Of a stretch of DNA of 64,000 bases, positions 1-64,000 are shown piece by piece. How positions within the stretch are numbered: the stretch's first letter is position 1; each line of letters begins with the position of its first letter. This DNA comes from Microbacterium lemovicicum. GTDB taxonomy: Bacteria > Actinomycetota > Actinomycetes > Actinomycetales > Microbacteriaceae. The translations under genes and the position numbers were made by a program. The stretch lies in assembly GCF_003991875.1 (NCBI RefSeq), contig NZ_CP031423.1, positions 1,612,001 to 1,676,000 on the forward strand, in the 5' to 3' direction. The notes under the pieces are model-generated. The model was not told where the DNA came from. It was given only the letters and a program-made list of their open reading frames with translations, and ran no database searches.

Positions 1-146
1 GGTCATCCCTTCATTCTCCCAGATGCGGGGCGCCGTCCGCCCGCCGTGACCGGCTCCGTGCGCGGGCGTCTCCGCGGCGTCGCCGGGGAGGCGTCGATGT
101 GACCGCGGAGCCGTCCGACGCGGAGCCCGCCCCGAAGATGCGGTCG

Positions 147-152
147 TAGGAT
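147..152 (+). promoter_or_regulatory. -10 hexamer of a leaderless promoter for the glutathione peroxidase gene
   Basis: TAGGAT ends 6 nt before the ATG at 159. There is no Shine-Dalgarno in between, so transcription should begin at or next to the start codon. No clear -35 is visible. Confidence 0.55.
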
Positions 153-158
153 CGCCCC

Positions 159-662
159 ATGACCGCCCCCGCTCAGACCTCGCTCCGTGACATCCCCTTC
201 ACCACCTCCGACGGCGCCCAGGCGTCGCTCGCCGACTACGACGAGAAGGTGGTCCTGATCGTCAACGTGGCCTCGCGGTGCGGCCTCGCGCCGCAGTACG
301 AGCAGCTCGAAGAGCTGCAGCGCACGTACGGCGACCGCGGCTTCACGGTGCTCGGCTTCCCCTGCAACCAGTTCATGGGTCAGGAGCCGGGGTCGATGGA
401 GGAGATCCTCGAGTACTGCTCCGCCACCTGGGGCGTGAGCTTCCCGATCGCCGACAAGGTGAAGGTCAACGGTCCGGGGGCCGCGGAGCTCTACAAGGCC
501 CTCAAGAAGGCCAAGGACGAGGAGGGCAAGAAAGGCCCGATCCTCTGGAACTTCGAGAAGTTCGTCCTCACGCCGGGCGGAGCCGTGCATCGCTTCCGCC
601 CGACCACGAAGCCCGACGACCCCGCGGTCGTCGCCGTGATCGAGGAGAACCTCCCGCGCTGA
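159..662 (+). CDS. Glutathione peroxidase-family thiol peroxidase
   Basis: A 167-residue cytoplasmic peroxidase that reduces hydrogen peroxide and organic hydroperoxides; bacterial Cys-type members usually take electrons from thioredoxin (family knowledge). Visible in the sequence are the peroxidatic Cys41 in NVASRCGL, the FPCNQF motif (Gln71), and LWNFEKF with Trp130-Asn131, which together form the Cys-Gln-Trp-Asn site. Cys87, 46 residues after the peroxidatic Cys, sits where the resolving cysteine of thioredoxin-dependent members lies. Length is typical. The ATG has no Shine-Dalgarno but a TAGGAT box ends 6 nt upstream, implying a leaderless mRNA. The gene stands alone and converges on a thiol oxidoreductase 30 nt downstream. 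Confidence 0.93.
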   Translation: MTAPAQTSLRDIPFTTSDGAQASLADYDEKVVLIVNVASRCGLAPQYEQLEELQRTYGDRGFTVLGFPCNQFMGQEPGSMEEILEYCSATWGVSFPIADKVKVNGPGAAELYKALKKAKDEEGKKGPILWNFEKFVLTPGGAVHRFRPTTKPDDPAVVAVIEENLPR

Positions 663-691
663 CGGCGGCCCTCCCCCGCTGATGCCGGGGC

Positions 692-1378
692 TCAGGCGAC
701 GGCGTCTGCGTCGGCGTCCGCGTGCCGCTCGGCCCACACCTGGCGGGTGATCTGCGTGAACGCCTCGGCGGGCTGCGCGCCGCTGACGCCGTAGCGCCCG
801 TCGATCACGAAGAACGGCACCCCGGTGATTCCGTACGACGTGGCCTGGGCCTGGTCTGCGCGCACCGCGTCGAGGTACCGACCCGAGCGGAGAGCCTCCT
901 CCGCCTCCGCGGAGTCGAGTCCGGCATCGGCGGCGAGGGCTGCGAGCTCCTCGATCCTGCCGAGGTGGCGTCCTTCGGTGAAGTAGGCCGACATGAGGCG
1001 CTCCGCGAGTTCGAGCTGGCGGCCCTTCTCCTTCGCGAAGTGCAGCAGCTCGTGCGCCTTGACGGTGTTGGTGTGCTGCAGCAGGTCGAAGCGGTACTGC
1101 AGCCCTGCCTCGGCCGCGACGCCGGTCACGCGCTCGAGCATCTGCCGGGCCTGGTCGGGGGTGATGCCCTTGTGCTGCGCGAGGTAGTCGTACTCGCCGC
1201 CCTCGAAGTCGACCGGGGTGTCGGGCGACAGCTCGTAGGAGTGGTAGGTCACCTCGACGACGGGGGCGTCCTCGTCACCGGATGCCGCGGCGAGCCCCGT
1301 CTCCAGGTTCCGCTTGCCGATGTAGCACCAGGGGCAGGCGATGTCGCTCCACACGTCGATCTTGATGGCATCCGTCAT
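692..1378 (-). CDS. DsbA-family oxidoreductase, FrnE-like
   Basis: A 228-residue thioredoxin-fold protein of the FrnE branch of the DsbA family. The CPWC redox motif is at residues 15-18 (SDIACPWCYIG), an inserted helical domain fills the middle, and the cis-proline loop is GVPFFVI near residue 190. There is no signal peptide, so it is cytosolic, unlike classical DsbA; FrnE-type proteins act as disulfide isomerases or oxidoreductases in oxidative stress (family knowledge). The ATG at 1378 is preceded by GCAGGGG as Shine-Dalgarno. The reading frame runs open far upstream across the next gene, but only this start gives a normal family length. Confidence 0.9.
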   Translation of the reverse strand: MTDAIKIDVWSDIACPWCYIGKRNLETGLAAASGDEDAPVVEVTYHSYELSPDTPVDFEGGEYDYLAQHKGITPDQARQMLERVTGVAAEAGLQYRFDLLQHTNTVKAHELLHFAKEKGRQLELAERLMSAYFTEGRHLGRIEELAALAADAGLDSAEAEEALRSGRYLDAVRADQAQATSYGITGVPFFVIDGRYGVSGAQPAEAFTQITRQVWAERHADADADAVA

Positions 1379-1431
1379 ATCCCCTGCAACCGCCGAGGAG
1401 GCGCGGTCTATTCCGGATGCGCCGAGCGGGC

Positions 1432-2391
1432 TCAGCCGGCGACGTCGGGGAGGAAGCGATAGCGGATGCGGACGTCCTGGTCGTCGGGGATTACCAGCGT
1501 CGACGCGTCGGGCGACCAGACGTCGGGCACGAGGTACAGGGCGCCGTCGCCCCGAACGAGGAGTCGGAGTCCGCTGTACCGGTAGCGATGCGTCGTCTCC
1601 GCGGGCACCGACGGCTCCTCTGCGCCCGCCGGCGGCGTGGTCGGCGCGAGATCCTGGAAGCCGATGGCGTCGTTTCCCGGATAGAGCCGTTCCTGCGAGT
1701 CGAGCACGACGGCCGGAAGAGATCGCAGATCGGCCGCGAGGGTGCGGGCCTCCCCGCGCCCCCACCACTGCGCCACCGTGGCGGTCGTCCAGAAGGTCGC
1801 GGCGACCATCACCAGGACGAGGAGGACGGCCACGGCGCGCCCGTCGCGCCGGCCGGCCAGGACGCGCGCCGTACTCACCGCGTAGGCGGCCAGTCCCGCG
1901 CCGGCCGCGAGTGCCAGCGGTGCGACCAGCGGCCACGGGCCGCCGTCGTCGAGCGCCGGCAGCAGAACGGCGAAGACGAGACCGCCGCCCGTGAGCGCGA
2001 CCCCGGCGCCGGCGAAGGCGGCGACGACGCGGCGTCGAGCGCCCGACGTCGACCGCAGGAGGGCGACCCTCAGCATCCGGTGTCCGATCAGGAGGGCGGC
2101 GGTGGCCAGGAGGAGCGCCGTCACCGGGACGAACAGGGCGCCGGGACTGCGCATCACGAACTGCTGCGAGCTGAACCCGAGGATGTCGACGTCGATGCCG
2201 AAGGAGCGGAAGTACTCCCGCGACGAGACGTAGCCGAAGTAGAACAGCAGCGTCGTCACGAGCGTCAGCGGCGCGACGAACGAGGTGAGCAGTCCCAGCC
2301 ACCGCTCGAAGCCGAGACCGGCCGGTGCGGCCTCATCGGTGGGCGCGGGCGCAGCGGCGTCCTGCGCGACCGGGGCGGTGCGGCGGCTCAT
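1432..2391 (-). CDS. Hypothetical multi-pass membrane protein
   Basis: I do not recognise this 319-residue protein. It has an Ala/Pro-rich N-terminus of about 30 residues, then roughly five hydrophobic segments: one starting WLGLLTSF near residue 30, others near 82, 115, 150 and 185. A soluble extracytoplasmic-looking C-terminal domain of about 110 residues follows, rich in Arg, Tyr and Asp (for example HRYRYSGLRLLVRGDG). Its ATG overlaps the stop of the upstream lipoprotein-like gene by four bases (ATGA), so the two are probably translated together. No catalytic motif is visible. A role in the envelope is the most that can be inferred. Confidence 0.8.
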   Translation of the reverse strand: MSRRTAPVAQDAAAPAPTDEAAPAGLGFERWLGLLTSFVAPLTLVTTLLFYFGYVSSREYFRSFGIDVDILGFSSQQFVMRSPGALFVPVTALLLATAALLIGHRMLRVALLRSTSGARRRVVAAFAGAGVALTGGGLVFAVLLPALDDGGPWPLVAPLALAAGAGLAAYAVSTARVLAGRRDGRAVAVLLVLVMVAATFWTTATVAQWWGRGEARTLAADLRSLPAVVLDSQERLYPGNDAIGFQDLAPTTPPAGAEEPSVPAETTHRYRYSGLRLLVRGDGALYLVPDVWSPDASTLVIPDDQDVRIRYRFLPDVAG

Positions 2392-3041
2392 GACGCGGGT
2401 TCCGGGGTGGTGACGAGGATCGGAGCGCTCGGATCATGGGTCCGTGCCGCGACGGCGTCGCACGCCTCGGCGCGGAGACACCGCAGGGTGCCCGACAGGG
2501 CGACGGCCGTCCCCTCGACGAAGTCCGCCCCGGGTCGGAGCACGAGGCTGCAGAAGAGGCCGGTGTCGTCGGCGGCGACCACGAGTCCGAGGCACGAGCG
2601 ATCCGCGCCGCGCGTGCCGCAGACTCCCCCGTCGACGGCGAGGCCGGGGGCGTCGGCGGTCGCCGCGTCGACGGTGAAGGTCACGTCCGCGGGGATCGGC
2701 GCATCACCGCCCCAGAACACCGCGAGCGTGTCGCACCAGATCCCCGGTCCGGTCTCCTCGATGCCCTGGTCGCCGTAGGCGGGTCCGCCGTACAGCGCGA
2801 TCGGTCCGGTGCGGACGGTCGATTGGGACGCGTCCGCCTCGCCGTCGCTGGTGGGAACCGATGAGGGCGCGCGGTCGGCGGTCGCCGTCGCGGTGCGCGT
2901 CGACGACGGCGCGCTCGCGGCCGGCGCCCCGGACGGAGCAGAGGGAAGGCAGGCCGCGGTGAAGCCGACGACGGCGACGCAGAGCGCGAAGACCGGGATG
3001 CCGCGGCGGACGCGGTGCGGATGATGACGGCGCGTGCGCAT
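2388..3041 (-). CDS. Putative lipoprotein or secreted protein, unknown function
   Basis: A 217-residue protein with an Arg/His-rich N-terminus, a hydrophobic stretch (VFALCVAVVGF) and a lipobox-like FTAAC with Cys31, so it is probably a lipoprotein; the -3 residue is not the preferred Leu, which leaves some doubt. A low-complexity Ser/Thr/Ala/Pro linker (about residues 35-75) leads to a globular domain with several cysteines (WCDTL, GGVCGTRG, RSCLG, LFCSL, RCLRAEAC). These could form disulfides outside the cell. The ATG at 3041 follows GAGGGGAG. It is the first gene of a two-gene unit with the membrane protein it overlaps by four bases. Confidence 0.72.
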   Translation of the reverse strand: MRTRRHHPHRVRRGIPVFALCVAVVGFTAACLPSAPSGAPAASAPSSTRTATATADRAPSSVPTSDGEADASQSTVRTGPIALYGGPAYGDQGIEETGPGIWCDTLAVFWGGDAPIPADVTFTVDAATADAPGLAVDGGVCGTRGADRSCLGLVVAADDTGLFCSLVLRPGADFVEGTAVALSGTLRCLRAEACDAVAARTHDPSAPILVTTPEPAS

Positions 3042-3187
3042 GGGCCGGCGCTCCCCTCTGGATCACAGCGCACGTCGCGCCCGGTCCGGGAGCGACGTGC
3101 GTGCTCACCAGGGAAGAGGCGACGGTGGCGCGGGTGATACGTCCGGCGGCGATCGGATGCGCCGCCGGGCCCCGGAACACCCCTCGG

Positions 3188-4000
3188 TCAGAGCGCCGGC
3201 GGCTCGGGGGTGTCGACGGCACCGCCGAAGCGGCGATCGCGGTCGAGGTAGATGCCGATCGCGTTCCACAGATCGGCGCGGGTGAAGTCTGGCCAGAGGG
3301 TGTCGAGGAAGACGAACTCGGCGTACGCCGACTCCCAGAGCAGGAAGTTCGACGTGCGCTGCTCGCCGCTGGAGCGGACGAACAGGTCGACGTCCGGCAT
3401 GTCCGGCTGGTACAGGCGGCGCTGGATGAGCTTCTCCGACACGGCGGACGGCCGCAGGCGCCCGGCCGCGACGTCGTCGGCGATGGAGCGGACCGCGTCG
3501 GCGATCTCGACCCGTCCGCCGTAGTTGACGCACATGGTCAGGGTGAGCACGTCGTTGCCCTCGGTGAGCTTCTCGGCGTACTGCAGCTCCTTGATGACCG
3601 AGTTCCACAGGCGCGGCTTGCGTCCCGACCAGCGGATGCGCACGCCCCACTCGTTGAGCTGATCGCGCCGCCGGTGGAGCACGTCGCGGTTGAAGCCCAT
3701 GAGGAAGCGCACCTCCTCGGGCGAGCGCGCCCAGTTCTCGGTGGAGAACGCGTACACCGACAGGTGCGTCACGCCGGCCTGGATCGCGCCGGCGACGACG
3801 TCCAGGAGCGCGGCCTCCCCCGCCTTGTGACCTTCGATGCGGGTCTGGCTGCGCCGGTTGGCCCAGCGCCCGTTGCCGTCCATCACGATCGCGACGTGTC
3901 GGGGCACACCCCCGCGCGGGAAGGCGGGCGGATACACGCCGGTCCAGTCGAGCGGCCGGTAGGGGACGGCGTCGCGATGCGTGTACGGACGGGGGCTCAT
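3188..4000 (-). CDS. uppS: Isoprenyl (undecaprenyl) diphosphate synthase
   Basis: A 270-residue cis-prenyltransferase that adds isopentenyl diphosphate to a farnesyl primer, giving the polyprenyl diphosphate carrier used for peptidoglycan and wall polymers. The signature [13 protein letters not shown] contains the metal-binding Asp41. [14 protein letters not shown] and the C-terminal [16 protein letters not shown] motif bind the diphosphates. An N-terminal extension of about 30 residues is usual in actinobacterial UppS. The ATG at 4000 overlaps the recO stop by four bases, so it is coupled to recO. Actinobacteria often carry a second cis-prenyltransferase, and the chain length made by this one cannot be read from sequence. 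Confidence 0.95.
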
Positions 4001-4725
4001 CGCAGACCCTCCACGTGTTCGAGCGAGCGGATGCCGCGCTCCAGGTGCCACTGGGCGTAGGCCGCGATGAGACCGGATGCCGCGGCCTCCGCCCCGGGCG
4101 GTGCGGCGTCGACGTCGTCCCAGTCCCCCGCCATCAGCGCGTTCAGCAGGCCGATGGTGGTGCCGTCCAGGCGGGCGGCTCCGGTGGGCGCGCAGGACGA
4201 GCAGACGATGCCGCCGAGCTGCGCGACGAACGCGTCGTGGGGTCCGGGGGCGCCGCAGCGGGCGCAGTCCGCCAGGCCCGGGGCCCACCCCGACAGCGCC
4301 ATCGCGCGGAGGAGATAGGAGTCCAGGATGCTGCGCGACGCGTGCTCGCCGCGCGACAGCGCTCGCAGCCCGCCGACGAGCAGCAGGTACTGCTCAGGGG
4401 TGGACTCCGCCTCGTTCAGCCGGTCGGCCGTCTCCACCATGGCGCTCGCGGAGGTGTAGCGGTCATAGTGCACGGCGATGTCGGCGCCGTACGCGCCGAG
4501 CGACTCCGCCTGCTGCACGATGTCGAGGTTGCGACCCTGATACAGCTGCACGTCGGCGACCATGAACGGCTCGAGGCGCGCGCCGAAGCGCGAGGAGGTG
4601 CGCCGGACGCCTTTCGCGACGGCACGGATCTTGCCGTTCCGTCGGCTGAGCAGGGTGAGGATCCGGTCCGCCTCACCCAGCTTGTGGGTGCGCAGCACCA
4701 CGACCTCGTCGCGGTAGGTGGGCAC
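3997..4725 (-). CDS. recO: DNA repair protein RecO
   Basis: A 242-residue recombination mediator of the RecFOR pathway, which helps RecA replace SSB on single-stranded DNA. The N-terminal OB-fold begins [19 protein letters not shown], the middle is helical, and a four-cysteine zinc site (Cys154, Cys157, Cys175, Cys178) lies in CARCG and CSSC. Length and architecture match the family. The start is a GTG at 4725; GATAAT ends 5 nt upstream, so the transcript may be leaderless. It is the first gene of the recO-uppS unit, an arrangement common in Actinobacteria. Confidence 0.95.
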
Positions 4726-4730
4726 GTTCC

Positions 4731-4736
4731 ATTATC
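4731..4736 (-). promoter_or_regulatory. -10 hexamer upstream of recO
   Basis: GATAAT on the minus strand, 5 nt before the recO GTG, in a 117-bp divergent gap shared with the channel gene at 4843. It fits a leaderless or near-leaderless start. Confidence 0.5.
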
Positions 4737-4830
4737 TCTCGCCGACCCTCCTCCCGGCCGGTGGCGTGCCGTGTCCGACCGAGCGGGAACGCCTCTCGCG
4801 CGGCGTCCTGTGCCGCGGCGCGCGGGCGGC

Positions 4831-4836
4831 CACAAT
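4831..4836 (+). promoter_or_regulatory. -10-like hexamer of the YadS/TRIC-like gene
   Basis: CACAAT ends 6 nt before the GTG at 4843. The spacing matches the other leaderless starts in the window, but the first base departs from TANNNT. Confidence 0.4.
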
Positions 4837-4842
4837 GGTGGG

Positions 4843-5532
4843 GTGGACGGACAAGGGCTCATCATCCCGCTCTGGGCGGACCTGATCGCCGTCGGGCTGG
4901 GCGGGGTGCAGGGCGCGCTGTTCGCCTCCGGTTTCCGAGGAGAGGACAGGCGGCTCGACCTCCTCGGCGTCGCCATCATCGGCATCGTGATGGGCATGGG
5001 CGGCGGCCTCATCCGCGACCTGCTGCTCAACGTCCCCGCGGCGACGCTGCAGAGCAACTGGTACCTGCTGACCGCCACGGGCGCCGCGCTGATCGGGATG
5101 CTGCTGGCCGGGCTGTTCCAGCGGCTCAACGCCGCGATCGTCGGCCTCGATGCCGTCGTCATCGGGCTCTTCGGCGCCTTCGGCACCACCAAGGCCCTCA
5201 CGCTCGGGCTTCCCGTCGTGCCCGCGATCTTCGTCGGCGTCTGCTCGGCGGTCGGCGGCGGCATCCTGCGCGACATGATCATGGGGCTCCCCGTCGCCAT
5301 CATGCACGTCGGGTCGCTGTACGCCGTCGCCGCACTCGTCGGCTGCGCAGTGCTGGCCGGGGCGCAGTCGGCCGGCGCGCCGTCGCTCGCCGCGTCGCTG
5401 ATCGCCATCGTGGTGACGGCCGTCATCCGGCTGCTCGCGGTCGTGTTCGACATCTCGCTTCCCGAGCAGCGCGCCCTGCACAGGCGGAAGGTGGCCGTGG
5501 AGACCTCGGCCATCCCGATCATCAAGCCGTAG
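4843..5532 (+). CDS. Trimeric intracellular cation channel (TRIC/YadS-like, UPF0126) membrane protein
   Basis: A 229-residue protein of about seven membrane helices made of two homologous glycine-rich halves. The repeat signature GMGGGLIRDLLL (about residue 50) recurs as AVGGGILRDMIMG (about residue 140), as expected for the duplicated TRIC fold; bacterial members are trimeric potassium-permeable channels (family knowledge), and the substrate here is unproven. The start is a GTG at 4843: it is the only start codon next to a -10-like hexamer and it puts a membrane helix right after LIIPLW. The gene is divergent from recO and ends at a large palindrome. Confidence 0.85.
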   Translation: MDGQGLIIPLWADLIAVGLGGVQGALFASGFRGEDRRLDLLGVAIIGIVMGMGGGLIRDLLLNVPAATLQSNWYLLTATGAALIGMLLAGLFQRLNAAIVGLDAVVIGLFGAFGTTKALTLGLPVVPAIFVGVCSAVGGGILRDMIMGLPVAIMHVGSLYAVAALVGCAVLAGAQSAGAPSLAASLIAIVVTAVIRLLAVVFDISLPEQRALHRRKVAVETSAIPIIKP

Positions 5533-5576
5533 CATCCGTCAACGTCGGACCCGCGTTCGCGCGAGACTCGCGCGTT

Positions 5577-5651
5577 CCCGCGAGACTGCAAGGGCACGAC
5601 GAGACAGCGGGTCAAGCCCTACGTCTCGCCGTGCCGCTGCAGTCTCGCGGG
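5577..5651. repeat. Large imperfect palindrome between converging genes
   Basis: Two 29-nt arms (5577-5605 and 5623-5651) match at 26 of 29 positions around a 17-nt loop. The outer part reads CCCGCGAGACTGCA. It lies between two converging genes and may act as a bidirectional terminator or be a REP-like element; a further GCGAGACT sits just upstream near 5561. There is no T tract. Confidence 0.8.
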
Positions 5652-5665
5652 TCCTGTCGCCGTGC

Positions 5666-6454
5666 TCAGCCGGTCGCGATGATCTCTCCGTGCGGCAGGA
5701 GGATCCAGGCGTCCGGGTCGGCCGCCCACGTGCGCCAGGCCGCCGAGATCCGCTCGAGCGTCGCCGCGTCGGCCACATTCAGGCGCACGGCGTGCGCGGC
5801 GAAGTCGGACGACACGGCGCGGTCGGCCCACATGCCGCCCCACCACTCCCGCTTGTCCTCGGTCTCGAAGAGCCACACGCTGGCCGACGAGATGACCGAC
5901 GTGAAGCCGGCCTGCCGCGCCCAGTGCTTGAGGCGGCGTCCGGCATCCGGCTCGCCGGAGACGCCGCGGTGCACGGCGAGGTAGATCGTGATCCACTCGT
6001 CGAGCTCGGGCAGCCTCGGATACCAGATCACTCCCCCGTAGTCGACGTCGCGGGCGGCGACGAGTCCGTCCGGGCCTGCCACGCGCCGGAACTCGCGCAG
6101 CGCCGCGACGGGCCGTTCGAGATGCTGGAGCACCTGGTGCGCGTGGACGACGTCGAACGAGCCGTCGGGCTCGTCCAGGGCGTACGCGTCGCCGACACGG
6201 AAGGCGAGGTTGCCGCGCTCGCCCGCGATCGACTCCGCCCGCGCGACGACATCGGGTGAGGCATCCACGCCGACGACCTGCCCGGGCTGGACGCGGTCGG
6301 CGAGGTCGACCGTGATGGTGCCGGGGCCGGCGCCCACATCGAGGATGCGGACGCCGGGCCGGAGGTGCGGGATGAGATAGGCCGCGGAGTCGGCGACCGA
6401 GCGTGCGGCGTGCGACCGCAGCACGCTCTCGTGGTGACCGTGAGCGTAGGCCAT
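5666..6454 (-). CDS. SAM-dependent class I methyltransferase
   Basis: A 262-residue Rossmann-fold methyltransferase of the UbiE/COQ5 type. Motif I is ILDVGAGPGTITVDLA (about residues 37-52), the acidic residue after strand 2 is in VVGVDASP, and FDVVHAHQVLQHL is the post-II region typical of small-molecule methyltransferases. The N-terminus AYAHGHHESVLRSHAARS is conserved in a group of actinobacterial enzymes of unknown substrate. The ATG at 6454 lies 8 nt after the leuA stop, so it is probably co-transcribed with leuA, although nothing suggests a role in leucine synthesis. It ends beside the palindrome at 5577-5651. Confidence 0.85.
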   Translation of the reverse strand: MAYAHGHHESVLRSHAARSVADSAAYLIPHLRPGVRILDVGAGPGTITVDLADRVQPGQVVGVDASPDVVARAESIAGERGNLAFRVGDAYALDEPDGSFDVVHAHQVLQHLERPVAALREFRRVAGPDGLVAARDVDYGGVIWYPRLPELDEWITIYLAVHRGVSGEPDAGRRLKHWARQAGFTSVISSASVWLFETEDKREWWGGMWADRAVSSDFAAHAVRLNVADAATLERISAAWRTWAADPDAWILLPHGEIIATG

Positions 6455-6462
6455 GGCCGTGC

Positions 6463-8232
<1,770 letters not shown>

Positions 8233-8305
8233 TCATCGCCCGATCGGGCTGGCAGAGTGCCTGAGGATGGCGGGCCGAACGACGAGCTCCGCGACGAGGG
8301 AGGCC

Positions 8306-8356
8306 CTAGAACGAGGACTCGTCGCGGCAGCTAAGAAGGAGCGAGGCCGCACGCAT
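8306..8356 (-). CDS. leuL: Leucine leader peptide of leuA
   Basis: A 16-codon reading frame, MRAASLLLSCRDESSF, ending in TAG 88 nt before leuA. Three consecutive Leu codons (CTC CTT CTT) include two CTT codons that are rare in this GC-rich genome. A ribosome stalled there for lack of charged tRNA-Leu would uncover or mask the stem starting at 8318-8327, and so control transcription into leuA. TACCAT ends 6 nt before the ATG and there is no Shine-Dalgarno, so the leader peptide is probably the very 5' end of the transcript. Leu-rich leader peptides before leuA are known in corynebacteria and streptomycetes. Confidence 0.82.
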   Translation of the reverse strand: MRAASLLLSCRDESSF

Positions 8357-8362
8357 GGCTCG

Positions 8363-8368
8363 ATGGTA
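8363..8368 (-). promoter_or_regulatory. -10 hexamer of the leuL-leuA promoter
   Basis: TACCAT on the minus strand, exactly 6 nt before the leader-peptide ATG, the same spacing as at the other leaderless starts in the window. Confidence 0.6.
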
Positions 8369-8457
8369 GCAGGATGCCGCGGCCCGGTCAGGTCGCGCCG
8401 GCATCACGTGACGGGTGCCGGCGTGGCGTCCGCTCCGCTCCCGGCGAAGCTCGTTGC

Positions 8458-8583
8458 GGCATCCGGTCGGCGTCTGCGTGTTCAGCTGACGGCTGTCGTG
8501 GCATCCAGTCGGCGTCTGCGTGTTCGGGTGACGCTTGTCGCGGCATGCAGCCGGCGTCTGCGTGTTCAGGTGACGGTTGACGC
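8458..8583. repeat. Three tandem 42-bp repeats (array A)
   Basis: Units at 8458-8499, 8500-8541 and 8542-8583 share GGCATCC, GGCGTCTGCGTGTTC and a GTGACG-like end. The array is followed by a 39-bp cap (8584-8622). The region has no credible gene: a short plus-strand frame here encodes only 14-residue repeats as a by-product of the 42-bp period. Confidence 0.85.
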
Positions 8584-8622
8584 GGCATCCGCCGGCCCGT
8601 TGCCGCATAAGCCGTCGACCGA
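8584..8622. repeat. Cap element T1 ending array A
   Basis: Starts GGCATCCGCCGGCCCGTTG and ends AAGCCGTCGACCGA. It recurs with changes at 8932-8970, ending array B, and at 9076-9108, at the end of the acetyltransferase gene. Confidence 0.75.
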
Positions 8623-8662
8623 ATGGCCGGCGACCCGGATGCCGCGGACACCGGACACATCG

Positions 8663-8747
8663 GTGCGCAACTCCACGCGATCGCGCAGAAGCGGAGCCGC
8701 AGCATCCCCCACCGGCGCATACCGCTCCAATCCGTGGAGTTGCGCAC
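8663..8747. repeat. 14-bp perfect inverted repeat with 57-nt centre
   Basis: GTGCGCAACTCCAC at 8663-8676 is matched exactly by its complement at 8734-8747. The centre carries GCAGCATCC. It lies between arrays A and B and no gene overlaps it. It may be a REP-like element or a small structured RNA. Confidence 0.7.
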
Positions 8748-8804
8748 GTGCGGATGCTGCGGCCGGCTCGGGCCGGTCGGGCGTCACCTCGCGGGAGCCG
8801 GGGT

Positions 8805-8931
8805 GGCATCCGGTCGCTTCAGGTGACGCGTGCTGCGGCATCCGGCGCTTCAGGTGACGCGTGCTGCGGCATCTGGTCGCTTCAGGTGACGGCTGTCGCG
8901 GCATCCGGTCGCTTCAGGTGACGCGTGCTGC
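8805..8931. repeat. Four tandem 32-bp repeats (array B)
   Basis: Units at 8805-8836, 8837-8867 (31 bp), 8868-8899 and 8900-8931 have the form GGCATCCGGTCGCTTCAGGT followed by GACGCGTGCTGC. There are no spacers, so this is not a CRISPR array. The cap element T2 follows directly. Confidence 0.88.
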
Positions 8932-8970
8932 GGCATCCGCCGGCTCATTCCCGCCGCAGCCGTCGACCGA
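8932..8970. repeat. Cap element T2 ending array B
   Basis: A second copy of the 39-bp cap, ending GCCGTCGACCGA as T1 does. The stretch from 8971 to 9075 beyond it holds no gene; I see only GC-rich sequence and one lone repeat half at about 9050-9075. Confidence 0.72.
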
Positions 8971-9075
8971 GTCCCACGCGAGAACGGCGGGGCGGCGAGA
9001 CAGCCGCGTCGGCGATGTCGCGCCTCTCGCGGCGCGTCGCTGCGCGACTCGGCATGCTCGGGTGACGCGGGCTGC

Positions 9076-9108
9076 GGCATCCGCCGGCCCGATTCCGCAG
9101 AAGCCGTC
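9076..9108. repeat. Cap element T3 overlapping the end of the acetyltransferase gene
   Basis: Begins GGCATCCGCCGGCCCGATT and ends AAGCCGTCA, thus supplying the stop codon region of the neighbouring minus-strand gene. It is preceded by a single degenerate repeat unit. Confidence 0.65.
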
Positions 9109-9739
9109 AGTCCAACCTGCCGGCGGGTGGACGAACACCCGCGGTCGCGCCTGCGCGGCGCGCGCGCCACTCGTCGGCGAGGATCGCCGTGTCGACCTCG
9201 TCGGCCCACCGCCCGTTGAACCAGGAGGCCTGGATGAGGTGCGCCTCCTCGCGCATGCCGACGCGTGCGGCCAGGGCTCGCGAGGCGGTGTTGTCCCCGT
9301 CGATCCTCGCCACCAGCCGCCGCAGGCCGTAGACCTCGAAGGCGGCGTCGATGAGGGCGGTGACCGCCTCGGTGGCGAGGCCGTGGCCCCGCGCCGCGGG
9401 GTGGGTCACCCAGCCGAGCTCGGCGGTGCCGGAGTCGGCGTCGAGGTGGAAGAGCACGAGGTCGCCGATGAGCACGTCGTCCGCTGCACGGACGACGGCC
9501 AGTGCCACGCCGCCGCGCTCTCCGTCCAGGGCGGTGCTGCCGAGGAGGTGGCCGATCCGCCCGCGGATGTCGTCCGCGCTCTGCGGATCGAACGGCAGGA
9601 AGCGGCACACCTCGGGGTCGCCGCGGTACGCGGTCATGGCGGGGATGTCCGCCTCCTCGAGGAGGCGGAGCACCAGGCGCGGGGTCTCGAGGCGCAGCGC
9701 CGACGGCGCGGGCGGCAGCGTGAAGGGTGTCGTGGCCAT
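9107..9739 (-). CDS. GNAT-family N-acetyltransferase (RimJ/RimL-like)
   Basis: A 210-residue acetyltransferase. It opens with the RimJ/RimL signature LETPRLVLRLLEEADI, and the acetyl-CoA loop is GWVTHPAARGHGLATEAV (about residues 108-125). The downstream strand LVARIDGDNTASRALAARVG is typical of GNAT motif B. The substrate cannot be read from sequence; relatives modify ribosomal-protein N-termini, aminoglycosides or small amines. The ATG at 9739 lies 12 nt after the era stop, so it ends the HIT-phoH-ybeY-CBS-era series. The last codons run into a copy of the intergenic cap repeat, so the C-terminus (VRPPAGRLD) may vary between strains. Confidence 0.85.
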   Translation of the reverse strand: MATTPFTLPPAPSALRLETPRLVLRLLEEADIPAMTAYRGDPEVCRFLPFDPQSADDIRGRIGHLLGSTALDGERGGVALAVVRAADDVLIGDLVLFHLDADSGTAELGWVTHPAARGHGLATEAVTALIDAAFEVYGLRRLVARIDGDNTASRALAARVGMREEAHLIQASWFNGRWADEVDTAILADEWRARRAGATAGVRPPAGRLD

Positions 9740-9751
9740 GACCGCCGGCCG

Positions 9752-10657
9752 TCAGAAGCCGAGGCGTCCGAGCTGCTTCGGGTCGCGCTGCCACTCCTTG
9801 GCGACGCGCACGTGCAGCGAGAGGAACACCCGCGTGCCGAGCAGCGGCTCGATCTCCGCGCGGGAGCGACGCCCGACGTCGGCGAGACGCGAGCCCTTCC
9901 GGCCGATGATGATCGCCTTCTGGCTGTCGCGCTCCACGACGATGTTCGCGAAGACGTCGGTGAGGTCGGAGTCCTCACGCGGCGAGATGTCCTCGATGGT
10001 CACGGCGATCGAGTGCGGCAGCTCGTCGCGCACACCCTCGAGCGCGGCCTCGCGGATCATCTCCGCGATGCGGTCCTCGGTCGACTCGTCCGTCACGACG
10101 TCCTCGCCGTACAGCGCGGGACCCGTGGGCATGAGGCGGAGCAGCTCGTCCGTCAGCACGTCGAGCTGCTCGGCGGTGAGGGCGGAGATCGGGATGACCG
10201 CGGCCCAGTCCTCGCGGAGGGCGTCCACCTCGAGCAGCCGCTCGCCGATCTGGTCGCGCGAGGCGGCATCGGTCTTGGTGACGATCGCGACCTTCTTCGC
10301 GCGGCCGTAGCCGTCGAGCGACTGGGCGATGCGCCGGTCTCCCGGGCCGATCTTCTCGGTCGCGGGCACGCAGAAGCCGATGACGTCGACATCGCCGAGC
10401 ACCTGCTCGACGAGGCTGTTCAGCCGCTCGCCGAGGAGGGTCCGCGGCTTGTGGATGCCGGGGGTGTCCACGATGACGAGCTGGCCGGCCGGGCGATTGA
10501 GGATGCCGCGGATCGCCCGCCGCGTGGTCTGCGGCTTGTCGCTGGTGATCGCCACCTTCTCGCCGACGAGCGCGTTCGTCAGCGTGGACTTGCCGACGTT
10601 CGGCCGCCCCACGAAGGTGACGAAACCGGACCGGTGGTCCTCGGGGGTGTCAGACAT
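9752..10657 (-). CDS. era: GTPase Era
   Basis: A 301-residue GTPase that binds 16S rRNA and assists 30S assembly. The P loop GRPNVGKST is at residues 17-25, TTRRAIRG forms switch I, G3 is DTPGIH, and G4 is TKTD rather than NKxD, a common actinobacterial form. The C-terminal KH domain contains AIIIGRKGSRLADVG. The ATG at 10657 overlaps the preceding CBS-protein gene by 8 nt. With ybeY and phoH upstream it forms a ribosome-maturation cluster. Confidence 0.96.
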   Translation of the reverse strand: MSDTPEDHRSGFVTFVGRPNVGKSTLTNALVGEKVAITSDKPQTTRRAIRGILNRPAGQLVIVDTPGIHKPRTLLGERLNSLVEQVLGDVDVIGFCVPATEKIGPGDRRIAQSLDGYGRAKKVAIVTKTDAASRDQIGERLLEVDALREDWAAVIPISALTAEQLDVLTDELLRLMPTGPALYGEDVVTDESTEDRIAEMIREAALEGVRDELPHSIAVTIEDISPREDSDLTDVFANIVVERDSQKAIIIGRKGSRLADVGRRSRAEIEPLLGTRVFLSLHVRVAKEWQRDPKQLGRLGF

Positions 10658-12002
10658 GGGCGTCGCCCTTCCTGGAGAGCTGGATCTCGCCGGTCCGAGG
10701 ACCGCGCGAGCGGGTGGAGACGTCATCGTCCTCGTCGTCGACGCCGGGCGTCTCGGCGCGCTCGACGATGACGGTGGAGATGCCGCGTCCGCGACCGCGC
10801 GAGGCGCCGCCGGTCATCAGCAGACCGGCGTACTCCGTCGTCGCGCCGGGCTGCGGCACGCGGCCGAGCGCTTTGCCGAGGAGCCCGCCGATCGAGTCGA
10901 CGTCCTCGTCCTCGATGTCGAGGCCGAAGAGGTCGCCGACCTCGTCGAGGGCGAGGCGCGCGCTCACGCGGTACTTGCCGTCCGCGAGCTCGGCCACCTC
11001 GTCGGCGCGCGGGTCGTACTCGTCGGCGATCTCGCCCACGAGCTCCTCGATGAGGTCCTCGAGGGTCACGAGGCCCGATACGCCGCCGTATTCGTCCACG
11101 ACGAGGCACACGTGCACCGCGTCCCGCTTCATCTGCTGCAGGAGCGTCTCGGCCTTCATCGACTCGGGCACGAACACGGCCGGCCGGGCGACGCGGGTGA
11201 GGGGCGCATCGCGCCACCCGGCCTCGTCGCTGAACCCGAACTGCACGAGATCCTTGAGGTACAGCATCCCGGTCACGTCGTCGGCCTCGTCGTCCACGAT
11301 CGGGATGCGCGACACGCCTTTGTCGAGGAAGATCGCCATCGCCTCGCGGGTGCGTGCCGAGGAGTCGACCGTCACCATGTCGGTGCGCGGCACCATGACG
11401 GCGCGGACGAACGTGTCGGTGAAGTCGAACACCGAGTGGATGAGCTCCCGGTCGTCCTCCTCGATGAGGTCCTGCGAGGCGGCCTCGTCGACCATGCTCA
11501 GCAGCTGCTCCTCCGAGGCGAACCCGGTGCCCCGCGCGACACCGGGCGTCACGCGGTTGCCCAGCGCGACCAGACCGTGCGCGAGCGGGCCGAGGATGAG
11601 CCGCACGAAGCGGATCGTCGGAGCCGAACCGCGCAGCAGGCCCTTGGCGTGCTGCCGGCCCACGGTGCGGGGGCTCGCCCCGACGACGACGAACGAGATC
11701 CCCGACATCAGCACGGCCGCGGCGAGCACCGCCCAGCCGATGCTGTCGAACAGGAGCATGAACGCGACCGTCACCAGCACCGCGGCGGCGGTCTCGGCGA
11801 CGATGCGGATGAACACCACGGCGTTCTCGTGCACGTCGGGATCGGCGGCGATCCGCGTCAGCGAGCCGGCGTTGCGTCCCTCTTCGCCGAGCTCGGCGAG
11901 GTCCGCGCGGGAGGTGACCCCGAGCGCGGCGTCGATCGCCGCCATGAGGCCCCCGAAGGCCACGAGCAGCAGCGCGGCGATCAGGAGCAGGGTCGCGGTC
12001 AT
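10650..12002 (-). CDS. CNNM/DUF21 and CBS-domain membrane protein (hemolysin C/CorC family)
   Basis: A 450-residue protein with an N-terminal DUF21 membrane domain (three to four helices, about residues 1-150), a CBS pair (about 205-330; VMVPRTDMVTVDSS then VCLVVDEYGGVSGLVTLEDL) and a C-terminal CorC_HlyC domain (about 340-425). It ends in a charged tail rich in Asp, Arg and Gly. CNNM proteins are linked to magnesium efflux or homeostasis; the transport role here is inferred from family. The ATG at 12002 overlaps the ybeY stop by four bases. Placement between ybeY and era is usual in Actinobacteria. Confidence 0.9.
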   Translation of the reverse strand: MTATLLLIAALLLVAFGGLMAAIDAALGVTSRADLAELGEEGRNAGSLTRIAADPDVHENAVVFIRIVAETAAAVLVTVAFMLLFDSIGWAVLAAAVLMSGISFVVVGASPRTVGRQHAKGLLRGSAPTIRFVRLILGPLAHGLVALGNRVTPGVARGTGFASEEQLLSMVDEAASQDLIEEDDRELIHSVFDFTDTFVRAVMVPRTDMVTVDSSARTREAMAIFLDKGVSRIPIVDDEADDVTGMLYLKDLVQFGFSDEAGWRDAPLTRVARPAVFVPESMKAETLLQQMKRDAVHVCLVVDEYGGVSGLVTLEDLIEELVGEIADEYDPRADEVAELADGKYRVSARLALDEVGDLFGLDIEDEDVDSIGGLLGKALGRVPQPGATTEYAGLLMTGGASRGRGRGISTVIVERAETPGVDDEDDDVSTRSRGPRTGEIQLSRKGDAHV

Positions 12003-12469
12003 GCTCTGCGTCGTCGGCGTTCGGAGTGCTGGAACCCGATGATGAGGTCGCGCTGCAGGGCGAACATCTCCTTCTCGTCGTCCGGCTCGGCGTGATCGAA
12101 GCCCAGCAGGTGCAGCAGACCGTGGGTGGTGAGCATGATGAGCTCGTCCATCATGGAGTGCTGCGCGGCGGCCGCCTGGGTCTCGGCGACCTGGGGGCAC
12201 AGCACGATGTCGCCCAGCAGACCCGCGGGGGTGGGCATCTCCTCGGTGCCGGGACGCAGCTCGTCCATCGGGAAGCTCAGCACGTCGGTCGGACCGGGCT
12301 CGTCCATCCACTGCACGTGCAGCGCCTCCATGGCGCCCTCGTCGACGAGCACGATGGCGACGTCGGCGTCGGGGCTGACGTGCAGCTCGGCGAGATCGTG
12401 CTCCACCAGCCGCAGCAACACCGTCTCGTCGATGGCGATGGCGGACTCGTTGTTGATCTCGATCGTCAT
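11999..12469 (-). CDS. ybeY: Endoribonuclease YbeY (rRNA maturation factor)
   Basis: A 156-residue metalloprotein needed for 16S rRNA 3'-end processing and ribosome quality control. The zinc motif HGLLHLLGFDH (H3xH5xH) is at residues 116-126. TDVLSFPMDE and LLGDIVLCP are the family's other conserved strands. The ATG at 12469 overlaps the phoH stop by four bases, and its own stop overlaps the CBS-protein start by four. This tight phoH-ybeY pairing is conserved across bacteria. Confidence 0.96.
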   Translation of the reverse strand: MTIEINNESAIAIDETVLLRLVEHDLAELHVSPDADVAIVLVDEGAMEALHVQWMDEPGPTDVLSFPMDELRPGTEEMPTPAGLLGDIVLCPQVAETQAAAAQHSMMDELIMLTTHGLLHLLGFDHAEPDDEKEMFALQRDLIIGFQHSERRRRRA

Positions 12470-13542
12470 GAACGTGCCTGCTTCGGGAAGTGGTCGCGCG
12501 GACCGCCGCTGCGGGGCGGACCGCCACGGCGCTCGGTGCGGTTGGCGAACTCGGCCGCCTCGTCGCGTTCGCGACGGGCGACGAGCCGGCGCTCGTCATA
12601 CTCGCTGTAGGCGTCGACGATGCGCCCCACGAGGTTGTGCCGCACGACGTCCTCGCTCGTGAGGTACGAGAAGTGGATGTCGTCGATGTGGTCGAGCACC
12701 CGTGTGACCAGGCGGAGGCCCGACGCGCCCTGCGGCAGGTCGATCTGCGTGATGTCGCCCGTGACGACCATCCGCGTGCCGAAGCCGAGACGGGTGAGGA
12801 ACATCTTCATCTGCTCGGGCGTGGTGTTCTGGGCCTCGTCGAGCACGACGAACGAGTCGTTCAGGGTGCGGCCGCGCATGTAGGCGAGCGGCGCGACCTC
12901 GATGGTGCCCGTCGCCATGAGCTTCGGCACCAGCTCGGGGTCCATCATCTCGTTGAGCGCGTCGTAGAGCGGGCGGAGGTACGGGTCGATCTTGTCGGTC
13001 AGCGTGCCGGGCAGGAAGCCGAGTCGCTCGCCCGCCTCGACGGCGGGCCGCGTCAGGATGATGCGACTCACGTCTTTGCGCTGCAGCGCCTGCACGGCCT
13101 TCGCCATGGCGAGGTAGGTCTTGCCCGTTCCCGCCGGCCCGATGCCGAAGACGATCGTCGACTCCTCGATCGCGTCGACGTAGGCCTTCTGTCCCAGCGT
13201 CTTGGGGCGGATGACCTTGCCGCGCGACTGCAGGATGGCCTCGCCGAGCACCTCGGAGGGACGGGGACCGCCGCCGGCGTCCGCGGAGCGGCGCAGGATG
13301 CGGTTCGAGCTCGTGACGTCGGCGGGGTCGAGCCCCTGGCCGGCACGGGTCATCGCGAGGAGCTCCTCCACCAGCGAGCGGGCCGCGGCCACCGCGGCGG
13401 CCTCGCCGGTGAGGGTGATCTCGTTGCCGCGCACATGCACATCGACGCCGGGGTGCTCCTTCTCCACGACCCGCAGCAGGCGGTCCTGCGGACCCAGCAC
13501 CTGCACCATCGCGACACCGTCGGCGTAAATGCGTTCGGTCAC
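12466..13542 (-). CDS. phoH: PhoH-like ATPase
   Basis: A 358-residue protein with an N-terminal KH-like RNA-binding region (about residues 1-65) and a P-loop domain: Walker A GPAGTGKT (about 135-142) and Walker B VVLDEAQN (about 232-239). PhoH proteins are putative RNA helicases or ATPases, often paired with YbeY (family knowledge). The C-terminal tail is basic (RRGGPPRSGGPRDHF). The start is a GTG at 13542 with GAGGGGAG about 6 nt upstream. The frame stays open beyond it, but only this start has a Shine-Dalgarno. A HIT gene precedes it by 31 nt. Confidence 0.95.
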   Translation of the reverse strand: MTERIYADGVAMVQVLGPQDRLLRVVEKEHPGVDVHVRGNEITLTGEAAAVAAARSLVEELLAMTRAGQGLDPADVTSSNRILRRSADAGGGPRPSEVLGEAILQSRGKVIRPKTLGQKAYVDAIEESTIVFGIGPAGTGKTYLAMAKAVQALQRKDVSRIILTRPAVEAGERLGFLPGTLTDKIDPYLRPLYDALNEMMDPELVPKLMATGTIEVAPLAYMRGRTLNDSFVVLDEAQNTTPEQMKMFLTRLGFGTRMVVTGDITQIDLPQGASGLRLVTRVLDHIDDIHFSYLTSEDVVRHNLVGRIVDAYSEYDERRLVARRERDEAAEFANRTERRGGPPRSGGPRDHFPKQARS

Positions 13543-13573
13543 CGACTCCCCTCGTGCGGACTCGTCGTGGCGA

Positions 13574-13921
13574 TCAGGCACCTGTGCTCTTTTCCTCGAG
13601 GCTCCCCGCGAGCACATGGGCGTGCACGTGGAAGACGGTCTGACCCGCGTTCGGGCCGGTGTTGAAGACGAGCCGGAAGTCGCCGTCGGCGTGCTCCCGG
13701 GCCATCCGGCCGGCGAGGGCCACGATCTCGGCGAGCAACGCGGGGTCTCCCTCGGCGAGCTCGACGACCGTGCGGTACTGCGGGGTCTTCGGAATGACGA
13801 GGAGATGCACCGGCGCCTGCGGCGCGATGTCGCGGATGACGAACGCGTTCGGCGTCTCCGCGACGATCTCGGCGGGGATCTCGCCCTCCAGGATGCGCGT
13901 GAACACGCTCGGCTCGTTCAT
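13574..13921 (-). CDS. HIT-family histidine triad protein (HinT-like)
   Basis: A 115-residue nucleotide phosphoramidase or hydrolase of the histidine triad family. The catalytic HVHAH is at residues 98-102 within GQTVFHVHAHVLAG, and the N-terminal FTRILEGEIPAEIV is typical of HinT. The protein is complete and compact, acting on AMP-linked substrates in the cytosol (family knowledge). TAGAAT ends 6 nt before the ATG with no Shine-Dalgarno, so a leaderless transcript probably starts here and continues through phoH, ybeY, the CBS gene and era. Confidence 0.95.
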   Translation of the reverse strand: MNEPSVFTRILEGEIPAEIVAETPNAFVIRDIAPQAPVHLLVIPKTPQYRTVVELAEGDPALLAEIVALAGRMAREHADGDFRLVFNTGPNAGQTVFHVHAHVLAGSLEEKSTGA

Positions 13922-13927
13922 GCCGCC

Positions 13928-13933
13928 ATTCTA
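13928..13933 (-). promoter_or_regulatory. -10 hexamer of the HIT-phoH-ybeY-era unit
   Basis: TAGAAT on the minus strand, 6 nt before the HIT ATG. A GC hairpin (8-bp arms, 13939-13946 and 13950-13957) lies just upstream and may separate this unit from rsmE. Confidence 0.55.
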
Positions 13934-13999
13934 TCGAGCGACCCGGTCGCCGGGTCGGCGACGGCGGCGGAACGACGGGCCGCTCGAAGACCCGGGCGG

Positions 14000-14737
14000 C
14001 TACCAGCGACCGAGGGCGGCGCTGACGACGGCGATCGCCGCCGGCCCCGCCGTCGACGTGCGCAGCACCGTGTCGCCGAGCCGCACCTCCTGCGCACCCG
14101 CCGCCCGCAGGGCGGCGAGCTCGGACGGGTCGATCCCGCCCTCGGGGCCGACGACGAGCACGACGTCGAGGGTGTCGGCGGCATCGAGCTCCACCCCGGT
14201 GAGGGCGAGCTCCGCGGTGGGCTCGAGCACCAGCATCCGGGATGCTGCGGCCCGTGCCGTGAGGCCGCTCGTCGTCTCGACCGGCTCGACCTCGGGCAGC
14301 CACGCGCGGTGGGCCTGCTTGGCGGCCTCCCGGGCGATCGTCGCCCAGCGCGTGCGGCCCTTCTCCGCCTTGGCGGCGTCCCAGCGGGAGACGCTGCGGG
14401 CGGCCCGCCAGGGGACGATCGCGTCGACGCCCAGCTCGGTGGCGGCCTGGACGGCGAGCTCGTCGCGGTCGCCCTTGGCTAGCGCCTGCACGAGCACGAT
14501 GCGCGGCGCGGGGGCCGCGGCATCCGTCCGCTCGGCGACGCGCACGACGACCTCGCGCGGCGACACGCTCTCGCACGTTCCTCGGAGCCAGGCGCCGCGG
14601 CCGTCGCCGAGAGTCACCTCTTCGCCGACGCGCACGCGCCGGACGACGGCGGCGTGGTGGGCCTCGGTGCCGGAGAGCGTCACCGTGTCACCGGGCCGGG
14701 CCTCCCCCGCCTCGTCGACGAGGAAGTGCAGCGCCAC
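14000..14737 (-). CDS. rsmE: 16S rRNA (uracil1498-N3)-methyltransferase
   Basis: A 245-residue SPOUT methyltransferase that makes m3U1498 in 16S rRNA. An N-terminal PUA-like domain (about residues 1-70; SGTEAHHAAVVRRVRVGEE) is followed by the knotted SAM-binding domain with VLVVGPEGGIDPSELAALR and the C-terminal knot LGDTVLRTSTAGPAAIAV. The ATG lies 3 nt after the dnaJ stop, so it is part of the hrcA-dnaJ-rsmE transcript. Placing rsmE behind dnaJ is common and puts a ribosome modifier under heat-shock control. Confidence 0.95.
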   Translation of the reverse strand: MALHFLVDEAGEARPGDTVTLSGTEAHHAAVVRRVRVGEEVTLGDGRGAWLRGTCESVSPREVVVRVAERTDAAAPAPRIVLVQALAKGDRDELAVQAATELGVDAIVPWRAARSVSRWDAAKAEKGRTRWATIAREAAKQAHRAWLPEVEPVETTSGLTARAAASRMLVLEPTAELALTGVELDAADTLDVVLVVGPEGGIDPSELAALRAAGAQEVRLGDTVLRTSTAGPAAIAVVSAALGRW

Positions 14738-14740
14738 GGA

Positions 14741-15859
14741 TCAGCCGTTCCGGAAGCGGTCGCGCAGCTTGGAGAAGAGTCCCTGGTGGAACTCCGACAG
14801 GTGCGGCGCCGGCGCCTTCATCTTCTTCGCGAGGTCTTCGACGAGCGCGCGCTCCCGGCCGTCGAGCCGCGTGGGCGTCACCACCTGCACGCCGACGCGG
14901 AGGTCGCCGCGCTGCGAGCCGCGGAGCGGGGTGATGCCGCGGCCCTTGATGGTCAGCACGTCGCCGGCCTGCACTCCCGGGCGCACCTCGAGCTCCACCG
15001 GTCCGTCGAGCGACTCGATCGTGGTGCGCGTGCCGAGGATGGCGTCGGGCATCGACACCTCGAGGGTGGCGAGCAGGTCGTCGCCGTCGCGGCTGAACCT
15101 GTCGTGCGAGGTCACGGTGACCTCGAGGTACAGGTCGCCGTTCGGGCCTCCCGCCGGTCCGACCTCGCCGGAGCCGGGGAGCTGCAGGCGCAGCCCGGTC
15201 TCGACGCCGGCGGGGATGTCGAGCGAGACGGTGCGGCGGGCGCGCACGCGACCCTGACCCTGACAGGTGCCGCAGGGGTACGGGATCGTGGTGCCGTAGC
15301 CCTGGCAGACGTTGCAGGGCTGGTTGGTGACCACGTTGCCCAGCAGGCTCCGCACGGTGCGCTGCACCTGGCCGGAGCCGTGGCAGATGTCGCAGGTGAC
15401 GGGTGACGTGCCCGGCTGGCAGCACGAGCCCTCGCAGGTCTCGCACAGCACGGCCGTGTCGACCTCGAGGTCGCGGTGCACGCCGAAGACGACGTCCTTG
15501 AGATCGAGCGTGACGCGCACGAGGGCGTCCTGACCGCGCTCGGCGCGCGAGCGCGGACGGCCCGCGCGCTGGCCGCCGCCCGCGCCGAAGAAGGTCTCGA
15601 AGATGTCGCCGAAGCCGCCGAACCCGGCGCCGCCCCCGCCGCCGAAGGGCGAGTCGCTGCCGCCCATGTCGTAGCGGCGGCGCTGCTCGGCGTCGCTCAG
15701 CACGTCGTAGGCGTGGGTGACGAGCTTGAAGCGCTCGGATGCCTCTTCGCCCGGGTTGACGTCGGGGTGCAGCTCGCGCGCGAGTCGCCGGTACGCCTTC
15801 TTGATCTCGTCGGGGGTCGCCTCGCGCGAGACGCCGAGGACCTCGTAGTGGTCAGCCAC
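14741..15859 (-). CDS. dnaJ: Chaperone DnaJ (DnaJ2 type)
   Basis: A 372-residue type I Hsp40 that stimulates DnaK. The J domain carries HPD at residues 31-33, followed by a Gly/Phe-rich linker (about 70-100), the zinc-finger domain (139-203), and two substrate-binding beta domains. The cysteine repeats are C139-C142, C156-C159, C182-C185 and C196-C199. The first repeat reads [12 protein letters not shown], with Cys in place of the usual final Gly plus a second adjacent Cys, so it departs from CxxCxGxG. The gene follows hrcA without dnaK or grpE nearby, the usual position of the second actinobacterial DnaJ. It should be co-regulated through the CIRCE site upstream of hrcA. Confidence 0.96.
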
Positions 15860-15920
15860 AATCGCCTTCCTGCCCGCGGTGGCCGCGGGGATCGTTCGTG
15901 ACGGATGCCGTCGGCGCCGC

Positions 15921-16964
15921 TCAGTGAGCGGCGTCGTCGTCTTCGAGCATCCGGGTGAGATAACGCGCGACGGCTCGCACCGCCGCGAGGTTCTGGGGGT
16001 AGTCCATGCGGGTCGGGCCGAGGACGCCGACGCGCGCGCGGGCGCGGGTGGCGTCGTAGTCGCTCGCGAGCACCGACGCCTCGGACAGGCCGAACGGCTC
16101 GTTCTCGCGGCCGATGCTCGTCGCCAGACCGTGCTCGTCGGCGACCATCTCGCTCATGAGGCGCAGCAGCGTCACCTGCTCCTCGATGGCCTCCAGCAGC
16201 GGGTAGATGCTGCCGCGGAAGTCGGACTCGCGCCGCGCGAGGTTCGCGGTGCCGGCGAGCAGCATCCGGTCCTGACGGAACTCGTCGAGCTCCTCCGAGA
16301 TGACGGCGGCGATGGTGCGGACGGCGTCGGACTCGCCGGGGCGGGCGTCGACCGGTGGCCCGGCGATCATCTCCGCGACACGGGCGACGGCGGTCTTGAC
16401 GGACAGGCCGACGACGAGCGCCGACAGCCGCGTGCGGATGCGGGCGACGGCCTCGTCGTCGAACTCGCGGCCGACGACGGCGATCCGCTGCGACACGCGG
16501 CCGGTGTCGGTCACGACGATGACCAGCATCCGTCCCGAGCCGAGGCTCACCAGCTCGACGTGCGTCACGGAGGCACGCGCGAAGGAGGGGTACTGCACGA
16601 TCGCCACCTGGCCGGTCAGCTGGGTGAGCGCGCGGACGGTGCGCGCCAGCACGTCGTCGAGGTCGGCCGGTCCGTCGAGGAAGGCCGAGATCGCGGTGCG
16701 CTGCGCCGGGGTCAGCGGCCGCAGCTCGGCGAGGTGGTCGACGAACACGCGGTAGCCCTTGTCGGTGGGCACCCGACCCGACGACGTGTGCGGAGCGGCG
16801 ATGAGCTCCTCGTCCTCGAGCAGGGCCATGTCATTGCGGATCGTCGCGGCCGACACCCCGAAGGCGTGACGCTCGACGATGGTCTTGCTGCCGACGGGCT
16901 CGTGGGTGTCGACGTAGTCCTGCACGATCGCTCGCAGCACCTGCAGTCCGCGCTCGGTGACCAT
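15921..16964 (-). CDS. hrcA: Heat-inducible transcription repressor HrcA
   Basis: A 347-residue repressor of class I heat-shock genes. The N-terminal winged helix (about residues 1-100; [18 protein letters not shown], then [18 protein letters not shown]) binds the CIRCE operator; the dimerisation domain and an inserted domain follow. The ATG at 16964 has a strong GGGGAGGAG Shine-Dalgarno. A full CIRCE inverted repeat sits 20 nt upstream at 16985-17009, overlapping the expected transcription start, so the gene is autoregulated. dnaJ and rsmE follow and share this control. Confidence 0.96.
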
Positions 16965-16984
16965 GTCGACTCCTCCCCACGGTC

Positions 16985-17009
16985 TGGCACTCGTTGGTCT
17001 GGAGTGCCA
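16985..17009. promoter_or_regulatory. CIRCE operator for HrcA
   Basis: TGGCACTC (16985-16992), a 9-nt spacer, then GAGTGCCA (17002-17009): a perfect 8-bp inverted repeat with the exact CIRCE spacing. It lies just downstream of the -10 box at 17010-17015, so bound HrcA would block initiation. Confidence 0.93.
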
Positions 17010-17015
17010 ATTCTA
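17010..17015 (-). promoter_or_regulatory. -10 hexamer of the hrcA-dnaJ-rsmE promoter
   Basis: TAGAAT on the minus strand, abutting the CIRCE repeat, so the start of transcription should fall inside the operator. Confidence 0.65.
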
Positions 17016-17047
17016 CCGGATGCCACGGCTGCCAGCCGGGAGCGCGG

Positions 17048-18265
17048 TCAGGGTGTCAGCGCCCGCACGACGGCGTCGGCCAGCAGCCGTCCGCGAAGGG
17101 TCAGCACCACCCGGCCCTGGAAGGCCGCCGGCCCGTCGACGAGACCGTCGGTGATGAGGGCGGCGATCGCGTGCCGGCCCTCGCCGAGGAGCTCCGACAC
17201 GGGCAGGCCGTCGCGGATGCGGCTGCGCAGCAGCACGTCCTCCAGGCGCCGGGCCTCGGCGTCGGGACGCTCGCGTCCGGCCGCGGGCGACTGCCCGGCG
17301 TGCAGCCGCTGGGCGTACGCCGCCGGGTGCTTGACGTTCCAGAACCGGAGGCCGTCGATGTGGCTGTGCGCCCCCGGGCCGAAGCCCCACCAATCCGAGC
17401 CCCGCCAGTACGCGAGGTTGTGGCGGGAGCGGTGGGCCGGACTCCGCGACCAGTTCGACACCTCGTACCAGTCGAACCCGGCGGCATCCATCCGTGCGTC
17501 GGCGAGCTCGTACATGTCGGCCTGCAGGTCGTCGTCGGGAGCGGTGACCTCGCCGCGGCGGATGCGGCGGGCGAGCTTCGTGCCCTCCTCGATGATGAGC
17601 GCGTAGGCCGAGACGTGGTCGGGCTCGAGGGCCAGCACCGTCTCGAGCGAGCGCCGCCAGTCGTCGAGCGACTCCCCCGGCGCGCCGTAGATGAGGTCGA
17701 GGCTCACCTCGAGGCCGGCCGCACGTGCGGCGGCGACCGCCGTGTCGACGTTGCGGGGATCGTGCGTGCGGTCCAGCACGGCGAGCACATGCGGCACGGC
17801 GGACTGCATGCCGATCGACATCCGCGTGACCCCGGCCTCGGCCAGCTCGGCGGCCGCGGCATCCGTCACGGTGTCGGGGTTCGCCTCGACGGTGATCTCC
17901 GCACCGGGGGCGAGGCCGAAGGCGTCGCGCACCCCCTGCAGCATGCGGCCGAGGTCGCCGGGCGGCAGGAGGGTCGGCGTGCCGCCGCCGAAGAACACCG
18001 TCGCGGCCGGTCGCAGGGAACCGGCCTGGGACAGGATGCCGCGGGCCAGGGCGACCTCGTCGAGCAGGGTGTCGGCGTACTGGTCCTGGCGCGCGCCGCG
18101 CAGTTCGTCGGACGTGTAGGTGTTGAAGTCGCAGTAGCCGCAGCGCACGCGGCAGAACGGCACGTGCAGGTAGACCGAGAAGTCCGTCTCGGGACGGGCG
18201 CGGACGTCGTCCGGCAGCCGGCCGTCGAGGGGTGCGGGATCGCCGAGCGGAAGGGCCGCGCCCAT
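17048..18265 (-). CDS. hemW: Radical SAM heme chaperone HemW
   Basis: A 405-residue radical SAM protein. Cys38, Cys42 and Cys45 in VPFCRVRCGYCDF bind the 4Fe-4S cluster. There is no fourth Cys after the CxxxCxxC, which separates HemW from HemN coproporphyrinogen dehydrogenase. FFGGGTPTLL and HNLAYWRGSDWWGFGPGAHS are family signatures. HemW transfers heme into client proteins such as respiratory enzymes (family knowledge). Its ATG shares a base with the stop of the upstream DUF1990 gene (TGATG), so the two are coupled. hrcA follows 83 nt on, behind its own promoter. Confidence 0.94.
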   Translation of the reverse strand: MGAALPLGDPAPLDGRLPDDVRARPETDFSVYLHVPFCRVRCGYCDFNTYTSDELRGARQDQYADTLLDEVALARGILSQAGSLRPAATVFFGGGTPTLLPPGDLGRMLQGVRDAFGLAPGAEITVEANPDTVTDAAAAELAEAGVTRMSIGMQSAVPHVLAVLDRTHDPRNVDTAVAAARAAGLEVSLDLIYGAPGESLDDWRRSLETVLALEPDHVSAYALIIEEGTKLARRIRRGEVTAPDDDLQADMYELADARMDAAGFDWYEVSNWSRSPAHRSRHNLAYWRGSDWWGFGPGAHSHIDGLRFWNVKHPAAYAQRLHAGQSPAAGRERPDAEARRLEDVLLRSRIRDGLPVSELLGEGRHAIAALITDGLVDGPAAFQGRVVLTLRGRLLADAVVRALTP

Positions 18266-18909
18266 CAGGACGTGTACAGCGGCGAGATGGCCCGCAGGTA
18301 CCGCTGGAAGAGGGCCTTGCGGCGGCGCCGCACGAGGGCGGGGAACACCCGGTAGGCGAGGGCGACGGGCGCGTCGAACGCGCGGACGGTGAACCACACC
18401 TCGTCGTTCGGGTACCACTCGATGAGGAAGGACTCCTCGCCGCTGACGACCGAGCTGCCGACCGTGCCGAGCGCGAAGCCCACACGCCGGGCCTCCTCGA
18501 TGGCGAAGATCACGCGCAGCTCCGCGTCGGCGTTCATGCCGTCGACGCGTCCGTGCAGGCGGATGGTCGTGCCGGGGCCGACGTACGGCGTGCCGTCGGT
18601 GTCGAAGCGCTGGTCGGCCTCCAGCCGGCTCGGCGAGACGGCGTTGCCCTCCTCGTCGAAGCTGACGCCGGAGTACATGGGGCCCGCCGCGGGGCGCACG
18701 TCGCTCAGCCGGAGGTCGCCGCCGCGCTGCGCGGACCACGACAGCAGGGCCTCCCCGGCGGTCTCGAAGCGCGCCTGCCCGCTGCCGATCCGCCATGACT
18801 CCTCGGCCGGGATGCTGCGCTCCGGCGGGTACTGCATGAGGTCGCTGGCCTGCGTGCCGCCGACGGCGGCATAGTCGACGGTCTCGTCCCTGAACGTCCC
18901 ACGGCGCAT
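18265..18909 (-). CDS. DUF1990-family protein
   Basis: A 214-residue protein of a family without a known reaction. The N-terminal YAAVGGT, the middle WRIGSGQARFETAGEALLSW and the C-terminal VALAYRVFPALVRRRRKAL are the recognisable blocks. It has no signal peptide. The fold is thought to bind hydrophobic ligands, but that is general family supposition. A TAGGCT box ends 6 nt before the ATG with no Shine-Dalgarno. It is the first gene of a unit with hemW (1-nt overlap), so a link to heme handling is possible but not shown. Confidence 0.85.
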   Translation of the reverse strand: MRRGTFRDETVDYAAVGGTQASDLMQYPPERSIPAEESWRIGSGQARFETAGEALLSWSAQRGGDLRLSDVRPAAGPMYSGVSFDEEGNAVSPSRLEADQRFDTDGTPYVGPGTTIRLHGRVDGMNADAELRVIFAIEEARRVGFALGTVGSSVVSGEESFLIEWYPNDEVWFTVRAFDAPVALAYRVFPALVRRRRKALFQRYLRAISPLYTS

Positions 18910-18915
18910 GCCATC

Positions 18916-18921
18916 AGCCTA
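18916..18921 (-). promoter_or_regulatory. -10 hexamer of the DUF1990-hemW unit
   Basis: TAGGCT on the minus strand, 6 nt before the ATG at 18909. Confidence 0.55.
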
Positions 18922-18979
18922 CCGATCCGCCCTGTGTGACTTCTCGGGACGTGTCGCCGGTGCGTGCGAGACTGCGCGC

Positions 18980-19732
18980 ATGCGCGCCTCCGACTTCCGC
19001 CAGCAGCCCGTGGTCGCCGTGCACGCGCGGCCGCCGGCCGACCTGCAGGACAGCCGCCCCGACCCGCAGCGGTGGCCCGTCACCATCCCCGCCGTCGCAC
19101 AGCTGCTGTCCGACGGCCTCGAGCTCGATCCCGGCGTGACGTTCCTCGTGGGCGAGAACGGCTCGGGCAAGTCGACGGTGCTCGAGGCGATCGCCATCGC
19201 CTACGGCTTCGGCGCCGAGGGCGGCTCCGCCTCCTCGCAGCACCGCACACGCGTGTCGGAGTCCGACCTGTCGAGGTGGCTGCGACTCCAGCGCGGGGTC
19301 GGCGCGCCGCGGTGGGGCTACTTCCTGCGCGCCGAGACGATGCACTCGTTCTACACCTACCTCGAGCAGAACCCCTCGTCCGTACCCGAGCCGAGGTTCC
19401 ACGAGATGAGCCATGGCGAGTCGTTCCTCGCGATGTTCCAGTCCCGCTTCGACTCCCCCGGCTTCTACTGCCTCGACGAGCCCGAGGCCGCGCTCTCGTT
19501 CTCCTCGACGCTGGCGCTCATCTCGACGCTCACGGGCATCGTCGCCGACGGCGGACAGGTGCTGTGCGCGACGCACTCGCCGATCCTGGCGTCGCTGCCG
19601 GGCGCTCGCATCCTCGAACTCGGGCCGTGGGGCCTGCGCCCGGCGCACTGGGACGACCTCGAGCTCGTCGCCCACTGGCGGTCCTATCTCGCCGGTCCGC
19701 AGCGCTACCTGCGGCACCTGCTGTCGGACTGA
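18980..19732 (+). CDS. Orphan AAA/ABC-type ATPase
   Basis: A 250-residue soluble ATPase. Walker A is GENGSGKST at residues 58-66, an ABC-like signature loop is SHGES (about 144-148), Walker B is FYCLDEPEAAL (about 162-172), and the switch is ATHSPIL (about 198). The region between Walker A and the signature is short, so it lacks the long coiled coils of SMC or RecF proteins. There is no partner gene, which makes an OLD-type defence role unlikely; small ATPases of this type are widespread in bacteria with unknown function. A GAGACT hexamer ends 6 nt before the ATG. It converges on lepA across a short hairpin. Confidence 0.85.
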   Translation: MRASDFRQQPVVAVHARPPADLQDSRPDPQRWPVTIPAVAQLLSDGLELDPGVTFLVGENGSGKSTVLEAIAIAYGFGAEGGSASSQHRTRVSESDLSRWLRLQRGVGAPRWGYFLRAETMHSFYTYLEQNPSSVPEPRFHEMSHGESFLAMFQSRFDSPGFYCLDEPEAALSFSSTLALISTLTGIVADGGQVLCATHSPILASLPGARILELGPWGLRPAHWDDLELVAHWRSYLAGPQRYLRHLLSD

Positions 19733-19733
19733 G

Positions 19734-19758
19734 CGGATGCTGCGGCCCGCGGCATCCG
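19734..19758. terminator. Hairpin between the converging ATPase and lepA genes
   Basis: CGGATGCTGCGG faces CCGCGGCATCCG with one G-T pair and a minimal loop, exactly filling the gap between two stop codons. It is built from the GGATGCYGCGG motif common in this window. There is no T run, so factor-independent strength is uncertain. Confidence 0.5.
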
Positions 19759-19759
19759 G

Positions 19760-21610
19760 CTACTTCTTCTCTTTGCCCTCGACGTCGCCGGAGAGCGCGG
19801 CGATGAAGGCCTCCTGGGGGACCTCGACGCGGCCGACCATCTTCATGCGCTTCTTGCCCTCCTTCTGCTTCTCCAGCAGCTTGCGCTTGCGGGTGATGTC
19901 ACCGCCGTAGCACTTGGCCAGGACGTCCTTGCGCATGGCGCGGATCGACTCGCGCGCGATGATGCGGGCGCCGATCGCGGCCTGGATGGGCACCTCGAAC
20001 TGCTGGCGCGGGATGAGCTTGCGCAGTCGCTCGGTCATCATCGTGCCGTAGGCGTAGGCCTTGTCGCGGTGGACGATCGAGCTGAACGCGTCGACCTTGT
20101 CGCCCTGGAGCAGGATGTCGACCTTCACCAGATCGGCCTCCTGCTGGCCCGAGGGTTCGTAGTCGAGGCTGGCGTAGCCCTGGGTCTTGGACTTCAGCTG
20201 ATCGAAGAAGTCGAAGACGATCTCGCCGAGCGGCATGTTGTAGCGCAGCTCCACGCGCTCCTCGCTGAAGTACTCCATGCCGAGCAGCGCGCCGCGGCGC
20301 GACTGGCACAGCTCCATGACGGTGCCCACGTAGTCCTTGGGCAGCAGGATCGCGGCCTTCACCATCGGCTCGGTCACCGAGGCCACGCGGCCGTCGGGGT
20401 ACTCGCTCGGGTTGGTGACGGTGACGTGGGCGCCCGTGTCGGTGGTGACCTCGTAGATCACGCTGGGCGCGGTGGTGATGAGGTCGAGGTCGAACTCGCG
20501 GGCGAGGCGCTCGGTGATGATCTCGAGGTGGAGGAGACCGAGGAACCCGCAGCGGAAGCCGAAGCCGAGCGCCACCGACGTCTCGGGCTCGTACTGGAGG
20601 GCGGCGTCGGACAGCTTGAGCTTGTCGAGCGCCTCGCGCAGCACCGAGAAGTCGCTGCCGTCGATCGGGTAGATGCCCGAGAACACCATCGGCTTCGGGT
20701 CGGTGTAGCCCGGGAGTGCCTCGGTCGCCGGCTTCCGCAGGTTCGTGACGGTGTCGCCGACCTTCGACTGGCGCACGTCCTTCACACCCGTGATCAGGTA
20801 GCCGACCTCGCCGACGCCGAGGCCCTTGGTGGGCGTGGGCTCGGGGTTGGAGACGCCGATCTCGAGGAGTTCGTGCGTCGCCTTGGTCGACATCATCTGG
20901 ATGCGCTCGCGCGGCTCCAGCTTCCCGTCGATCATGCGGACGTAGGTGACGACGCCGCGGTACGCGTCGTACACCGAGTCGAAGATCATCGCGCGCGAGG
21001 GTGCGTCGGGATCGCCGGTGGGGGCGGGGATGTCGCGGACGATCCGGTCCAGCAGCTCCTCGACGCCCATCCCGGTCTTGCCCGAGACCCGCAGCACATC
21101 GGCGGGGTCGCCGCCGATGAGGTTCGCCAGCTCGGCCGCGTACTTGTCGGGGTCGGCGGCGGGCAGGTCGATCTTGTTGAGCACCGGGATGATGTGCAGG
21201 TCGTTCTCGAGCGCCAGGTAGAGGTTCGCCAGCGTCTGCGCCTCGATGCCCTGAGCGGCGTCGACGAGGAGGATCGCCCCCTCGCACGCGGCCAGTGACC
21301 GGCTCACCTCGTAGGTGAAGTCGACGTGACCCGGGGTGTCGATCATGTTGAGGGCGAACGTCTGGTCGCCGGCCGCCCACGGCATGCGCACGGCCTGGCT
21401 CTTGATCGTGATGCCGCGTTCGCGCTCGATGTCCATGCGGTCGAGGTATTGCGCGCGCATGTCGCGGTCGGACACGACGCCGGTGATCTGCAGCATGCGG
21501 TCGGCCAGCGTCGACTTGCCGTGGTCGATGTGGGCGATGATGCAGAAGTTGCGCAGCTGTGCAGGAGCCGTCGCGGCGGGCTGCAGGGGCGTGGAGGCAC
21601 GAGGTGACAT
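19760..21610 (-). CDS. lepA: Elongation factor 4 (LepA)
   Basis: A 616-residue translational GTPase acting on stalled or stressed ribosomes and in 30S biogenesis. G1 is AHIDHGKST (26-34), G2 includes the RGIT region, G3 is DTPGHVDF and G4 is NKID. Domains II, III and V match EF-G, and the LepA-specific C-terminal domain ends [22 protein letters not shown], which enters the peptidyl-transferase region (family knowledge). The ATG at 21610 has CGAGGGG as Shine-Dalgarno, and TAGGAT lies at 21620-21625. It converges with the upstream-coordinate ATPase gene. Confidence 0.97.
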
Positions 21611-21816
21611 GTCCCCTCGATCCTACGCGGCCGGTCCGTGCGGCTCCTGCGCGCGGATCAGCCGGGGCCGCGGCATCCGTCATCCCGGATTCACCCGCCG
21701 TTCGCCCGGCGGCCTTGTCATGACGGATGCCGCGGGGCAGGGTGGAAGGCGGGGAAGCACCATCGGGGACCGTACGCCATCGACCGACGCACGACACGAT
21801 CAAGGAGTCCACCCTC

Positions 21817-24684
21817 GTGAACCCTCCCGACGGCGCCACGCGCGCCCGCCGCATCCGCACCAGATCCGCGCTCGCGGCGATGACCGCCGCAGCCGTGGCG
21901 ATCACCGGCTTCGTCCTCCCGACGGCCGCCTCCGCCGCCCAGCCCGCGACGATCCGTCCCGCGGCGGTGTCGCCCGACGCGGCCGTCGTCATCACGGAGG
22001 TCTACGGGGGCGGCGGCAACAACGGCGCGGCCTACAACCGCGACTTCGTCGAGCTGCGCAACGTCGGGACGACCCCGGCAGACCTGGGCACCTGGAGCGT
22101 GCAGTACGGCCCCGCGTCGTTCGGCGCCTCCACCGCGTGGGCGATCACTCCGCTTACCGGCGTCGTCGTCGCCCCGGGTGACGCGCTGCTCATCGGACAG
22201 GCCACGGGCGCCAACACGACCCTCCCGTCGTTCACCGCCGACGTCGACGGGCGGATCGCGATGAGCGGCACCGGCGGCCGCGTCGCCCTCGTCGCCGACC
22301 AGACCGCGCTCCCCGGAGGAGCAGCCGGCACCGGCATCGCCGCACTCCCCCAGGTGATCGACTACGTCGGCTGGGGTGCCGCCACCGATTTCGCCGGCTC
22401 CGCCGCCGCTCCCGCCACCACGAACGCGACCTCCGTCTCCCGTTCGGCGACCGCAGCGAACACGGGCGACAACCGCGCCGACTTCACAGCCGGAGCCCCG
22501 ACGCCCGTCGGCAGCGCCGACCCGGGACCCGACCCGGATCCCGACCCGGAGCCCGAGCCCCAGGATCCGATCGTCATCGCGACCATCCAGGGCACGGGCG
22601 CCGCTTCGACGTACCTGGGCCAGACCGTCACCACCACGGGAGTCGTGACCGCGTCATACCCGACCGGCGGTCTCAACGGCTACGTCCTTCAGACGCCGGG
22701 CACCGGCGGCGCGCTCGACCTCGCCGTCCACACCGCGTCCGACGCGATCTTCGTCTACGCGCCCGCCGCGGCCGGTGAGGTCGCCCTCGGCGACACCGTC
22801 CAGGCGACGGGAGTGGTCGGCGAGTTCAACGGACTGACGCAGCTCTCGGTCTCACCCGGCGCCGCGACGAAGATCGCGGACGCGCCGGCGCCGAGCCCGG
22901 CATCCGTCTCCTGGCCCTCCTCCGAGAGCCAGCGCGAGAGCCTCGAGTCGATGCTGGTCGCCCCGCAGGGCACGTACACGGTCAGCAACACGTACTCCAC
23001 CAACCAGTACGGCGAGGTGGGGCTCGCGCTCGGCGACGAGCCGCTGCGCCAGCCGACGGATGCGGCGCGCCCGGGTTCGCCGGAGGCGGCGGCCATCGCC
23101 GCCGACAACGCGGCCCGTGCCGTGGTGCTCGACGACGGAGCGACGACGAACTACCTCAATGCGGCCAACAGCGCGCTGACGCCCCCGTACGTCTCGCTGG
23201 TCGAGCCGATCGTGGTCGGCGCGACGGCGACCTTCACGGCACCGCTCATCGTCGACTGGCGCAACAACGCCTGGAAGCTCAACCCGACCGCCCCGCTGAC
23301 CGGTGACGGCTCGGGCGTGGACGAGGTGCAGTTCTCCAACCCGCGCACGGCGGCCCCGGCCGCGGTCGGCGGCGACGTGAAGGTGGCGTCGTTCAACGTC
23401 CTCAACTACTTCACGACGCTCGGCACCGACACGGCGACCTGCGTGGCGTTCCCCGATCGGACGGGCGACGGCAACACGGTGCGCGACGGCTGCGGGCAGC
23501 GCGGAGCGTGGGACGCGCAGGACCTCGCCCGCCAGCAGGCGAAGATCGTCGCGGCGATCTCCACCCTCGACGCGGACGTGGTCGGTTTGATGGAGATCGA
23601 GAACAGCGCGGCGCTGGGCGAGACGCCCGACGAGGCGACGGCGACGCTCGTGGCGGCGCTGAACGCGGCGGCGGGCGAGCAGCGCTGGGCCTACGTGCCG
23701 TCATCGACCGAGCTGCCCGACCCGGCGGAGCAGGACGTCATCACCAACGCGATCATCTACCAGCCCGCGGCCGTCACGCCCGTCGGCGCCTCCCGGGCGC
23801 TGGGCACGCAGTCCGGTGACGACCAGGCCTTCGGCAACGCCCGCGAGCCCCTCGCGCAGGTCTTCCGTCCCGCCGCCGGCGGCGAGCGCTTCCTGTTCGG
23901 CGTGAACCACTTCAAGTCGAAGGGATCGGCGGGCCCCTGGCCCGGAGACGCCGACACCGGCGACGGCCAGGGTGCGTCGAACGAGTCGCGCGTGCGTCAG
24001 GCGACGGCCCTCCGCGACTGGATCACGTCGATCCAGGGCGACGTGGACTCGGTCTATCTGGTCGGCGACTTCAACTCCTACGGCGAGGAGGATCCGCTGC
24101 AGGTGCTCTTCGAGGCGGGATACGTCGACGCCGAGAAGGCGCTGGGCATCGACTCGTCGTCGTACTCCTTCTCGGGTCTGTCGGGATCGCTCGACCACAT
24201 CCTGATGAGCGGAGCGGCGCGCGAGCGCGCCGTGGGCGGCGACATCTGGAACATCAACTCCGGGGAGTCGGTCGCGCTGGAGTACAGCCGCTACAACGTG
24301 CACGGCACGCTGTTCTCCGTGCCCGACCCGTTCCGCTCCTCCGATCACGACCCCGTGCTGGTGGGCATCACCGCCGGCGCCGATGAGCGGGTCGTCACGC
24401 GCACGGGCCTGATCGCTCTGCCGCCGGTGCACATCAACCGGGTGCTCCCGGCCACGCTGCTCGCCACGGTGAGCGGCACGAGCGGCGTCGCCGGCACGGT
24501 CGAGTTCCGTGAGGGTGCCACGGTCGTCGGCACGGCTTCGGTGAAGGGCGGCTACGCGACGCTCCGTCTGCCGTCGACGCTGAGCCGCGGCATCCATCGC
24601 TACACGGTGGTGTTCGTGCCGGCCGACCCCGAGACCGCCCTCGGGTCGACCAGCCGCACCGCGGCGGTCGCCGTGCTGTTCTGA
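21817..24684 (+). CDS. Secreted ExeM/NucH-type nuclease with lamin-tail and Ig-like domains
   Basis: A 955-residue extracellular protein. The signal peptide (residues 1-40) ends AASA-AQ. A lamin-tail domain (about 50-190; VVITEVYGGGGNNGAAY), an acidic Asp/Pro linker near 230-250, an OB-like nucleic-acid domain (about 255-345) and an endonuclease/exonuclease/phosphatase domain (about 520-845) follow. Catalytic blocks are VASFNVLNYF, GLMEIEN, NHFKSKG, LVGDFNSYG, LDHIL and RSSDHDPVLVG, all intact. An Ig-like C-terminal domain ends the protein, with no LPxTG or C-terminal membrane helix, so it should be released. The start is a GTG at 21817 with AAGGAG upstream. A strong terminator follows. It probably degrades extracellular DNA. 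Confidence 0.92.
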   Translation: MNPPDGATRARRIRTRSALAAMTAAAVAITGFVLPTAASAAQPATIRPAAVSPDAAVVITEVYGGGGNNGAAYNRDFVELRNVGTTPADLGTWSVQYGPASFGASTAWAITPLTGVVVAPGDALLIGQATGANTTLPSFTADVDGRIAMSGTGGRVALVADQTALPGGAAGTGIAALPQVIDYVGWGAATDFAGSAAAPATTNATSVSRSATAANTGDNRADFTAGAPTPVGSADPGPDPDPDPEPEPQDPIVIATIQGTGAASTYLGQTVTTTGVVTASYPTGGLNGYVLQTPGTGGALDLAVHTASDAIFVYAPAAAGEVALGDTVQATGVVGEFNGLTQLSVSPGAATKIADAPAPSPASVSWPSSESQRESLESMLVAPQGTYTVSNTYSTNQYGEVGLALGDEPLRQPTDAARPGSPEAAAIAADNAARAVVLDDGATTNYLNAANSALTPPYVSLVEPIVVGATATFTAPLIVDWRNNAWKLNPTAPLTGDGSGVDEVQFSNPRTAAPAAVGGDVKVASFNVLNYFTTLGTDTATCVAFPDRTGDGNTVRDGCGQRGAWDAQDLARQQAKIVAAISTLDADVVGLMEIENSAALGETPDEATATLVAALNAAAGEQRWAYVPSSTELPDPAEQDVITNAIIYQPAAVTPVGASRALGTQSGDDQAFGNAREPLAQVFRPAAGGERFLFGVNHFKSKGSAGPWPGDADTGDGQGASNESRVRQATALRDWITSIQGDVDSVYLVGDFNSYGEEDPLQVLFEAGYVDAEKALGIDSSSYSFSGLSGSLDHILMSGAARERAVGGDIWNINSGESVALEYSRYNVHGTLFSVPDPFRSSDHDPVLVGITAGADERVVTRTGLIALPPVHINRVLPATLLATVSGTSGVAGTVEFREGATVVGTASVKGGYATLRLPSTLSRGIHRYTVVFVPADPETALGSTSRTAAVAVLF

Positions 24685-24703
24685 CCGACAGCCGACCTCG
24701 GGC

Positions 24704-24741
24704 GACGGGGCGCCGCACGGGAGACCGTGCGGCGCCCCGTC
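24704..24741 (+). terminator. Strong hairpin terminator after the secreted nuclease gene
   Basis: A perfect 17-bp stem (24704-24720 with 24725-24741) closes on a GAGA loop and is followed by GTATTCT. Directly after it comes the -10 box of the next gene. Confidence 0.85.
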
Positions 24742-24742
24742 G

Positions 24743-24748
24743 TATTCT
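24743..24748 (+). promoter_or_regulatory. -10 hexamer of the alpha/beta hydrolase gene
   Basis: TATTCT ends 6 nt before the GTG at 24755, next to the end of the terminator stem. A leaderless transcript is implied. Confidence 0.6.
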
Positions 24749-24754
24749 GAGGGC

Positions 24755-25528
24755 GTGACGGTTCAGGTCGTGCTCGTGCACGGCATCCGCACGTCCGCGA
24801 GCATGTGGCGAGCGCAGGTCGAGCACCTCCGGGCCCGCGACATCCCCGTCACCGCGGTCGATCTGCCCGGCCACGGCACGCGGATGGCGGAGACCTTCGC
24901 GCTCGATGGCGCCTTCGCCACGATCGACGGAGCCGTCCGGGCCGCCGCCGAGCGCGGACCGGTGCTGCTGGCATCGCACTCGATGGGCGGGCTGCTCTCG
25001 ATCGAGTACGTCGGCCGCGACGACCCGCCGCCCGTGGCGGGGTTCATCGCGGCATCCTGCACCTCGATCCCCCGCGGCGTCGGACTCGCCACCTACCGCG
25101 TGCTGGCGGGCGGCTTCAACCGTCTGCCCGGGCGGGGGCAGCGCATCACGGATGCCGTACTCGACCGCACCCTGCCGCCCGAGACGCGCGCCGACTTCGG
25201 CGCCGGCGGCTATGCCTACGACGCGCAGGACACCGCCCTGCGGAGCCTGTCCGTGCTCGACCTGCTCACGGCGCTGCACCGCATCGATGTGCCGCTGTGG
25301 TTCATCAACGGCCAGTACGACCAGCTCCGCGCCAACGAGCGGCTCTTCCTGCAGGTCGCGCGCGATGCCGAGCTGATCGTCGTGCCGCGCACCTCCCACC
25401 TCGTCACGGCGATGCGCCCGCGGGTCTTCAACGCCCTGCTCGACGTCGCCGTCGCGACCGTCACGGCGCGCGCATCAGCGGACGACGGCGCCCCGGGGCC
25501 CGCGATCACGGCACCCGGGGCGACCTGA
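24755..25528 (+). CDS. Alpha/beta-fold hydrolase
   Basis: A 257-residue hydrolase of unknown substrate. The oxyanion-hole region is LVHGIRTSASMW (about residues 6-17), the nucleophile Ser is in SHSMGG (about residue 75), the acid in NGQYDQLR (about 190), and the His in RTSHLV (about 213), so the catalytic triad is complete. It has no signal peptide. Esterase, thioesterase or dienelactone-type activity are all possible. The start is a GTG at 24755, supported by the TATTCT box 6 nt upstream and by the homologous start VQVVLVHG. It sits between the secreted nuclease and rpsT and has no functional link to either. Confidence 0.87.
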   Translation: MTVQVVLVHGIRTSASMWRAQVEHLRARDIPVTAVDLPGHGTRMAETFALDGAFATIDGAVRAAAERGPVLLASHSMGGLLSIEYVGRDDPPPVAGFIAASCTSIPRGVGLATYRVLAGGFNRLPGRGQRITDAVLDRTLPPETRADFGAGGYAYDAQDTALRSLSVLDLLTALHRIDVPLWFINGQYDQLRANERLFLQVARDAELIVVPRTSHLVTAMRPRVFNALLDVAVATVTARASADDGAPGPAITAPGAT

Positions 25529-25534
25529 TAGACT
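25529..25534 (+). promoter_or_regulatory. Candidate -10 hexamer for rpsT
   Basis: TAGACT just after the hydrolase stop would give an rpsT 5' leader of about 105 nt. No clear -35 is seen. Confidence 0.4.
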
Positions 25535-25644
25535 CATGAGTCGACCTGCGTGCCGGGTCCCACCCCTGCACGACGTCGCGAGCGGCCCCTCTACCCGTAA
25601 CGCGGCACGTCCATCGAATCCTCCGAACGAAAGATACGTCGAAC

Positions 25645-25905
25645 GTGGCGAACATCAAGTCGCAGATCAAGCGCAACAAGACCAACGACAAGGCGCACGA
25701 GCGCAACAAGGCCGTCAAGAGCCAGCTCAAGACCGAGGTGCGTCGCACCCGCGAGGCCGTTGCCTCCGGCGACAAGGCCGCGGCTGAGAAGGCTCTCCTG
25801 ACCGCGTCCAAGAAGCTGGACAAGGCCGTCAGCAAGGGCGTCATCCACCAGAACCAGGCGGCGAACCGCAAGTCGGCCATCGCCAAGCAGGTCGCAGCTC
25901 TCTGA
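25645..25905 (+). CDS. rpsT: 30S ribosomal protein S20
   Basis: An 86-residue, Lys/Arg/Ala-rich helical protein that binds 16S rRNA early in 30S assembly. It begins [20 protein letters not shown] and ends [13 protein letters not shown], both highly characteristic. Length is normal. The start is a GTG at 25645 with GAAAGA upstream. A leader of about 100 nt separates it from the likely promoter, which leaves room for autoregulation, as known for S20 in other bacteria. A terminator hairpin follows 16 nt after the stop. Confidence 0.97.
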
Positions 25906-25920
25906 GCTTCACCTTCTCTC

Positions 25921-25951
25921 GAATGCCCGTCCCTTCTCGGGGCGGGCATTC
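25921..25951 (+). terminator. rpsT terminator hairpin
   Basis: GAATGCCCGTCC pairs with GGGCGGGCATTC (one mismatch) around a short loop; CGGCATTTCC follows. It also lies at the end of the converging holA gene. Confidence 0.75.
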
Positions 25952-26039
25952 GGCATTTCCGGGCCCGGGCACGGCGGGGTGATGTGCGGCAGTGACCGGA
26001 TGCTGCGGCTCAGCGCTGCGGTCGCTCGGCGCCGACGGC

Positions 26040-27086
26040 TCAGCGGTGCGGTCGCTGGGCGCCGAACGGGGCCTTCGTCGCGATGACGGTGATGAGGCGC
26101 TCGAGGGCGAACACCGGATCGCGGGATGCGCCCTTCACCTCTGCGTCTGCGCGGGCTGTCGCCTGGATCGCCATCCCGAGGGTGAGGTCGGACCAGCCGA
26201 CGAGGTCGCGTCGCGCGCGGTCGACCTGCCAGTCCTTCATGCCGAGCCGCGCCGCGAGGGCGCCGGAGGACTCGCGCGTGCCCGCCACCTTCGCCATGGA
26301 GCGCAGCTTCGACGCGATGGCGGCCACCAGCGGCACGGGGTCGGATCCGGATGCCAGGGCGTGGCGGAGGGCGATGAGGGCGTCGCCGTAGCGCCCGGCG
26401 ATGGCGGTGTCGGCCACGGTGAATGCGCTCGTCTCCACCCGCCCGCCGTAGTACCGCTCCACCACCTGATCGGTGATGTCGCCGGGGACGTCGGAGATCA
26501 GCTGCTGGCACGCGGCGGCGAGTTCGGTCAGGTCGTCGGCGAAGGCCGAGACGAGTGTGCGCAGCGCGGACGGGGCGATCCGCTTCTTCGCCGCGGAGAA
26601 CTCCCCCGAGGCGAAATCGAAGCGGTCGGAGTCGCGCTTGACCGCCGCGCAGGGCACCTCCACCCCGCCGCCGGTTCCGGCGCGCACCGCGTCGAGGAGC
26701 TTCTTGCCGCGGACGCTCGCGCCGGTGTGCCGCAGGATCACGGTTGCGCCGTCCTGCGGGTTGTCGAGGTAGGAGACGGCCTCGGCGAGGAACGCGTCGC
26801 TGCACTTCTCGACGCCGGTGACGCGCACGAGCCGCGGCTCGCCGAAGAGCGAGGGCGACGTGAGCGCGAGCAGTGTGCCGGCGGCGTAGTCATCGGCGCG
26901 GACGTCGGAGACCTCGAGGCTCGGGTCCTCCGCCCTCAGGTATTCGCGGATGGCGGCGGTCGCCCGCTCGGCCAGCACGTCCTCCGGGCCGGAGATCAGC
27001 ACAACGGGCGCCGGCTGCGGCGTGCGCCACGACAGCTGCGGGATGCTGGGCCGCTTCGCGGGTGCGCGGCGTGCGGTCGTGGCCAT
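26040..27086 (-). CDS. holA: DNA polymerase III subunit delta
   Basis: A 348-residue clamp-loader subunit that opens the beta sliding clamp. The weakly conserved AAA-type N-terminal domain begins PVVLISGPEDVLAERA, and the clamp-binding region SLFGEPRLVRVTGVEK lies near residues 78-95. The helical collar domain is C-terminal (DPVFALERLITVIATKAPFG). A GTG lies three bases before the ATG at 27086; I chose the ATG because TAGTCT then ends 6 nt upstream, the spacing seen at other leaderless starts. It follows the comEA-comEC pair, a neighbourhood conserved in many bacteria. Confidence 0.93.
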   Translation of the reverse strand: MATTARRAPAKRPSIPQLSWRTPQPAPVVLISGPEDVLAERATAAIREYLRAEDPSLEVSDVRADDYAAGTLLALTSPSLFGEPRLVRVTGVEKCSDAFLAEAVSYLDNPQDGATVILRHTGASVRGKKLLDAVRAGTGGGVEVPCAAVKRDSDRFDFASGEFSAAKKRIAPSALRTLVSAFADDLTELAAACQQLISDVPGDITDQVVERYYGGRVETSAFTVADTAIAGRYGDALIALRHALASGSDPVPLVAAIASKLRSMAKVAGTRESSGALAARLGMKDWQVDRARRDLVGWSDLTLGMAIQATARADAEVKGASRDPVFALERLITVIATKAPFGAQRPHR

Positions 27087-27092
27087 CACCCC

Positions 27093-27098
27093 AGACTA
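27093..27098 (-). promoter_or_regulatory. -10 hexamer of holA
   Basis: TAGTCT on the minus strand, 6 nt before the ATG at 27086. It gives holA its own promoter behind comEC. Confidence 0.55.
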
Positions 27099-27199
27099 CC
27101 GAGCGGGTGGGACGTCGCCCGGCGGGTCCGTCTCCTCGCCGGTGGTCCGGCACCCGTCGCGGGGCCGGACGCGGGGAGACCGCGCCGAGCGCGCTCCCG

Positions 27200-29626
27200 T
27201 CACCCGCCGCGCTCGCGCCAGACCTGGAGCACGCCGTCGGCACTCCAGACGCAGATCATCCCGTTCCGATCGCTGCGTGCGACGGCCATGCGCGTGTCGG
27301 ACAGAATGGCCAGCGTCTCGGCCCGGGGATGCCCGTAGTCGTTGTCGAGCCCCACCGGGATCAGCGCGACGGCGGCGCCGAGCGTCCGGTAGAGAGCCGG
27401 GTCCTGGTCGCCGCTGCCGTGGTGGGCCACCTTCACGACCTCATAGGGCGTGTCGAGCGTGCCGGCCCGCGCGAGGGCGCGCTGCGCGAGTCCGGAGAGA
27501 TCGGCGAGGAAGAGCGACGTGGGCACGCCGCCGCCGCGGATATCGACCACCACGCCCGCGTCGTTGCCCGGCGGGAACGCCTTGCTGCCCGCTCGCGGCC
27601 ACAGCACCCTCCACATCGCGCCGCCCAGCACGCCGCGGGATCCGGCGTGGACCTCGCTGACGACCGCTCCTCCGCCGCGCAGATCGGTGAGCAGCCGGGA
27701 GTCCGCCGCATCGGCCGGCGGGCCGTGCACGACCAGGCCCACCCGTCCGGCCAGCGACGCCGCCCCGCCCGCATGGTCGAGATCGAAGTGGGTGAGCACC
27801 AGGAGGTCGATACGGGCGATGCCGAGGCGGTCGAGGCAGACGGCGAGCGGCGTCGGGTCGGGCCCGGTGTCGATGAGGGCGGTCGCCTCATGCGATCGGA
27901 CCACGACGGCGTCTCCCTGTCCGACGTCGCAGACCGCGATCGCCCAGGCTGCCGGCACGGTGAGACCGCCCACCGGCCCGCTGAGAGCCGCGCCCCCGGC
28001 GGTGGTGCCGACCACGACGGCGAGAGAGGTCGCGGAGAGCGCGCTCACGATGCGATGCCACCGTGCGGCATCCGTCCGTCGTCCGACGATGACGATCCCG
28101 AGAGCGAGCCCGAGGAGGGCGAGGGCCGCCACCCCGGCCCAGCCGCCGAGCCAGGGCACGGCGTTGCCGGGGAGGGCGGCGAAGGTCTGAGCGGTGCCGG
28201 CGATCCAGGCGGCGGGCAGCCACGCGAGGGCGGCGAGCCCGGACTGCACGAGGGGCAGGGGTGCGCTCAGGCACGCCGCCAGGCCGATCACGGTCGCGAG
28301 CGGCGCGGCCGGCGCGGCGAGGAGGTTGGCCACAACGCCGTAGAGCGGCACCACGGGAGTGATGAGCACGAGGAGCGGTCCGCACGCGAGCTGGGCCGCC
28401 AGCGGCACGGACAGGGCGAGAGCCACGGGCCGCGGCATCCATCGTCCGAGACCCGTCGCGAGCGGGCGCGCGAACAGCAGCAGCGACGCCGTCGCCACCG
28501 TCGACAGGGCGAAACCCAGCGAGCCGGCCAGCCAGGGGTCGAGCACGAGGATGATCGCGACGGCCAGCGACACCACGGCGGTGCCGGCACCCGTGCGCCC
28601 GACGAGCACCGCGATCATCGCCACGGCCGCCATGGCTGCGGCCCGCACCACGCTGGGCTCGGGGGTGACGAGCAGCACGAAGCCGGCCAGCACGGAGAGC
28701 CCGGCCGCCACTCGCAGACCGCGCCGCAGACCCAGTGCGGACGCCGCGGCGAAGGCCAGGCCGACGACGAGCGCGCAGTTGGCGCCGGATACCGCGGTGA
28801 GGTGCGACAGGCTCGACGCCTTCATCGCGACGTCGAGATCGGCGTCGACGGCGGAGGTGTCGCCGACGGCGAGGCCGGGGAGGAGCCCCGCACCGGGCGG
28901 GGGCAGCCCGTCGGCCGCAGCGACCAGCGAGGTCCGCAGGTCGGCCGCCGCGCCGACGGCACCCTCGGGCGGGGAGCGCACCTCCAGCGGCCCGGCGGCC
29001 GTTACGTCCAGGACCGCCCGGTCGCCGGGATCGGCGGGTCGCACCGTGCCGCCCACCTCGACCACGGCCCCCACGTCGGTCAGCCCGCCCGGATCGAGGT
29101 CGTCCGCCGCCAGGATCACGGCGACCGGCACGTCGACCGCGAACCGCTGCGCGCCGATGGCGACGCGCTGCGCCTGCGCGTCGAACGCGAGGCGGTCGCT
29201 CCCCCAGCGCTCCACCTTCCCGGTGACGGTCACGAGCACGCTGACCGCGCGTCCGCCCGAGATCGGCAGCGCGGCCGCCGCGTCGCGCGCGGGCTGCGCG
29301 AGCACGACGGAGGATGCTGCGGCGGCAGCGGTGCTCAGAGTCACCACGACGAGGACGACGGCGATCCGGCGTCGTCGCTCCCCCGCCGAGTCGATGACGT
29401 CCCGGTCGCCCCGCGGCCTGCGGGCGATACGCAGCGCCAGAACCCCGAGGGCCACCAGCGCCGACGCCCACAGCGTCAGGGCCACCCCGGGCCCTGCAGC
29501 GGGCTCGATCGTCGTCCAGCCCGCGACCGCCCACGTCGTCAGCGCCACCGGGGCCGTGCGCAGCGCCCGCAGCGTCCGCCGACGACCACGGGCCACGGCC
29601 GGGACGGCGTGCGCAGGCGTCGTCAC
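27200..29626 (-). CDS. comEC: ComEC/Rec2-family DNA-uptake membrane protein
   Basis: An 808-residue polytopic protein. Two N-terminal helices are followed by a soluble OB-like region (about 120-230), the competence domain with around eight helices (about 245-520; SHLTAVSGANCALVVGLAFA), and a C-terminal metallo-beta-lactamase domain (about 560-800; LTHFDLDHAGG and VAHHGSGDQD). ComEC forms the channel for single-stranded DNA in naturally competent bacteria (family knowledge). The metal ligands are intact, so there is no sign of decay. The start is a GTG at 29626 overlapping the comEA stop (GTGA). Actinobacteria carry the pair widely, but competence is rarely shown. Confidence 0.93.
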   Translation of the reverse strand: MTTPAHAVPAVARGRRRTLRALRTAPVALTTWAVAGWTTIEPAAGPGVALTLWASALVALGVLALRIARRPRGDRDVIDSAGERRRRIAVVLVVVTLSTAAAAASSVVLAQPARDAAAALPISGGRAVSVLVTVTGKVERWGSDRLAFDAQAQRVAIGAQRFAVDVPVAVILAADDLDPGGLTDVGAVVEVGGTVRPADPGDRAVLDVTAAGPLEVRSPPEGAVGAAADLRTSLVAAADGLPPPGAGLLPGLAVGDTSAVDADLDVAMKASSLSHLTAVSGANCALVVGLAFAAASALGLRRGLRVAAGLSVLAGFVLLVTPEPSVVRAAAMAAVAMIAVLVGRTGAGTAVVSLAVAIILVLDPWLAGSLGFALSTVATASLLLFARPLATGLGRWMPRPVALALSVPLAAQLACGPLLVLITPVVPLYGVVANLLAAPAAPLATVIGLAACLSAPLPLVQSGLAALAWLPAAWIAGTAQTFAALPGNAVPWLGGWAGVAALALLGLALGIVIVGRRTDAARWHRIVSALSATSLAVVVGTTAGGAALSGPVGGLTVPAAWAIAVCDVGQGDAVVVRSHEATALIDTGPDPTPLAVCLDRLGIARIDLLVLTHFDLDHAGGAASLAGRVGLVVHGPPADAADSRLLTDLRGGGAVVSEVHAGSRGVLGGAMWRVLWPRAGSKAFPPGNDAGVVVDIRGGGVPTSLFLADLSGLAQRALARAGTLDTPYEVVKVAHHGSGDQDPALYRTLGAAVALIPVGLDNDYGHPRAETLAILSDTRMAVARSDRNGMICVWSADGVLQVWRERGG

Positions 29627-30273
29627 ACCGTCACCAGCTCACGCAGGCTCTCGAGCATCTTCTCGCCGATCCCCGGCACGGCGAGGAGGTCCTCGACGCT
29701 CGTGAAGCGCCCGTTGTCGTCGCGCCATCGGATGATGCGCTGCGCCATCGCCGGCCCGATGCGCGGCAGGGTGTCGAGCGCCGCCTCGTCCGCGGTGTTG
29801 AGGTTCACCCGCCCATCGCCCGGCGCTCCGGCACCCGCGCCCCCGGAGCCGCCGCCCGACCCGACCACGCCCGTCCCGCCGGCGGCGGGCACCTCCCCCA
29901 CCGCGGGAATCCTCAGCTGCTCGCCGTCGCTCAGCGGTCGCGCCAGGTTCACCCCCGTGCGGTCGGCCGTCGGGAGGAACCCGGATGCCGCGGCCACCGC
30001 ATCCACGACCCGGCTCCCCGCCGGCAGCACGAACAGTCCCGGCTGCCCGACGGCTCCCAGGACGTGCACGTACAGCGAGCCGGTCATGACGTCAGCGCCG
30101 ACCGCAGCCGGGCCGTCTTCGACGATCGCCACCGTCTCGATGGGCGCACCGGCCGCGCGCAGGATGCCGATGCCCACGGTGGCGGCGAGCGCCACGAGGA
30201 CGATGACGACGGCCGCCCCCACGCCGAGCCGGCGCCGCGCGGCGGCGCGGGGCGGCTCGGCGGGGGTGCTCAC
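29623..30273 (-). CDS. comEA: ComEA-family helix-hairpin-helix DNA-binding protein
   Basis: A 216-residue protein with one N-terminal membrane helix (about residues 14-38), an SLBB domain (about 65-115; LYVHVLGAVGQPGLFVLPAG), a Gly/Ala-rich linker, and a C-terminal double helix-hairpin-helix (about 155-212; VNLNTADEAALDTLPRIGP). ComEA holds double-stranded DNA at the outer face of the membrane and passes it to ComEC. The start is a GTG at 30273 with TAGCCT ending 6 nt upstream. It is coupled to comEC by a four-base overlap. Confidence 0.93.
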   Translation of the reverse strand: MSTPAEPPRAAARRRLGVGAAVVIVLVALAATVGIGILRAAGAPIETVAIVEDGPAAVGADVMTGSLYVHVLGAVGQPGLFVLPAGSRVVDAVAAASGFLPTADRTGVNLARPLSDGEQLRIPAVGEVPAAGGTGVVGSGGGSGGAGAGAPGDGRVNLNTADEAALDTLPRIGPAMAQRIIRWRDDNGRFTSVEDLLAVPGIGEKMLESLRELVTV

Positions 30274-30279
30274 CGATCC

Positions 30280-30285
30280 AGGCTA
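30280..30285 (-). promoter_or_regulatory. -10 hexamer of the comEA-comEC unit
   Basis: TAGCCT on the minus strand, 6 nt before the GTG at 30273. Confidence 0.55.
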
Positions 30286-30382
30286 GGAATGCCCGGACGA
30301 TCAGCTCCTCGGCGCCGAGGCGATCAGCGCGCTGGCCCCCGAAGGCAGGCCCTGGGGAGGAGCGTCACCGCGCGGGCAGCCT

Positions 30383-30424
30383 GGAGACGGAGGTCGCCGT
30401 TCAAGCCGGAGACGGAGGTCGCCG
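30383..30424. repeat. Two direct 17-bp repeats between comEA and leuS
   Basis: GGAGACGGAGGTCGCCG occurs at 30383-30399 and again at 30408-30424. A perfect 14-bp palindrome, CCTCGGCGCCGAGG, lies nearby at about 30308. They fall in the 173-bp gap behind leuS and may mark its terminator region. Confidence 0.6.
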
Positions 30425-30446
30425 CCCGCGCAGGCCGCGGCCGGGG

Positions 30447-33041
30447 TCAGCGTGTGCTGAGGCTGACGACCTTCGGCGGTCGCACGACGGCGCGGACGAC
30501 TTCGCGGTCGCCGAGCGACCGCTGCACGCGCGCATCCCCGCGGGCGAGACGCTCGAGCTCCGCCGCGTCGATGCGCGCCGACACCTCGAGGGTCGCGCGC
30601 ACCTTGCCGTCGATCTGCACGACGGCGGTCACGGTGTCCTCGACCAGCAGGGTCGGGTCGGCGGCACGCCACGGCACGAGGCCGACGAACGGCTTGTAGC
30701 CGAGGATCTCCCACATCTCCTCCGCGGTGTGCGGGGCGAAGAGGTCGAGCACCATGGCGGTCACCTCGGCGGCCTCGCGCACGGCGGGGTCGGCGGGGCC
30801 GGCGCCGGAGTCGATGGTCTTGCGGGTGGCGTTGACCAGCTCCATCAGACGCGCCAGGACGACGTTGAACTTCGTCTGCTCGACCAGGCCCGGGGCGTCG
30901 GCGAGCAGACGGTGCGTGACACGGCGGAGCGCAGCATCCCCCTCCGCCCAGATCACGTCGGGGTGGCTGGTGACGTCCGAGGCGACGCGCCACGCGCGGG
31001 CCAGGAACTTCTGCGCACCGGTGGTCGAGACGTCCTCCCACTGGATGTCGTCTTCGACGGGACCGGCGAAGGCGATCGCGACGCGCACGGCGTCGGCACC
31101 CGGGTCCTTCATGCTCGCGGCGAACTCGACGAGGTTGCCCTTGCTCTTGGACATCTTCGAGCCGTCCAGCAGCACCATGCCCTGGTTGATCAGGCTCGAG
31201 AAGGGCTCGGTGAACTCGATCAGCCCCATGTCGAACAGCACCTTGGTGATGAAGCGCGCGTACAGCAGGTGCAGGATCGCGTGCTCGACGCCGCCGATGT
31301 ACGAGTCGACCGGAGCCCACTTGTCGGCCTCACGGGGCGGGAAGGCCTGATCGGCGCTCCGAGGCGCCAGGAAGCGCAGGAAGTACCAGGAGCTGTCGAC
31401 GAACGTGTCCATCGTGTCCGCGTCGCGCAGCGCCGGCTCGCCCGTCTCGGGGTCGACCGTCTCGACCCACTCGGTGGCTGCCCCCAGGGGCGACGTGCCC
31501 CGCGGCGCGAGGTCGAGGCCCTGCGCGTCGGGCAGCATCAGCGGCAGCTGGTCGTCGGGCACCGGCACGATGCGGCCGTCCTCGGTGTGGATCATCGGGA
31601 TCGGCGTGCCCCAGAACCGCTGACGCGAGATCAGCCAGTCGCGGAGGCGGTACGTCTTCGAGGCGCGCCCGGCGCCCTTGGACTGCAGCTGCTCGATGAT
31701 CCGCGTGATCGCGTTGCGCTTGGAGAGTCCGTCCAGCGACCCCGAATTGATCATGCGACCCTCGCCCGTGAGGGCGATCCCGGTGCGGGCGGGGTTCAGA
31801 TCGTCGATGGATGCGTCGTCCCCGTCCGTCGGATCGATGGGGTCGCCGTTCTCGTCCAGTTCGATGACGGGGATCGCCCCAGTGATCGGAGCCGTCGTGT
31901 CGACCACCACACGGACCGGCAGGTCGAAGGCGCGCGCGAAGTCGAGGTCGCGCTGGTCGTGGGCGGGGACCGCCATGACCGCGCCGTGGCCGTAGTCGGC
32001 CAGCACGTAGTCGGCCGCCCAGATCGGCAGCCGCTCGCCGTTGATGGGGTTGACGGCGAAGCGGTCCAGGAACACGCCGGTCTTCGGGCGGTCGGTCGCC
32101 TGACGGGCGATGTCGGTCTCGCGCTGCACGCCCTCCAGGTAGGTCTGGAAGCGTGCCTGCACCTCCGGCGTGGAGCCCTCGGCGAGCTCGGCGGCCAGGT
32201 CGCTGTCGGGGGCGACCACCATGAACGTGGCGCCGTACAGCGTGTCGGGGCGGGTGGAGAAGACGGTGATCTTCTCGTCGCGGCCCTCGATCTCGAAGTC
32301 GATGTCGGCTCCGACCGAGCGGCCGATCCAGTTGCGCTGCATCCGGATGACCTTCTGCGGCCACGAGCCCTCGAGCTGGTTCAGGTCGTCCAGCAGGCGG
32401 TCGGCGTAGTCGGTGATCTTGAAGTACCACTGGGTGAGCTTCTTCTTCACGACCTCGGCGCCGCACCGCTCGCAGTGGCCGTCGACGACCTGCTCGTTGG
32501 CGAGCACCGTCTGGTCGTTCGGGCACCAGTTGACCGGGCTCTCCTTGCGGTAGGCCAGGCCCCGCTCGTACAGCTTCTGGAACAGCCACTGGTTCCAGCG
32601 GTAGTACTCGGGGTCGCTGGTGTGCAGCACCCGGCTCCAGTCGTACGACGTGCCGAAGTTGCCCAGGCTCTCGCGCTGCTGGGCGATGTTCGCGTAGGTC
32701 CACTCGCGCGGATCGGCGCCGCGCTGGATGGCGGCGTTCTCGGCGGGGAGGCCGAAGGAGTCCCAGCCGACCGGGTTCAGGACGTTGTAGCCGCGGTGGC
32801 GCCAGAAGCGTGCGACCGCGTCGACGTAGGCGTAGTTCTCGGCGTGGCCCATGTGCATGTCGCCCGAGGGGTACGGGAACATCCCGAGCACGTACTTGCG
32901 CGGACGCGCGTCGTCGTCGCCGCCGGTGCGGAACGGGTCGGCGTCCCGCCAGCGGGACTGCCACTTCTCCTGGATGGCGTAGGCGTCGAAGCCGGGGCCG
33001 TCCGGAGTGGGCACGGCGGAGGTCGAGGAGTTCTGCGACAA
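30447..33041 (-). CDS. leuS: Leucine-tRNA ligase
   Basis: An 864-residue class Ia synthetase that charges tRNA-Leu. The HIGH motif is HMGH at 63-66 ([20 protein letters not shown]), the editing domain spans about 240-430, and [11 protein letters not shown] is the KMSKS loop. A zinc-type pair CERCG lies near residue 190. Length is normal. The first possible start is a TTG at 33041 preceded by a C-rich stretch with no Shine-Dalgarno; a GTG at 33014 (residue 10) is an alternative. The true start is therefore uncertain by nine residues. leuS and the leuA leader both respond, directly or indirectly, to leucine supply. Confidence 0.96.
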
Positions 33042-33113
33042 GGGGGGAGGCCAATCGTGTGGTGCGAGAAGATGCGCACGGGACGCGCCCTCCAGGCTAC
33101 CGCGCCGCGCTCC

Positions 33114-34424
33114 TCACCATCCCGCGGGCAGTGCGGCGCCCAACGCTGTGAGCGGACCGCGGGCCTTGATGCCCACCTCCGCGACCTCGGCGGCCGGGTC
33201 GGACCCCCAGGTGATGCCCCCGCCGGCGCCGACGAACGCACCGCCCGGATACGTCACGATCGACCGGATGACCATGGCGAGGTCGAGCGCGCCGTCGTCG
33301 CCCACCCAGCCGAAGCATCCCGCGAAGACGCCACGGGGCGCGCCCTCGAGCCCGTGCAGCAGCGTCATGGCGGAGAGCTTCGGGGCGCCCGTCATGCTGC
33401 CGGCCGGGAAGGTCGCATCGAGGAGGTCGCCGACCGTCGTACCGGGCTGCAGCGTGCCCGCGACCGCGCTCACGAGCTGGTGCACGGCGGGATAGGACTC
33501 CACCGCGAACAGCTCCGTCACGGCGACCGATCCGGGCTCGCACACGCGCGAGAGGTCGTTGCGCATGAGGTCGACGATCATGACGTTCTCGGCGCGCTCC
33601 TTCGCGCTGGCGAGCAGCTCGTCGGCGAGCGCGACGTCGGCCGCCGCGTCCGCCGAGCGCGGACGCGTGCCCTTGATCGGACGGGTGCGCACCCTGCCCG
33701 CCTCGACCGCCAGGAACTGCTCGGGGCTGGCGCTCGCGAGCGCGACGTCACCCGAGCGGATGAACCCGGCGTGGTGGGCGGGCGTCGCGGCGCGAAGGGC
33801 GAGGAAGGATGCCACGGGGTCGACGTCGCCCGTGACGGAGAAGCGCGTCGTCAGGCACAGCTGATACGCGTCGCCCTCACGGATCGCGTCGCGGCAGCGG
33901 CTCACGAGCGCGGCGTACTCCGCGGGGGTGTGGCGGGCCTCCGCCTCGCCCGCGGCGATCCGCACCGGCTGCGGACCGGAGGCCGCGGCATCCGCCCATG
34001 TCATGACGGTCTCGGCGTATGCGGCGACCTCGCCCTCCGGCGCGACAGCCCAGACGGCGCGCGCGGCGTGGTCGAACGCGACGAAGCGGTCCACGCGCAG
34101 CCACAGCTCCTGAGGGGCGCGCGGATCCCCCGCCGCCACCGGCGCACCCGCACGCGCCGCTCCCCCCTCGTAGCCGAGCCAGCCGACCCAGCCGCCCCGG
34201 AAGGGTCCGGAGGCGGCGTCCGCCCGCTCACGTGCGCAGCGCACCGCGCTCACGCGGGTCGGATCGGCCTCCGGCACGCCGATGCCGAGCCAGCTCCATC
34301 CGGCGTCCGATGCCGGTCCCGCGTCGAGCCAGAAGGCGTGCGGATGCTGCGCCGGGCCCCCGCGGAAGACCGCCTCCGGATCCCGCCAGCCGTCGAGGAG
34401 GACGGCGGACGGTGCGGCGATCAC
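33114..34424 (-). CDS. pabB: Aminodeoxychorismate synthase component I
   Basis: A chorismate-binding enzyme of about 436 residues that makes 4-amino-4-deoxychorismate for folate. The key motif TRPIKGTRPR carries the Lys that marks PabB; anthranilate synthase TrpE has Ala there. ENVMIVDLMRNDLSRV and FPAGSMTGAPK are the other family blocks. A GTG at 34430 gives two more residues, but it abuts the -10 box, so a transcript would start too late to include it; I prefer the GTG at 34424. folC, the later folate gene, lies 19 kb away. It is divergent from the DedA gene with only 42 bp between. Confidence 0.92.
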   Translation of the reverse strand: MIAAPSAVLLDGWRDPEAVFRGGPAQHPHAFWLDAGPASDAGWSWLGIGVPEADPTRVSAVRCARERADAASGPFRGGWVGWLGYEGGAARAGAPVAAGDPRAPQELWLRVDRFVAFDHAARAVWAVAPEGEVAAYAETVMTWADAAASGPQPVRIAAGEAEARHTPAEYAALVSRCRDAIREGDAYQLCLTTRFSVTGDVDPVASFLALRAATPAHHAGFIRSGDVALASASPEQFLAVEAGRVRTRPIKGTRPRSADAAADVALADELLASAKERAENVMIVDLMRNDLSRVCEPGSVAVTELFAVESYPAVHQLVSAVAGTLQPGTTVGDLLDATFPAGSMTGAPKLSAMTLLHGLEGAPRGVFAGCFGWVGDDGALDLAMVIRSIVTYPGGAFVGAGGGITWGSDPAAEVAEVGIKARGPLTALGAALPAGW

Positions 34425-34430
34425 GTTCAC

Positions 34431-34436
34431 AGGCTA
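34431..34436 (-). promoter_or_regulatory. -10 hexamer of pabB
   Basis: TAGCCT on the minus strand ends 6 nt before the GTG at 34424 and touches the GTG at 34430, which argues for the inner start. Confidence 0.5.
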
Positions 34437-34453
34437 GACGGACCCCGGCGCCC

Positions 34454-34459
34454 TAGGCT
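34454..34459 (+). promoter_or_regulatory. -10 hexamer of the DedA-family gene
   Basis: TAGGCT ends 7 nt before the GTG at 34467. It is back to back with the pabB promoter. Confidence 0.5.
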
Positions 34460-34466
34460 CATCAAG

Positions 34467-35156
34467 GTGAACGAGATCCTCACCTGGCTGCTGGACGCGG
34501 TGCAGAGCGTCGACCCTGTTCTGCGCACCGTGCTGGCCGGTGTCGCGATCATGCTCGAGACCAGCGTGCTCATCGGACTCTTCTTCCCAGGCGACACGGT
34601 CGTCATCGTCGCCGGCACCGCCGTCGGCAGCGTCGGAGAAGGCGTGCTGCTCGGCGTCGCGGTCGTGCTCGGCGCGCTGGCCGGCGAGAGCATCGGCTTC
34701 CTGCTCGGGCGTCTGCTCGGCCCCCGCATTCGCGCGTCGCGGCTCGGGAGGCGCATCGGCGAGGCGAACTGGGTGCGCTCCGAGCGCTACCTCGAGCGGC
34801 GCGGCGGGCCGGCGATCTTCCTGTCGCGGTTCCTGCCGGTGCTGCACTCGCTCGTCCCCCTCACCGTCGGCATGAGCGGATACTCCTACCGCCGCTTCAT
34901 CGCCTGGACCCTGCCGGCGTGCATCGTGTGGTCGTCGCTCTACATCGGCGTCGCGTCGCTGGCCGCCGGGACGTACCGCGAGCTCGCCGACCGGATCCAC
35001 TACGCGGGGTACATCTTCGTCGGCGTCATCGTGCTCTTCCTCGTGCTCATGGTGCTCAGCAAGAGGATCATCCAGCGGGTCGAGCGCTCGCACCTCGACG
35101 AGGAGCCGCCGCCCGCCATCGGACCGGATGGGACCCCGCTCGACGTGAAAGACTGA
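34467..35156 (+). CDS. DedA-family membrane protein
   Basis: A 229-residue membrane protein with the DedA (SNARE-associated/VTT) domain. FFPGDTVVIVAGTAVGS, the GESIGFLLGRLLG block and FLSRFLPVLHSLVPLTVGMSGY are the signatures, the last holding the conserved Arg and Pro of the re-entrant loops. DedA proteins recycle undecaprenyl phosphate or scramble lipids (recent family knowledge); which applies here is unknown. The C-terminal 25 residues are acidic and cytosolic. The start is a GTG at 34467. The next gene begins 5 nt after the stop and also concerns lipids, so the two may form a small lipid-handling operon. Confidence 0.9.
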   Translation: MNEILTWLLDAVQSVDPVLRTVLAGVAIMLETSVLIGLFFPGDTVVIVAGTAVGSVGEGVLLGVAVVLGALAGESIGFLLGRLLGPRIRASRLGRRIGEANWVRSERYLERRGGPAIFLSRFLPVLHSLVPLTVGMSGYSYRRFIAWTLPACIVWSSLYIGVASLAAGTYRELADRIHYAGYIFVGVIVLFLVLMVLSKRIIQRVERSHLDEEPPPAIGPDGTPLDVKD

Positions 35157-35161
35157 AGCGG

Positions 35162-36214
35162 ATGCCCCCCACCGCTGACGCGTCCGTCAATCCCAAGGTG
35201 CTCTGGATCGCGCGCCTCGAGTACCGCTTCCAGACCTGGCGAGAGCGCCGCGCCCGCGCGCGCGGACTCGTGCCCGCCGTCACGCCGTTCCCCGGCTACG
35301 GCGGACCCGACTGGGTGCGGGTGCTCGGCCGCGTGCTGATCGCCCCGCCCGCCCGCACGACCTCCCCCGGCGAGTACGCCAGCGTGCGGGGATGGCGCAG
35401 CTTCGTCGCGGTGCCCGTGGGCTACGCGCAGGTCACCGTCGTCATCGACGGGGTGTCGCACGACGTCGTCGCCGACCGCGGCGGCGTCGTCGACGTGCGG
35501 CTCCCGGCGTCGCTCCCTCCGGGCTGGCAGACGCTCACTGTCGCGGTGAAGGGCGGCAAGCCGGTCGAGACCCGCGTCTTCATCGTCGGAGCCGAGACGC
35601 GCTTCGGCGTCGTGTCCGACATCGACGACACCGTGATGGTGACCGCGCTGCCGCGTCCCTTCCTCGCGGCCTGGAACTCCTTCGTCGTCGACGAGCACGC
35701 CCGTCAGCCGGTCCCCGGGATGGCGGTGCTGCTCGAGCGGATCATCCGGGAGAACCCGGGGTCGCCGATCATCTACCTCTCGACGGGCGCCTGGAACATC
35801 GCCCCCACGCTGCTGCGCTTCCTGCACCGGCACCTGTTCCCGTCCGGCTCGGTGCTGCTGACCGACTGGGGCCCGACGCACGACCGCTGGTTCCGCAGCG
35901 GCAAGGTGCACAAGGAGTCGAACCTCCGACGCCTCGCCGAGGAGTTCCCGCACATCACGTGGCTGCTGTTCGGCGACGACGGCCAGCACGACGACGAGCT
36001 CTACACGAACTTCACCCGGAGCCACGCCGACCACGTGACGGCCGTCGCGATCCGGCGACTCTCCCCCGCGGAGGCGGTGCTGGCGGGTGGGCGCACGGTG
36101 GTCGTCGAGGACCACACGACGGCGGGGGTGCCGTGGGTGACGGGTTCCGACGGCGCGAGCCTGCAGGAGCGGCTCGAGGACGTCGGCATCCTGGAGCACG
36201 GCAGCCGTCCCTGA
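35162..36214 (+). CDS. App1-like phosphatidate phosphatase domain protein (DUF2183)
   Basis: A 350-residue HAD-type phosphatase. An N-terminal beta domain (about 60-145; VRGWRSFVAVPVGYAQVTVV) precedes the catalytic App1 domain: VVSDIDDTVMVT (about 155-166) carries the DxDxT-type nucleophile site, followed by IIYLSTGAWNIAPTL, LTDWGP and a late HITWLLFGDDGQHDDELY acidic motif. Yeast App1 dephosphorylates phosphatidic acid; the bacterial substrate is assumed by analogy. The ATG at 35162 lies 5 nt after the DedA stop, so the two are probably co-transcribed. There is no signal peptide. Confidence 0.88.
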   Translation: MPPTADASVNPKVLWIARLEYRFQTWRERRARARGLVPAVTPFPGYGGPDWVRVLGRVLIAPPARTTSPGEYASVRGWRSFVAVPVGYAQVTVVIDGVSHDVVADRGGVVDVRLPASLPPGWQTLTVAVKGGKPVETRVFIVGAETRFGVVSDIDDTVMVTALPRPFLAAWNSFVVDEHARQPVPGMAVLLERIIRENPGSPIIYLSTGAWNIAPTLLRFLHRHLFPSGSVLLTDWGPTHDRWFRSGKVHKESNLRRLAEEFPHITWLLFGDDGQHDDELYTNFTRSHADHVTAVAIRRLSPAEAVLAGGRTVVVEDHTTAGVPWVTGSDGASLQERLEDVGILEHGSRP

Positions 36215-36239
36215 CGACGACCGTGTCGGAGGTCGCGCG

Positions 36240-36245
36240 TACGCT
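36240..36245 (+). promoter_or_regulatory. -10 hexamer of the YedK/HMCES gene
   Basis: TACGCT ends 7 nt before the ATG at 36253, with no Shine-Dalgarno. Confidence 0.5.
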
Positions 36246-36252
36246 GAAGCGC

Positions 36253-36969
36253 ATGTGCGGTCGATTCGTGGTGGCCAGTGTCGGTTCCGAGCTCGTGGGC
36301 GTCCTGCGCGTCGACGTCGAGGGCGATGAGCTGCCGGCGCCCTCCTACAACGTCGCTCCCACCTCGCAGGTCGCGATCGTGCTCGACTCCGCGAAATCCG
36401 AGCCGCCGACCCGTCGTCTGGAGTCGGCCCGCTGGGGGCTCGTGCCGGGATGGGCGAAGGATCTGTCCGTCGGGTCCCGCGCGTTCAACGCCCGCTCAGA
36501 GGAGCTGGAGAACAAGCCGATGTTCCGCACGGCGCTGGAGAAGCGTCGCGCCGTGATCCCGGCATCCGGCTACTACGAGTGGAAGAAGGTCGGCGACACG
36601 AAGGTGCCCCACTACATCCACCCCGCCGACGGCTCGCCGCTGTTCTTCGCCGGTCTCTACGAGTGGTGGAAGAACCCGGCCGTCCCGGAGGATGACCCGT
36701 CGAAGTGGGTGCTCAGCTTCACGATCTGCACGCGGGACTCGATCGGTCGCCTGGGCTCGATCCACGACCGGATGCCGCTCTTCCTCGATCCGGACTTCGC
36801 GGACGCCTGGCTCGACCCGACCACGGAGAACGTCGGAGACATCCTCGACGCCGCGATCGACGCCGCTCCCGATGTGGCCGAGACCCTCGAGGACCACGTG
36901 GTCTCGTCGGAGGTCGGGAACGTCCGCAACAACGGCCCCGAGCTGATCGAGCCGGTCGAGGGCGACTGA
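36253..36969 (+). CDS. SOS response-associated peptidase, YedK/HMCES family
   Basis: A 238-residue SRAP-domain protein that shields abasic sites in single-stranded DNA by forming a covalent thiazolidine link with its N-terminal Cys. The sequence begins MCGRF, so Cys2 becomes the N-terminal nucleophile after Met removal. NVAPTSQV, WGLVPGWAKD, FNARSEEL, IPASGYYEWKK (catalytic Glu) and IHDRMPLFL (His) are the family blocks, all intact. The Cys2 position fixes the start at 36253. No LexA box is evident nearby. It stands alone between lipid and envelope genes. Confidence 0.93.
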   Translation: MCGRFVVASVGSELVGVLRVDVEGDELPAPSYNVAPTSQVAIVLDSAKSEPPTRRLESARWGLVPGWAKDLSVGSRAFNARSEELENKPMFRTALEKRRAVIPASGYYEWKKVGDTKVPHYIHPADGSPLFFAGLYEWWKNPAVPEDDPSKWVLSFTICTRDSIGRLGSIHDRMPLFLDPDFADAWLDPTTENVGDILDAAIDAAPDVAETLEDHVVSSEVGNVRNNGPELIEPVEGD

Positions 36970-37067
36970 GACGACGCCCGGGCCGACGTCGAGCCCGGCC
37001 GCCGGCGGAACCGGCATCGGTCATGCGATTGAATGTGAGCGAGTCGTCTCCGAGCGAAGGACCCGCC

Positions 37068-37769
37068 ATGTCGAACACCGCATCTCCTGCCGCCGGCTGG
37101 TATCCCGATCCTGCCGGCGACGGCCTGGAGCGCTGGTGGAATGGACTGGCGTGGACGTCCACGACGCGCGTGCCCGCCGCCAACCTCGCCCAGACGCTCG
37201 TCCTGCCCCCTCTGCCGGTCGGGGCGGCCGGAGCACCCGCCGGTCCGTACGCCGCGAGTGCGGGGCCGTCCGGTGCGGCCGCCACTCCCCCGAACCCCTA
37301 CGGCACGGTTCCCCCATTCCGGGCGGTCGCCCCCTACGCCCCTGATCGCCGCGCCGTGCAGCCCGCGTACGGCGGCGCCTACGGCTTCGGGGCAGGCCGG
37401 CAGTACGCGGCGCCTCCCGTGTCCACCATCGGCCAGGCGGTCCGCGCCGTCTTCATCCGGTACGCGACCTTCGAGGGCCGGGCGTCGCGCTCGGAGTACT
37501 GGTACTGGGCGCTGTTCAACGCCATCATCTCGGTCGGTGCGGTGTTCGTGATGCTGTTCGGCCTGTTCACGGGCATCTTCGCGATCCTCAGCATCGCGAT
37601 CTACCTCGGCCTCATCGCCTGGTCGCTCGCGATCTTCGTGCCGACGCTCGCCGTGTCGGTGCGCAGGCTCCGTGACGCCGGTCAGCCCTGGCCGCTCATC
37701 TTCCTGTCGCTCGCGCCGTTCGGGAGCATCGTCCTGCTCGTCCTGCACTGCCAGCCGAGCAGGGACTGA
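37068..37769 (+). CDS. DUF2510-DUF805 membrane protein
   Basis: A 233-residue protein. The N-terminal DUF2510 motif AGWYPDPAGDGLERWWNG (about residues 8-25) is followed by a Pro/Ala/Tyr-rich linker (about 35-115) and a C-terminal DUF805 domain with about four helices (YATFEGRASRSEYWYWALF, then VSVRRLRDAGQPW). Both domains are common in Actinobacteria and of unknown function; the layout suggests a cytosolic sensor patch tethered to the membrane. The ATG at 37068 follows GCGAAGGA; an earlier in-frame ATG at 37023 has no such site. Confidence 0.85.
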   Translation: MSNTASPAAGWYPDPAGDGLERWWNGLAWTSTTRVPAANLAQTLVLPPLPVGAAGAPAGPYAASAGPSGAAATPPNPYGTVPPFRAVAPYAPDRRAVQPAYGGAYGFGAGRQYAAPPVSTIGQAVRAVFIRYATFEGRASRSEYWYWALFNAIISVGAVFVMLFGLFTGIFAILSIAIYLGLIAWSLAIFVPTLAVSVRRLRDAGQPWPLIFLSLAPFGSIVLLVLHCQPSRD

Positions 37770-37807
37770 CCTCGAGCCGCGCCGTCCGCCGGAGGCGCGC
37801 GGGCGGC

Positions 37808-39481
37808 TCAGTGTCGCGCGACGATCGCCGCGGCGTCCGTCCCCGCCGGCAGCACGCCGTACTGCGACGACCGGTCCTCCCCCAGCCGCGCATGCAGGAA
37901 GGTCTCGGCGTCCAGCGACGGCGCATGCCGGAGCATGAGCGAGCCCTGGAGGGCGAGCGCGAGGTCCTCGGCGATCCGGCGCGCCTGCGCGGCCGCCGCA
38001 TCGTCGTCCTCGAGACCCCTCAGGCGGGCCATCGTGCGCTCCACATGCGCGTCGAGGAGCGTGGATGATCCCCGCGTGCTCTCCAGCTCGTCGGCGAACG
38101 CCTCGGCCGCCTCCGCGTCGCGGGTCAGGGCACGGATCACGTCGAGGGCGATGATGTTGCCGGCGCCCTCCCAGATGGCCATGACGGGCTGCTCGCGGAA
38201 GCGGCGCGCGAGCGGGAACGTCTCCGTGTAGCCGTTGCCGCCCAGGCACTCCATCGCCTCGTAGGCGTGGTTCGGTCCGCGCTTGCACACCCAGTACTTG
38301 GCCACCGGCGTCGCCAACCGGCGGAGGGCGACGTCGCGATCCGTCGCGTCCGCGTCGAACAGCTGGGCGAGGCGCAGCCCCGTGAGCATCGATGCCTCGG
38401 CCTCCATGCCGAGGTCGGCCAGAACGGAGGTCATCGCGGGCTGATCGACCAGGGTGCGGCCGAACGCCTCCCGGCCGCGCGCATGCCACACGCCCTCGGC
38501 GATCGCCTGACGCATGCCGGCCGCCGTGCCCAGCACGCAGTCCAGCCGCGTGCGCTGGACCATCCCCATGATCGTCCGCAGACCGCGACCCGGCTCGCCC
38601 AGCAGCACGCCGATCGTGCCGTCGAGCTCGATCTCGGCCGACGCGTTCGAGCGGTTGCCGAGCTTGTCCTTGAGCTTCTGGATGCGGAACACGTTGCGCA
38701 TCCCGCGGGGCAGCAGCCGCGGGACGAACAGGCAGCTGAGTCCCTCGTCGACCGGCCCGCGCCGCGTCTGAGCGATCACCAGGAAGCCGTCGGACATCGG
38801 CGCCGAGCAGAACCACTTGTGGCCGGTCAGCTGGTAGGTCTGCCCGCCCATGTGCACGCCGGTGGTCGTTCCGGCCCGCAGATCCGACCCGCCCTGCTTC
38901 TCGGTCATGGCCATGCCGATGAGGGCGCTCCGCTTCTCCTCGTTCGGAAGGAGCCGAGGATCATACTCGCGGGAGTAGAGGCGCGGAAGCCACCCGTCGG
39001 CCACCCAGGGCGACCCGGCGATGGCGTCGACGGCGGCGTGCGTCATCGACACCGGGCAGGCGTGGCCGGGCTCGATCTGCGTGAACAGCATGAACATCGC
39101 GGCGCGCGCCACGCCGGCGCCGGGACGCGGGTCCGCCCACGCGGAGGTGTGGGCGCCACGGGCCACGGCGGCGCTGAGGACGCGATGGTAGGCCGGATCG
39201 TATTCGACCTCGTCGAGGCGGAAGCCCCAGCGGTCATGGGGGTAGGCGACGGGCGGATGCCGGTCGGCGAGGTGGGCGTCCTGCTGGAAGGTCCGCGACC
39301 CGACGAGCGCGCCCGCCTCGCTCAGCGCGTGCTGAGCCCAGTCCGCGCCGAAGGCGTCGACCGCGGCGACCAGCGGCGCGTTGAGCGCGTACTCGTCGAT
39401 GTCCCACCGGATCGTGGGCTGATTGGTGACGTAGTGCGTCGACGCGCCGATGACGCGGCGGCCGCGGGAGAACGAGGTCAT
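37808..39481 (-). CDS. Acyl-CoA dehydrogenase, AidB-like
   Basis: A 557-residue flavoprotein of the larger AidB-type acyl-CoA dehydrogenases. The N-terminus THYVTNQPTIRWDIDEY is typical of this group. The FAD and substrate regions include GMAMTEKQGGSDLRAGTT and GHKWFCSAPMSDGF, with NVFRIQKLKDKLGNRSNAS behind them. The segment ECLGGNGYTE and then WEGAGNIIALDVIRAL match AidB. AidB of E. coli is induced by alkylation and binds DNA; a metabolic role on branched acyl-CoAs is equally possible. The start overlaps the metallopeptidase stop by four bases (ATGA). Confidence 0.9.
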   Translation of the reverse strand: MTSFSRGRRVIGASTHYVTNQPTIRWDIDEYALNAPLVAAVDAFGADWAQHALSEAGALVGSRTFQQDAHLADRHPPVAYPHDRWGFRLDEVEYDPAYHRVLSAAVARGAHTSAWADPRPGAGVARAAMFMLFTQIEPGHACPVSMTHAAVDAIAGSPWVADGWLPRLYSREYDPRLLPNEEKRSALIGMAMTEKQGGSDLRAGTTTGVHMGGQTYQLTGHKWFCSAPMSDGFLVIAQTRRGPVDEGLSCLFVPRLLPRGMRNVFRIQKLKDKLGNRSNASAEIELDGTIGVLLGEPGRGLRTIMGMVQRTRLDCVLGTAAGMRQAIAEGVWHARGREAFGRTLVDQPAMTSVLADLGMEAEASMLTGLRLAQLFDADATDRDVALRRLATPVAKYWVCKRGPNHAYEAMECLGGNGYTETFPLARRFREQPVMAIWEGAGNIIALDVIRALTRDAEAAEAFADELESTRGSSTLLDAHVERTMARLRGLEDDDAAAAQARRIAEDLALALQGSLMLRHAPSLDAETFLHARLGEDRSSQYGVLPAGTDAAAIVARH

Positions 39482-40563
39482 GCGCGCTCCAGCTCCTCGG
39501 GCACGGCGAGGGCTTCCTGCTCGCGGCTGAGCACGGGGGCGCGCGTGACGATGTGGTGGACGAACTCGAACTTGCTGCGCACCGCCGGCACCAGTTCGAA
39601 CGGATACAGATCGCCGAAGCCCATGGAGCGGTTGATGCGGTTGAAGGCCTGGGACATCCACTCCCAGTCCGACAGCAGGAGCTGCACGGAGGCGTCCTCG
39701 TACGATTCCCGCGGCACGACGTCGGTGTCCCGGATGCCGCTGGACGCGGCATCCAGTCTGATTCCGATCGCGGCCGCCGTCTGCAGGGTCCCCGTGATGT
39801 GCAGGTAGTGCGCGAAGGTCTCGGCGAAGTCCTCCCACGGGTGCATGGTGGCGTACTCGGAGATGTAGGAGGCCTGCCAGTGCTCGGGAGCTCCCGCGCG
39901 GTAGTGCCGTTGCAGCGCCTCGCGGTAGGTCGCGCGCTCGTCGCCGAAGATCTCACGGCACCTCGTCCACGCGTCATCTCCGACCACGAGGACGTTCTGG
40001 AAGTAGTGGCCGACCTCGTGCCGCAGATGGCCGAGCATCGTGCGGTACGGCTCGCCGAGGCGCACGCGCAGTGCTTCCCGCCGGTCGTCGAGACTCTCGG
40101 CGAGGTCGATCGTGATGATGCCGTTGGCATGGCCGATGGTGACCCTCTCGCCGTGCGACAGGCTCGAGATGAGATCGAACCCCAGACCGCCCGGCCGGTC
40201 GTACCAGGCGACGAGCGGCAGGCCGAGATCGGCGAGCTGCAGGACGAGCCGGCGCTTGGCCTCCTCGGTCTTGGCGAGCTTCTCCAGGGCGACGGTGTCG
40301 GCCGCATCCGGCTGTCGTCTTGTCAGCCGACACGACAGGCACCGCCCCGACTCGGCGTCGTCGCGCACGAGCCAGTTGCACTTCCACCCGCGGTTGGAGC
40401 AGGTGTGCCACAGCTCGCCGTCGATGCGCACCTGGCCGTTGCGGTGCCCGAAGAACTGGCGGCTGGGCATGTGGTACGCCAGCGCCGCACCGCACTCCGG
40501 GCAGTCGAGCGTGTCCAGATAGACGAAGTGTCGGCAGTGCGGACACCGCGGCTGTGTGCTCAC
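39478..40563 (-). CDS. Zinc-ribbon putative metallopeptidase (Peptidase_Mx-like)
   Basis: A 361-residue protein. An N-terminal zinc ribbon (CPHCRHFVYLDTLDCPECG, about residues 6-24) and a second Cys set (CSNRGWKC, then CLSC) precede a gluzincin-like domain: HLRHEVGHYFQN carries HExxH at about residue 190, and HPWEDFAETFAHYLHI supplies the third ligand near 245. This matches the family of putative zinc metallopeptidases (PF15887) with unknown targets. The start is a GTG at 40563, fixed by TACGGT ending 6 nt upstream. It is coupled to the AidB-like gene by a four-base overlap. Confidence 0.85.
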   Translation of the reverse strand: MSTQPRCPHCRHFVYLDTLDCPECGAALAYHMPSRQFFGHRNGQVRIDGELWHTCSNRGWKCNWLVRDDAESGRCLSCRLTRRQPDAADTVALEKLAKTEEAKRRLVLQLADLGLPLVAWYDRPGGLGFDLISSLSHGERVTIGHANGIITIDLAESLDDRREALRVRLGEPYRTMLGHLRHEVGHYFQNVLVVGDDAWTRCREIFGDERATYREALQRHYRAGAPEHWQASYISEYATMHPWEDFAETFAHYLHITGTLQTAAAIGIRLDAASSGIRDTDVVPRESYEDASVQLLLSDWEWMSQAFNRINRSMGFGDLYPFELVPAVRSKFEFVHHIVTRAPVLSREQEALAVPEELERA

Positions 40564-40569
40564 AGGTTC

Positions 40570-40575
40570 ACCGTA
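40570..40575 (-). promoter_or_regulatory. -10 hexamer of the metallopeptidase/AidB-like unit
   Basis: TACGGT on the minus strand, 6 nt before the GTG at 40563, with no Shine-Dalgarno. Confidence 0.5.
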
Positions 40576-40640
40576 GTGCTGCGGGTGGTCGCCCGGCGTG
40601 CCCGTCGCAGGGCCGGTGTCCGTGTCGGTGTCGGTGTCGC

Positions 40641-41813
40641 TCAGGACGGTGCGAGCGCGAGGCGCAGCAGCACGTCGTCGCCGTCGCGCGGCGAGCCCCG
40701 GCCGTCGGTGTTGCCCGTCAGCACCCACAGGCTGCCGTCCGGTGCGGCGACGGCGTCGCGCAGACGCCCCTGCTCACCGGCCAGCAGCGCCTGCGGCTCG
40801 CCCGTGAGGGCGCCGTCGGCGGTGTCGACCGCCCACAGGCGCTCCCCGCGGAGGCCGGCGACGAAGACGGTGCCGCCCACGGCCGCGACCCCGCTCGGGC
40901 TCGACTCGTCGGGCGTCCAGACGGTCACCGGGTCGACGTAGCGGTCATCGCCCGCCACGCCCTCGACCTCGGGCCAGCCGTAGTTGCCGCCCGGACGGAT
41001 GGCGTTCAGCTCGTCCCAGGTGTCCTGTCCGAACTCGCTCGCCCACATCGCGCCGTCGGCCGTCCAGGCGATCCCCTGCACGTTGCGGTGGCCGAGCGTG
41101 TAGACGGCCGTGCCGAAGGGGTTGCCGGGCGCCGCGCCACCGTCGGGGGTGACGCGGAGGATCTTCCCGTTGAGGGATGCCTCGTCCTGCGCGCTCGCGC
41201 GGTCGCCCGCGTCGCCGGTCGTGATGTAGAGCAGCCCGTCCGGGCCGAAGGCGATCCGCCCGCCGTTGTGGGTGCGGGCCCGCGCGATGCCGTCGAGCAC
41301 CACCTCGGGCGCGCCGAGCGCACGGGATCCGGCGGCGCCCGTGAGCGGCATCCGCACGACCCGATTGTCCTGCTCGGTGCCGTGGTAGGCGTACAGCCAG
41401 GTCTCTCCACCGGTCTCGAGCACGGCGAGTCCGTGGAGGCCGCCCTCGCCGCCGCTCACGACGTCAGGGACGACACCCGCCGCGCGGCTCGAGCCGTCGG
41501 GCGAGATCTCCCGCACGGTACCGTCGTCGCGCTGGCTGACGAGTGCCCCGCCCTCACCCAGCGGCACCACGGACCAGGGCGCGGACAGGCCCGTGGCCAG
41601 TGCCGTCGCCGCTGCCGACGGGCGGAACCACCCTGCGGGCGCCGCCTCCGCCGTGGCCGTCGGGGTGCCGGTCGGAGCGACCGCCGACGAGCTCTCGCGC
41701 GTCGGCATGGGGGCCGTCGGCGCGGAAGCGGCGCACCCCGCGGTGACGATGGCGACCGCGAGGGCCAGCGCGGCTGCAGCCGCACTGCGGCGTGGACGAC
41801 GTGCGGAGGGCAT
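40641..41813 (-). CDS. PQQ-dependent sugar dehydrogenase-like lipoprotein
   Basis: A 390-residue exported lipoprotein: lipobox VTAGC with Cys27, then a Thr/Ala/Pro linker to about residue 60. A six-bladed propeller of the soluble glucose/sorbosone dehydrogenase family follows. Recognisable parts are GLSAPWSVVPLGEGGALV, GGEGGLHGLAV, ARTHNGGRIAFGPDGLLYITTGD and LGHRNVQGIAW. PQQ and Ca2+ binding are family properties. No PQQ synthesis genes are in the window, so the cofactor may come from outside or another cofactor may be used. The ATG at 41813 follows GCGAGAG. Confidence 0.9.
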   Translation of the reverse strand: MPSARRPRRSAAAAALALAVAIVTAGCAASAPTAPMPTRESSSAVAPTGTPTATAEAAPAGWFRPSAAATALATGLSAPWSVVPLGEGGALVSQRDDGTVREISPDGSSRAAGVVPDVVSGGEGGLHGLAVLETGGETWLYAYHGTEQDNRVVRMPLTGAAGSRALGAPEVVLDGIARARTHNGGRIAFGPDGLLYITTGDAGDRASAQDEASLNGKILRVTPDGGAAPGNPFGTAVYTLGHRNVQGIAWTADGAMWASEFGQDTWDELNAIRPGGNYGWPEVEGVAGDDRYVDPVTVWTPDESSPSGVAAVGGTVFVAGLRGERLWAVDTADGALTGEPQALLAGEQGRLRDAVAAPDGSLWVLTGNTDGRGSPRDGDDVLLRLALAPS

Positions 41814-41931
41814 GGCTCTCGCTTCAGTCGGACGTGCTCCGGACGGGATCAGCCACGATACGCGAGACCGCGGATGACCGGCCCTGATCAGTGCGAGGTC
41901 ACGGCCGACGGCCAGGAATCACGGAAGGAGA

Positions 41932-41959
41932 AAGGCCCCCGACTCGCGTCGGGGGCCTT
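41932..41959 (-). terminator. Terminator of the tRNA-Ala transcript
   Basis: A perfect 11-bp stem (41932-41942 with 41949-41959), AAGGCCCCCGA against its complement, 6-nt loop, followed on the minus strand by TTTCTCC. It starts 7 nt after the tRNA 3' end. Confidence 0.88.
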
Positions 41960-41966
41960 CTTCCGG

Positions 41967-42039
41967 TGGACCTGAGGGGACTCGAACCCCTGACCCCCTG
42001 CATGCCATGCAGGTGCGCTACCAGCTGCGCCACAGGCCC
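41967..42039 (-). tRNA. tRNA-Ala (anticodon GGC)
   Basis: Seventy-three nt. The acceptor stem GGGCCTG pairs with CAGGTCC (one G-T), the anticodon arm is CCTGC, loop ATGGCAT, GCAGG, so the anticodon is GGC reading GCC/GCU Ala codons. The T arm GGGGTTCGAGTCCCC is canonical. The discriminator is A and the CCA end is not encoded. It lies between the sugar dehydrogenase gene and rsfS, with its own promoter and terminator. Confidence 0.97.
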
Positions 42040-42076
42040 ATCTTCTGCCGCCCGGCTCTCACCGGGCAACTCGACT

Positions 42077-42082
42077 AGATTA
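42077..42082 (-). promoter_or_regulatory. Candidate -10 of the tRNA-Ala gene
   Basis: TAATCT on the minus strand about 37 nt before the mature tRNA 5' end; a small hairpin (about 42049-42066) lies in the precursor leader. Confidence 0.5.
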
Positions 42083-42117
42083 CTACATCCCGAGCCGTGC
42101 GAAGAACCGCGGCGGGT

Positions 42118-42491
42118 TCAGGAGCCGGCGTGGGCAGCCGTCTCGATGGGCACGACGGGGCAGTCCTTCCAGAGGCGCTCGAGTCCGTAGTACATGCGCT
42201 CCTCCTCGTGGAAGACGTGCACGACGAGGTCGCCGAAGTCGAGCAGCACCCAGCGCGCCTCGGAGCGGCCCTCACGGCGGAGGCGCTTGTGCCCGGCGGC
42301 GTTGAGCTGGTCCTCGATCTCGTCGGCGATCGCGGCGACGTTGCGCTCGCTGCGACCGGTGACGATGAGGAAGATGTCGACGAGCGGCAGCGGGCCGGAG
42401 ACGTCGAGGGCGACGAGATCCTCCCCGCCCTTCGCGTCGCGGCGGCGGCGGCGATCGCGAGCATCTCGCGGGACTGGTCTGTGGCGGTCAT
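42118..42491 (-). pseudogene. rsfS: Ribosome silencing factor RsfS, frameshifted in a GCC tract
   Basis: The start [17 protein letters not shown] (ATG 42491) and the rest of a normal RsfS (from DAKGGEDLVALDVSGPLPL to VVPIETAAHAGS, stop 42118) are both present but in different frames. One base is missing within the repeated GCC tract at about 42437-42453; adding it restores a 124-residue protein. As written, translation of the first frame leaves RsfS after about 19 residues. No start codon lies just upstream in the second frame. RsfS (RsfA/YbeB) binds L14 and keeps ribosomal subunits apart in starvation. The ATGA overlap with the upstream gene confirms the start. A sequencing error, a true mutation and slippage are all possible. 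Confidence 0.88.
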
Positions 42492-43531
42492 GCGAATACT
42501 CCTGTGGCGACGGCGACGATGAGGACGCCGACGACGGCGATCGCCAGGACGCCGGCGGTGATGGCGAGGGCGAGCATCAGACGGCTGCCCTTCTCGGGGG
42601 CCGGCGGACGGATGATGTCGCCGGTGGTCTTGATGGTGCTGACGGCGGCGCTGGCCGCGATCGGCGTGGGTGAGGAATGGGCGGGGAGCTCGCCGTCGAT
42701 CAGGACGGCGTCGGCTTCGCGGCCGTCGGCGGTGCCGGGCGCGTGGCCCTGCGAGCCGAGCCCCTCCGGCAGTGCGAAGGTGCCGGTGATCAGCACCTCG
42801 CCGGTGGCGGCGACGGGGCCCATGATGGCGCCCTCGGGCGTCTGGGTCAGGATGAGCGCGTTCGGGGTCGACACGGCGCCGGTCGCCGCGGATCCGCGCG
42901 CCAGCAGCTGGTCGAACGATGCTGCGGTCGCCGTCGGTGCTGCCTCGCCGACGAGGAGCTCGGAGCCGAAGGACGGGCTGAGCGTCACGCGCTCCGCGTC
43001 GTCGTCGGCGGATGCTGCGACCGCGGATGCTGCGACCTCGGGCTCTGCGGCGGCGTCGGCTGCAGCATCCGGAGTCTCGGTGTCCGCGGTATCCGAGTCG
43101 GTGGGTTCTGCGACCTCGGCGGGCGCGTCGTTCACGGTCTCGGCGGCGGGCGCGCTCTCGGCGGAGTCGTCCGTCGACGAAGCGGCGGCCTCTTCGGCCT
43201 TCAGCCGGGCGGCCTCGGCATGCGCGGCGGCCATGTCGGGGGTGATGACGGGCACCGACGCGGTGCGGATGCGCTCCTGCTGACGGGCCTGGCGGCGGGT
43301 CAGCGGGGTGACGCCCAGGTCGACGCTGGCGTCGGGCACCGGCGCAGGCGCGACCTCGACAGGCGCGGCGGGCCGCGGAAGCGGTGCGGGCGCGGCGGCG
43401 ACCGGCGCGGCGGGCTGCTCGGCCTGCGGAACCTGGTCGGCCGACACGATCGGCGTCGAGGAGGTGTCGCGGATCTGGCGCATCTCCTTGCGGGTGAGGG
43501 TGCGCTGTTCCGGCTGCTCGGGTGTGGTCAT
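42488..43531 (-). CDS. Pro/Ala-rich single-pass membrane protein of the nadD-rsfS operon
   Basis: A 347-residue protein with no recognised domain. The N-terminus [16 protein letters not shown] and a second [17 protein letters not shown] block are basic and conserved-looking. Long low-complexity stretches rich in Ala, Pro, Glu and Asp fill about residues 35-230. One membrane helix ([24 protein letters not shown]) ends the protein, so most of it is cytosolic with a C-terminal anchor. Proteins of this shape occupy the same spot between nadD and rsfS in other Microbacteriaceae (recollection, not checked). Both ends overlap the neighbours by four bases. Function is unknown; a scaffold role is only a guess. 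Confidence 0.8.
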
Positions 43532-44124
43532 TCCTTGCTCCGGTAGAGGTGATGCTTCGCGATGTACTGGACGACCCCGTCGGGGACGAGGTACCAGACC
43601 GGTCGGTCGGTGTTGACGCGGTCCCGGCAATCCGTGGACGAGATCGCCAGCGCGGGGATCTCGAGCTGGCTCACCTTCTCGACGGGCAGTCCATCCGTGC
43701 TGAGCACGTGCCCCGGACGGGAGACGGCGACGAAGTGGGCCAGGTCCCACAGTTCATCATGGTCCCTCCAACTGAGAATCTGCGCCACGGCGTCCGCACC
43801 GGTGATGAAGAACAGCTCGGAGTCGGGTCTCCGGTCCTTCAGATCGCGGAGCGTGTCGATCGTGTAGGTCGGCCCCGCGCGGTCGATGTCGACGCGGCTC
43901 ACGGTGAACTGCGGATTCGATGCCGTGGCGATCACCGTCATGAGATAGCGGTGCTCGCTGTCGGTGACCTCGGATTTCTGCCACGGACGACCGGTGGGCA
44001 CGAAGACGACCTCGTCGAGGTCGAAGTACTGCGCGACCTCACTGGCGGCGACGAGGTGTCCATGATGGATGGGATCGAACGTCCCACCCATGACCCCGAT
44101 CCTCGGGGCTCTCGTCACCGACAT
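43528..44124 (-). CDS. nadD: Nicotinate-nucleotide adenylyltransferase
   Basis: A 198-residue nucleotidyltransferase that makes nicotinic acid adenine dinucleotide from NaMN and ATP in NAD synthesis. [11 protein letters not shown] (residues 13-23) is the nucleotide-binding motif; [13 protein letters not shown] and the C-terminal [11 protein letters not shown] are family signatures, the latter with Cys where Ile is usual. Length is normal. The ATG at 44124 lies 9 nt after a small membrane-protein gene, and the stop overlaps the next gene by four bases. Confidence 0.95.
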
Positions 44125-44133
44125 CCGGTCGAC

Positions 44134-44358
44134 CTAGTGGCCGTGTCCCGCCTCGGGGGCATCGTCGGCGTGCGCACGCGCGTAGGCCTCGGCCTTGTGC
44201 GCGTGACGGTTGGCGACGTTGCGGTAGGACGCGGTCACGAGGGCCAGGGCGGCGAACGCGACGATGGCGACGATGCCGTAGCCGACGGTCTCCAGAGCGA
44301 CGCTGCCGTGCTCCTCGGCTCCTTCGGCGGCGAAAGCTACCAGCGTGGCGAAAGTCAT
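44134..44358 (-). CDS. Small single-pass membrane protein, unknown
   Basis: A 74-residue protein with one central membrane helix (about residues 24-44; VGYGIVAIVAFAALALVTASY). The C-terminal tail is charged and His/Ala-rich (RHAHKAEAYARAH, ending EAGHGH). The clustered histidines might bind metal, but this is speculation. It sits in the proA-nadD interval, 9 nt before nadD, and so is probably co-transcribed. I do not recognise the family. Confidence 0.72.
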   Translation of the reverse strand: MTFATLVAFAAEGAEEHGSVALETVGYGIVAIVAFAALALVTASYRNVANRHAHKAEAYARAHADDAPEAGHGH

Positions 44359-44410
44359 CGGGGCTCCGTTCGGGATGCTGCGGCTCGGGCCGCTGGTCCA
44401 GTTTAGGCGG

Positions 44411-45666
44411 TCAGGCGCGGACTTGTCCGGTGCCGCGCGCGAGCCACTTCGTGCTCGTCAGCTCGGACAGGCCCATCGGGCCGCGGGCGTGCAGCTTCTG
44501 CGTCGAGATGCCCACCTCGGCGCCGAAGCCGAACTCGCCGCCGTCGGTGAAGCGCGTCGAGGCGTTGACCATCACGACGGCGGAGTCGACTTCGGCCAGG
44601 AAGCGCTCGGCACTTCCGTCGTCGTCGGTGATGATCGACTCGGTGTGGTGGGTCGAGTAGCGGCGGATGTGCGCCAGAGCGTCGTCGAGGTCGTCGACGA
44701 CGCGCATCGACAGGTCGAGGCTCATGTGCTCGGTCGCCCAGTCGCCCTCGACGGCCGGCACGGTGCCCGTCGTCAGCGCGCGGACGGCGTCGTCGGCGTG
44801 GACGGTGACGCCCGCAGCCTGCAGCGCGGCCACGACCGGCGGCACGAGCCGCTCGGCTGCCGCCCGGTGCACCAGCACCGTCTCGACGGCGTTGCAGACG
44901 CTCGGGCGCTGCACCTTCGCGTTGACCACGATGTCGCGTGACCACGCCTCGTCGGCGGTCTCGTCGAGCACGATGTGCACGACGCCGGCGCCGGTCTCGA
45001 TGACGGGCACGGACGACTCGGTGACGACCGTCTCGATGAGCTGGGCAGAGCCCCGCGGAACGAGCACGTCGACGATGCCGCGGGCGCGCATGAGCTCGCG
45101 GGCGCCGTCGCGGCCGAAGTCGTCGACGGTCTGGATCGCCTCGGGGTCGACGCCGCGGTCGGCGAGGGCGCCGCGCATGGCGGTGACGAGTGCGCCGTTG
45201 GTCTCGAGGGCCGCGGATCCGCCCCGCAGCACGACGGCGTTGCCGGAGCGCAGCGCGAGCGCCGCGATGTCGACCGTGACGTTCGGGCGGGCCTCGTAGA
45301 TCGACCCGACGACGCCGAACGGCACGGCCACCTTCGTCAGGCGGAGGCCGTCGGGTGTGACGCGCTCGTCGAGCACGCGGCCGACCGGATCGGGCAGCTC
45401 CGCGATCTCGCGCACCGCGGAGGCGAGGGCCGCCACGCGCGGCGCGTCCAGCCGCAGCCTGTCCTGCAGTCCGGACGACAGACCCTCGGAGCGTCCCCGT
45501 TCGAGATCGCGCTCGTTGGCGGCGATCACATCGCCGGCCGCGGCGTCGATGGCGTCGGCGATGGCCAGCAGGATGCCGCGCTTGTCGTCGTCGGAGAGAA
45601 GACCGATCCGGCGGGCGGCGTCCTTGGCCCGCAGCATCCGCTCGCGGGGAGACGTCGCAGTGGTGG

Positions 45667-45670
<4 letters not shown>
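44411..45670 (-). CDS. proA: Gamma-glutamyl phosphate reductase
   Basis: A 419-residue NADPH-dependent enzyme that makes glutamate-5-semialdehyde, the second step of proline synthesis. The aldehyde-dehydrogenase fold is evident: PFGVVGSIYEARPNVTVD, GNAVVLRGGSAALETN, and VQRPSVCNAVETVLVH with the catalytic Cys; [23 protein letters not shown] is the C-terminal signature. Length is normal. The ATG at 45670 overlaps the proB stop by four bases, so the kinase and reductase, which channel an unstable acyl phosphate, are made together. Confidence 0.96.
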
Positions 45671-48381
<2,711 letters not shown>

Positions 48382-48399
48382 CTCTGCGTCTCCTGGTGC

Positions 48400-48708
48400 T
48401 TACTTGATGCCGGTGACCTTGACGCGCGTGAGGTCCTGACGGTGCCCCTGGCGCTTCTTGTATCCGGTCTTGTTCTTGAACTTCTGGATCACGATCTTCG
48501 GGCCGCGCTCCTCGCCGAGGACCTCGGCGGTCACGGCGACCTTCGACAGCGCGTCGGCGTCCGTCGTGACGGCGTCGCCGTCGACGAGGAGGACGGCGGG
48601 CAGCTGGATGCTGTCACCGATCTTCGCGCGCTGACGATCCAGAACGACGATCGTGCCGACCTCGACCTTTTCCTGCCGACCACCGGCGCGCACTACTGCG
48701 TAGACCAC
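48400..48708 (-). CDS. rplU: 50S ribosomal protein L21
   Basis: A 102-residue 23S rRNA-binding protein. It starts [17 protein letters not shown] and carries [16 protein letters not shown], the L21 signature, near the C-terminus. The start codon is a GTG at 48708 with AGGT upstream. It is the first gene of the transcript that runs through rpmA and obg, and probably on through proBA, nadD and rsfS. A candidate TATGCT -10 lies about 45 nt upstream. Confidence 0.97.
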
Positions 48709-48752
48709 TTCATACCTGTTTCTTCGGGGAGCGCGCGGCTCCGGGATGCCTG

Positions 48753-48758
48753 AGCATA
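48753..48758 (-). promoter_or_regulatory. Candidate -10 hexamer of rplU
   Basis: TATGCT on the minus strand, giving a leader of roughly 38 nt with a Shine-Dalgarno. The leader may host L21 regulation. No convincing -35 was found. Confidence 0.4.
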
Positions 48759-48863
48759 AGACGTGGTGCGGAAGCTATGACGCCCTCGACGCACCAAGGG
48801 TCGAGTTTAGCCGATGTGCGGCGAGATGACCAAAAGCCCGTCCCGGTGTGTCGGACGGCTCCG

Positions 48864-48869
48864 TAGGAT
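48864..48869 (+). promoter_or_regulatory. -10 hexamer of the DUF4031 gene
   Basis: TAGGAT ends 6 nt before the ATG at 48876, the same hexamer and spacing as the glutathione peroxidase gene at 159. Confidence 0.55.
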
Positions 48870-48875
48870 CGAGCC

Positions 48876-49148
48876 ATGACCGTGCTGATCGACGACCCGC
48901 GCTGGCCGGCCCACGGCCGCCTGTGGGCGCACCTGGTCAGCGATTCCGACCTCGACGAGCTGCACGCCTTCGCGGCGGTGAACGGCCTGCCTCGGCGCGG
49001 CTTCGACCGCGACCACTACGACGTGCCCGAAGAGGCGCACGCCCGGCTCGTGGCCGCCGGCGCACGTCACGTCGACGGTCACACGCTCGTCCGGGCGCTC
49101 ATCGCGTCAGGGCTGCGCGTGACGGCTCGGCAGCGCAGAGGCCGGTGA
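48876..49148 (+). CDS. DUF4031-domain protein
   Basis: A 90-residue protein of an uncharacterised, mostly actinobacterial family. DPRWPAHGRLWAHLVSD, LDELHAFAA, PRRGFDRDHYDVPEE and the ending LIASGLRV are all conserved family blocks. The many His, Asp and Trp residues suggest a small ligand or metal site, but no function is known. The leaderless-type promoter fixes the ATG. It converges with the RNase E/G gene across a perfect hairpin. Confidence 0.88.
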   Translation: MTVLIDDPRWPAHGRLWAHLVSDSDLDELHAFAAVNGLPRRGFDRDHYDVPEEAHARLVAAGARHVDGHTLVRALIASGLRVTARQRRGR

Positions 49149-49154
49149 GCGAGA

Positions 49155-49182
49155 CGCCGCGACCCGTCTCCGGGTCGCGGCG
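49155..49182. terminator. Bidirectional terminator hairpin
   Basis: A perfect 12-bp stem, CGCCGCGACCCG (49155-49166) against 49171-49182 with a TCTC loop, between the converging DUF4031 and RNase E/G genes. There is no T run on either side. Confidence 0.72.
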
Positions 49183-49188
49183 CACGGC

Positions 49189-51645
49189 TCAGTCCTCGGT
49201 CGTGTGGCTGACCGGCGTGCCGGTGAGGGCGGCGGTGGTGACGCGCCGGCGTCCCCTCCCCTGGCCCGGGGCCTTCGGCTCGGGAAGGGCGTTCAGCACG
49301 GTGTCCAGCAGCGACTCGGCTTCGCTCCGCGGAGCACCGCCGTTCTGCGCCGGACGCTTCTTGCGCTGCTTCTTCGCCCGCTCCGGACGCTCGCCGCGCT
49401 CGGGTCGCTCCGCGAACGTCGCGCGCTCATCGGCCTGATCGTCCACGACGACGGATGCCGCAGCATCCGTCTCCACGACGACCGGCTCCGCGCCCTGGAC
49501 CGGGTGGATCGTCGAGGCGGCGATCTGCGCGAGAGCCGACTTTGCGCCCTCGGTGATGACGTGCGTGCCGCCCACGGGTCCACCGGCCGGCTGGCTGGTG
49601 CTGCGGGGGCGACGGCCCATCGGTGCCGCTCCCGGTCCGCCGCTGCGGTGACGGGCGACGGGATCGTGGTGCACCACGACGCCGCGGCCGGCGCACACGT
49701 CGCAGGGCTCGCTGAAGGTCTCGAGCAGGCCGAGGCCGAGCTTCTTGCGCGTCATCTGCACGAGTCCGAGCGACGTGACCTCGGCCACCTGGTGCTTCGT
49801 GCGGTCGCGGCTGAGGCACTCCACCAGGCGGCGGAGCACGAGGTCGCGGTTGGATTCGAGCACCATGTCGATGAAGTCGACGACGATGATGCCGCCGATG
49901 TCGCGCAGACGGAGCTGGCGGACGATCTCCTCGGCCGCCTCGAGGTTGTTCTTGGTGACCGTCTCCTCGAGGTTGCCGCCGGTGCCGACGAACTTGCCCG
50001 TGTTGACGTCCACGACCGTCATGGCCTCGGTGCGGTCGATGACCAGCGAGCCGCCGGAGGGCAGCCAGACCTTGCGGTCGAGCGCCTTCTCGATCTGCTC
50101 CGTGACGCGGTAGTCGTCGAACGGGTCGCCGTCGCCCTCGTACTTCTCCACGCGCTCGAGGAGGTCGGGTGCGACACCGGCGAGGTAGGACGAGATGGTG
50201 GACTGCGCGTCCTCCCCCTGGATGAGCATGCGCGTGAAGTCCTCGTTGAAGACGTCGCGGACGATCTTCACCAGCAGGTCGGGCTCAGAGTGCAGCAGCG
50301 ACGGGGCCGGGATCGACTCGATCTGGCGGCTGATGTGCTCCCACTGCGCCGTGAGACGCTGCACGTCGCGGGTGAGCTGCTCCTCGGTGGCGCCCTCGGC
50401 GGCCGTGCGCACGATCACGCCGGAGGACTCGGGGAGCACCTCCTTCAGGATGCGCTTGAGACGGGCGCGCTCGGTGTCGGGGAGCTTGCGCGAAATGCCG
50501 TTCATGGCACCGGCCGGCACGTACACGAGGTAGCGGCCGGGCAGCGAGATCTGGCTCGTGAGTCGGGCGCCCTTGTGACCCACGGGATCCTTGGTCACCT
50601 GCACGAGGACGCGGTCGCCCGACTTGAGGGCGAGCTCGATGCGGCGCGGCTGGTTGCCGGTCTCGACGTTGTCCCAGTCGACCTCGCCCGAGTACAGCAC
50701 GGCGTTGCGTCCCCGGCCGATGTCGACGAACGCGGCCTCCATCGACGGCAGCACGTTCTGCACGCGGCCGATGTAGACGTTGCCGATGAGCGAGGCGTCC
50801 TGGTTGCGTGCGACGTAGTGCTCCACGAGCACGTTGTCCTCGAGCACCGCGATCTGCACGCGGTTGTTCTTGGAGCGCACGATCATGACGCGGTCGACGG
50901 ACTCGCGGCGAGCGAGGAACTCCGCCTCGGTGACCACGGTGCGGCGGCGTCCGGCTTCGCGGCCGTCGCGACGACGCTGCTTCTTCGCCTCGAGGCGCGT
51001 CGAGCCCTTGATGCGCTGCGGCTCGGTGATGAGCTCCACGGCGCGCTGGCGCGGCGGCGCGGGCGGGGTGTCGGATGCTTCGTCCCGGCCCTCGCCCCCG
51101 CGACGGCGGTTGCGGCGGCGTGCCGACGAGGCGGACTCCTCGTTCGCCTCGAAGGTCGGCTCCGGAGCAGGCAGCGGCGGCAGTGCCGCGATCTCCGGTG
51201 CGTAGAACATCAGCTGCGTGGAGACGGAGGAGACGAACACCTCCGGAAGCAGCCCGAGCGAGACGGCCGTCGGGAGGGCTTTCTCCTCCGCGGCCTCGGG
51301 TGCCGGCGCCTGCTCGGGCGAGGATTCAGCGGCGGGCGCGGAAGCCGCGGTGGAGGCGGCCTCCGGCTCGGCCGGTCCTGCGGCCTGGTCGGTGGCCCCC
51401 GCATCGGGAGAGTCGGTCGATGCCTGCTCGGCGTCGTCCGCCGTGTCGGCGGGCGGCGCGGCTTCGGGCTCGGCGGGCGCCGCGGCCTCAGGCTCAGCCG
51501 ATGCCGCGGGCTCGGACGCCTCGGCTTCTGCCGAGGGCGCTTCCGCGTCGCTGCTCTCCGGTGCCGGGTGCTCCTGCGGACTCAGCTGCCCGTCCTGCGC
51601 CGCGTCGTCGTGGTGGTGGTCTGTTCGGTCGGTGTCATCAGCCAT
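49189..51645 (-). CDS. rne: Ribonuclease E/G
   Basis: An 818-residue endoribonuclease central to mRNA decay and rRNA processing. Residues 1-130 are an acidic Ala/Glu/Pro-rich region and about 175-235 are basic (RRRNRRRGGEGR). The catalytic core (about 250-650) contains the S1-like domain (GNVYIGRVQNVLPSMEAAFV), the RNase H-like and DNase I-like parts (GGSLVIDRTEAMTVVDVNTG and DIGGIIVVDFIDM, with the metal-binding Asp residues), and the zinc-link CDVC near 650. The tail is basic and disordered. Disordered extensions on both sides of the core are the actinobacterial design. A leader of about 175 nt precedes it. Confidence 0.96.
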   Translation of the reverse strand: MADDTDRTDHHHDDAAQDGQLSPQEHPAPESSDAEAPSAEAEASEPAASAEPEAAAPAEPEAAPPADTADDAEQASTDSPDAGATDQAAGPAEPEAASTAASAPAAESSPEQAPAPEAAEEKALPTAVSLGLLPEVFVSSVSTQLMFYAPEIAALPPLPAPEPTFEANEESASSARRRNRRRGGEGRDEASDTPPAPPRQRAVELITEPQRIKGSTRLEAKKQRRRDGREAGRRRTVVTEAEFLARRESVDRVMIVRSKNNRVQIAVLEDNVLVEHYVARNQDASLIGNVYIGRVQNVLPSMEAAFVDIGRGRNAVLYSGEVDWDNVETGNQPRRIELALKSGDRVLVQVTKDPVGHKGARLTSQISLPGRYLVYVPAGAMNGISRKLPDTERARLKRILKEVLPESSGVIVRTAAEGATEEQLTRDVQRLTAQWEHISRQIESIPAPSLLHSEPDLLVKIVRDVFNEDFTRMLIQGEDAQSTISSYLAGVAPDLLERVEKYEGDGDPFDDYRVTEQIEKALDRKVWLPSGGSLVIDRTEAMTVVDVNTGKFVGTGGNLEETVTKNNLEAAEEIVRQLRLRDIGGIIVVDFIDMVLESNRDLVLRRLVECLSRDRTKHQVAEVTSLGLVQMTRKKLGLGLLETFSEPCDVCAGRGVVVHHDPVARHRSGGPGAAPMGRRPRSTSQPAGGPVGGTHVITEGAKSALAQIAASTIHPVQGAEPVVVETDAAASVVVDDQADERATFAERPERGERPERAKKQRKKRPAQNGGAPRSEAESLLDTVLNALPEPKAPGQGRGRRRVTTAALTGTPVSHTTED

Positions 51646-51828
51646 CTCTGGCGCACTCCCTGCGGGGCGACACCGCGCGTCGCCCGGCGAAACTCATGCG
51701 GGGCCTCGTCGTGAGGTCCGCTCGCTTTCACGGTCTGCAGCGGGTCCGTGACTCGCGCTGCAAGGGCTCTGTCGCCCGAAGTCTTCTGCGATGCGGGTCA
51801 CGGCGCGGCCGTGGTGCATCGACGTGTC

Positions 51829-51834
51829 ATTATC
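51829..51834 (-). promoter_or_regulatory. -10 hexamer upstream of rne
   Basis: GATAAT on the minus strand. It would give a 5' leader of about 175 nt for rne, long enough to carry the cleavage sites used in RNase E autoregulation elsewhere. Confidence 0.5.
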
Positions 51835-51916
51835 GCACTTCCGCCCGGATAATGCGCGCGGGCGCGCTCCGCGTCGTGCGGCGGGCGCTCCCAGCGGGCA
51901 CCGGGGCGGGCGGTGA

Positions 51917-51922
51917 CATAAT
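51917..51922 (+). promoter_or_regulatory. -10 hexamer of the VKOR gene
   Basis: CATAAT ends 7 nt before the ATG at 51930, so the mRNA is probably leaderless. Confidence 0.5.
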
Positions 51923-51929
51923 CCGAGAC

Positions 51930-52547
51930 ATGTCTTCCGCCCCCTCCCGCACGCGTCCCGTCATGCTGGCGGTCTGGCTCATCATCGCGGGCCTCATCGG
52001 CTGGTCGGCGGCGTTCGCGCTGACCCTCGACAAGCTGAACTCCCTCGCGAATCCCGGGGCCGCGGCATCCTGCGACTTCAGCGTGCTCGTGCAGTGCTCG
52101 ACGAACCTCGAGGCGCCGCAGGGCTCGCTCTTCGGCTTCCCGAACCCCCTCATCGGACTCGGAGCCTGGATCGCGCCGATCGTGGTGGGGGCGGCGATCC
52201 TGGCCGGAGCACGCTTCGCACGCTGGTTCTGGCTGCTCTTCGAGCTCGGGATGCTGCTGGCCTTCGTCTTCGTGATCTTCCTCATCATCACGAGCATCTT
52301 CGTGCTCGGCACCCTGTGCCCGTGGTGCATGGTGACGTGGCTGGTCGTCATCCCGTCGTTCTACGCCGTGACCCTGCATGTGCTGCGCACCGGGATGCTC
52401 CCGGCGCCCGCCGGCGTCCGCCGCGCCGCGGGGTCGCTCATGACGTGGGTGCCGCTCATGGCCGTCCTGAGCTACGCGGTCATCGTCGTCCTGGCGCAGA
52501 TCCGCCTGGATGCGCTCACGAACATCTTCGGCAGCCTCGCCGGCTGA
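51930..52547 (+). CDS. Vitamin K epoxide reductase (VKOR) family protein
   Basis: A 205-residue membrane protein with four to five helices that re-oxidises disulfide-forming enzymes using quinone; in Actinobacteria VKOR replaces DsbB. The loop pair Cys48 and Cys56 (ASCDFSVLVQCST) relays electrons to the active CPWC at 130-133 (LGTLCPWCMVTW). FGFPNPLIGLGAW is a family block. No DsbA partner with a signal peptide is adjacent; the thiol oxidoreductase at 0.7-1.4 kb is cytosolic and so not the partner. The ATG has no Shine-Dalgarno but a CATAAT box 7 nt upstream. A perfect terminator follows. Confidence 0.93.
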   Translation: MSSAPSRTRPVMLAVWLIIAGLIGWSAAFALTLDKLNSLANPGAAASCDFSVLVQCSTNLEAPQGSLFGFPNPLIGLGAWIAPIVVGAAILAGARFARWFWLLFELGMLLAFVFVIFLIITSIFVLGTLCPWCMVTWLVVIPSFYAVTLHVLRTGMLPAPAGVRRAAGSLMTWVPLMAVLSYAVIVVLAQIRLDALTNIFGSLAG

Positions 52548-52555
52548 GACGCGGA

Positions 52556-52586
52556 ACGGCCCCCGGGATCGGATCCCGGGGGCCGT
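52556..52586. terminator. Bidirectional terminator between VKOR and ndk genes
   Basis: A 15-nt arm (52556-52570) is exactly matched by 52572-52586, with ACGGCCCCCGGGATC as the left arm. It serves two converging genes. Confidence 0.85.
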
Positions 52587-52602
52587 CGCACGCTCGCCGA
52601 GC

Positions 52603-53019
52603 TCAGGCGAACCAGATGCCGAGCTCCCGCGCGGCCGACTCCGGGCTGTCGGAGCCGTGCACGAGGTTCTGCTGGACCTTCAGGCCCCAGTCGCGGCCGA
52701 GGTCGCCGCGGATCGTGCCGGGTGCCGCGGTCGTCGGGTCGGTGGTGCCGGCCAGGGAGCGGAACCCCTCGATGACGCGGTTGCCGGCGAGGCGGATCGC
52801 CACGGACGGTCCCGACATCATGAACTCGATGAGCGGCTCGTAGAAGGGCTTGCCCTCGTGCTCGGCGTAGTGCCGGGCCAGGACGTCGCGGTCGGGCTCC
52901 GCGAGGCGGATGTCGACGAGCGAGTAGCCCTTCGCCTCGATGCGGCCCAGGATCACTCCCGTCAGCCCGCGGGCGACGCCGTCGGGCTTGACCAGGACGA
53001 GGGTCTCTTCAGTGGACAT
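52603..53019 (-). CDS. ndk: Nucleoside diphosphate kinase
   Basis: A 138-residue enzyme that balances nucleoside triphosphate pools by ping-pong phosphate transfer through His121 (QNLVHGSDSPESA). LVLVKPDGVARGL and GTIRGDLG are the nucleotide-binding blocks. Length is normal. The ATG at 53019 lies one base from the upstream DUF4233 stop, so ndk is the last gene of an ileS-folC-DUF4233-ndk transcript and may therefore be partly under ileS T-box control. Confidence 0.97.
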   Translation of the reverse strand: MSTEETLVLVKPDGVARGLTGVILGRIEAKGYSLVDIRLAEPDRDVLARHYAEHEGKPFYEPLIEFMMSGPSVAIRLAGNRVIEGFRSLAGTTDPTTAAPGTIRGDLGRDWGLKVQQNLVHGSDSPESAARELGIWFA

Positions 53020-53020
53020 G

Positions 53021-53446
53021 TCATTCTCCGTTCGGGGTGTCGCGGCCCTGCGAGAGTCGCGCGTTGCGCCTGTCGAGGGACGCCCCCTTGATCGTGGCAT
53101 ACGCCCACATGCCGCCGAAGATGATCGCCACGAAGGCGATCGCCGGCACCAGGAAAGAAGCGAGCGCGACGATGATCTGCAGGACCCAGCCGAGGATGAT
53201 CCCCCAGCGGTGTCGCAGCACTCCCGAGACGGCGATCATGAGGATCGCCATGACGGCGCCCCCGACGATGCCCCACCAGGCGGGGATCGACTCGGGCAGG
53301 GCCTTCAGCCCGAAGACGACGAGTCCGGCGAGGAACACGACGACCGACTCGAAGGCCAGGACGATGGAGCCGAGCGACTCCGCCGCGCCGCGCGCGCGAC
53401 GCGGTCGGGGCGTGCGGCCGGGACGACCGGCGGTGTCGGCGGTCAC
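53021..53446 (-). CDS. DUF4233 membrane protein
   Basis: A 141-residue protein with four predicted membrane helices (starting about residues 26, 55, 82 and 100) after an Arg/Pro-rich N-terminus. ESLGSIVLAFESVVVFLAGL and the RHRWGIILGWVLQI block mark the DUF4233 family, which follows folC across Actinobacteria. The function is unknown; constant linkage to folC and ndk suggests a role in folate or nucleotide supply, or merely operon conservation. The start is a GTG at 53446 overlapping the folC stop (GTGA). Confidence 0.87.
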   Translation of the reverse strand: MTADTAGRPGRTPRPRRARGAAESLGSIVLAFESVVVFLAGLVVFGLKALPESIPAWWGIVGGAVMAILMIAVSGVLRHRWGIILGWVLQIIVALASFLVPAIAFVAIIFGGMWAYATIKGASLDRRNARLSQGRDTPNGE

Positions 53447-54795
53447 TCCGTCCACCCCGCCTTCCAGTCCTCGGCGGTCGCGAGGGCGAGCGCCTCGCCC
53501 GCCAGCACGACCGACCCGGCGATGACGACGGCGCGGCGGTCGGCGGACGCGGCCCACGCGCGGGCGGCTTCCGCGGCATCCGCCAGCTCGTCGTGCACCG
53601 TCACGGGCACCTCGCGATCCTCGGCGATGTCGGCCACGGCGTCGGCGGTGGCGGCGCGCTCCGAGTGCGGGGCGGTGGCGAAGACGTGCGCCGCGATCGG
53701 GGTGATCTCCGACACGATGCCGCGCACGTCCTTGTCCTCGAGGGCGCCGAGGACGACCCCCCACTCGTCGAAGTCGAAGGCCGTGCGCAGCGCCTGCACG
53801 AGCGCGCGGACGCCGTGCGGATTGTGCGCGGCGTCGACGACGACCGTCGGCGCGATGCCCACCAGCTGCAGCCGGCCGGGCGACGTGGCCTCGGAGAGCC
53901 CCTGGGCGACGATGTCGGCGGCGATGGCACGCTGCCCGCCTCCGATCAGCGACTCGACCGCGGCGACCGCGAGGGCGGCGTTGAAGGCCTGGTGCTCGCC
54001 GTACATCGGCAGGTACTCGTCCTCGTAGGTGCCGGCGAGTCCGCGCACCGAGATCGCCTGGCCGCCGACCGCGAGCCGGTCCGCCGCGAGGGCGAACCCC
54101 TCGCCCTCGAACGCGATGGTCGCGCCCCGGGCGGCCGCGGCATCCCGCAGCACCTGCTCCGCCTCCGCGTTCTGACGGGCGGAGACGACGGCGGCGCCGT
54201 CCTTGATGATCCCCGACTTCACGGTCGCGATCTCACGGATCGTGTCGCCGAGGCGGTCGGCGTGGTCGAGGTCGATGGGCGCGAACACCGCGACGTCGCC
54301 GTCGGCGGCGTTCGTGGAGTCCCACGATCCGCCCATCCCGACCTCCAGCACGAGCACGTCGATCGGCGCGTCGGCGCAGACGACGAACGCGAGCACGGTC
54401 AGCAGCTCGAAGAAGGTCAGCGCCGCGTCGCCCGACGCCGCGAGCTCCGCGTCGACGAGATCGACGAAGGGCGAGATCTCCTCCCACGCGTCGGCCACGG
54501 CGCCGTCGGCCACCGGCTCGCCGTCGATCATGATCCGCTCGGTGAAGCGCTCCAGGTGCGGGCTGGTGAACAGGCCCGTGCGCAGCCCGTGGGCGCGCAC
54601 GAGGCTCTCGATGATGCGGCTCGTGGACGTCTTGCCGTTCGTGCCCGTCACATGCACCACGCGGTACGTGCGCTGCGGGTCGTCGAGCAGCTCCAGCACC
54701 CGGCGGGTGCGCTCGACCCGCGGCTGCACCCACCGCTCGCCCTGGCGCTTCAGCAGCTCCGCGTAGACGGCGTCGGCGCGATCCCTGTCGTTCAT
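53443..54795 (-). CDS. folC: Dihydrofolate synthase / folylpolyglutamate synthase
   Basis: A 450-residue Mur-ligase-like enzyme that adds glutamate to dihydropteroate and to folates. The P loop is [12 protein letters not shown] (about 49-60), followed by the [14 protein letters not shown] block, [14 protein letters not shown] and [10 protein letters not shown] near 305. All are intact. The ATG at 54795 overlaps the ileS stop by four bases. folC behind ileS is not a biochemical pathway link but is frequent in this lineage. valS, behind which folC lies in other bacteria, is elsewhere in this window. Confidence 0.95.
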
Positions 54796-57700
54796 GCCGG
54801 AGCCTCCGCTCGGGTCACGGCGACGTGGAAGCCGCCGGTGTTGGCATAGGTGCCGGCCGGCACGAAGGTGACGTGCTCGGGCAGGTGGCCGAAGACGACC
54901 GGATGCCACGTCTCGGCCGGTGCGTCGGCGGGGACGTGCACGTCGCGTCCCGCGACGGACACCGCGTGGTCGACCGCGAGGGTCTCCCCCGCGACATCCG
55001 CGATCTCGAAAGCCGACGCCACCGCGTCGCCGTCCACCTCCGCTGTGAAGAGCAGGTGCAGACGGATGCGGTCGCTCACGTCGAAGCCGGCGTTCTTCCG
55101 GGTGTCCTGGACGGCGCGGATCACGTCGCGCGCAAGGCCCTCGGCCTCGAGCTCGGGTGTCGTGGTCGTCTCGAGGAGCACGAACCCGCCGCCGGGGATC
55201 AGCGCGAGCGCCTCGCCCTCCGGCCGCCCGGTCGTCTCGAGCACGAGGTCGTACTCGCCCTCCTGCAGGGGCAGTCCGCCGGCGACGACGACCCCGTCGA
55301 CCTCGCTCCAGTCCCCGGCCTTCGCGGCCTGGATGGCCTGCTGCACCTGGCGCCCCAGGCGGGGACCGGCGGCGCGGGCGTTGACCGACAGGCGGGAGGT
55401 GATCCCGTAGTCGGTCGCCGTGGACTCCTCGAGCTCGATGAGCTCGACGCTCTTCACGTTCAGCTCGTCACGCAGGATCTCGTCGAACTGGGCCAGGGCC
55501 GCGGCATCCCGGATCACGACGCTCAGGCGGGCGAGGGGAAGGCGCACGCGCTTGCCCTCTCGCTTGCGCAGCGCGTTGGCGACGCTGGAGACCACGCGGA
55601 CGGCGTCCATGGCCCGGCGGGTGTCGCTGGAGGCCGGGAAGGCGTCCGCGTCGGGCCAGTCCTCCAGGTGCACGCTGCGGCCGCCGGTGAGTCCCTGCCA
55701 GATGCGCTCGGAGACGAGCGGCAGCAGCGGGGCGGCCACGCGCGTCAGGGTCTCGAGCACCGTGTAGAGCGTGTCGAACGCCTCGGTGCTGCGGTCGTCG
55801 CCCGGCACGACGCCGCGCCAGAAGCGATCGCGCGAGCGGCGGATGTACCAGTTGGTCAGCGCCTCGCCGAAGTCGCGCAGGCGCTCGGCGGCCGTGGTCG
55901 AGTCGAGCCCCTCGAGGTCAGCGGCGACGTCGCGGACGAGGTCACCGGTCAGGGCGAGGATGTAGCGGTCGAGGACGTCGGTCGAGTCGGTGCGCCACCG
56001 CGCCTCGTAGCCGCCGTCGGAGGCGTTGGCGTAGGTGGCGAAGAAGTACCACGAGTTCCACAGCGGGAGCATGAACTCCCGCACGCCCGCGCGGATGCCC
56101 TCCTCGGTGACGACGAGGTTGCCGCCGCGCAGCACGGAGCTGGACATGAGGAACCAGCGCATCGCGTCGGAGCCGTCGCGGTCGAACACCTCCGAGACGT
56201 CGGGGTAGTTGCGCAGCGACTTCGACATCTTGAGTCCGTCGTTGCCGAGCACGATCCCGTGGCAGCTCACGCCGGTGAAGGCCGGGCGGTCGAAGAGCGC
56301 CGTCGACAGCACGTGCATGAGGTAGAACCAGCCGCGGGTCTGCCCGATGTACTCGACGATGAAGTCGGCGGGCGCGTGGGAGTCGAACCACTCGGCGTTC
56401 TCGAACGGGTAGTGCACCTGCGCGTAGGGCATGGAGCCGGAGTCGAACCAGACGTCGAAGACGTCCTCGATGCGGCGCATGGTGCTCGCGCCGGTCGGGT
56501 CGTCGGGGTTCGGGCGGGTGAGCTCGTCGATGAACGGACGGTGCAGGTCGACCTCGCCCTCCGCGTTGCGCGGCAGGCGGCCGAAGTCCTGCTCCAGCTC
56601 CGCGAGGGAGCCGTAGACGTCGACGCGAGGGTGCGCGGGGTCGTCGCTCTTCCACACCGGGATCGGGGAGCCCCAGTAGCGGTTGCGGCTGATCGACCAG
56701 TCGCGCGCGCCCTCGAGCCACTTGCCGAACTGGCCGTGCTTGACGTTCTCGGGCACCCACGTGATCTGCTCGTTGTTCGCGAGCATGCGGTCCTTGATCG
56801 CGGTCACGCGCACGAACCAGCTCGACACGGCGCGGTAGATCAGGGGGTTCCGGCAGCGCCAGCAATGCGGGTAGGAGTGCTCGTAGCTCGCCTCGCGGAG
56901 CAGCCGGCCGCTCTCGCGCAGCAGGCGGATGAGCGGACGGTTCGCGTCCATCCACAGCTCGCCCGCGACGTCCTCGACCTGCGGCAGGAAGCGTCCGCCC
57001 TCGTCCAGGCTCATGATGAGAGGGATGCCGGCGGCCTCCGTGACGCGCTGGTCGTCCTCGCCGTAGGCCGGCGCCTGATGGACGATGCCCGTGCCGTCGG
57101 AGGTCGTGACGTAGTCGTCGGCGAGGATGCGCCACGCGCGCTGGGTGCCCCAGGTCGCGGCATCCGCGTAGTAGTCGAAGAGGCGGTCGTAGGTGACGTC
57201 GACGAGCTCCGAGCCGAGGATCGTGCGCTCGACCGCCGCGGTCGCCTCCTTCGCGGAGGCGTAGCCGAGGTCTTTCGCGTAGTTCGGCAGCAGGTCCTCG
57301 GCCAGGAGATACTGGTGCGACTCGGCTTCTGCCAGCGGGTCGTCGCGGTGCACGTCGGCGGCGCCGCCGGGGCCGGCCGACACGACCGCGTAGCGGATGT
57401 CGGGGCCGACGGCGAGCGCCAGGTTGGTCGGCAGGGTCCAGGGGGTCGTCGTCCACGCGAGCGCGCGGACGGCGGTGAGGCCGAGGGCCTCGGCCTTCGC
57501 GCCGGTGAGGGGGAAGGTGACCGTCACGGAGGGGTCCTGGCGCATCTGGTACACATCGTCGTCCATGCGCAGCTCGTGGCTGGAGAGCGGCGTCTGGTCG
57601 CGCCAGCAGTACGGCAGCACGCGGTGGCCCTCGTAGGCGAGACCCTTGTCGTGGATGGTCTTGAAGGCCCAGAGCACCGACTCCATGTACGTGGTGTCGA

Positions 57701-58199
57701 GGGTCTTGTAGCCGCGCTCGAAGTCGACCCAGCGCGCCTGGCGGGTGACGTAGTCCTGCCACTCGTGGGTGTAGGCCAGGACCGAGGATCGCGCCTTGGC
57801 GTTGAACGCGTCGATGCCCATCGACTCGATCTCGTGCTTCTCGGTGATGCCGAGCTGCTTCATCGCCTCGAGCTCGGCGGGCAGGCCGTGGGTGTCCCAG
57901 CCGAAGACGCGGTCGACCTTCTTGCCGCGCATGGTCTGGAAGCGGGGGAAGAGGTCCTTGGCGTAGCCGGTGAGGAGGTGTCCGTAGTGGGGCAGGCCGT
58001 TCGCGAACGGCGGGCCGTCGTAGAAGACCCACTCGGGGGCACCGTCGCGCTGATCGATCGACGCGCGGAACGTGCCGTCGGCGGCCCAGTAGTCGAGCAC
58101 CTCGGCCTCGATCTGCGGGAAGCGCGGCGAAGGGACGACGTCGGCGGCCGGGCCGAAGGCGCTCGCGGCGGCCGAGGAGGCGGGGCGGGGGTAGGTCAT
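54792..58199 (-). CDS. ileS: Isoleucine-tRNA ligase
   Basis: A 1135-residue class Ia synthetase. The HIGH motif reads HYGH (71-74; [19 protein letters not shown]) and the KMSKS loop is in [14 protein letters not shown]. The editing domain with its [14 protein letters not shown] motif ([16 protein letters not shown]) is present. Great length plus HYGH place it with the eukaryote-like type 2 isoleucyl synthetases, a group in which mupirocin resistance is found (family knowledge; resistance here is inference). A 200-nt T-box leader precedes the ATG at 58199, with GGAG as Shine-Dalgarno 5 nt upstream. It heads the operon with folC, DUF4233 and ndk. Confidence 0.96.
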
Positions 58200-58400
58200 G
58201 TCACTCCAGCAGGTTGCGTCGCTTCCTGCGAGGACGACCCTCCCGTCGGAAGGACCGCGGTACCACCCCGCGTACCCGCCGCGCGCACGCGCCGGATCTC
58301 TCGTTCTGCGGCTGTGACGGGCCTGCCCCGTTCGGTTCTACTGAGCCCGTGAGGGCTGTTCTTCCGAAGACTCCCCGGTGATGGCCGGATCGGTGTCTGT
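58200..58400 (-). promoter_or_regulatory. T-box riboswitch leader of ileS (translational type)
   Basis: On the minus strand GGGGTGGTACCGCGG (58255-58269) is the T-box antiterminator/antisequestrator sequence that binds the free NCCA end of uncharged tRNA. A likely specifier is the Ile codon ATC (58380-58382) in CCATCACCGGGGAG, close to the 5' end, as in the ultrashort stem I form known from actinobacterial ileS leaders. GCAGG and CCTGC flank the region next to the Shine-Dalgarno GGAG, and there is no U-rich terminator, so control is probably of translation. Confidence 0.88.
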
Positions 58401-58406
58401 GCCTTC

Positions 58407-58412
58407 ATCGTA
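58407..58412 (-). promoter_or_regulatory. -10 hexamer of the ileS operon
   Basis: TACGAT on the minus strand, 6-7 nt before the start of the T-box leader. From here to the MFS start at 58559 I see no gene, only GC-rich divergent promoter sequence. Confidence 0.6.
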
Positions 58413-58558
58413 CCGCGAGCGGAGGCAGCGGGGGATGCTGCGGCCCGCGCCGTCGCGGGCGACAGGTCGCGGGAATGCCGGCGGGACGGACGCGGTTGGG
58501 CGCGGGGTACCTGCACCGAGTCCATCAACGACCCGGCTGCGTGAAAGGATGGACCTCC

Positions 58559-59890
58559 GTGACCACGGCTCAGACTCTGAACGCTCCCACCGACCGCCCC
58601 GCTGCACCCCGCAAGGTCGCCTGGGCCTCCATGGTCGGGACGTCTCTCGAGTCGTTCGACTTCTACGTCTTCGCCTACTTCTCGGCCTACTTCGTGGGCC
58701 CGCTGTTCTTCGAGCCCCTCGGCGAGATCGGCGGCACGGCGCTGGCCTTCCTCACGATCGCGATCGCCTTCGTGGTGCGCCCCATCGGTGCGGTGATCTT
58801 CGGCTACATGGGCGACCGCCTCGGCCGCCGCACCACGCTGCTGTGGACGATCGCCATCATGGGCATCTCGACGGGCCTCATCGGCGCTCTGCCCACCTAC
58901 GCCCAGGCAGGCTGGCTCGGCGCGGTGCTCCTCATCGTGCTGCGCGTCGCACAGGGACTCAGCCTCGGCGGCGAGTGGGGCGGATCGATCCTCATCGCCA
59001 CGGAGCACGCGAGCCCGGTGAAGCGCGCCTTCTACGCGGCGATCCCCCAGATCGGCTCCCCTGTGGGCTCGATCCTGTCGGCCGGTCTGTTCATCGTCAT
59101 GACGGTGGCCCTGCCCGCCGAGGAGCTGGCCGCGTGGGGCTGGCGCATCCCGTTCCTCCTCGCCCTCCCCCTGCTGGCCGTCTCGCTGTACCTGCGTCTG
59201 AGCATCACCGAGACCCCGGTGTTCCGCGGCGTCGTCGCCGAGGGCCGCCGCGACCGCACGCCGTTCGTGACGATGTTCCGCGAACGTCCCGCGGCCCTCG
59301 CCATCGCCGTCGGCGCGGCTCTGCTCGGCATCGGCTCGTATTCGCTGATGAACACGTACACCGTCAACTACGGCGTGACGCAGCTCGGCTTCAGCTTCCA
59401 GGACCTCCTGATCGCGACCACCGTCGGCGGCCTGCTGCAGCTCATCACCATCCCGCTGTTCGGCGCGTGGGCGACGCGCATCGGCTCGGCGCGGGTGGTC
59501 GCGTGGGGCGCGCTCGGCACCCTGCTGATCGCCTTCCCGATGTACTTCCTGCTGCAGTTCGCCACGTTCCCGATCCTCGTGGCGACGATGATCGTCGGCG
59601 GCATCCTGCCGACGATGGCGTGGGCGGCGCTCGGCGGCCTCATGAACGACCTGTTCCCCGACCGGTTCCGCTACTCCGCGCTCTCCTTCGCCTACGCCCT
59701 CGCGGCGACGGTGAGCGGCTTCGTGCCGATCATCACCCTGCAGCTGGGCACGGCCACGGACTTCGCGTGGTGGCACCCGGGCGTCATCCTGGTCGTGATG
59801 TCGGCCGTCACCCTCGTCGCCGCGCTGGCCGCCGGCCGCCGGACGACCCCGGCGGTAGGCCTTTCGCCGGAGGCGGGCGCTGCGGCCTGA
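58559..59890 (+). CDS. MFS transporter, metabolite:H+ symporter (MHS) type
   Basis: A 443-residue transporter with 12 predicted helices. SMVGTSLESFDFYVFAYFSA is the MHS first helix, the loop 2-3 motif is GYMGDRLGRRTTL (about residues 82-94), and GGEWGGSILIATEHAS is the strongly conserved central block. Relatives import shikimate, alpha-ketoglutarate, citrate, proline or betaine; the substrate here cannot be assigned. The start is a GTG at 58559 with AAGGATGG upstream; an in-frame GTG at 58541 lies before that site. It is divergent from the ileS T-box leader and stands alone. Confidence 0.92.
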   Translation: MTTAQTLNAPTDRPAAPRKVAWASMVGTSLESFDFYVFAYFSAYFVGPLFFEPLGEIGGTALAFLTIAIAFVVRPIGAVIFGYMGDRLGRRTTLLWTIAIMGISTGLIGALPTYAQAGWLGAVLLIVLRVAQGLSLGGEWGGSILIATEHASPVKRAFYAAIPQIGSPVGSILSAGLFIVMTVALPAEELAAWGWRIPFLLALPLLAVSLYLRLSITETPVFRGVVAEGRRDRTPFVTMFRERPAALAIAVGAALLGIGSYSLMNTYTVNYGVTQLGFSFQDLLIATTVGGLLQLITIPLFGAWATRIGSARVVAWGALGTLLIAFPMYFLLQFATFPILVATMIVGGILPTMAWAALGGLMNDLFPDRFRYSALSFAYALAATVSGFVPIITLQLGTATDFAWWHPGVILVVMSAVTLVAALAAGRRTTPAVGLSPEAGAAA

Positions 59891-59965
59891 TGCGGGGGCC
59901 GCGGCCGGAGGCGGGCGCTGACTCCAGCGCGTGAAGCCGGGCCTATCACCACCGGAATGGTGTGC

Positions 59966-59994
59966 CGAAAGTCAGGGATGTCGCGAAAGTCAGG
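59966..59994. repeat. REP-like inverted repeat, left copy
   Basis: CGAAAGTCAGGGATGTCGCG followed by AAAGTCAGG. Its reverse complement matches 61190-61218 at 25 of 29 positions, on the other side of the nuclease-like gene. A direct partial copy lies at 61148-61171. Confidence 0.75.
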
Positions 59995-60013
59995 CGGTTC
60001 TCGGCGCCCTCCC

Positions 60014-60094
60014 CTGACTCTCGTGCCTCCCCTGACTCTCGTGCCTCCCCTGACTCTCGCGCCTCCCCTGACTCTCGCGCCCCACCTGACTCCG
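60014..60094. repeat. About 4.5 tandem 18-bp repeats
   Basis: Unit CTGACTCTCGTGCCTCCC at 60014, 60032, 60050 and 60068, with a decayed fifth. Its core CCTGACTCTCG resembles the CCTGACTTTCG half-site of the flanking inverted repeats, so it may have arisen by expansion of one half. A 17-bp direct pair, TCCGGTGGCGCACAGGC, follows at 60103-60119 and 60131-60147. Confidence 0.85.
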
Positions 60095-60189
60095 GTTCCG
60101 GTTCCGGTGGCGCACAGGCCCAGCCCCGGCTCCGGTGGCGCACAGGCTCGGCCCCGGGGCCGAGTGCGGGTGCACGCCCACGCCCATCA

Positions 60190-61041
60190 TCACGCCGCGC
60201 GGTGCAACCCCTGGGCGACAGCGCGCATGATGAGATCCTGCACCTCCGGCCAGCGATGGATGATCTGCTGATATCCGACGCGGATGACGTGGTAGCCGCG
60301 CAGCATCAGCTCGGCGTCGTGGCGGATGTCCTCCGTGCGCTGCGCACCCACATGTTGCCGACCGTCGATCTGGATGACCAGTCGGTCGCCGATGAGCAGG
60401 TCCACGCGATGTCCGACGATCCAGATCTGCGCGCGGATCGGCAGCCGCAGCCACGCCAATCGCACCCGGAAAAGAGTTTCCAGGCCCGAGTCGGACCACG
60501 GTGACGCCGCAGCCACGAGAGACCGCATCCGGGCGCTGAGCGGCAGACGAAGGAGAGACTCCCGTTCCGCGAGTCCCTGCTGGAGAGCTGACTCGATCGT
60601 GGCGAGCGCCGACTCCGCGGGTTGACACACGCAGATGAGCGCGAGCACGTTCTCGACGGAATCGAAGAGCGCGTGCGGTTCACGGGGGACGACGGGTCTG
60701 CCCCAGTGGACCACCGTCCCCCGCGCGACGTCGATGCGCGCACCGTCGGGCGGAGCCGCGACGTGGGGCGGGCCCCCGCCGAGGACCCACATCCCCATCC
60801 TTCGAGCCTGCGTTAAGCATGAGACCACGACGTTGCCGCGCGCCGCCGCGAGGGCGAAGGGATCCGCATCCGGGGCGGCGAGCCACACCCGACGCACGCG
60901 CATCAGTGCGCCCGTCTCGACGAGCGCCGCGATCGCGCGTGGACGGTGGCCTGCCGACGTGAGGATCGTGCCGCGCACGACGCCGCCGGCTGAGCGCACG
61001 GCCGACAGGATCGACGGCTCGTCGCTTCGATGCTGCCCCAT
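60190..61041 (-). CDS. AbiEi-type N-terminal / DUF559 endonuclease-like protein
   Basis: A 283-residue protein. The N-terminal 65 residues (EPSILSAVRSAGGVVRGTIL, then ALMRVRRVWLA) look like the winged helix of AbiEi antitoxin-type proteins. The C-terminal part (about 185-283) is a PD-(D/E)xK fold of the DUF559/Vsr type: GLETLFRVRLAWL, HRVDLLIGDRLVIQIDGRQH, RTEDIRHDAELMLRGYHVIRV. The usual Glu of the VIExDG strand is Gln here, so activity is uncertain. There is no toxin partner. The ATG at 61041 follows GGAGGG. The gene is boxed by REP-like inverted repeats and tandem repeats. Such proteins are abundant in Actinobacteria and unstudied. Confidence 0.8.
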   Translation of the reverse strand: MGQHRSDEPSILSAVRSAGGVVRGTILTSAGHRPRAIAALVETGALMRVRRVWLAAPDADPFALAAARGNVVVSCLTQARRMGMWVLGGGPPHVAAPPDGARIDVARGTVVHWGRPVVPREPHALFDSVENVLALICVCQPAESALATIESALQQGLAERESLLRLPLSARMRSLVAAASPWSDSGLETLFRVRLAWLRLPIRAQIWIVGHRVDLLIGDRLVIQIDGRQHVGAQRTEDIRHDAELMLRGYHVIRVGYQQIIHRWPEVQDLIMRAVAQGLHRAA

Positions 61042-61147
61042 CCCTCCAGCGTGGCGCCGCGGTCCTATCCATGCGTGACTCGACCTCGAGTGATGGGGTC
61101 GCGCTTGCTCCGACGGCCTCTGGGGAGGAAAGGCTCTCGCCGTGGAG

Positions 61148-61218
61148 GTCAGGGATGTCGCGAGCGGCAGGAAGGATGCCGCGACGCCGCCTGACTTTCG
61201 CGGGATCCCTGATTCTCG
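61148..61218. repeat. REP-like inverted repeats, right copy, able to fold on itself
   Basis: GTCAGGGATGTCGCGA (61148-61163) repeats 59971-59986 exactly, and 61190-61218 is its inverted partner, so this block can form a hairpin locally or pair with the left copy across the gene. From 61042 to 61147 I see nothing but GC-rich sequence. Confidence 0.75.
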
Positions 61219-61220
61219 TG

Positions 61221-61259
61221 GCAGGGCAGGGCAGGGCAGGGCAGGGCAGGGCGGGGCGG
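61221..61259. repeat. GCAGG pentamer tandem repeat
   Basis: Six perfect GCAGG units (61221-61250) followed by GCGGG and GCGG. The repeat is prone to slippage and so likely variable between strains. It lies about 80 bp upstream of the valS promoter candidate. Confidence 0.9.
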
Positions 61260-61339
61260 ACGACGCTCGATGGCGGCGCGGGAGCGTCCCCGCGCCGCGC
61301 GGTAGACCCGTCGCCATCGCCGGCACGTGACCCCGGCGG

Positions 61340-61345
61340 TAGACT
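61340..61345 (+). promoter_or_regulatory. Candidate -10 hexamer of valS
   Basis: TAGACT, giving a leader of about 55 nt that ends in the AGGAG Shine-Dalgarno at 61396-61400. No T-box sequence is present in it. Confidence 0.5.
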
Positions 61346-61406
61346 GACGGGGCATCCCACACTCAGGCACGCTCACACAGTGCCGCACATATCGCAGGAG
61401 AACCTC

Positions 61407-63995
61407 ATGGCCGACGCCACCCACGCCCCGGGACAGATCCCCGACAAGCCGGCCCTCGAGGGGCTCGAGACGAAGTGGGATGCCGCGTGGTCGGCGCAGG
61501 GCACGTACCTGTTCGACCGCCTCCGCGCCGCCGACGCCGGTCGCGCCGGCGTGTACTCGGTCGACACTCCCCCGCCGACGGCGTCGGGAAGCCTGCACAT
61601 CGGCCACGTCTTCAGCTACACGCATACCGACGTGAAGGTGCGCTTTGAGCGCATGCGCGGCAAGACGGTCTTCTATCCGATGGGCTGGGACGACAACGGA
61701 CTGCCCACCGAGCGCCGCGTGCAGAACTACTACGGCGTGCGCTGCGACCCGACACTGCCCTATGACGCTGACTTCACGCCTCCGTTCGAGGGCGGCGACA
61801 ACAAGAGCAGCAAGGCCGCCGACCAGGTGCCCATCAGCCGCCGCAACTTCATCCAGCTGTGCGAGAGCCTGACGCTGGAGGACGAGAAGCACTTCGAGTC
61901 GCTCTTCCGTCAGCTCGGCCTCAGCGTCGACTGGACCCAGTCGTACCGCACGATCTCCGACGACACGATGCGCACCAGCCAGCTGGCCTTCCTGCGCAAC
62001 CTCGAGCGCGGCGAGGCCTACCAGGCGCTCGCCCCGACGCTGTGGGACGTCGACTTCCGCTCCGCGATCGCCCAGGCCGAGCTCGAGGACCGCGACCAGC
62101 CCGCCGCGTACCACCGCGTGGCCTTCCACAAGACCGACGGCAGCGGTGACGTGCACATCGAGACCACCCGGCCCGAGCTGCTGGCCGCGTGCGTGGCCCT
62201 CGTGGCGCACCCCGACGACGAGCGCTACCAGCCGCTGTTCGGGACGACCGTCCGCACCCCGCTCTTCGACGTCGAGGTGCCGGTGCTCGCGCACCCCCTC
62301 GCGCAGAAGGACAAGGGCTCGGGCATCGCCATGATCTGCACCTTCGGCGACGTGACCGACATCATCTGGTGGCGCGAGCTCGACCTGCCGAACCGCACGA
62401 TCCTGGGCAAGGACGGCCGCGTGCTCGCGGACGCCCCCGACGTGATCGTGACGGATGCCGCCCGCGCCGCGTACGCGGAGATCGCGGGCAAGACGGTGTT
62501 CAGCGCCAAGAAGACGATCGTCGACCTGCTCCGCGCCTCGGGAGAGCTCGACGGCGACCCGAAGCCGTTCACCCACGCGGTGAAGTTCTTCGAGAAGGGC
62601 GACCGCCCGCTCGAGATCGTCTCGACGCGCCAGTGGTACATCCGCAACGGCGCGCGCGACGGCGCGCTGCGCGAGAAGCTCACCGCACTCGGGGCGGGCA
62701 TGTCGTGGCATCCGGACTTCATGCGCGTGCGCTACGACAACTGGGTCGGCGGCCTCACCGGCGACTGGCTCGTCTCGCGCCAGCGGTTCTTCGGCGTGCC
62801 CATCCCGGTCTGGTACGGGCTCGACGAGAACGGCGACCGCGACTTCGGCGTCGTGATCACCCCCGATCTCGCCGCGCTCCCCGTCGACCCGACGATCGAC
62901 GTGCCGCCGGGCTACACCGCGGATCAGCGCGGCGCCGCGGGCGGATTCGAGGGCGAGAAGGACATCTTCGACACCTGGGCGACCTCGTCCCTCACCCCGC
63001 AGCTGGCCGGCGGCTGGCAGCGCGACGACGAGCTGTGGAACCTGGTGAGCCCGTTCGACCTGCGCCCGCAGGGCCAGGACATCATCCGCACGTGGCTGTT
63101 CTCGACGATGCTGCGCAGCGCCCTCGAGGACGACCGGTCGCCCTGGACGGACGCCGCGATCTCCGGCTTCATCGTCGACCCCGACCGCAAGAAGATGTCC
63201 AAGTCGAAGGGCAACGTGGTGACGCCCGCCGACATCCTCGACCAGCACGGCACCGACGCGGTGCGCTACTGGTCGGCCTCGAGCCGCCTCGGCGCCGACG
63301 CGGCCTTCGACCCGCAGAACCCGACGCAGGTCAAGATCGGCCGCCGGCTGGCCATCAAGGTGCTCAACGCCGCGAAGTTCGTGCTGTCGTTCCCGGTGCC
63401 CGAGGGTGCCCAGGTGACCCACGCGCTGGATGCCAGCATGCTGGCCGCCCTCGACACGGTGATCCGCGACGCGACGAAGGCCTTCGAGGGCTACGACCAC
63501 GCGCGGGCGCTGGAGATCACGGAGTCGTTCTTCTGGACCTTCTGCGACGACTACCTCGAGCTCGTCAAGGAGCGCGCCTACGACCAGACCGACGTCGGTC
63601 AGGCGTCGGCCGCGCTCGCGCTGCGCCTCGCGTTGTCGCGCCTGCTGCGCCTGTTCGCCCCCGTGCTGGCCTTCGCGGCCGAGGAGGCGTGGTCGTGGTT
63701 CGAGGAGGGCTCGGTGCACACCGCCTCGTGGCCGGAGCCGTCGGGAATCGACGGCGACCCGGCCGTGCTGCGCGCCGCGAGCGCGGCGCTCATCGGCATC
63801 CGCCGCGCGAAGACCGAGGCCAAGGCCTCGCAGAAGACGCCCGTCACGAGTGTGACGATGAGCGCCCCCGCCGAGACCATCGCGGCGCTGAAGAGCGCCG
63901 AGGGCGATCTCACAGCCGTCGGGCGCATCGCGCGCATCGACTTCGTCGAGGGTGAGACCCTCGCCGTGACCGACATCGAACTCGGAGAGGTCTGA
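61407..63995 (+). CDS. valS: Valine-tRNA ligase
   Basis: An 862-residue class Ia synthetase. HIGH is HIGH at 64-67 (PPPTASGSLHIGHVFSYTH), the loop [15 protein letters not shown] is near 595, and the editing domain lies between. The length and the sequence GMGW-like YPMGWDDNGLPTERRV fit the actinobacterial form, and the C-terminus is short, without the long coiled-coil tail seen in E. coli. The ATG at 61407 has AGGAG 6 nt upstream. An ATG begins 2 nt after the stop (63997), so another gene may follow closely, but the window ends there. Confidence 0.96.
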   Translation: MADATHAPGQIPDKPALEGLETKWDAAWSAQGTYLFDRLRAADAGRAGVYSVDTPPPTASGSLHIGHVFSYTHTDVKVRFERMRGKTVFYPMGWDDNGLPTERRVQNYYGVRCDPTLPYDADFTPPFEGGDNKSSKAADQVPISRRNFIQLCESLTLEDEKHFESLFRQLGLSVDWTQSYRTISDDTMRTSQLAFLRNLERGEAYQALAPTLWDVDFRSAIAQAELEDRDQPAAYHRVAFHKTDGSGDVHIETTRPELLAACVALVAHPDDERYQPLFGTTVRTPLFDVEVPVLAHPLAQKDKGSGIAMICTFGDVTDIIWWRELDLPNRTILGKDGRVLADAPDVIVTDAARAAYAEIAGKTVFSAKKTIVDLLRASGELDGDPKPFTHAVKFFEKGDRPLEIVSTRQWYIRNGARDGALREKLTALGAGMSWHPDFMRVRYDNWVGGLTGDWLVSRQRFFGVPIPVWYGLDENGDRDFGVVITPDLAALPVDPTIDVPPGYTADQRGAAGGFEGEKDIFDTWATSSLTPQLAGGWQRDDELWNLVSPFDLRPQGQDIIRTWLFSTMLRSALEDDRSPWTDAAISGFIVDPDRKKMSKSKGNVVTPADILDQHGTDAVRYWSASSRLGADAAFDPQNPTQVKIGRRLAIKVLNAAKFVLSFPVPEGAQVTHALDASMLAALDTVIRDATKAFEGYDHARALEITESFFWTFCDDYLELVKERAYDQTDVGQASAALALRLALSRLLRLFAPVLAFAAEEAWSWFEEGSVHTASWPEPSGIDGDPAVLRAASAALIGIRRAKTEAKASQKTPVTSVTMSAPAETIAALKSAEGDLTAVGRIARIDFVEGETLAVTDIELGEV

Positions 63996-64000
63996 CATGC

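Follow-up and report, generated by a model that had tools for sequence, protein, structure and literature searches.

The question raised by this locus is whether this strain of Microbacterium lemovicicum has lost the ribosome-resting factor RsfS or whether the gene is broken only in the sequence record. In the window, which is the whole stretch of 64,000 nucleotides that was analysed, residues 1-18 of RsfS are encoded in one reading frame (frame A) and residues 19-124 in another (frame B), the two meeting at a run of four GCC repeats. This confirms the original prediction that rsfS is out of frame by one base. No single uninterrupted coding sequence runs from a start codon through the gene in this record. 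The features of the locus, in the order in which the minus strand is read, are:

42488..43750, minus strand: upstream neighbouring open reading frame, 420 aa in the ORF list, its last bases overlapping the start of rsfS
42499..42503, minus strand: AGGAG, likely ribosome-binding site before the frame A ATG (putative, from the sequence only)
42118-42491, minus strand: rsfS, both halves, a normal RsfS split over two frames
42438..42491, minus strand: frame A, start ATG and RsfS residues 1-18, equal in translation to the first 18 residues of public protein P0004
42441..42452, minus strand: GCC x4 tract, meeting point of frames A and B, read from the sequence
42118..42438, minus strand: frame B, RsfS residues 19-124 and TGA stop, matching TIGR00090 and equal in translation to the last 106 residues of P0004
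42075..42491, minus strand: frame A in full, open to TAG, 138 aa including 120 unlike RsfS (ORF list and translation)
41965..42039, minus strand: tRNA-Ala (ggc), next downstream feature (ARAGORN)

The two frames have edge base 42438 in common. Frame A begins at the ATG at 42491 and ends at a TAG at 42077-42075, both on the minus strand. The frame B protein, DAKGGEDLVALDVSGPLPLVDIF...AAHAGS, ends at a TGA at 42120-42118 on the same strand, and the remainder of RsfS, from DAKGGEDLVALDV to AAHAGS, lies in this frame rather than in that of residues 1-18. The G+C content at 42075-42491 is 72% and the wrong frame stays open beyond the true gene end, so that the one-base break gives a 138-aa product instead of an early stop. 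The upstream open reading frame at 42488..43750 probably has its true start further in. Upstream of rsfS there are what we take to be a membrane-protein-like reading frame and a nadD-like gene.

Frame B is open from an upstream stop at 42579 onward and could in principle be read from its own start codon to give a shortened, working RsfS. Against this, no ATG, GTG or TTG occurs in the frame between that stop and 42249 (residue 82 of 124), and no CTG, ATT, ATC or ATA before 42390 (residue 35). This is the least probable of the explanations considered. If the DNA record is right, rsfS is most likely null.

The family assignment rests on frame B, which exceeds the curated cut-offs of both RsfS models. 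It matches NCBIfam TIGR00090 (rsfS) with an E value of 1.3e-29 and 102.2 bits (cut-off 56.9; profile 11-99 of 99) and PF02410 of Pfam with 103.5 bits (cut-off 21.6), the latter match beginning at profile position 8. It also matches the solved chain 4wcw (E 3e-32). The first 124 residues of frame A matched no NCBIfam model. In E. coli and S. aureus, RsfS is described as binding uL14 and blocking subunit joining (PMC7125091, PMC3400551).

The host genome is a single contig of 3,555,647 bases with completeness 100 and contamination 0.17. A search of this complete 3.56 Mb genome for a second rsfS copy gave frame B as its one RsfS match. The genome also has an open HPF-family gene. Plasmid records gave three matches, the best of them 78% identical and covering 34% of the query. 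No relative was found in viral contigs.

That rsfS is broadly conserved had been claimed from the window, and this is borne out among relatives. In a comparison of 118 genomes including this one, an RsfS match is present in 114 of the other 117, and the three genomes without it are 81 to 87% complete. The Pfam match in those 114 starts at profile position 2, 3 or 5, compared with 8 here. A larger genus set of 366 genomes including this one, for which match starts were taken from the best matches listed, has RsfS in 355 of the other 365; four of the ten without it pass the quality filter, and these are in 30 to 550 contigs. Two genomes (G265 and G357) have much weaker RsfS matches, with E values of 5.4e-15 and 5.1e-22, and are in 430 and 410 contigs; these matches are perhaps cut at contig ends.

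Comparison with relatives, as proposed alongside the original prediction, was extended to 110 other rsfS loci, 30 from the 118-genome set and the 80 nearest named loci, among which some species may occur twice. An in-frame ATG, GTG or TTG within 32 codons is present at all 110 and absent here. At the site of the tract the GCC run has four repeats here and 0 to 3 in 109 of the 110. Of the 80 nearest named loci, most carry the label Microbacterium. The rsfS of a record that bears the title Planococcus sp. APC 4015 (L067) is 83% identical to this Microbacterium copy, which suggests that the title is probably wrong.

A protein search, of which the best 120 of 7,995 matches were considered, returned a public protein, P0004, that is 124 aa long and found on four contigs, the longest of 990,122 bases. 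It is exactly identical to the first 18 residues from frame A followed by the last 106 from frame B. The joined length of 124 residues given in the original prediction is therefore right, and the second half is, as stated there, without decay. Among the same best 120 matches is P0005, which has 97% identity in the matching part and lies on a contig of 3,683,951 bases. We take both to be proteins of close relatives, as neither is encoded by the window in a single frame and the sequence of P0005 is different. Since P0004 equals both halves exactly, there is no decay at all at the protein level, rsfS is intact elsewhere very close by, and the break is limited to this strain or its assembly. As far as could be seen, the frame break appears to be confined to this record. 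No same-species DNA copy for a base-by-base comparison was found among the matches listed from 347 other genus genomes scored, 18 further genus genomes with candidates being left unscored. The best DNA match listed has 76% identity over nearly the entire 2.4-kb query, with partial matches of up to 83% identity.

Three causes had been put forward for the break: an assembly error, a very recent loss, and ribosome slippage on the GCC repeats. The first two stand, and the third is not supported. Recoding, whether programmed or by chance, would have ribosomes or RNA polymerase switch register at the tract so that some full-length RsfS is made. Both halves of rsfS are intact, as this would need, and frame A has no stop before the gene end, so ribosomes would pass the tract. 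On the other hand, slippage along GCC should keep the frame, by the reasoning that the repeat unit is one codon and the tRNA re-pairs in three-base steps. There is no slippery heptamer of the form X XXY YYZ in 42118-42491, nor any homopolymer longer than 4. The RNA around the switch folds no better than shuffled sequence (z -0.21, with 78 of 200 shuffles folding at least as well, in a test that covers folds other than pseudoknots). Conservation is what one expects of a programmed frameshift (PMC3711429), and a frame break is seen in none of the 110 other loci. Neither a conserved break nor a heptamer or long homopolymer nor an RNA structure thus marks the locus as a programmed frameshift, and recoding of any kind is very unlikely.

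The quality of the assembly was assessed with a custom frame-tracking HMM applied to 1.264 Mb of this genome, made up of the window and sixty 20-kb stretches. Among 462 same-strand frame changes it raised 28 flags, unevenly spread: the first 464 kb accounted for 2 (rsfS and L153:7046) of 166 changes and the further 800 kb for 26 of 296. Two other Microbacterium genomes, used as controls, had 2 of 148 (G396) and 10 of 147 (G047) flagged. When the model was trained on both samples the counts were 2 of 168 and 26 of 298, so the higher flagged share in the second sample (L202-L241) is not due to training. Seven of these 26 flags were translated; on inspection by eye, six have the look of ordinary neighbouring genes, and the seventh is at L224:17259. 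Under a stricter rule, which keeps a switch only if the stop of the upstream frame lies over 100 bases beyond it or if there is no start near it, rsfS and three others are left in the 1.264 Mb, two of the three being among the six ordinary-looking borders. The same rule leaves none in G396 and two in G047. In a simulation with 300 random one-base deletions the model detected 161, including 147 of the 199 placed at least 150 bases inside a segment. The model treats the first half of rsfS, which is short, as non-coding; the gene was therefore flagged for its missing start codon, and the switch itself was unseen by the model.

At L224:16943-18216 (G000:C1:966943-968216) the frame switches near 17259, with the upstream frame free of stops for 247 bases, and a membrane-like piece is continued by a methyltransferase-like frame, both named by eye. 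This may be another frameshift or else a gene border that was wrongly read. Searches with the frame-1 piece gave no match in 118 other genus genomes or in the protein database, a result that is informative neither way.

GCC tracts of four or more repeats occur 31 times in the 1.264 Mb. The same coding frame lies on both sides of 25 of these, the other six, including that of rsfS, touch sequence called non-coding by the model, and none lies between two different coding frames. A systematic error at GCC tracts is therefore unsupported. An assembly ridden with indels is likewise unsupported, given the small number of strong frame breaks, though bounded only roughly. With few breaks left by the stricter rule and GCC x4 tracts unbroken as a class, the assembly looks fair and the rsfS break looks like a one-off.

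It is most likely that no new biological mechanism lies behind the rsfS break, but either a leftover sequencing error or a very young mutation. The reading we favour, with a probability of about 0.58, is that sequencing or assembly introduced a single isolated one-base error into a G+C-rich run of alanine codons, the complete genome being sound otherwise, and that the cell most likely carries an intact rsfS. In the record the halves are out of register, and each is equal to its part of a public protein; we infer that the fault is in the record rather than in the cell. The identity of P0004 to both halves argues for this, as do the presence of RsfS across the two genome sets and the in-frame start at all of the compared loci. 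The GeneTack authors, too, expect sequencing errors over real indels for one-off frameshifts with a known joined protein (PMC3711429). Against an error, the scarcity of strong breaks and the intact GCC x4 tracts mean that no error pattern explains the one in rsfS. Long-read indel errors are reported to cluster at homopolymers, which the rsfS tract is not, with a small share of long-read deletions hitting non-repeated bases (PMC12007338).

The break may instead be a real, very recent loss of one base, in nature or during laboratory passage, leaving an rsfS null that makes 18 right and 120 wrong residues and no RsfS. This is a serious competitor that falls short of even odds. It is consistent with the high completeness and low contamination of the one-contig genome, with rsfS being among only four spots left by the stricter rule, and with a tract of the longest GCC run class at its site. 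Loss of rsfS need not be lethal: in E. coli, doubling in rich medium is reported as near normal, at 30 and 32 min (PMC3400551), and the HPF gene is present and open here. The impairment that the original prediction expected of a loss is shown in E. coli, whose strains without rsfS are described as surviving stationary phase poorly and stalling on a shift from rich to poor medium (PMC3400551, PMC7125091). Points against a real loss are that rsfS is kept nearly genus-wide and that no second lesion is seen in the gene. Because the gene is so highly kept and shows no other decay, error is favoured over mutation, without certainty. Among the papers listed by a literature search, none was about a frameshifted or pseudogene rsfS, as far as titles and abstract openings tell.

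A tentative picture, in the case of mutation, is of a strain that has truly and very recently lost a ribosome-resting factor that is among the most widely kept, has kept HPF and lives without RsfS. Such a strain would be a natural rsfS null, and what RsfS does for actinobacterial starvation survival would be directly testable in it. The locus also carries a caution, in that the apparent loss of a conserved gene from a finished genome may hang on one base. Annotation or gene-content work would score rsfS as broken in this genome.

In comparison with known systems, frame B aligns end to end, except for the first positions, with the RsfS / RsfA / YbeB family (TIGR00090, PF02410; chains 4wcw, 6sj5, 6sj6). 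Both halves, joined in another public record, make up a 124-aa RsfS; the difference from the family is that the coding sequence here is divided between two frames. Programmed frameshift genes such as prfB, as these are described in PMC3711429, likewise encode one protein in two overlapping open frames; rsfS differs from them in having no slippery heptamer, notable fold or conserved break. No tested feature sets rsfS apart from the singleton frameshifts of GeneTack, as described in the same source: like them, its break is found in one genome, the joined protein is known, here from the intact P0004 elsewhere, and there is no frame break common to its relatives.
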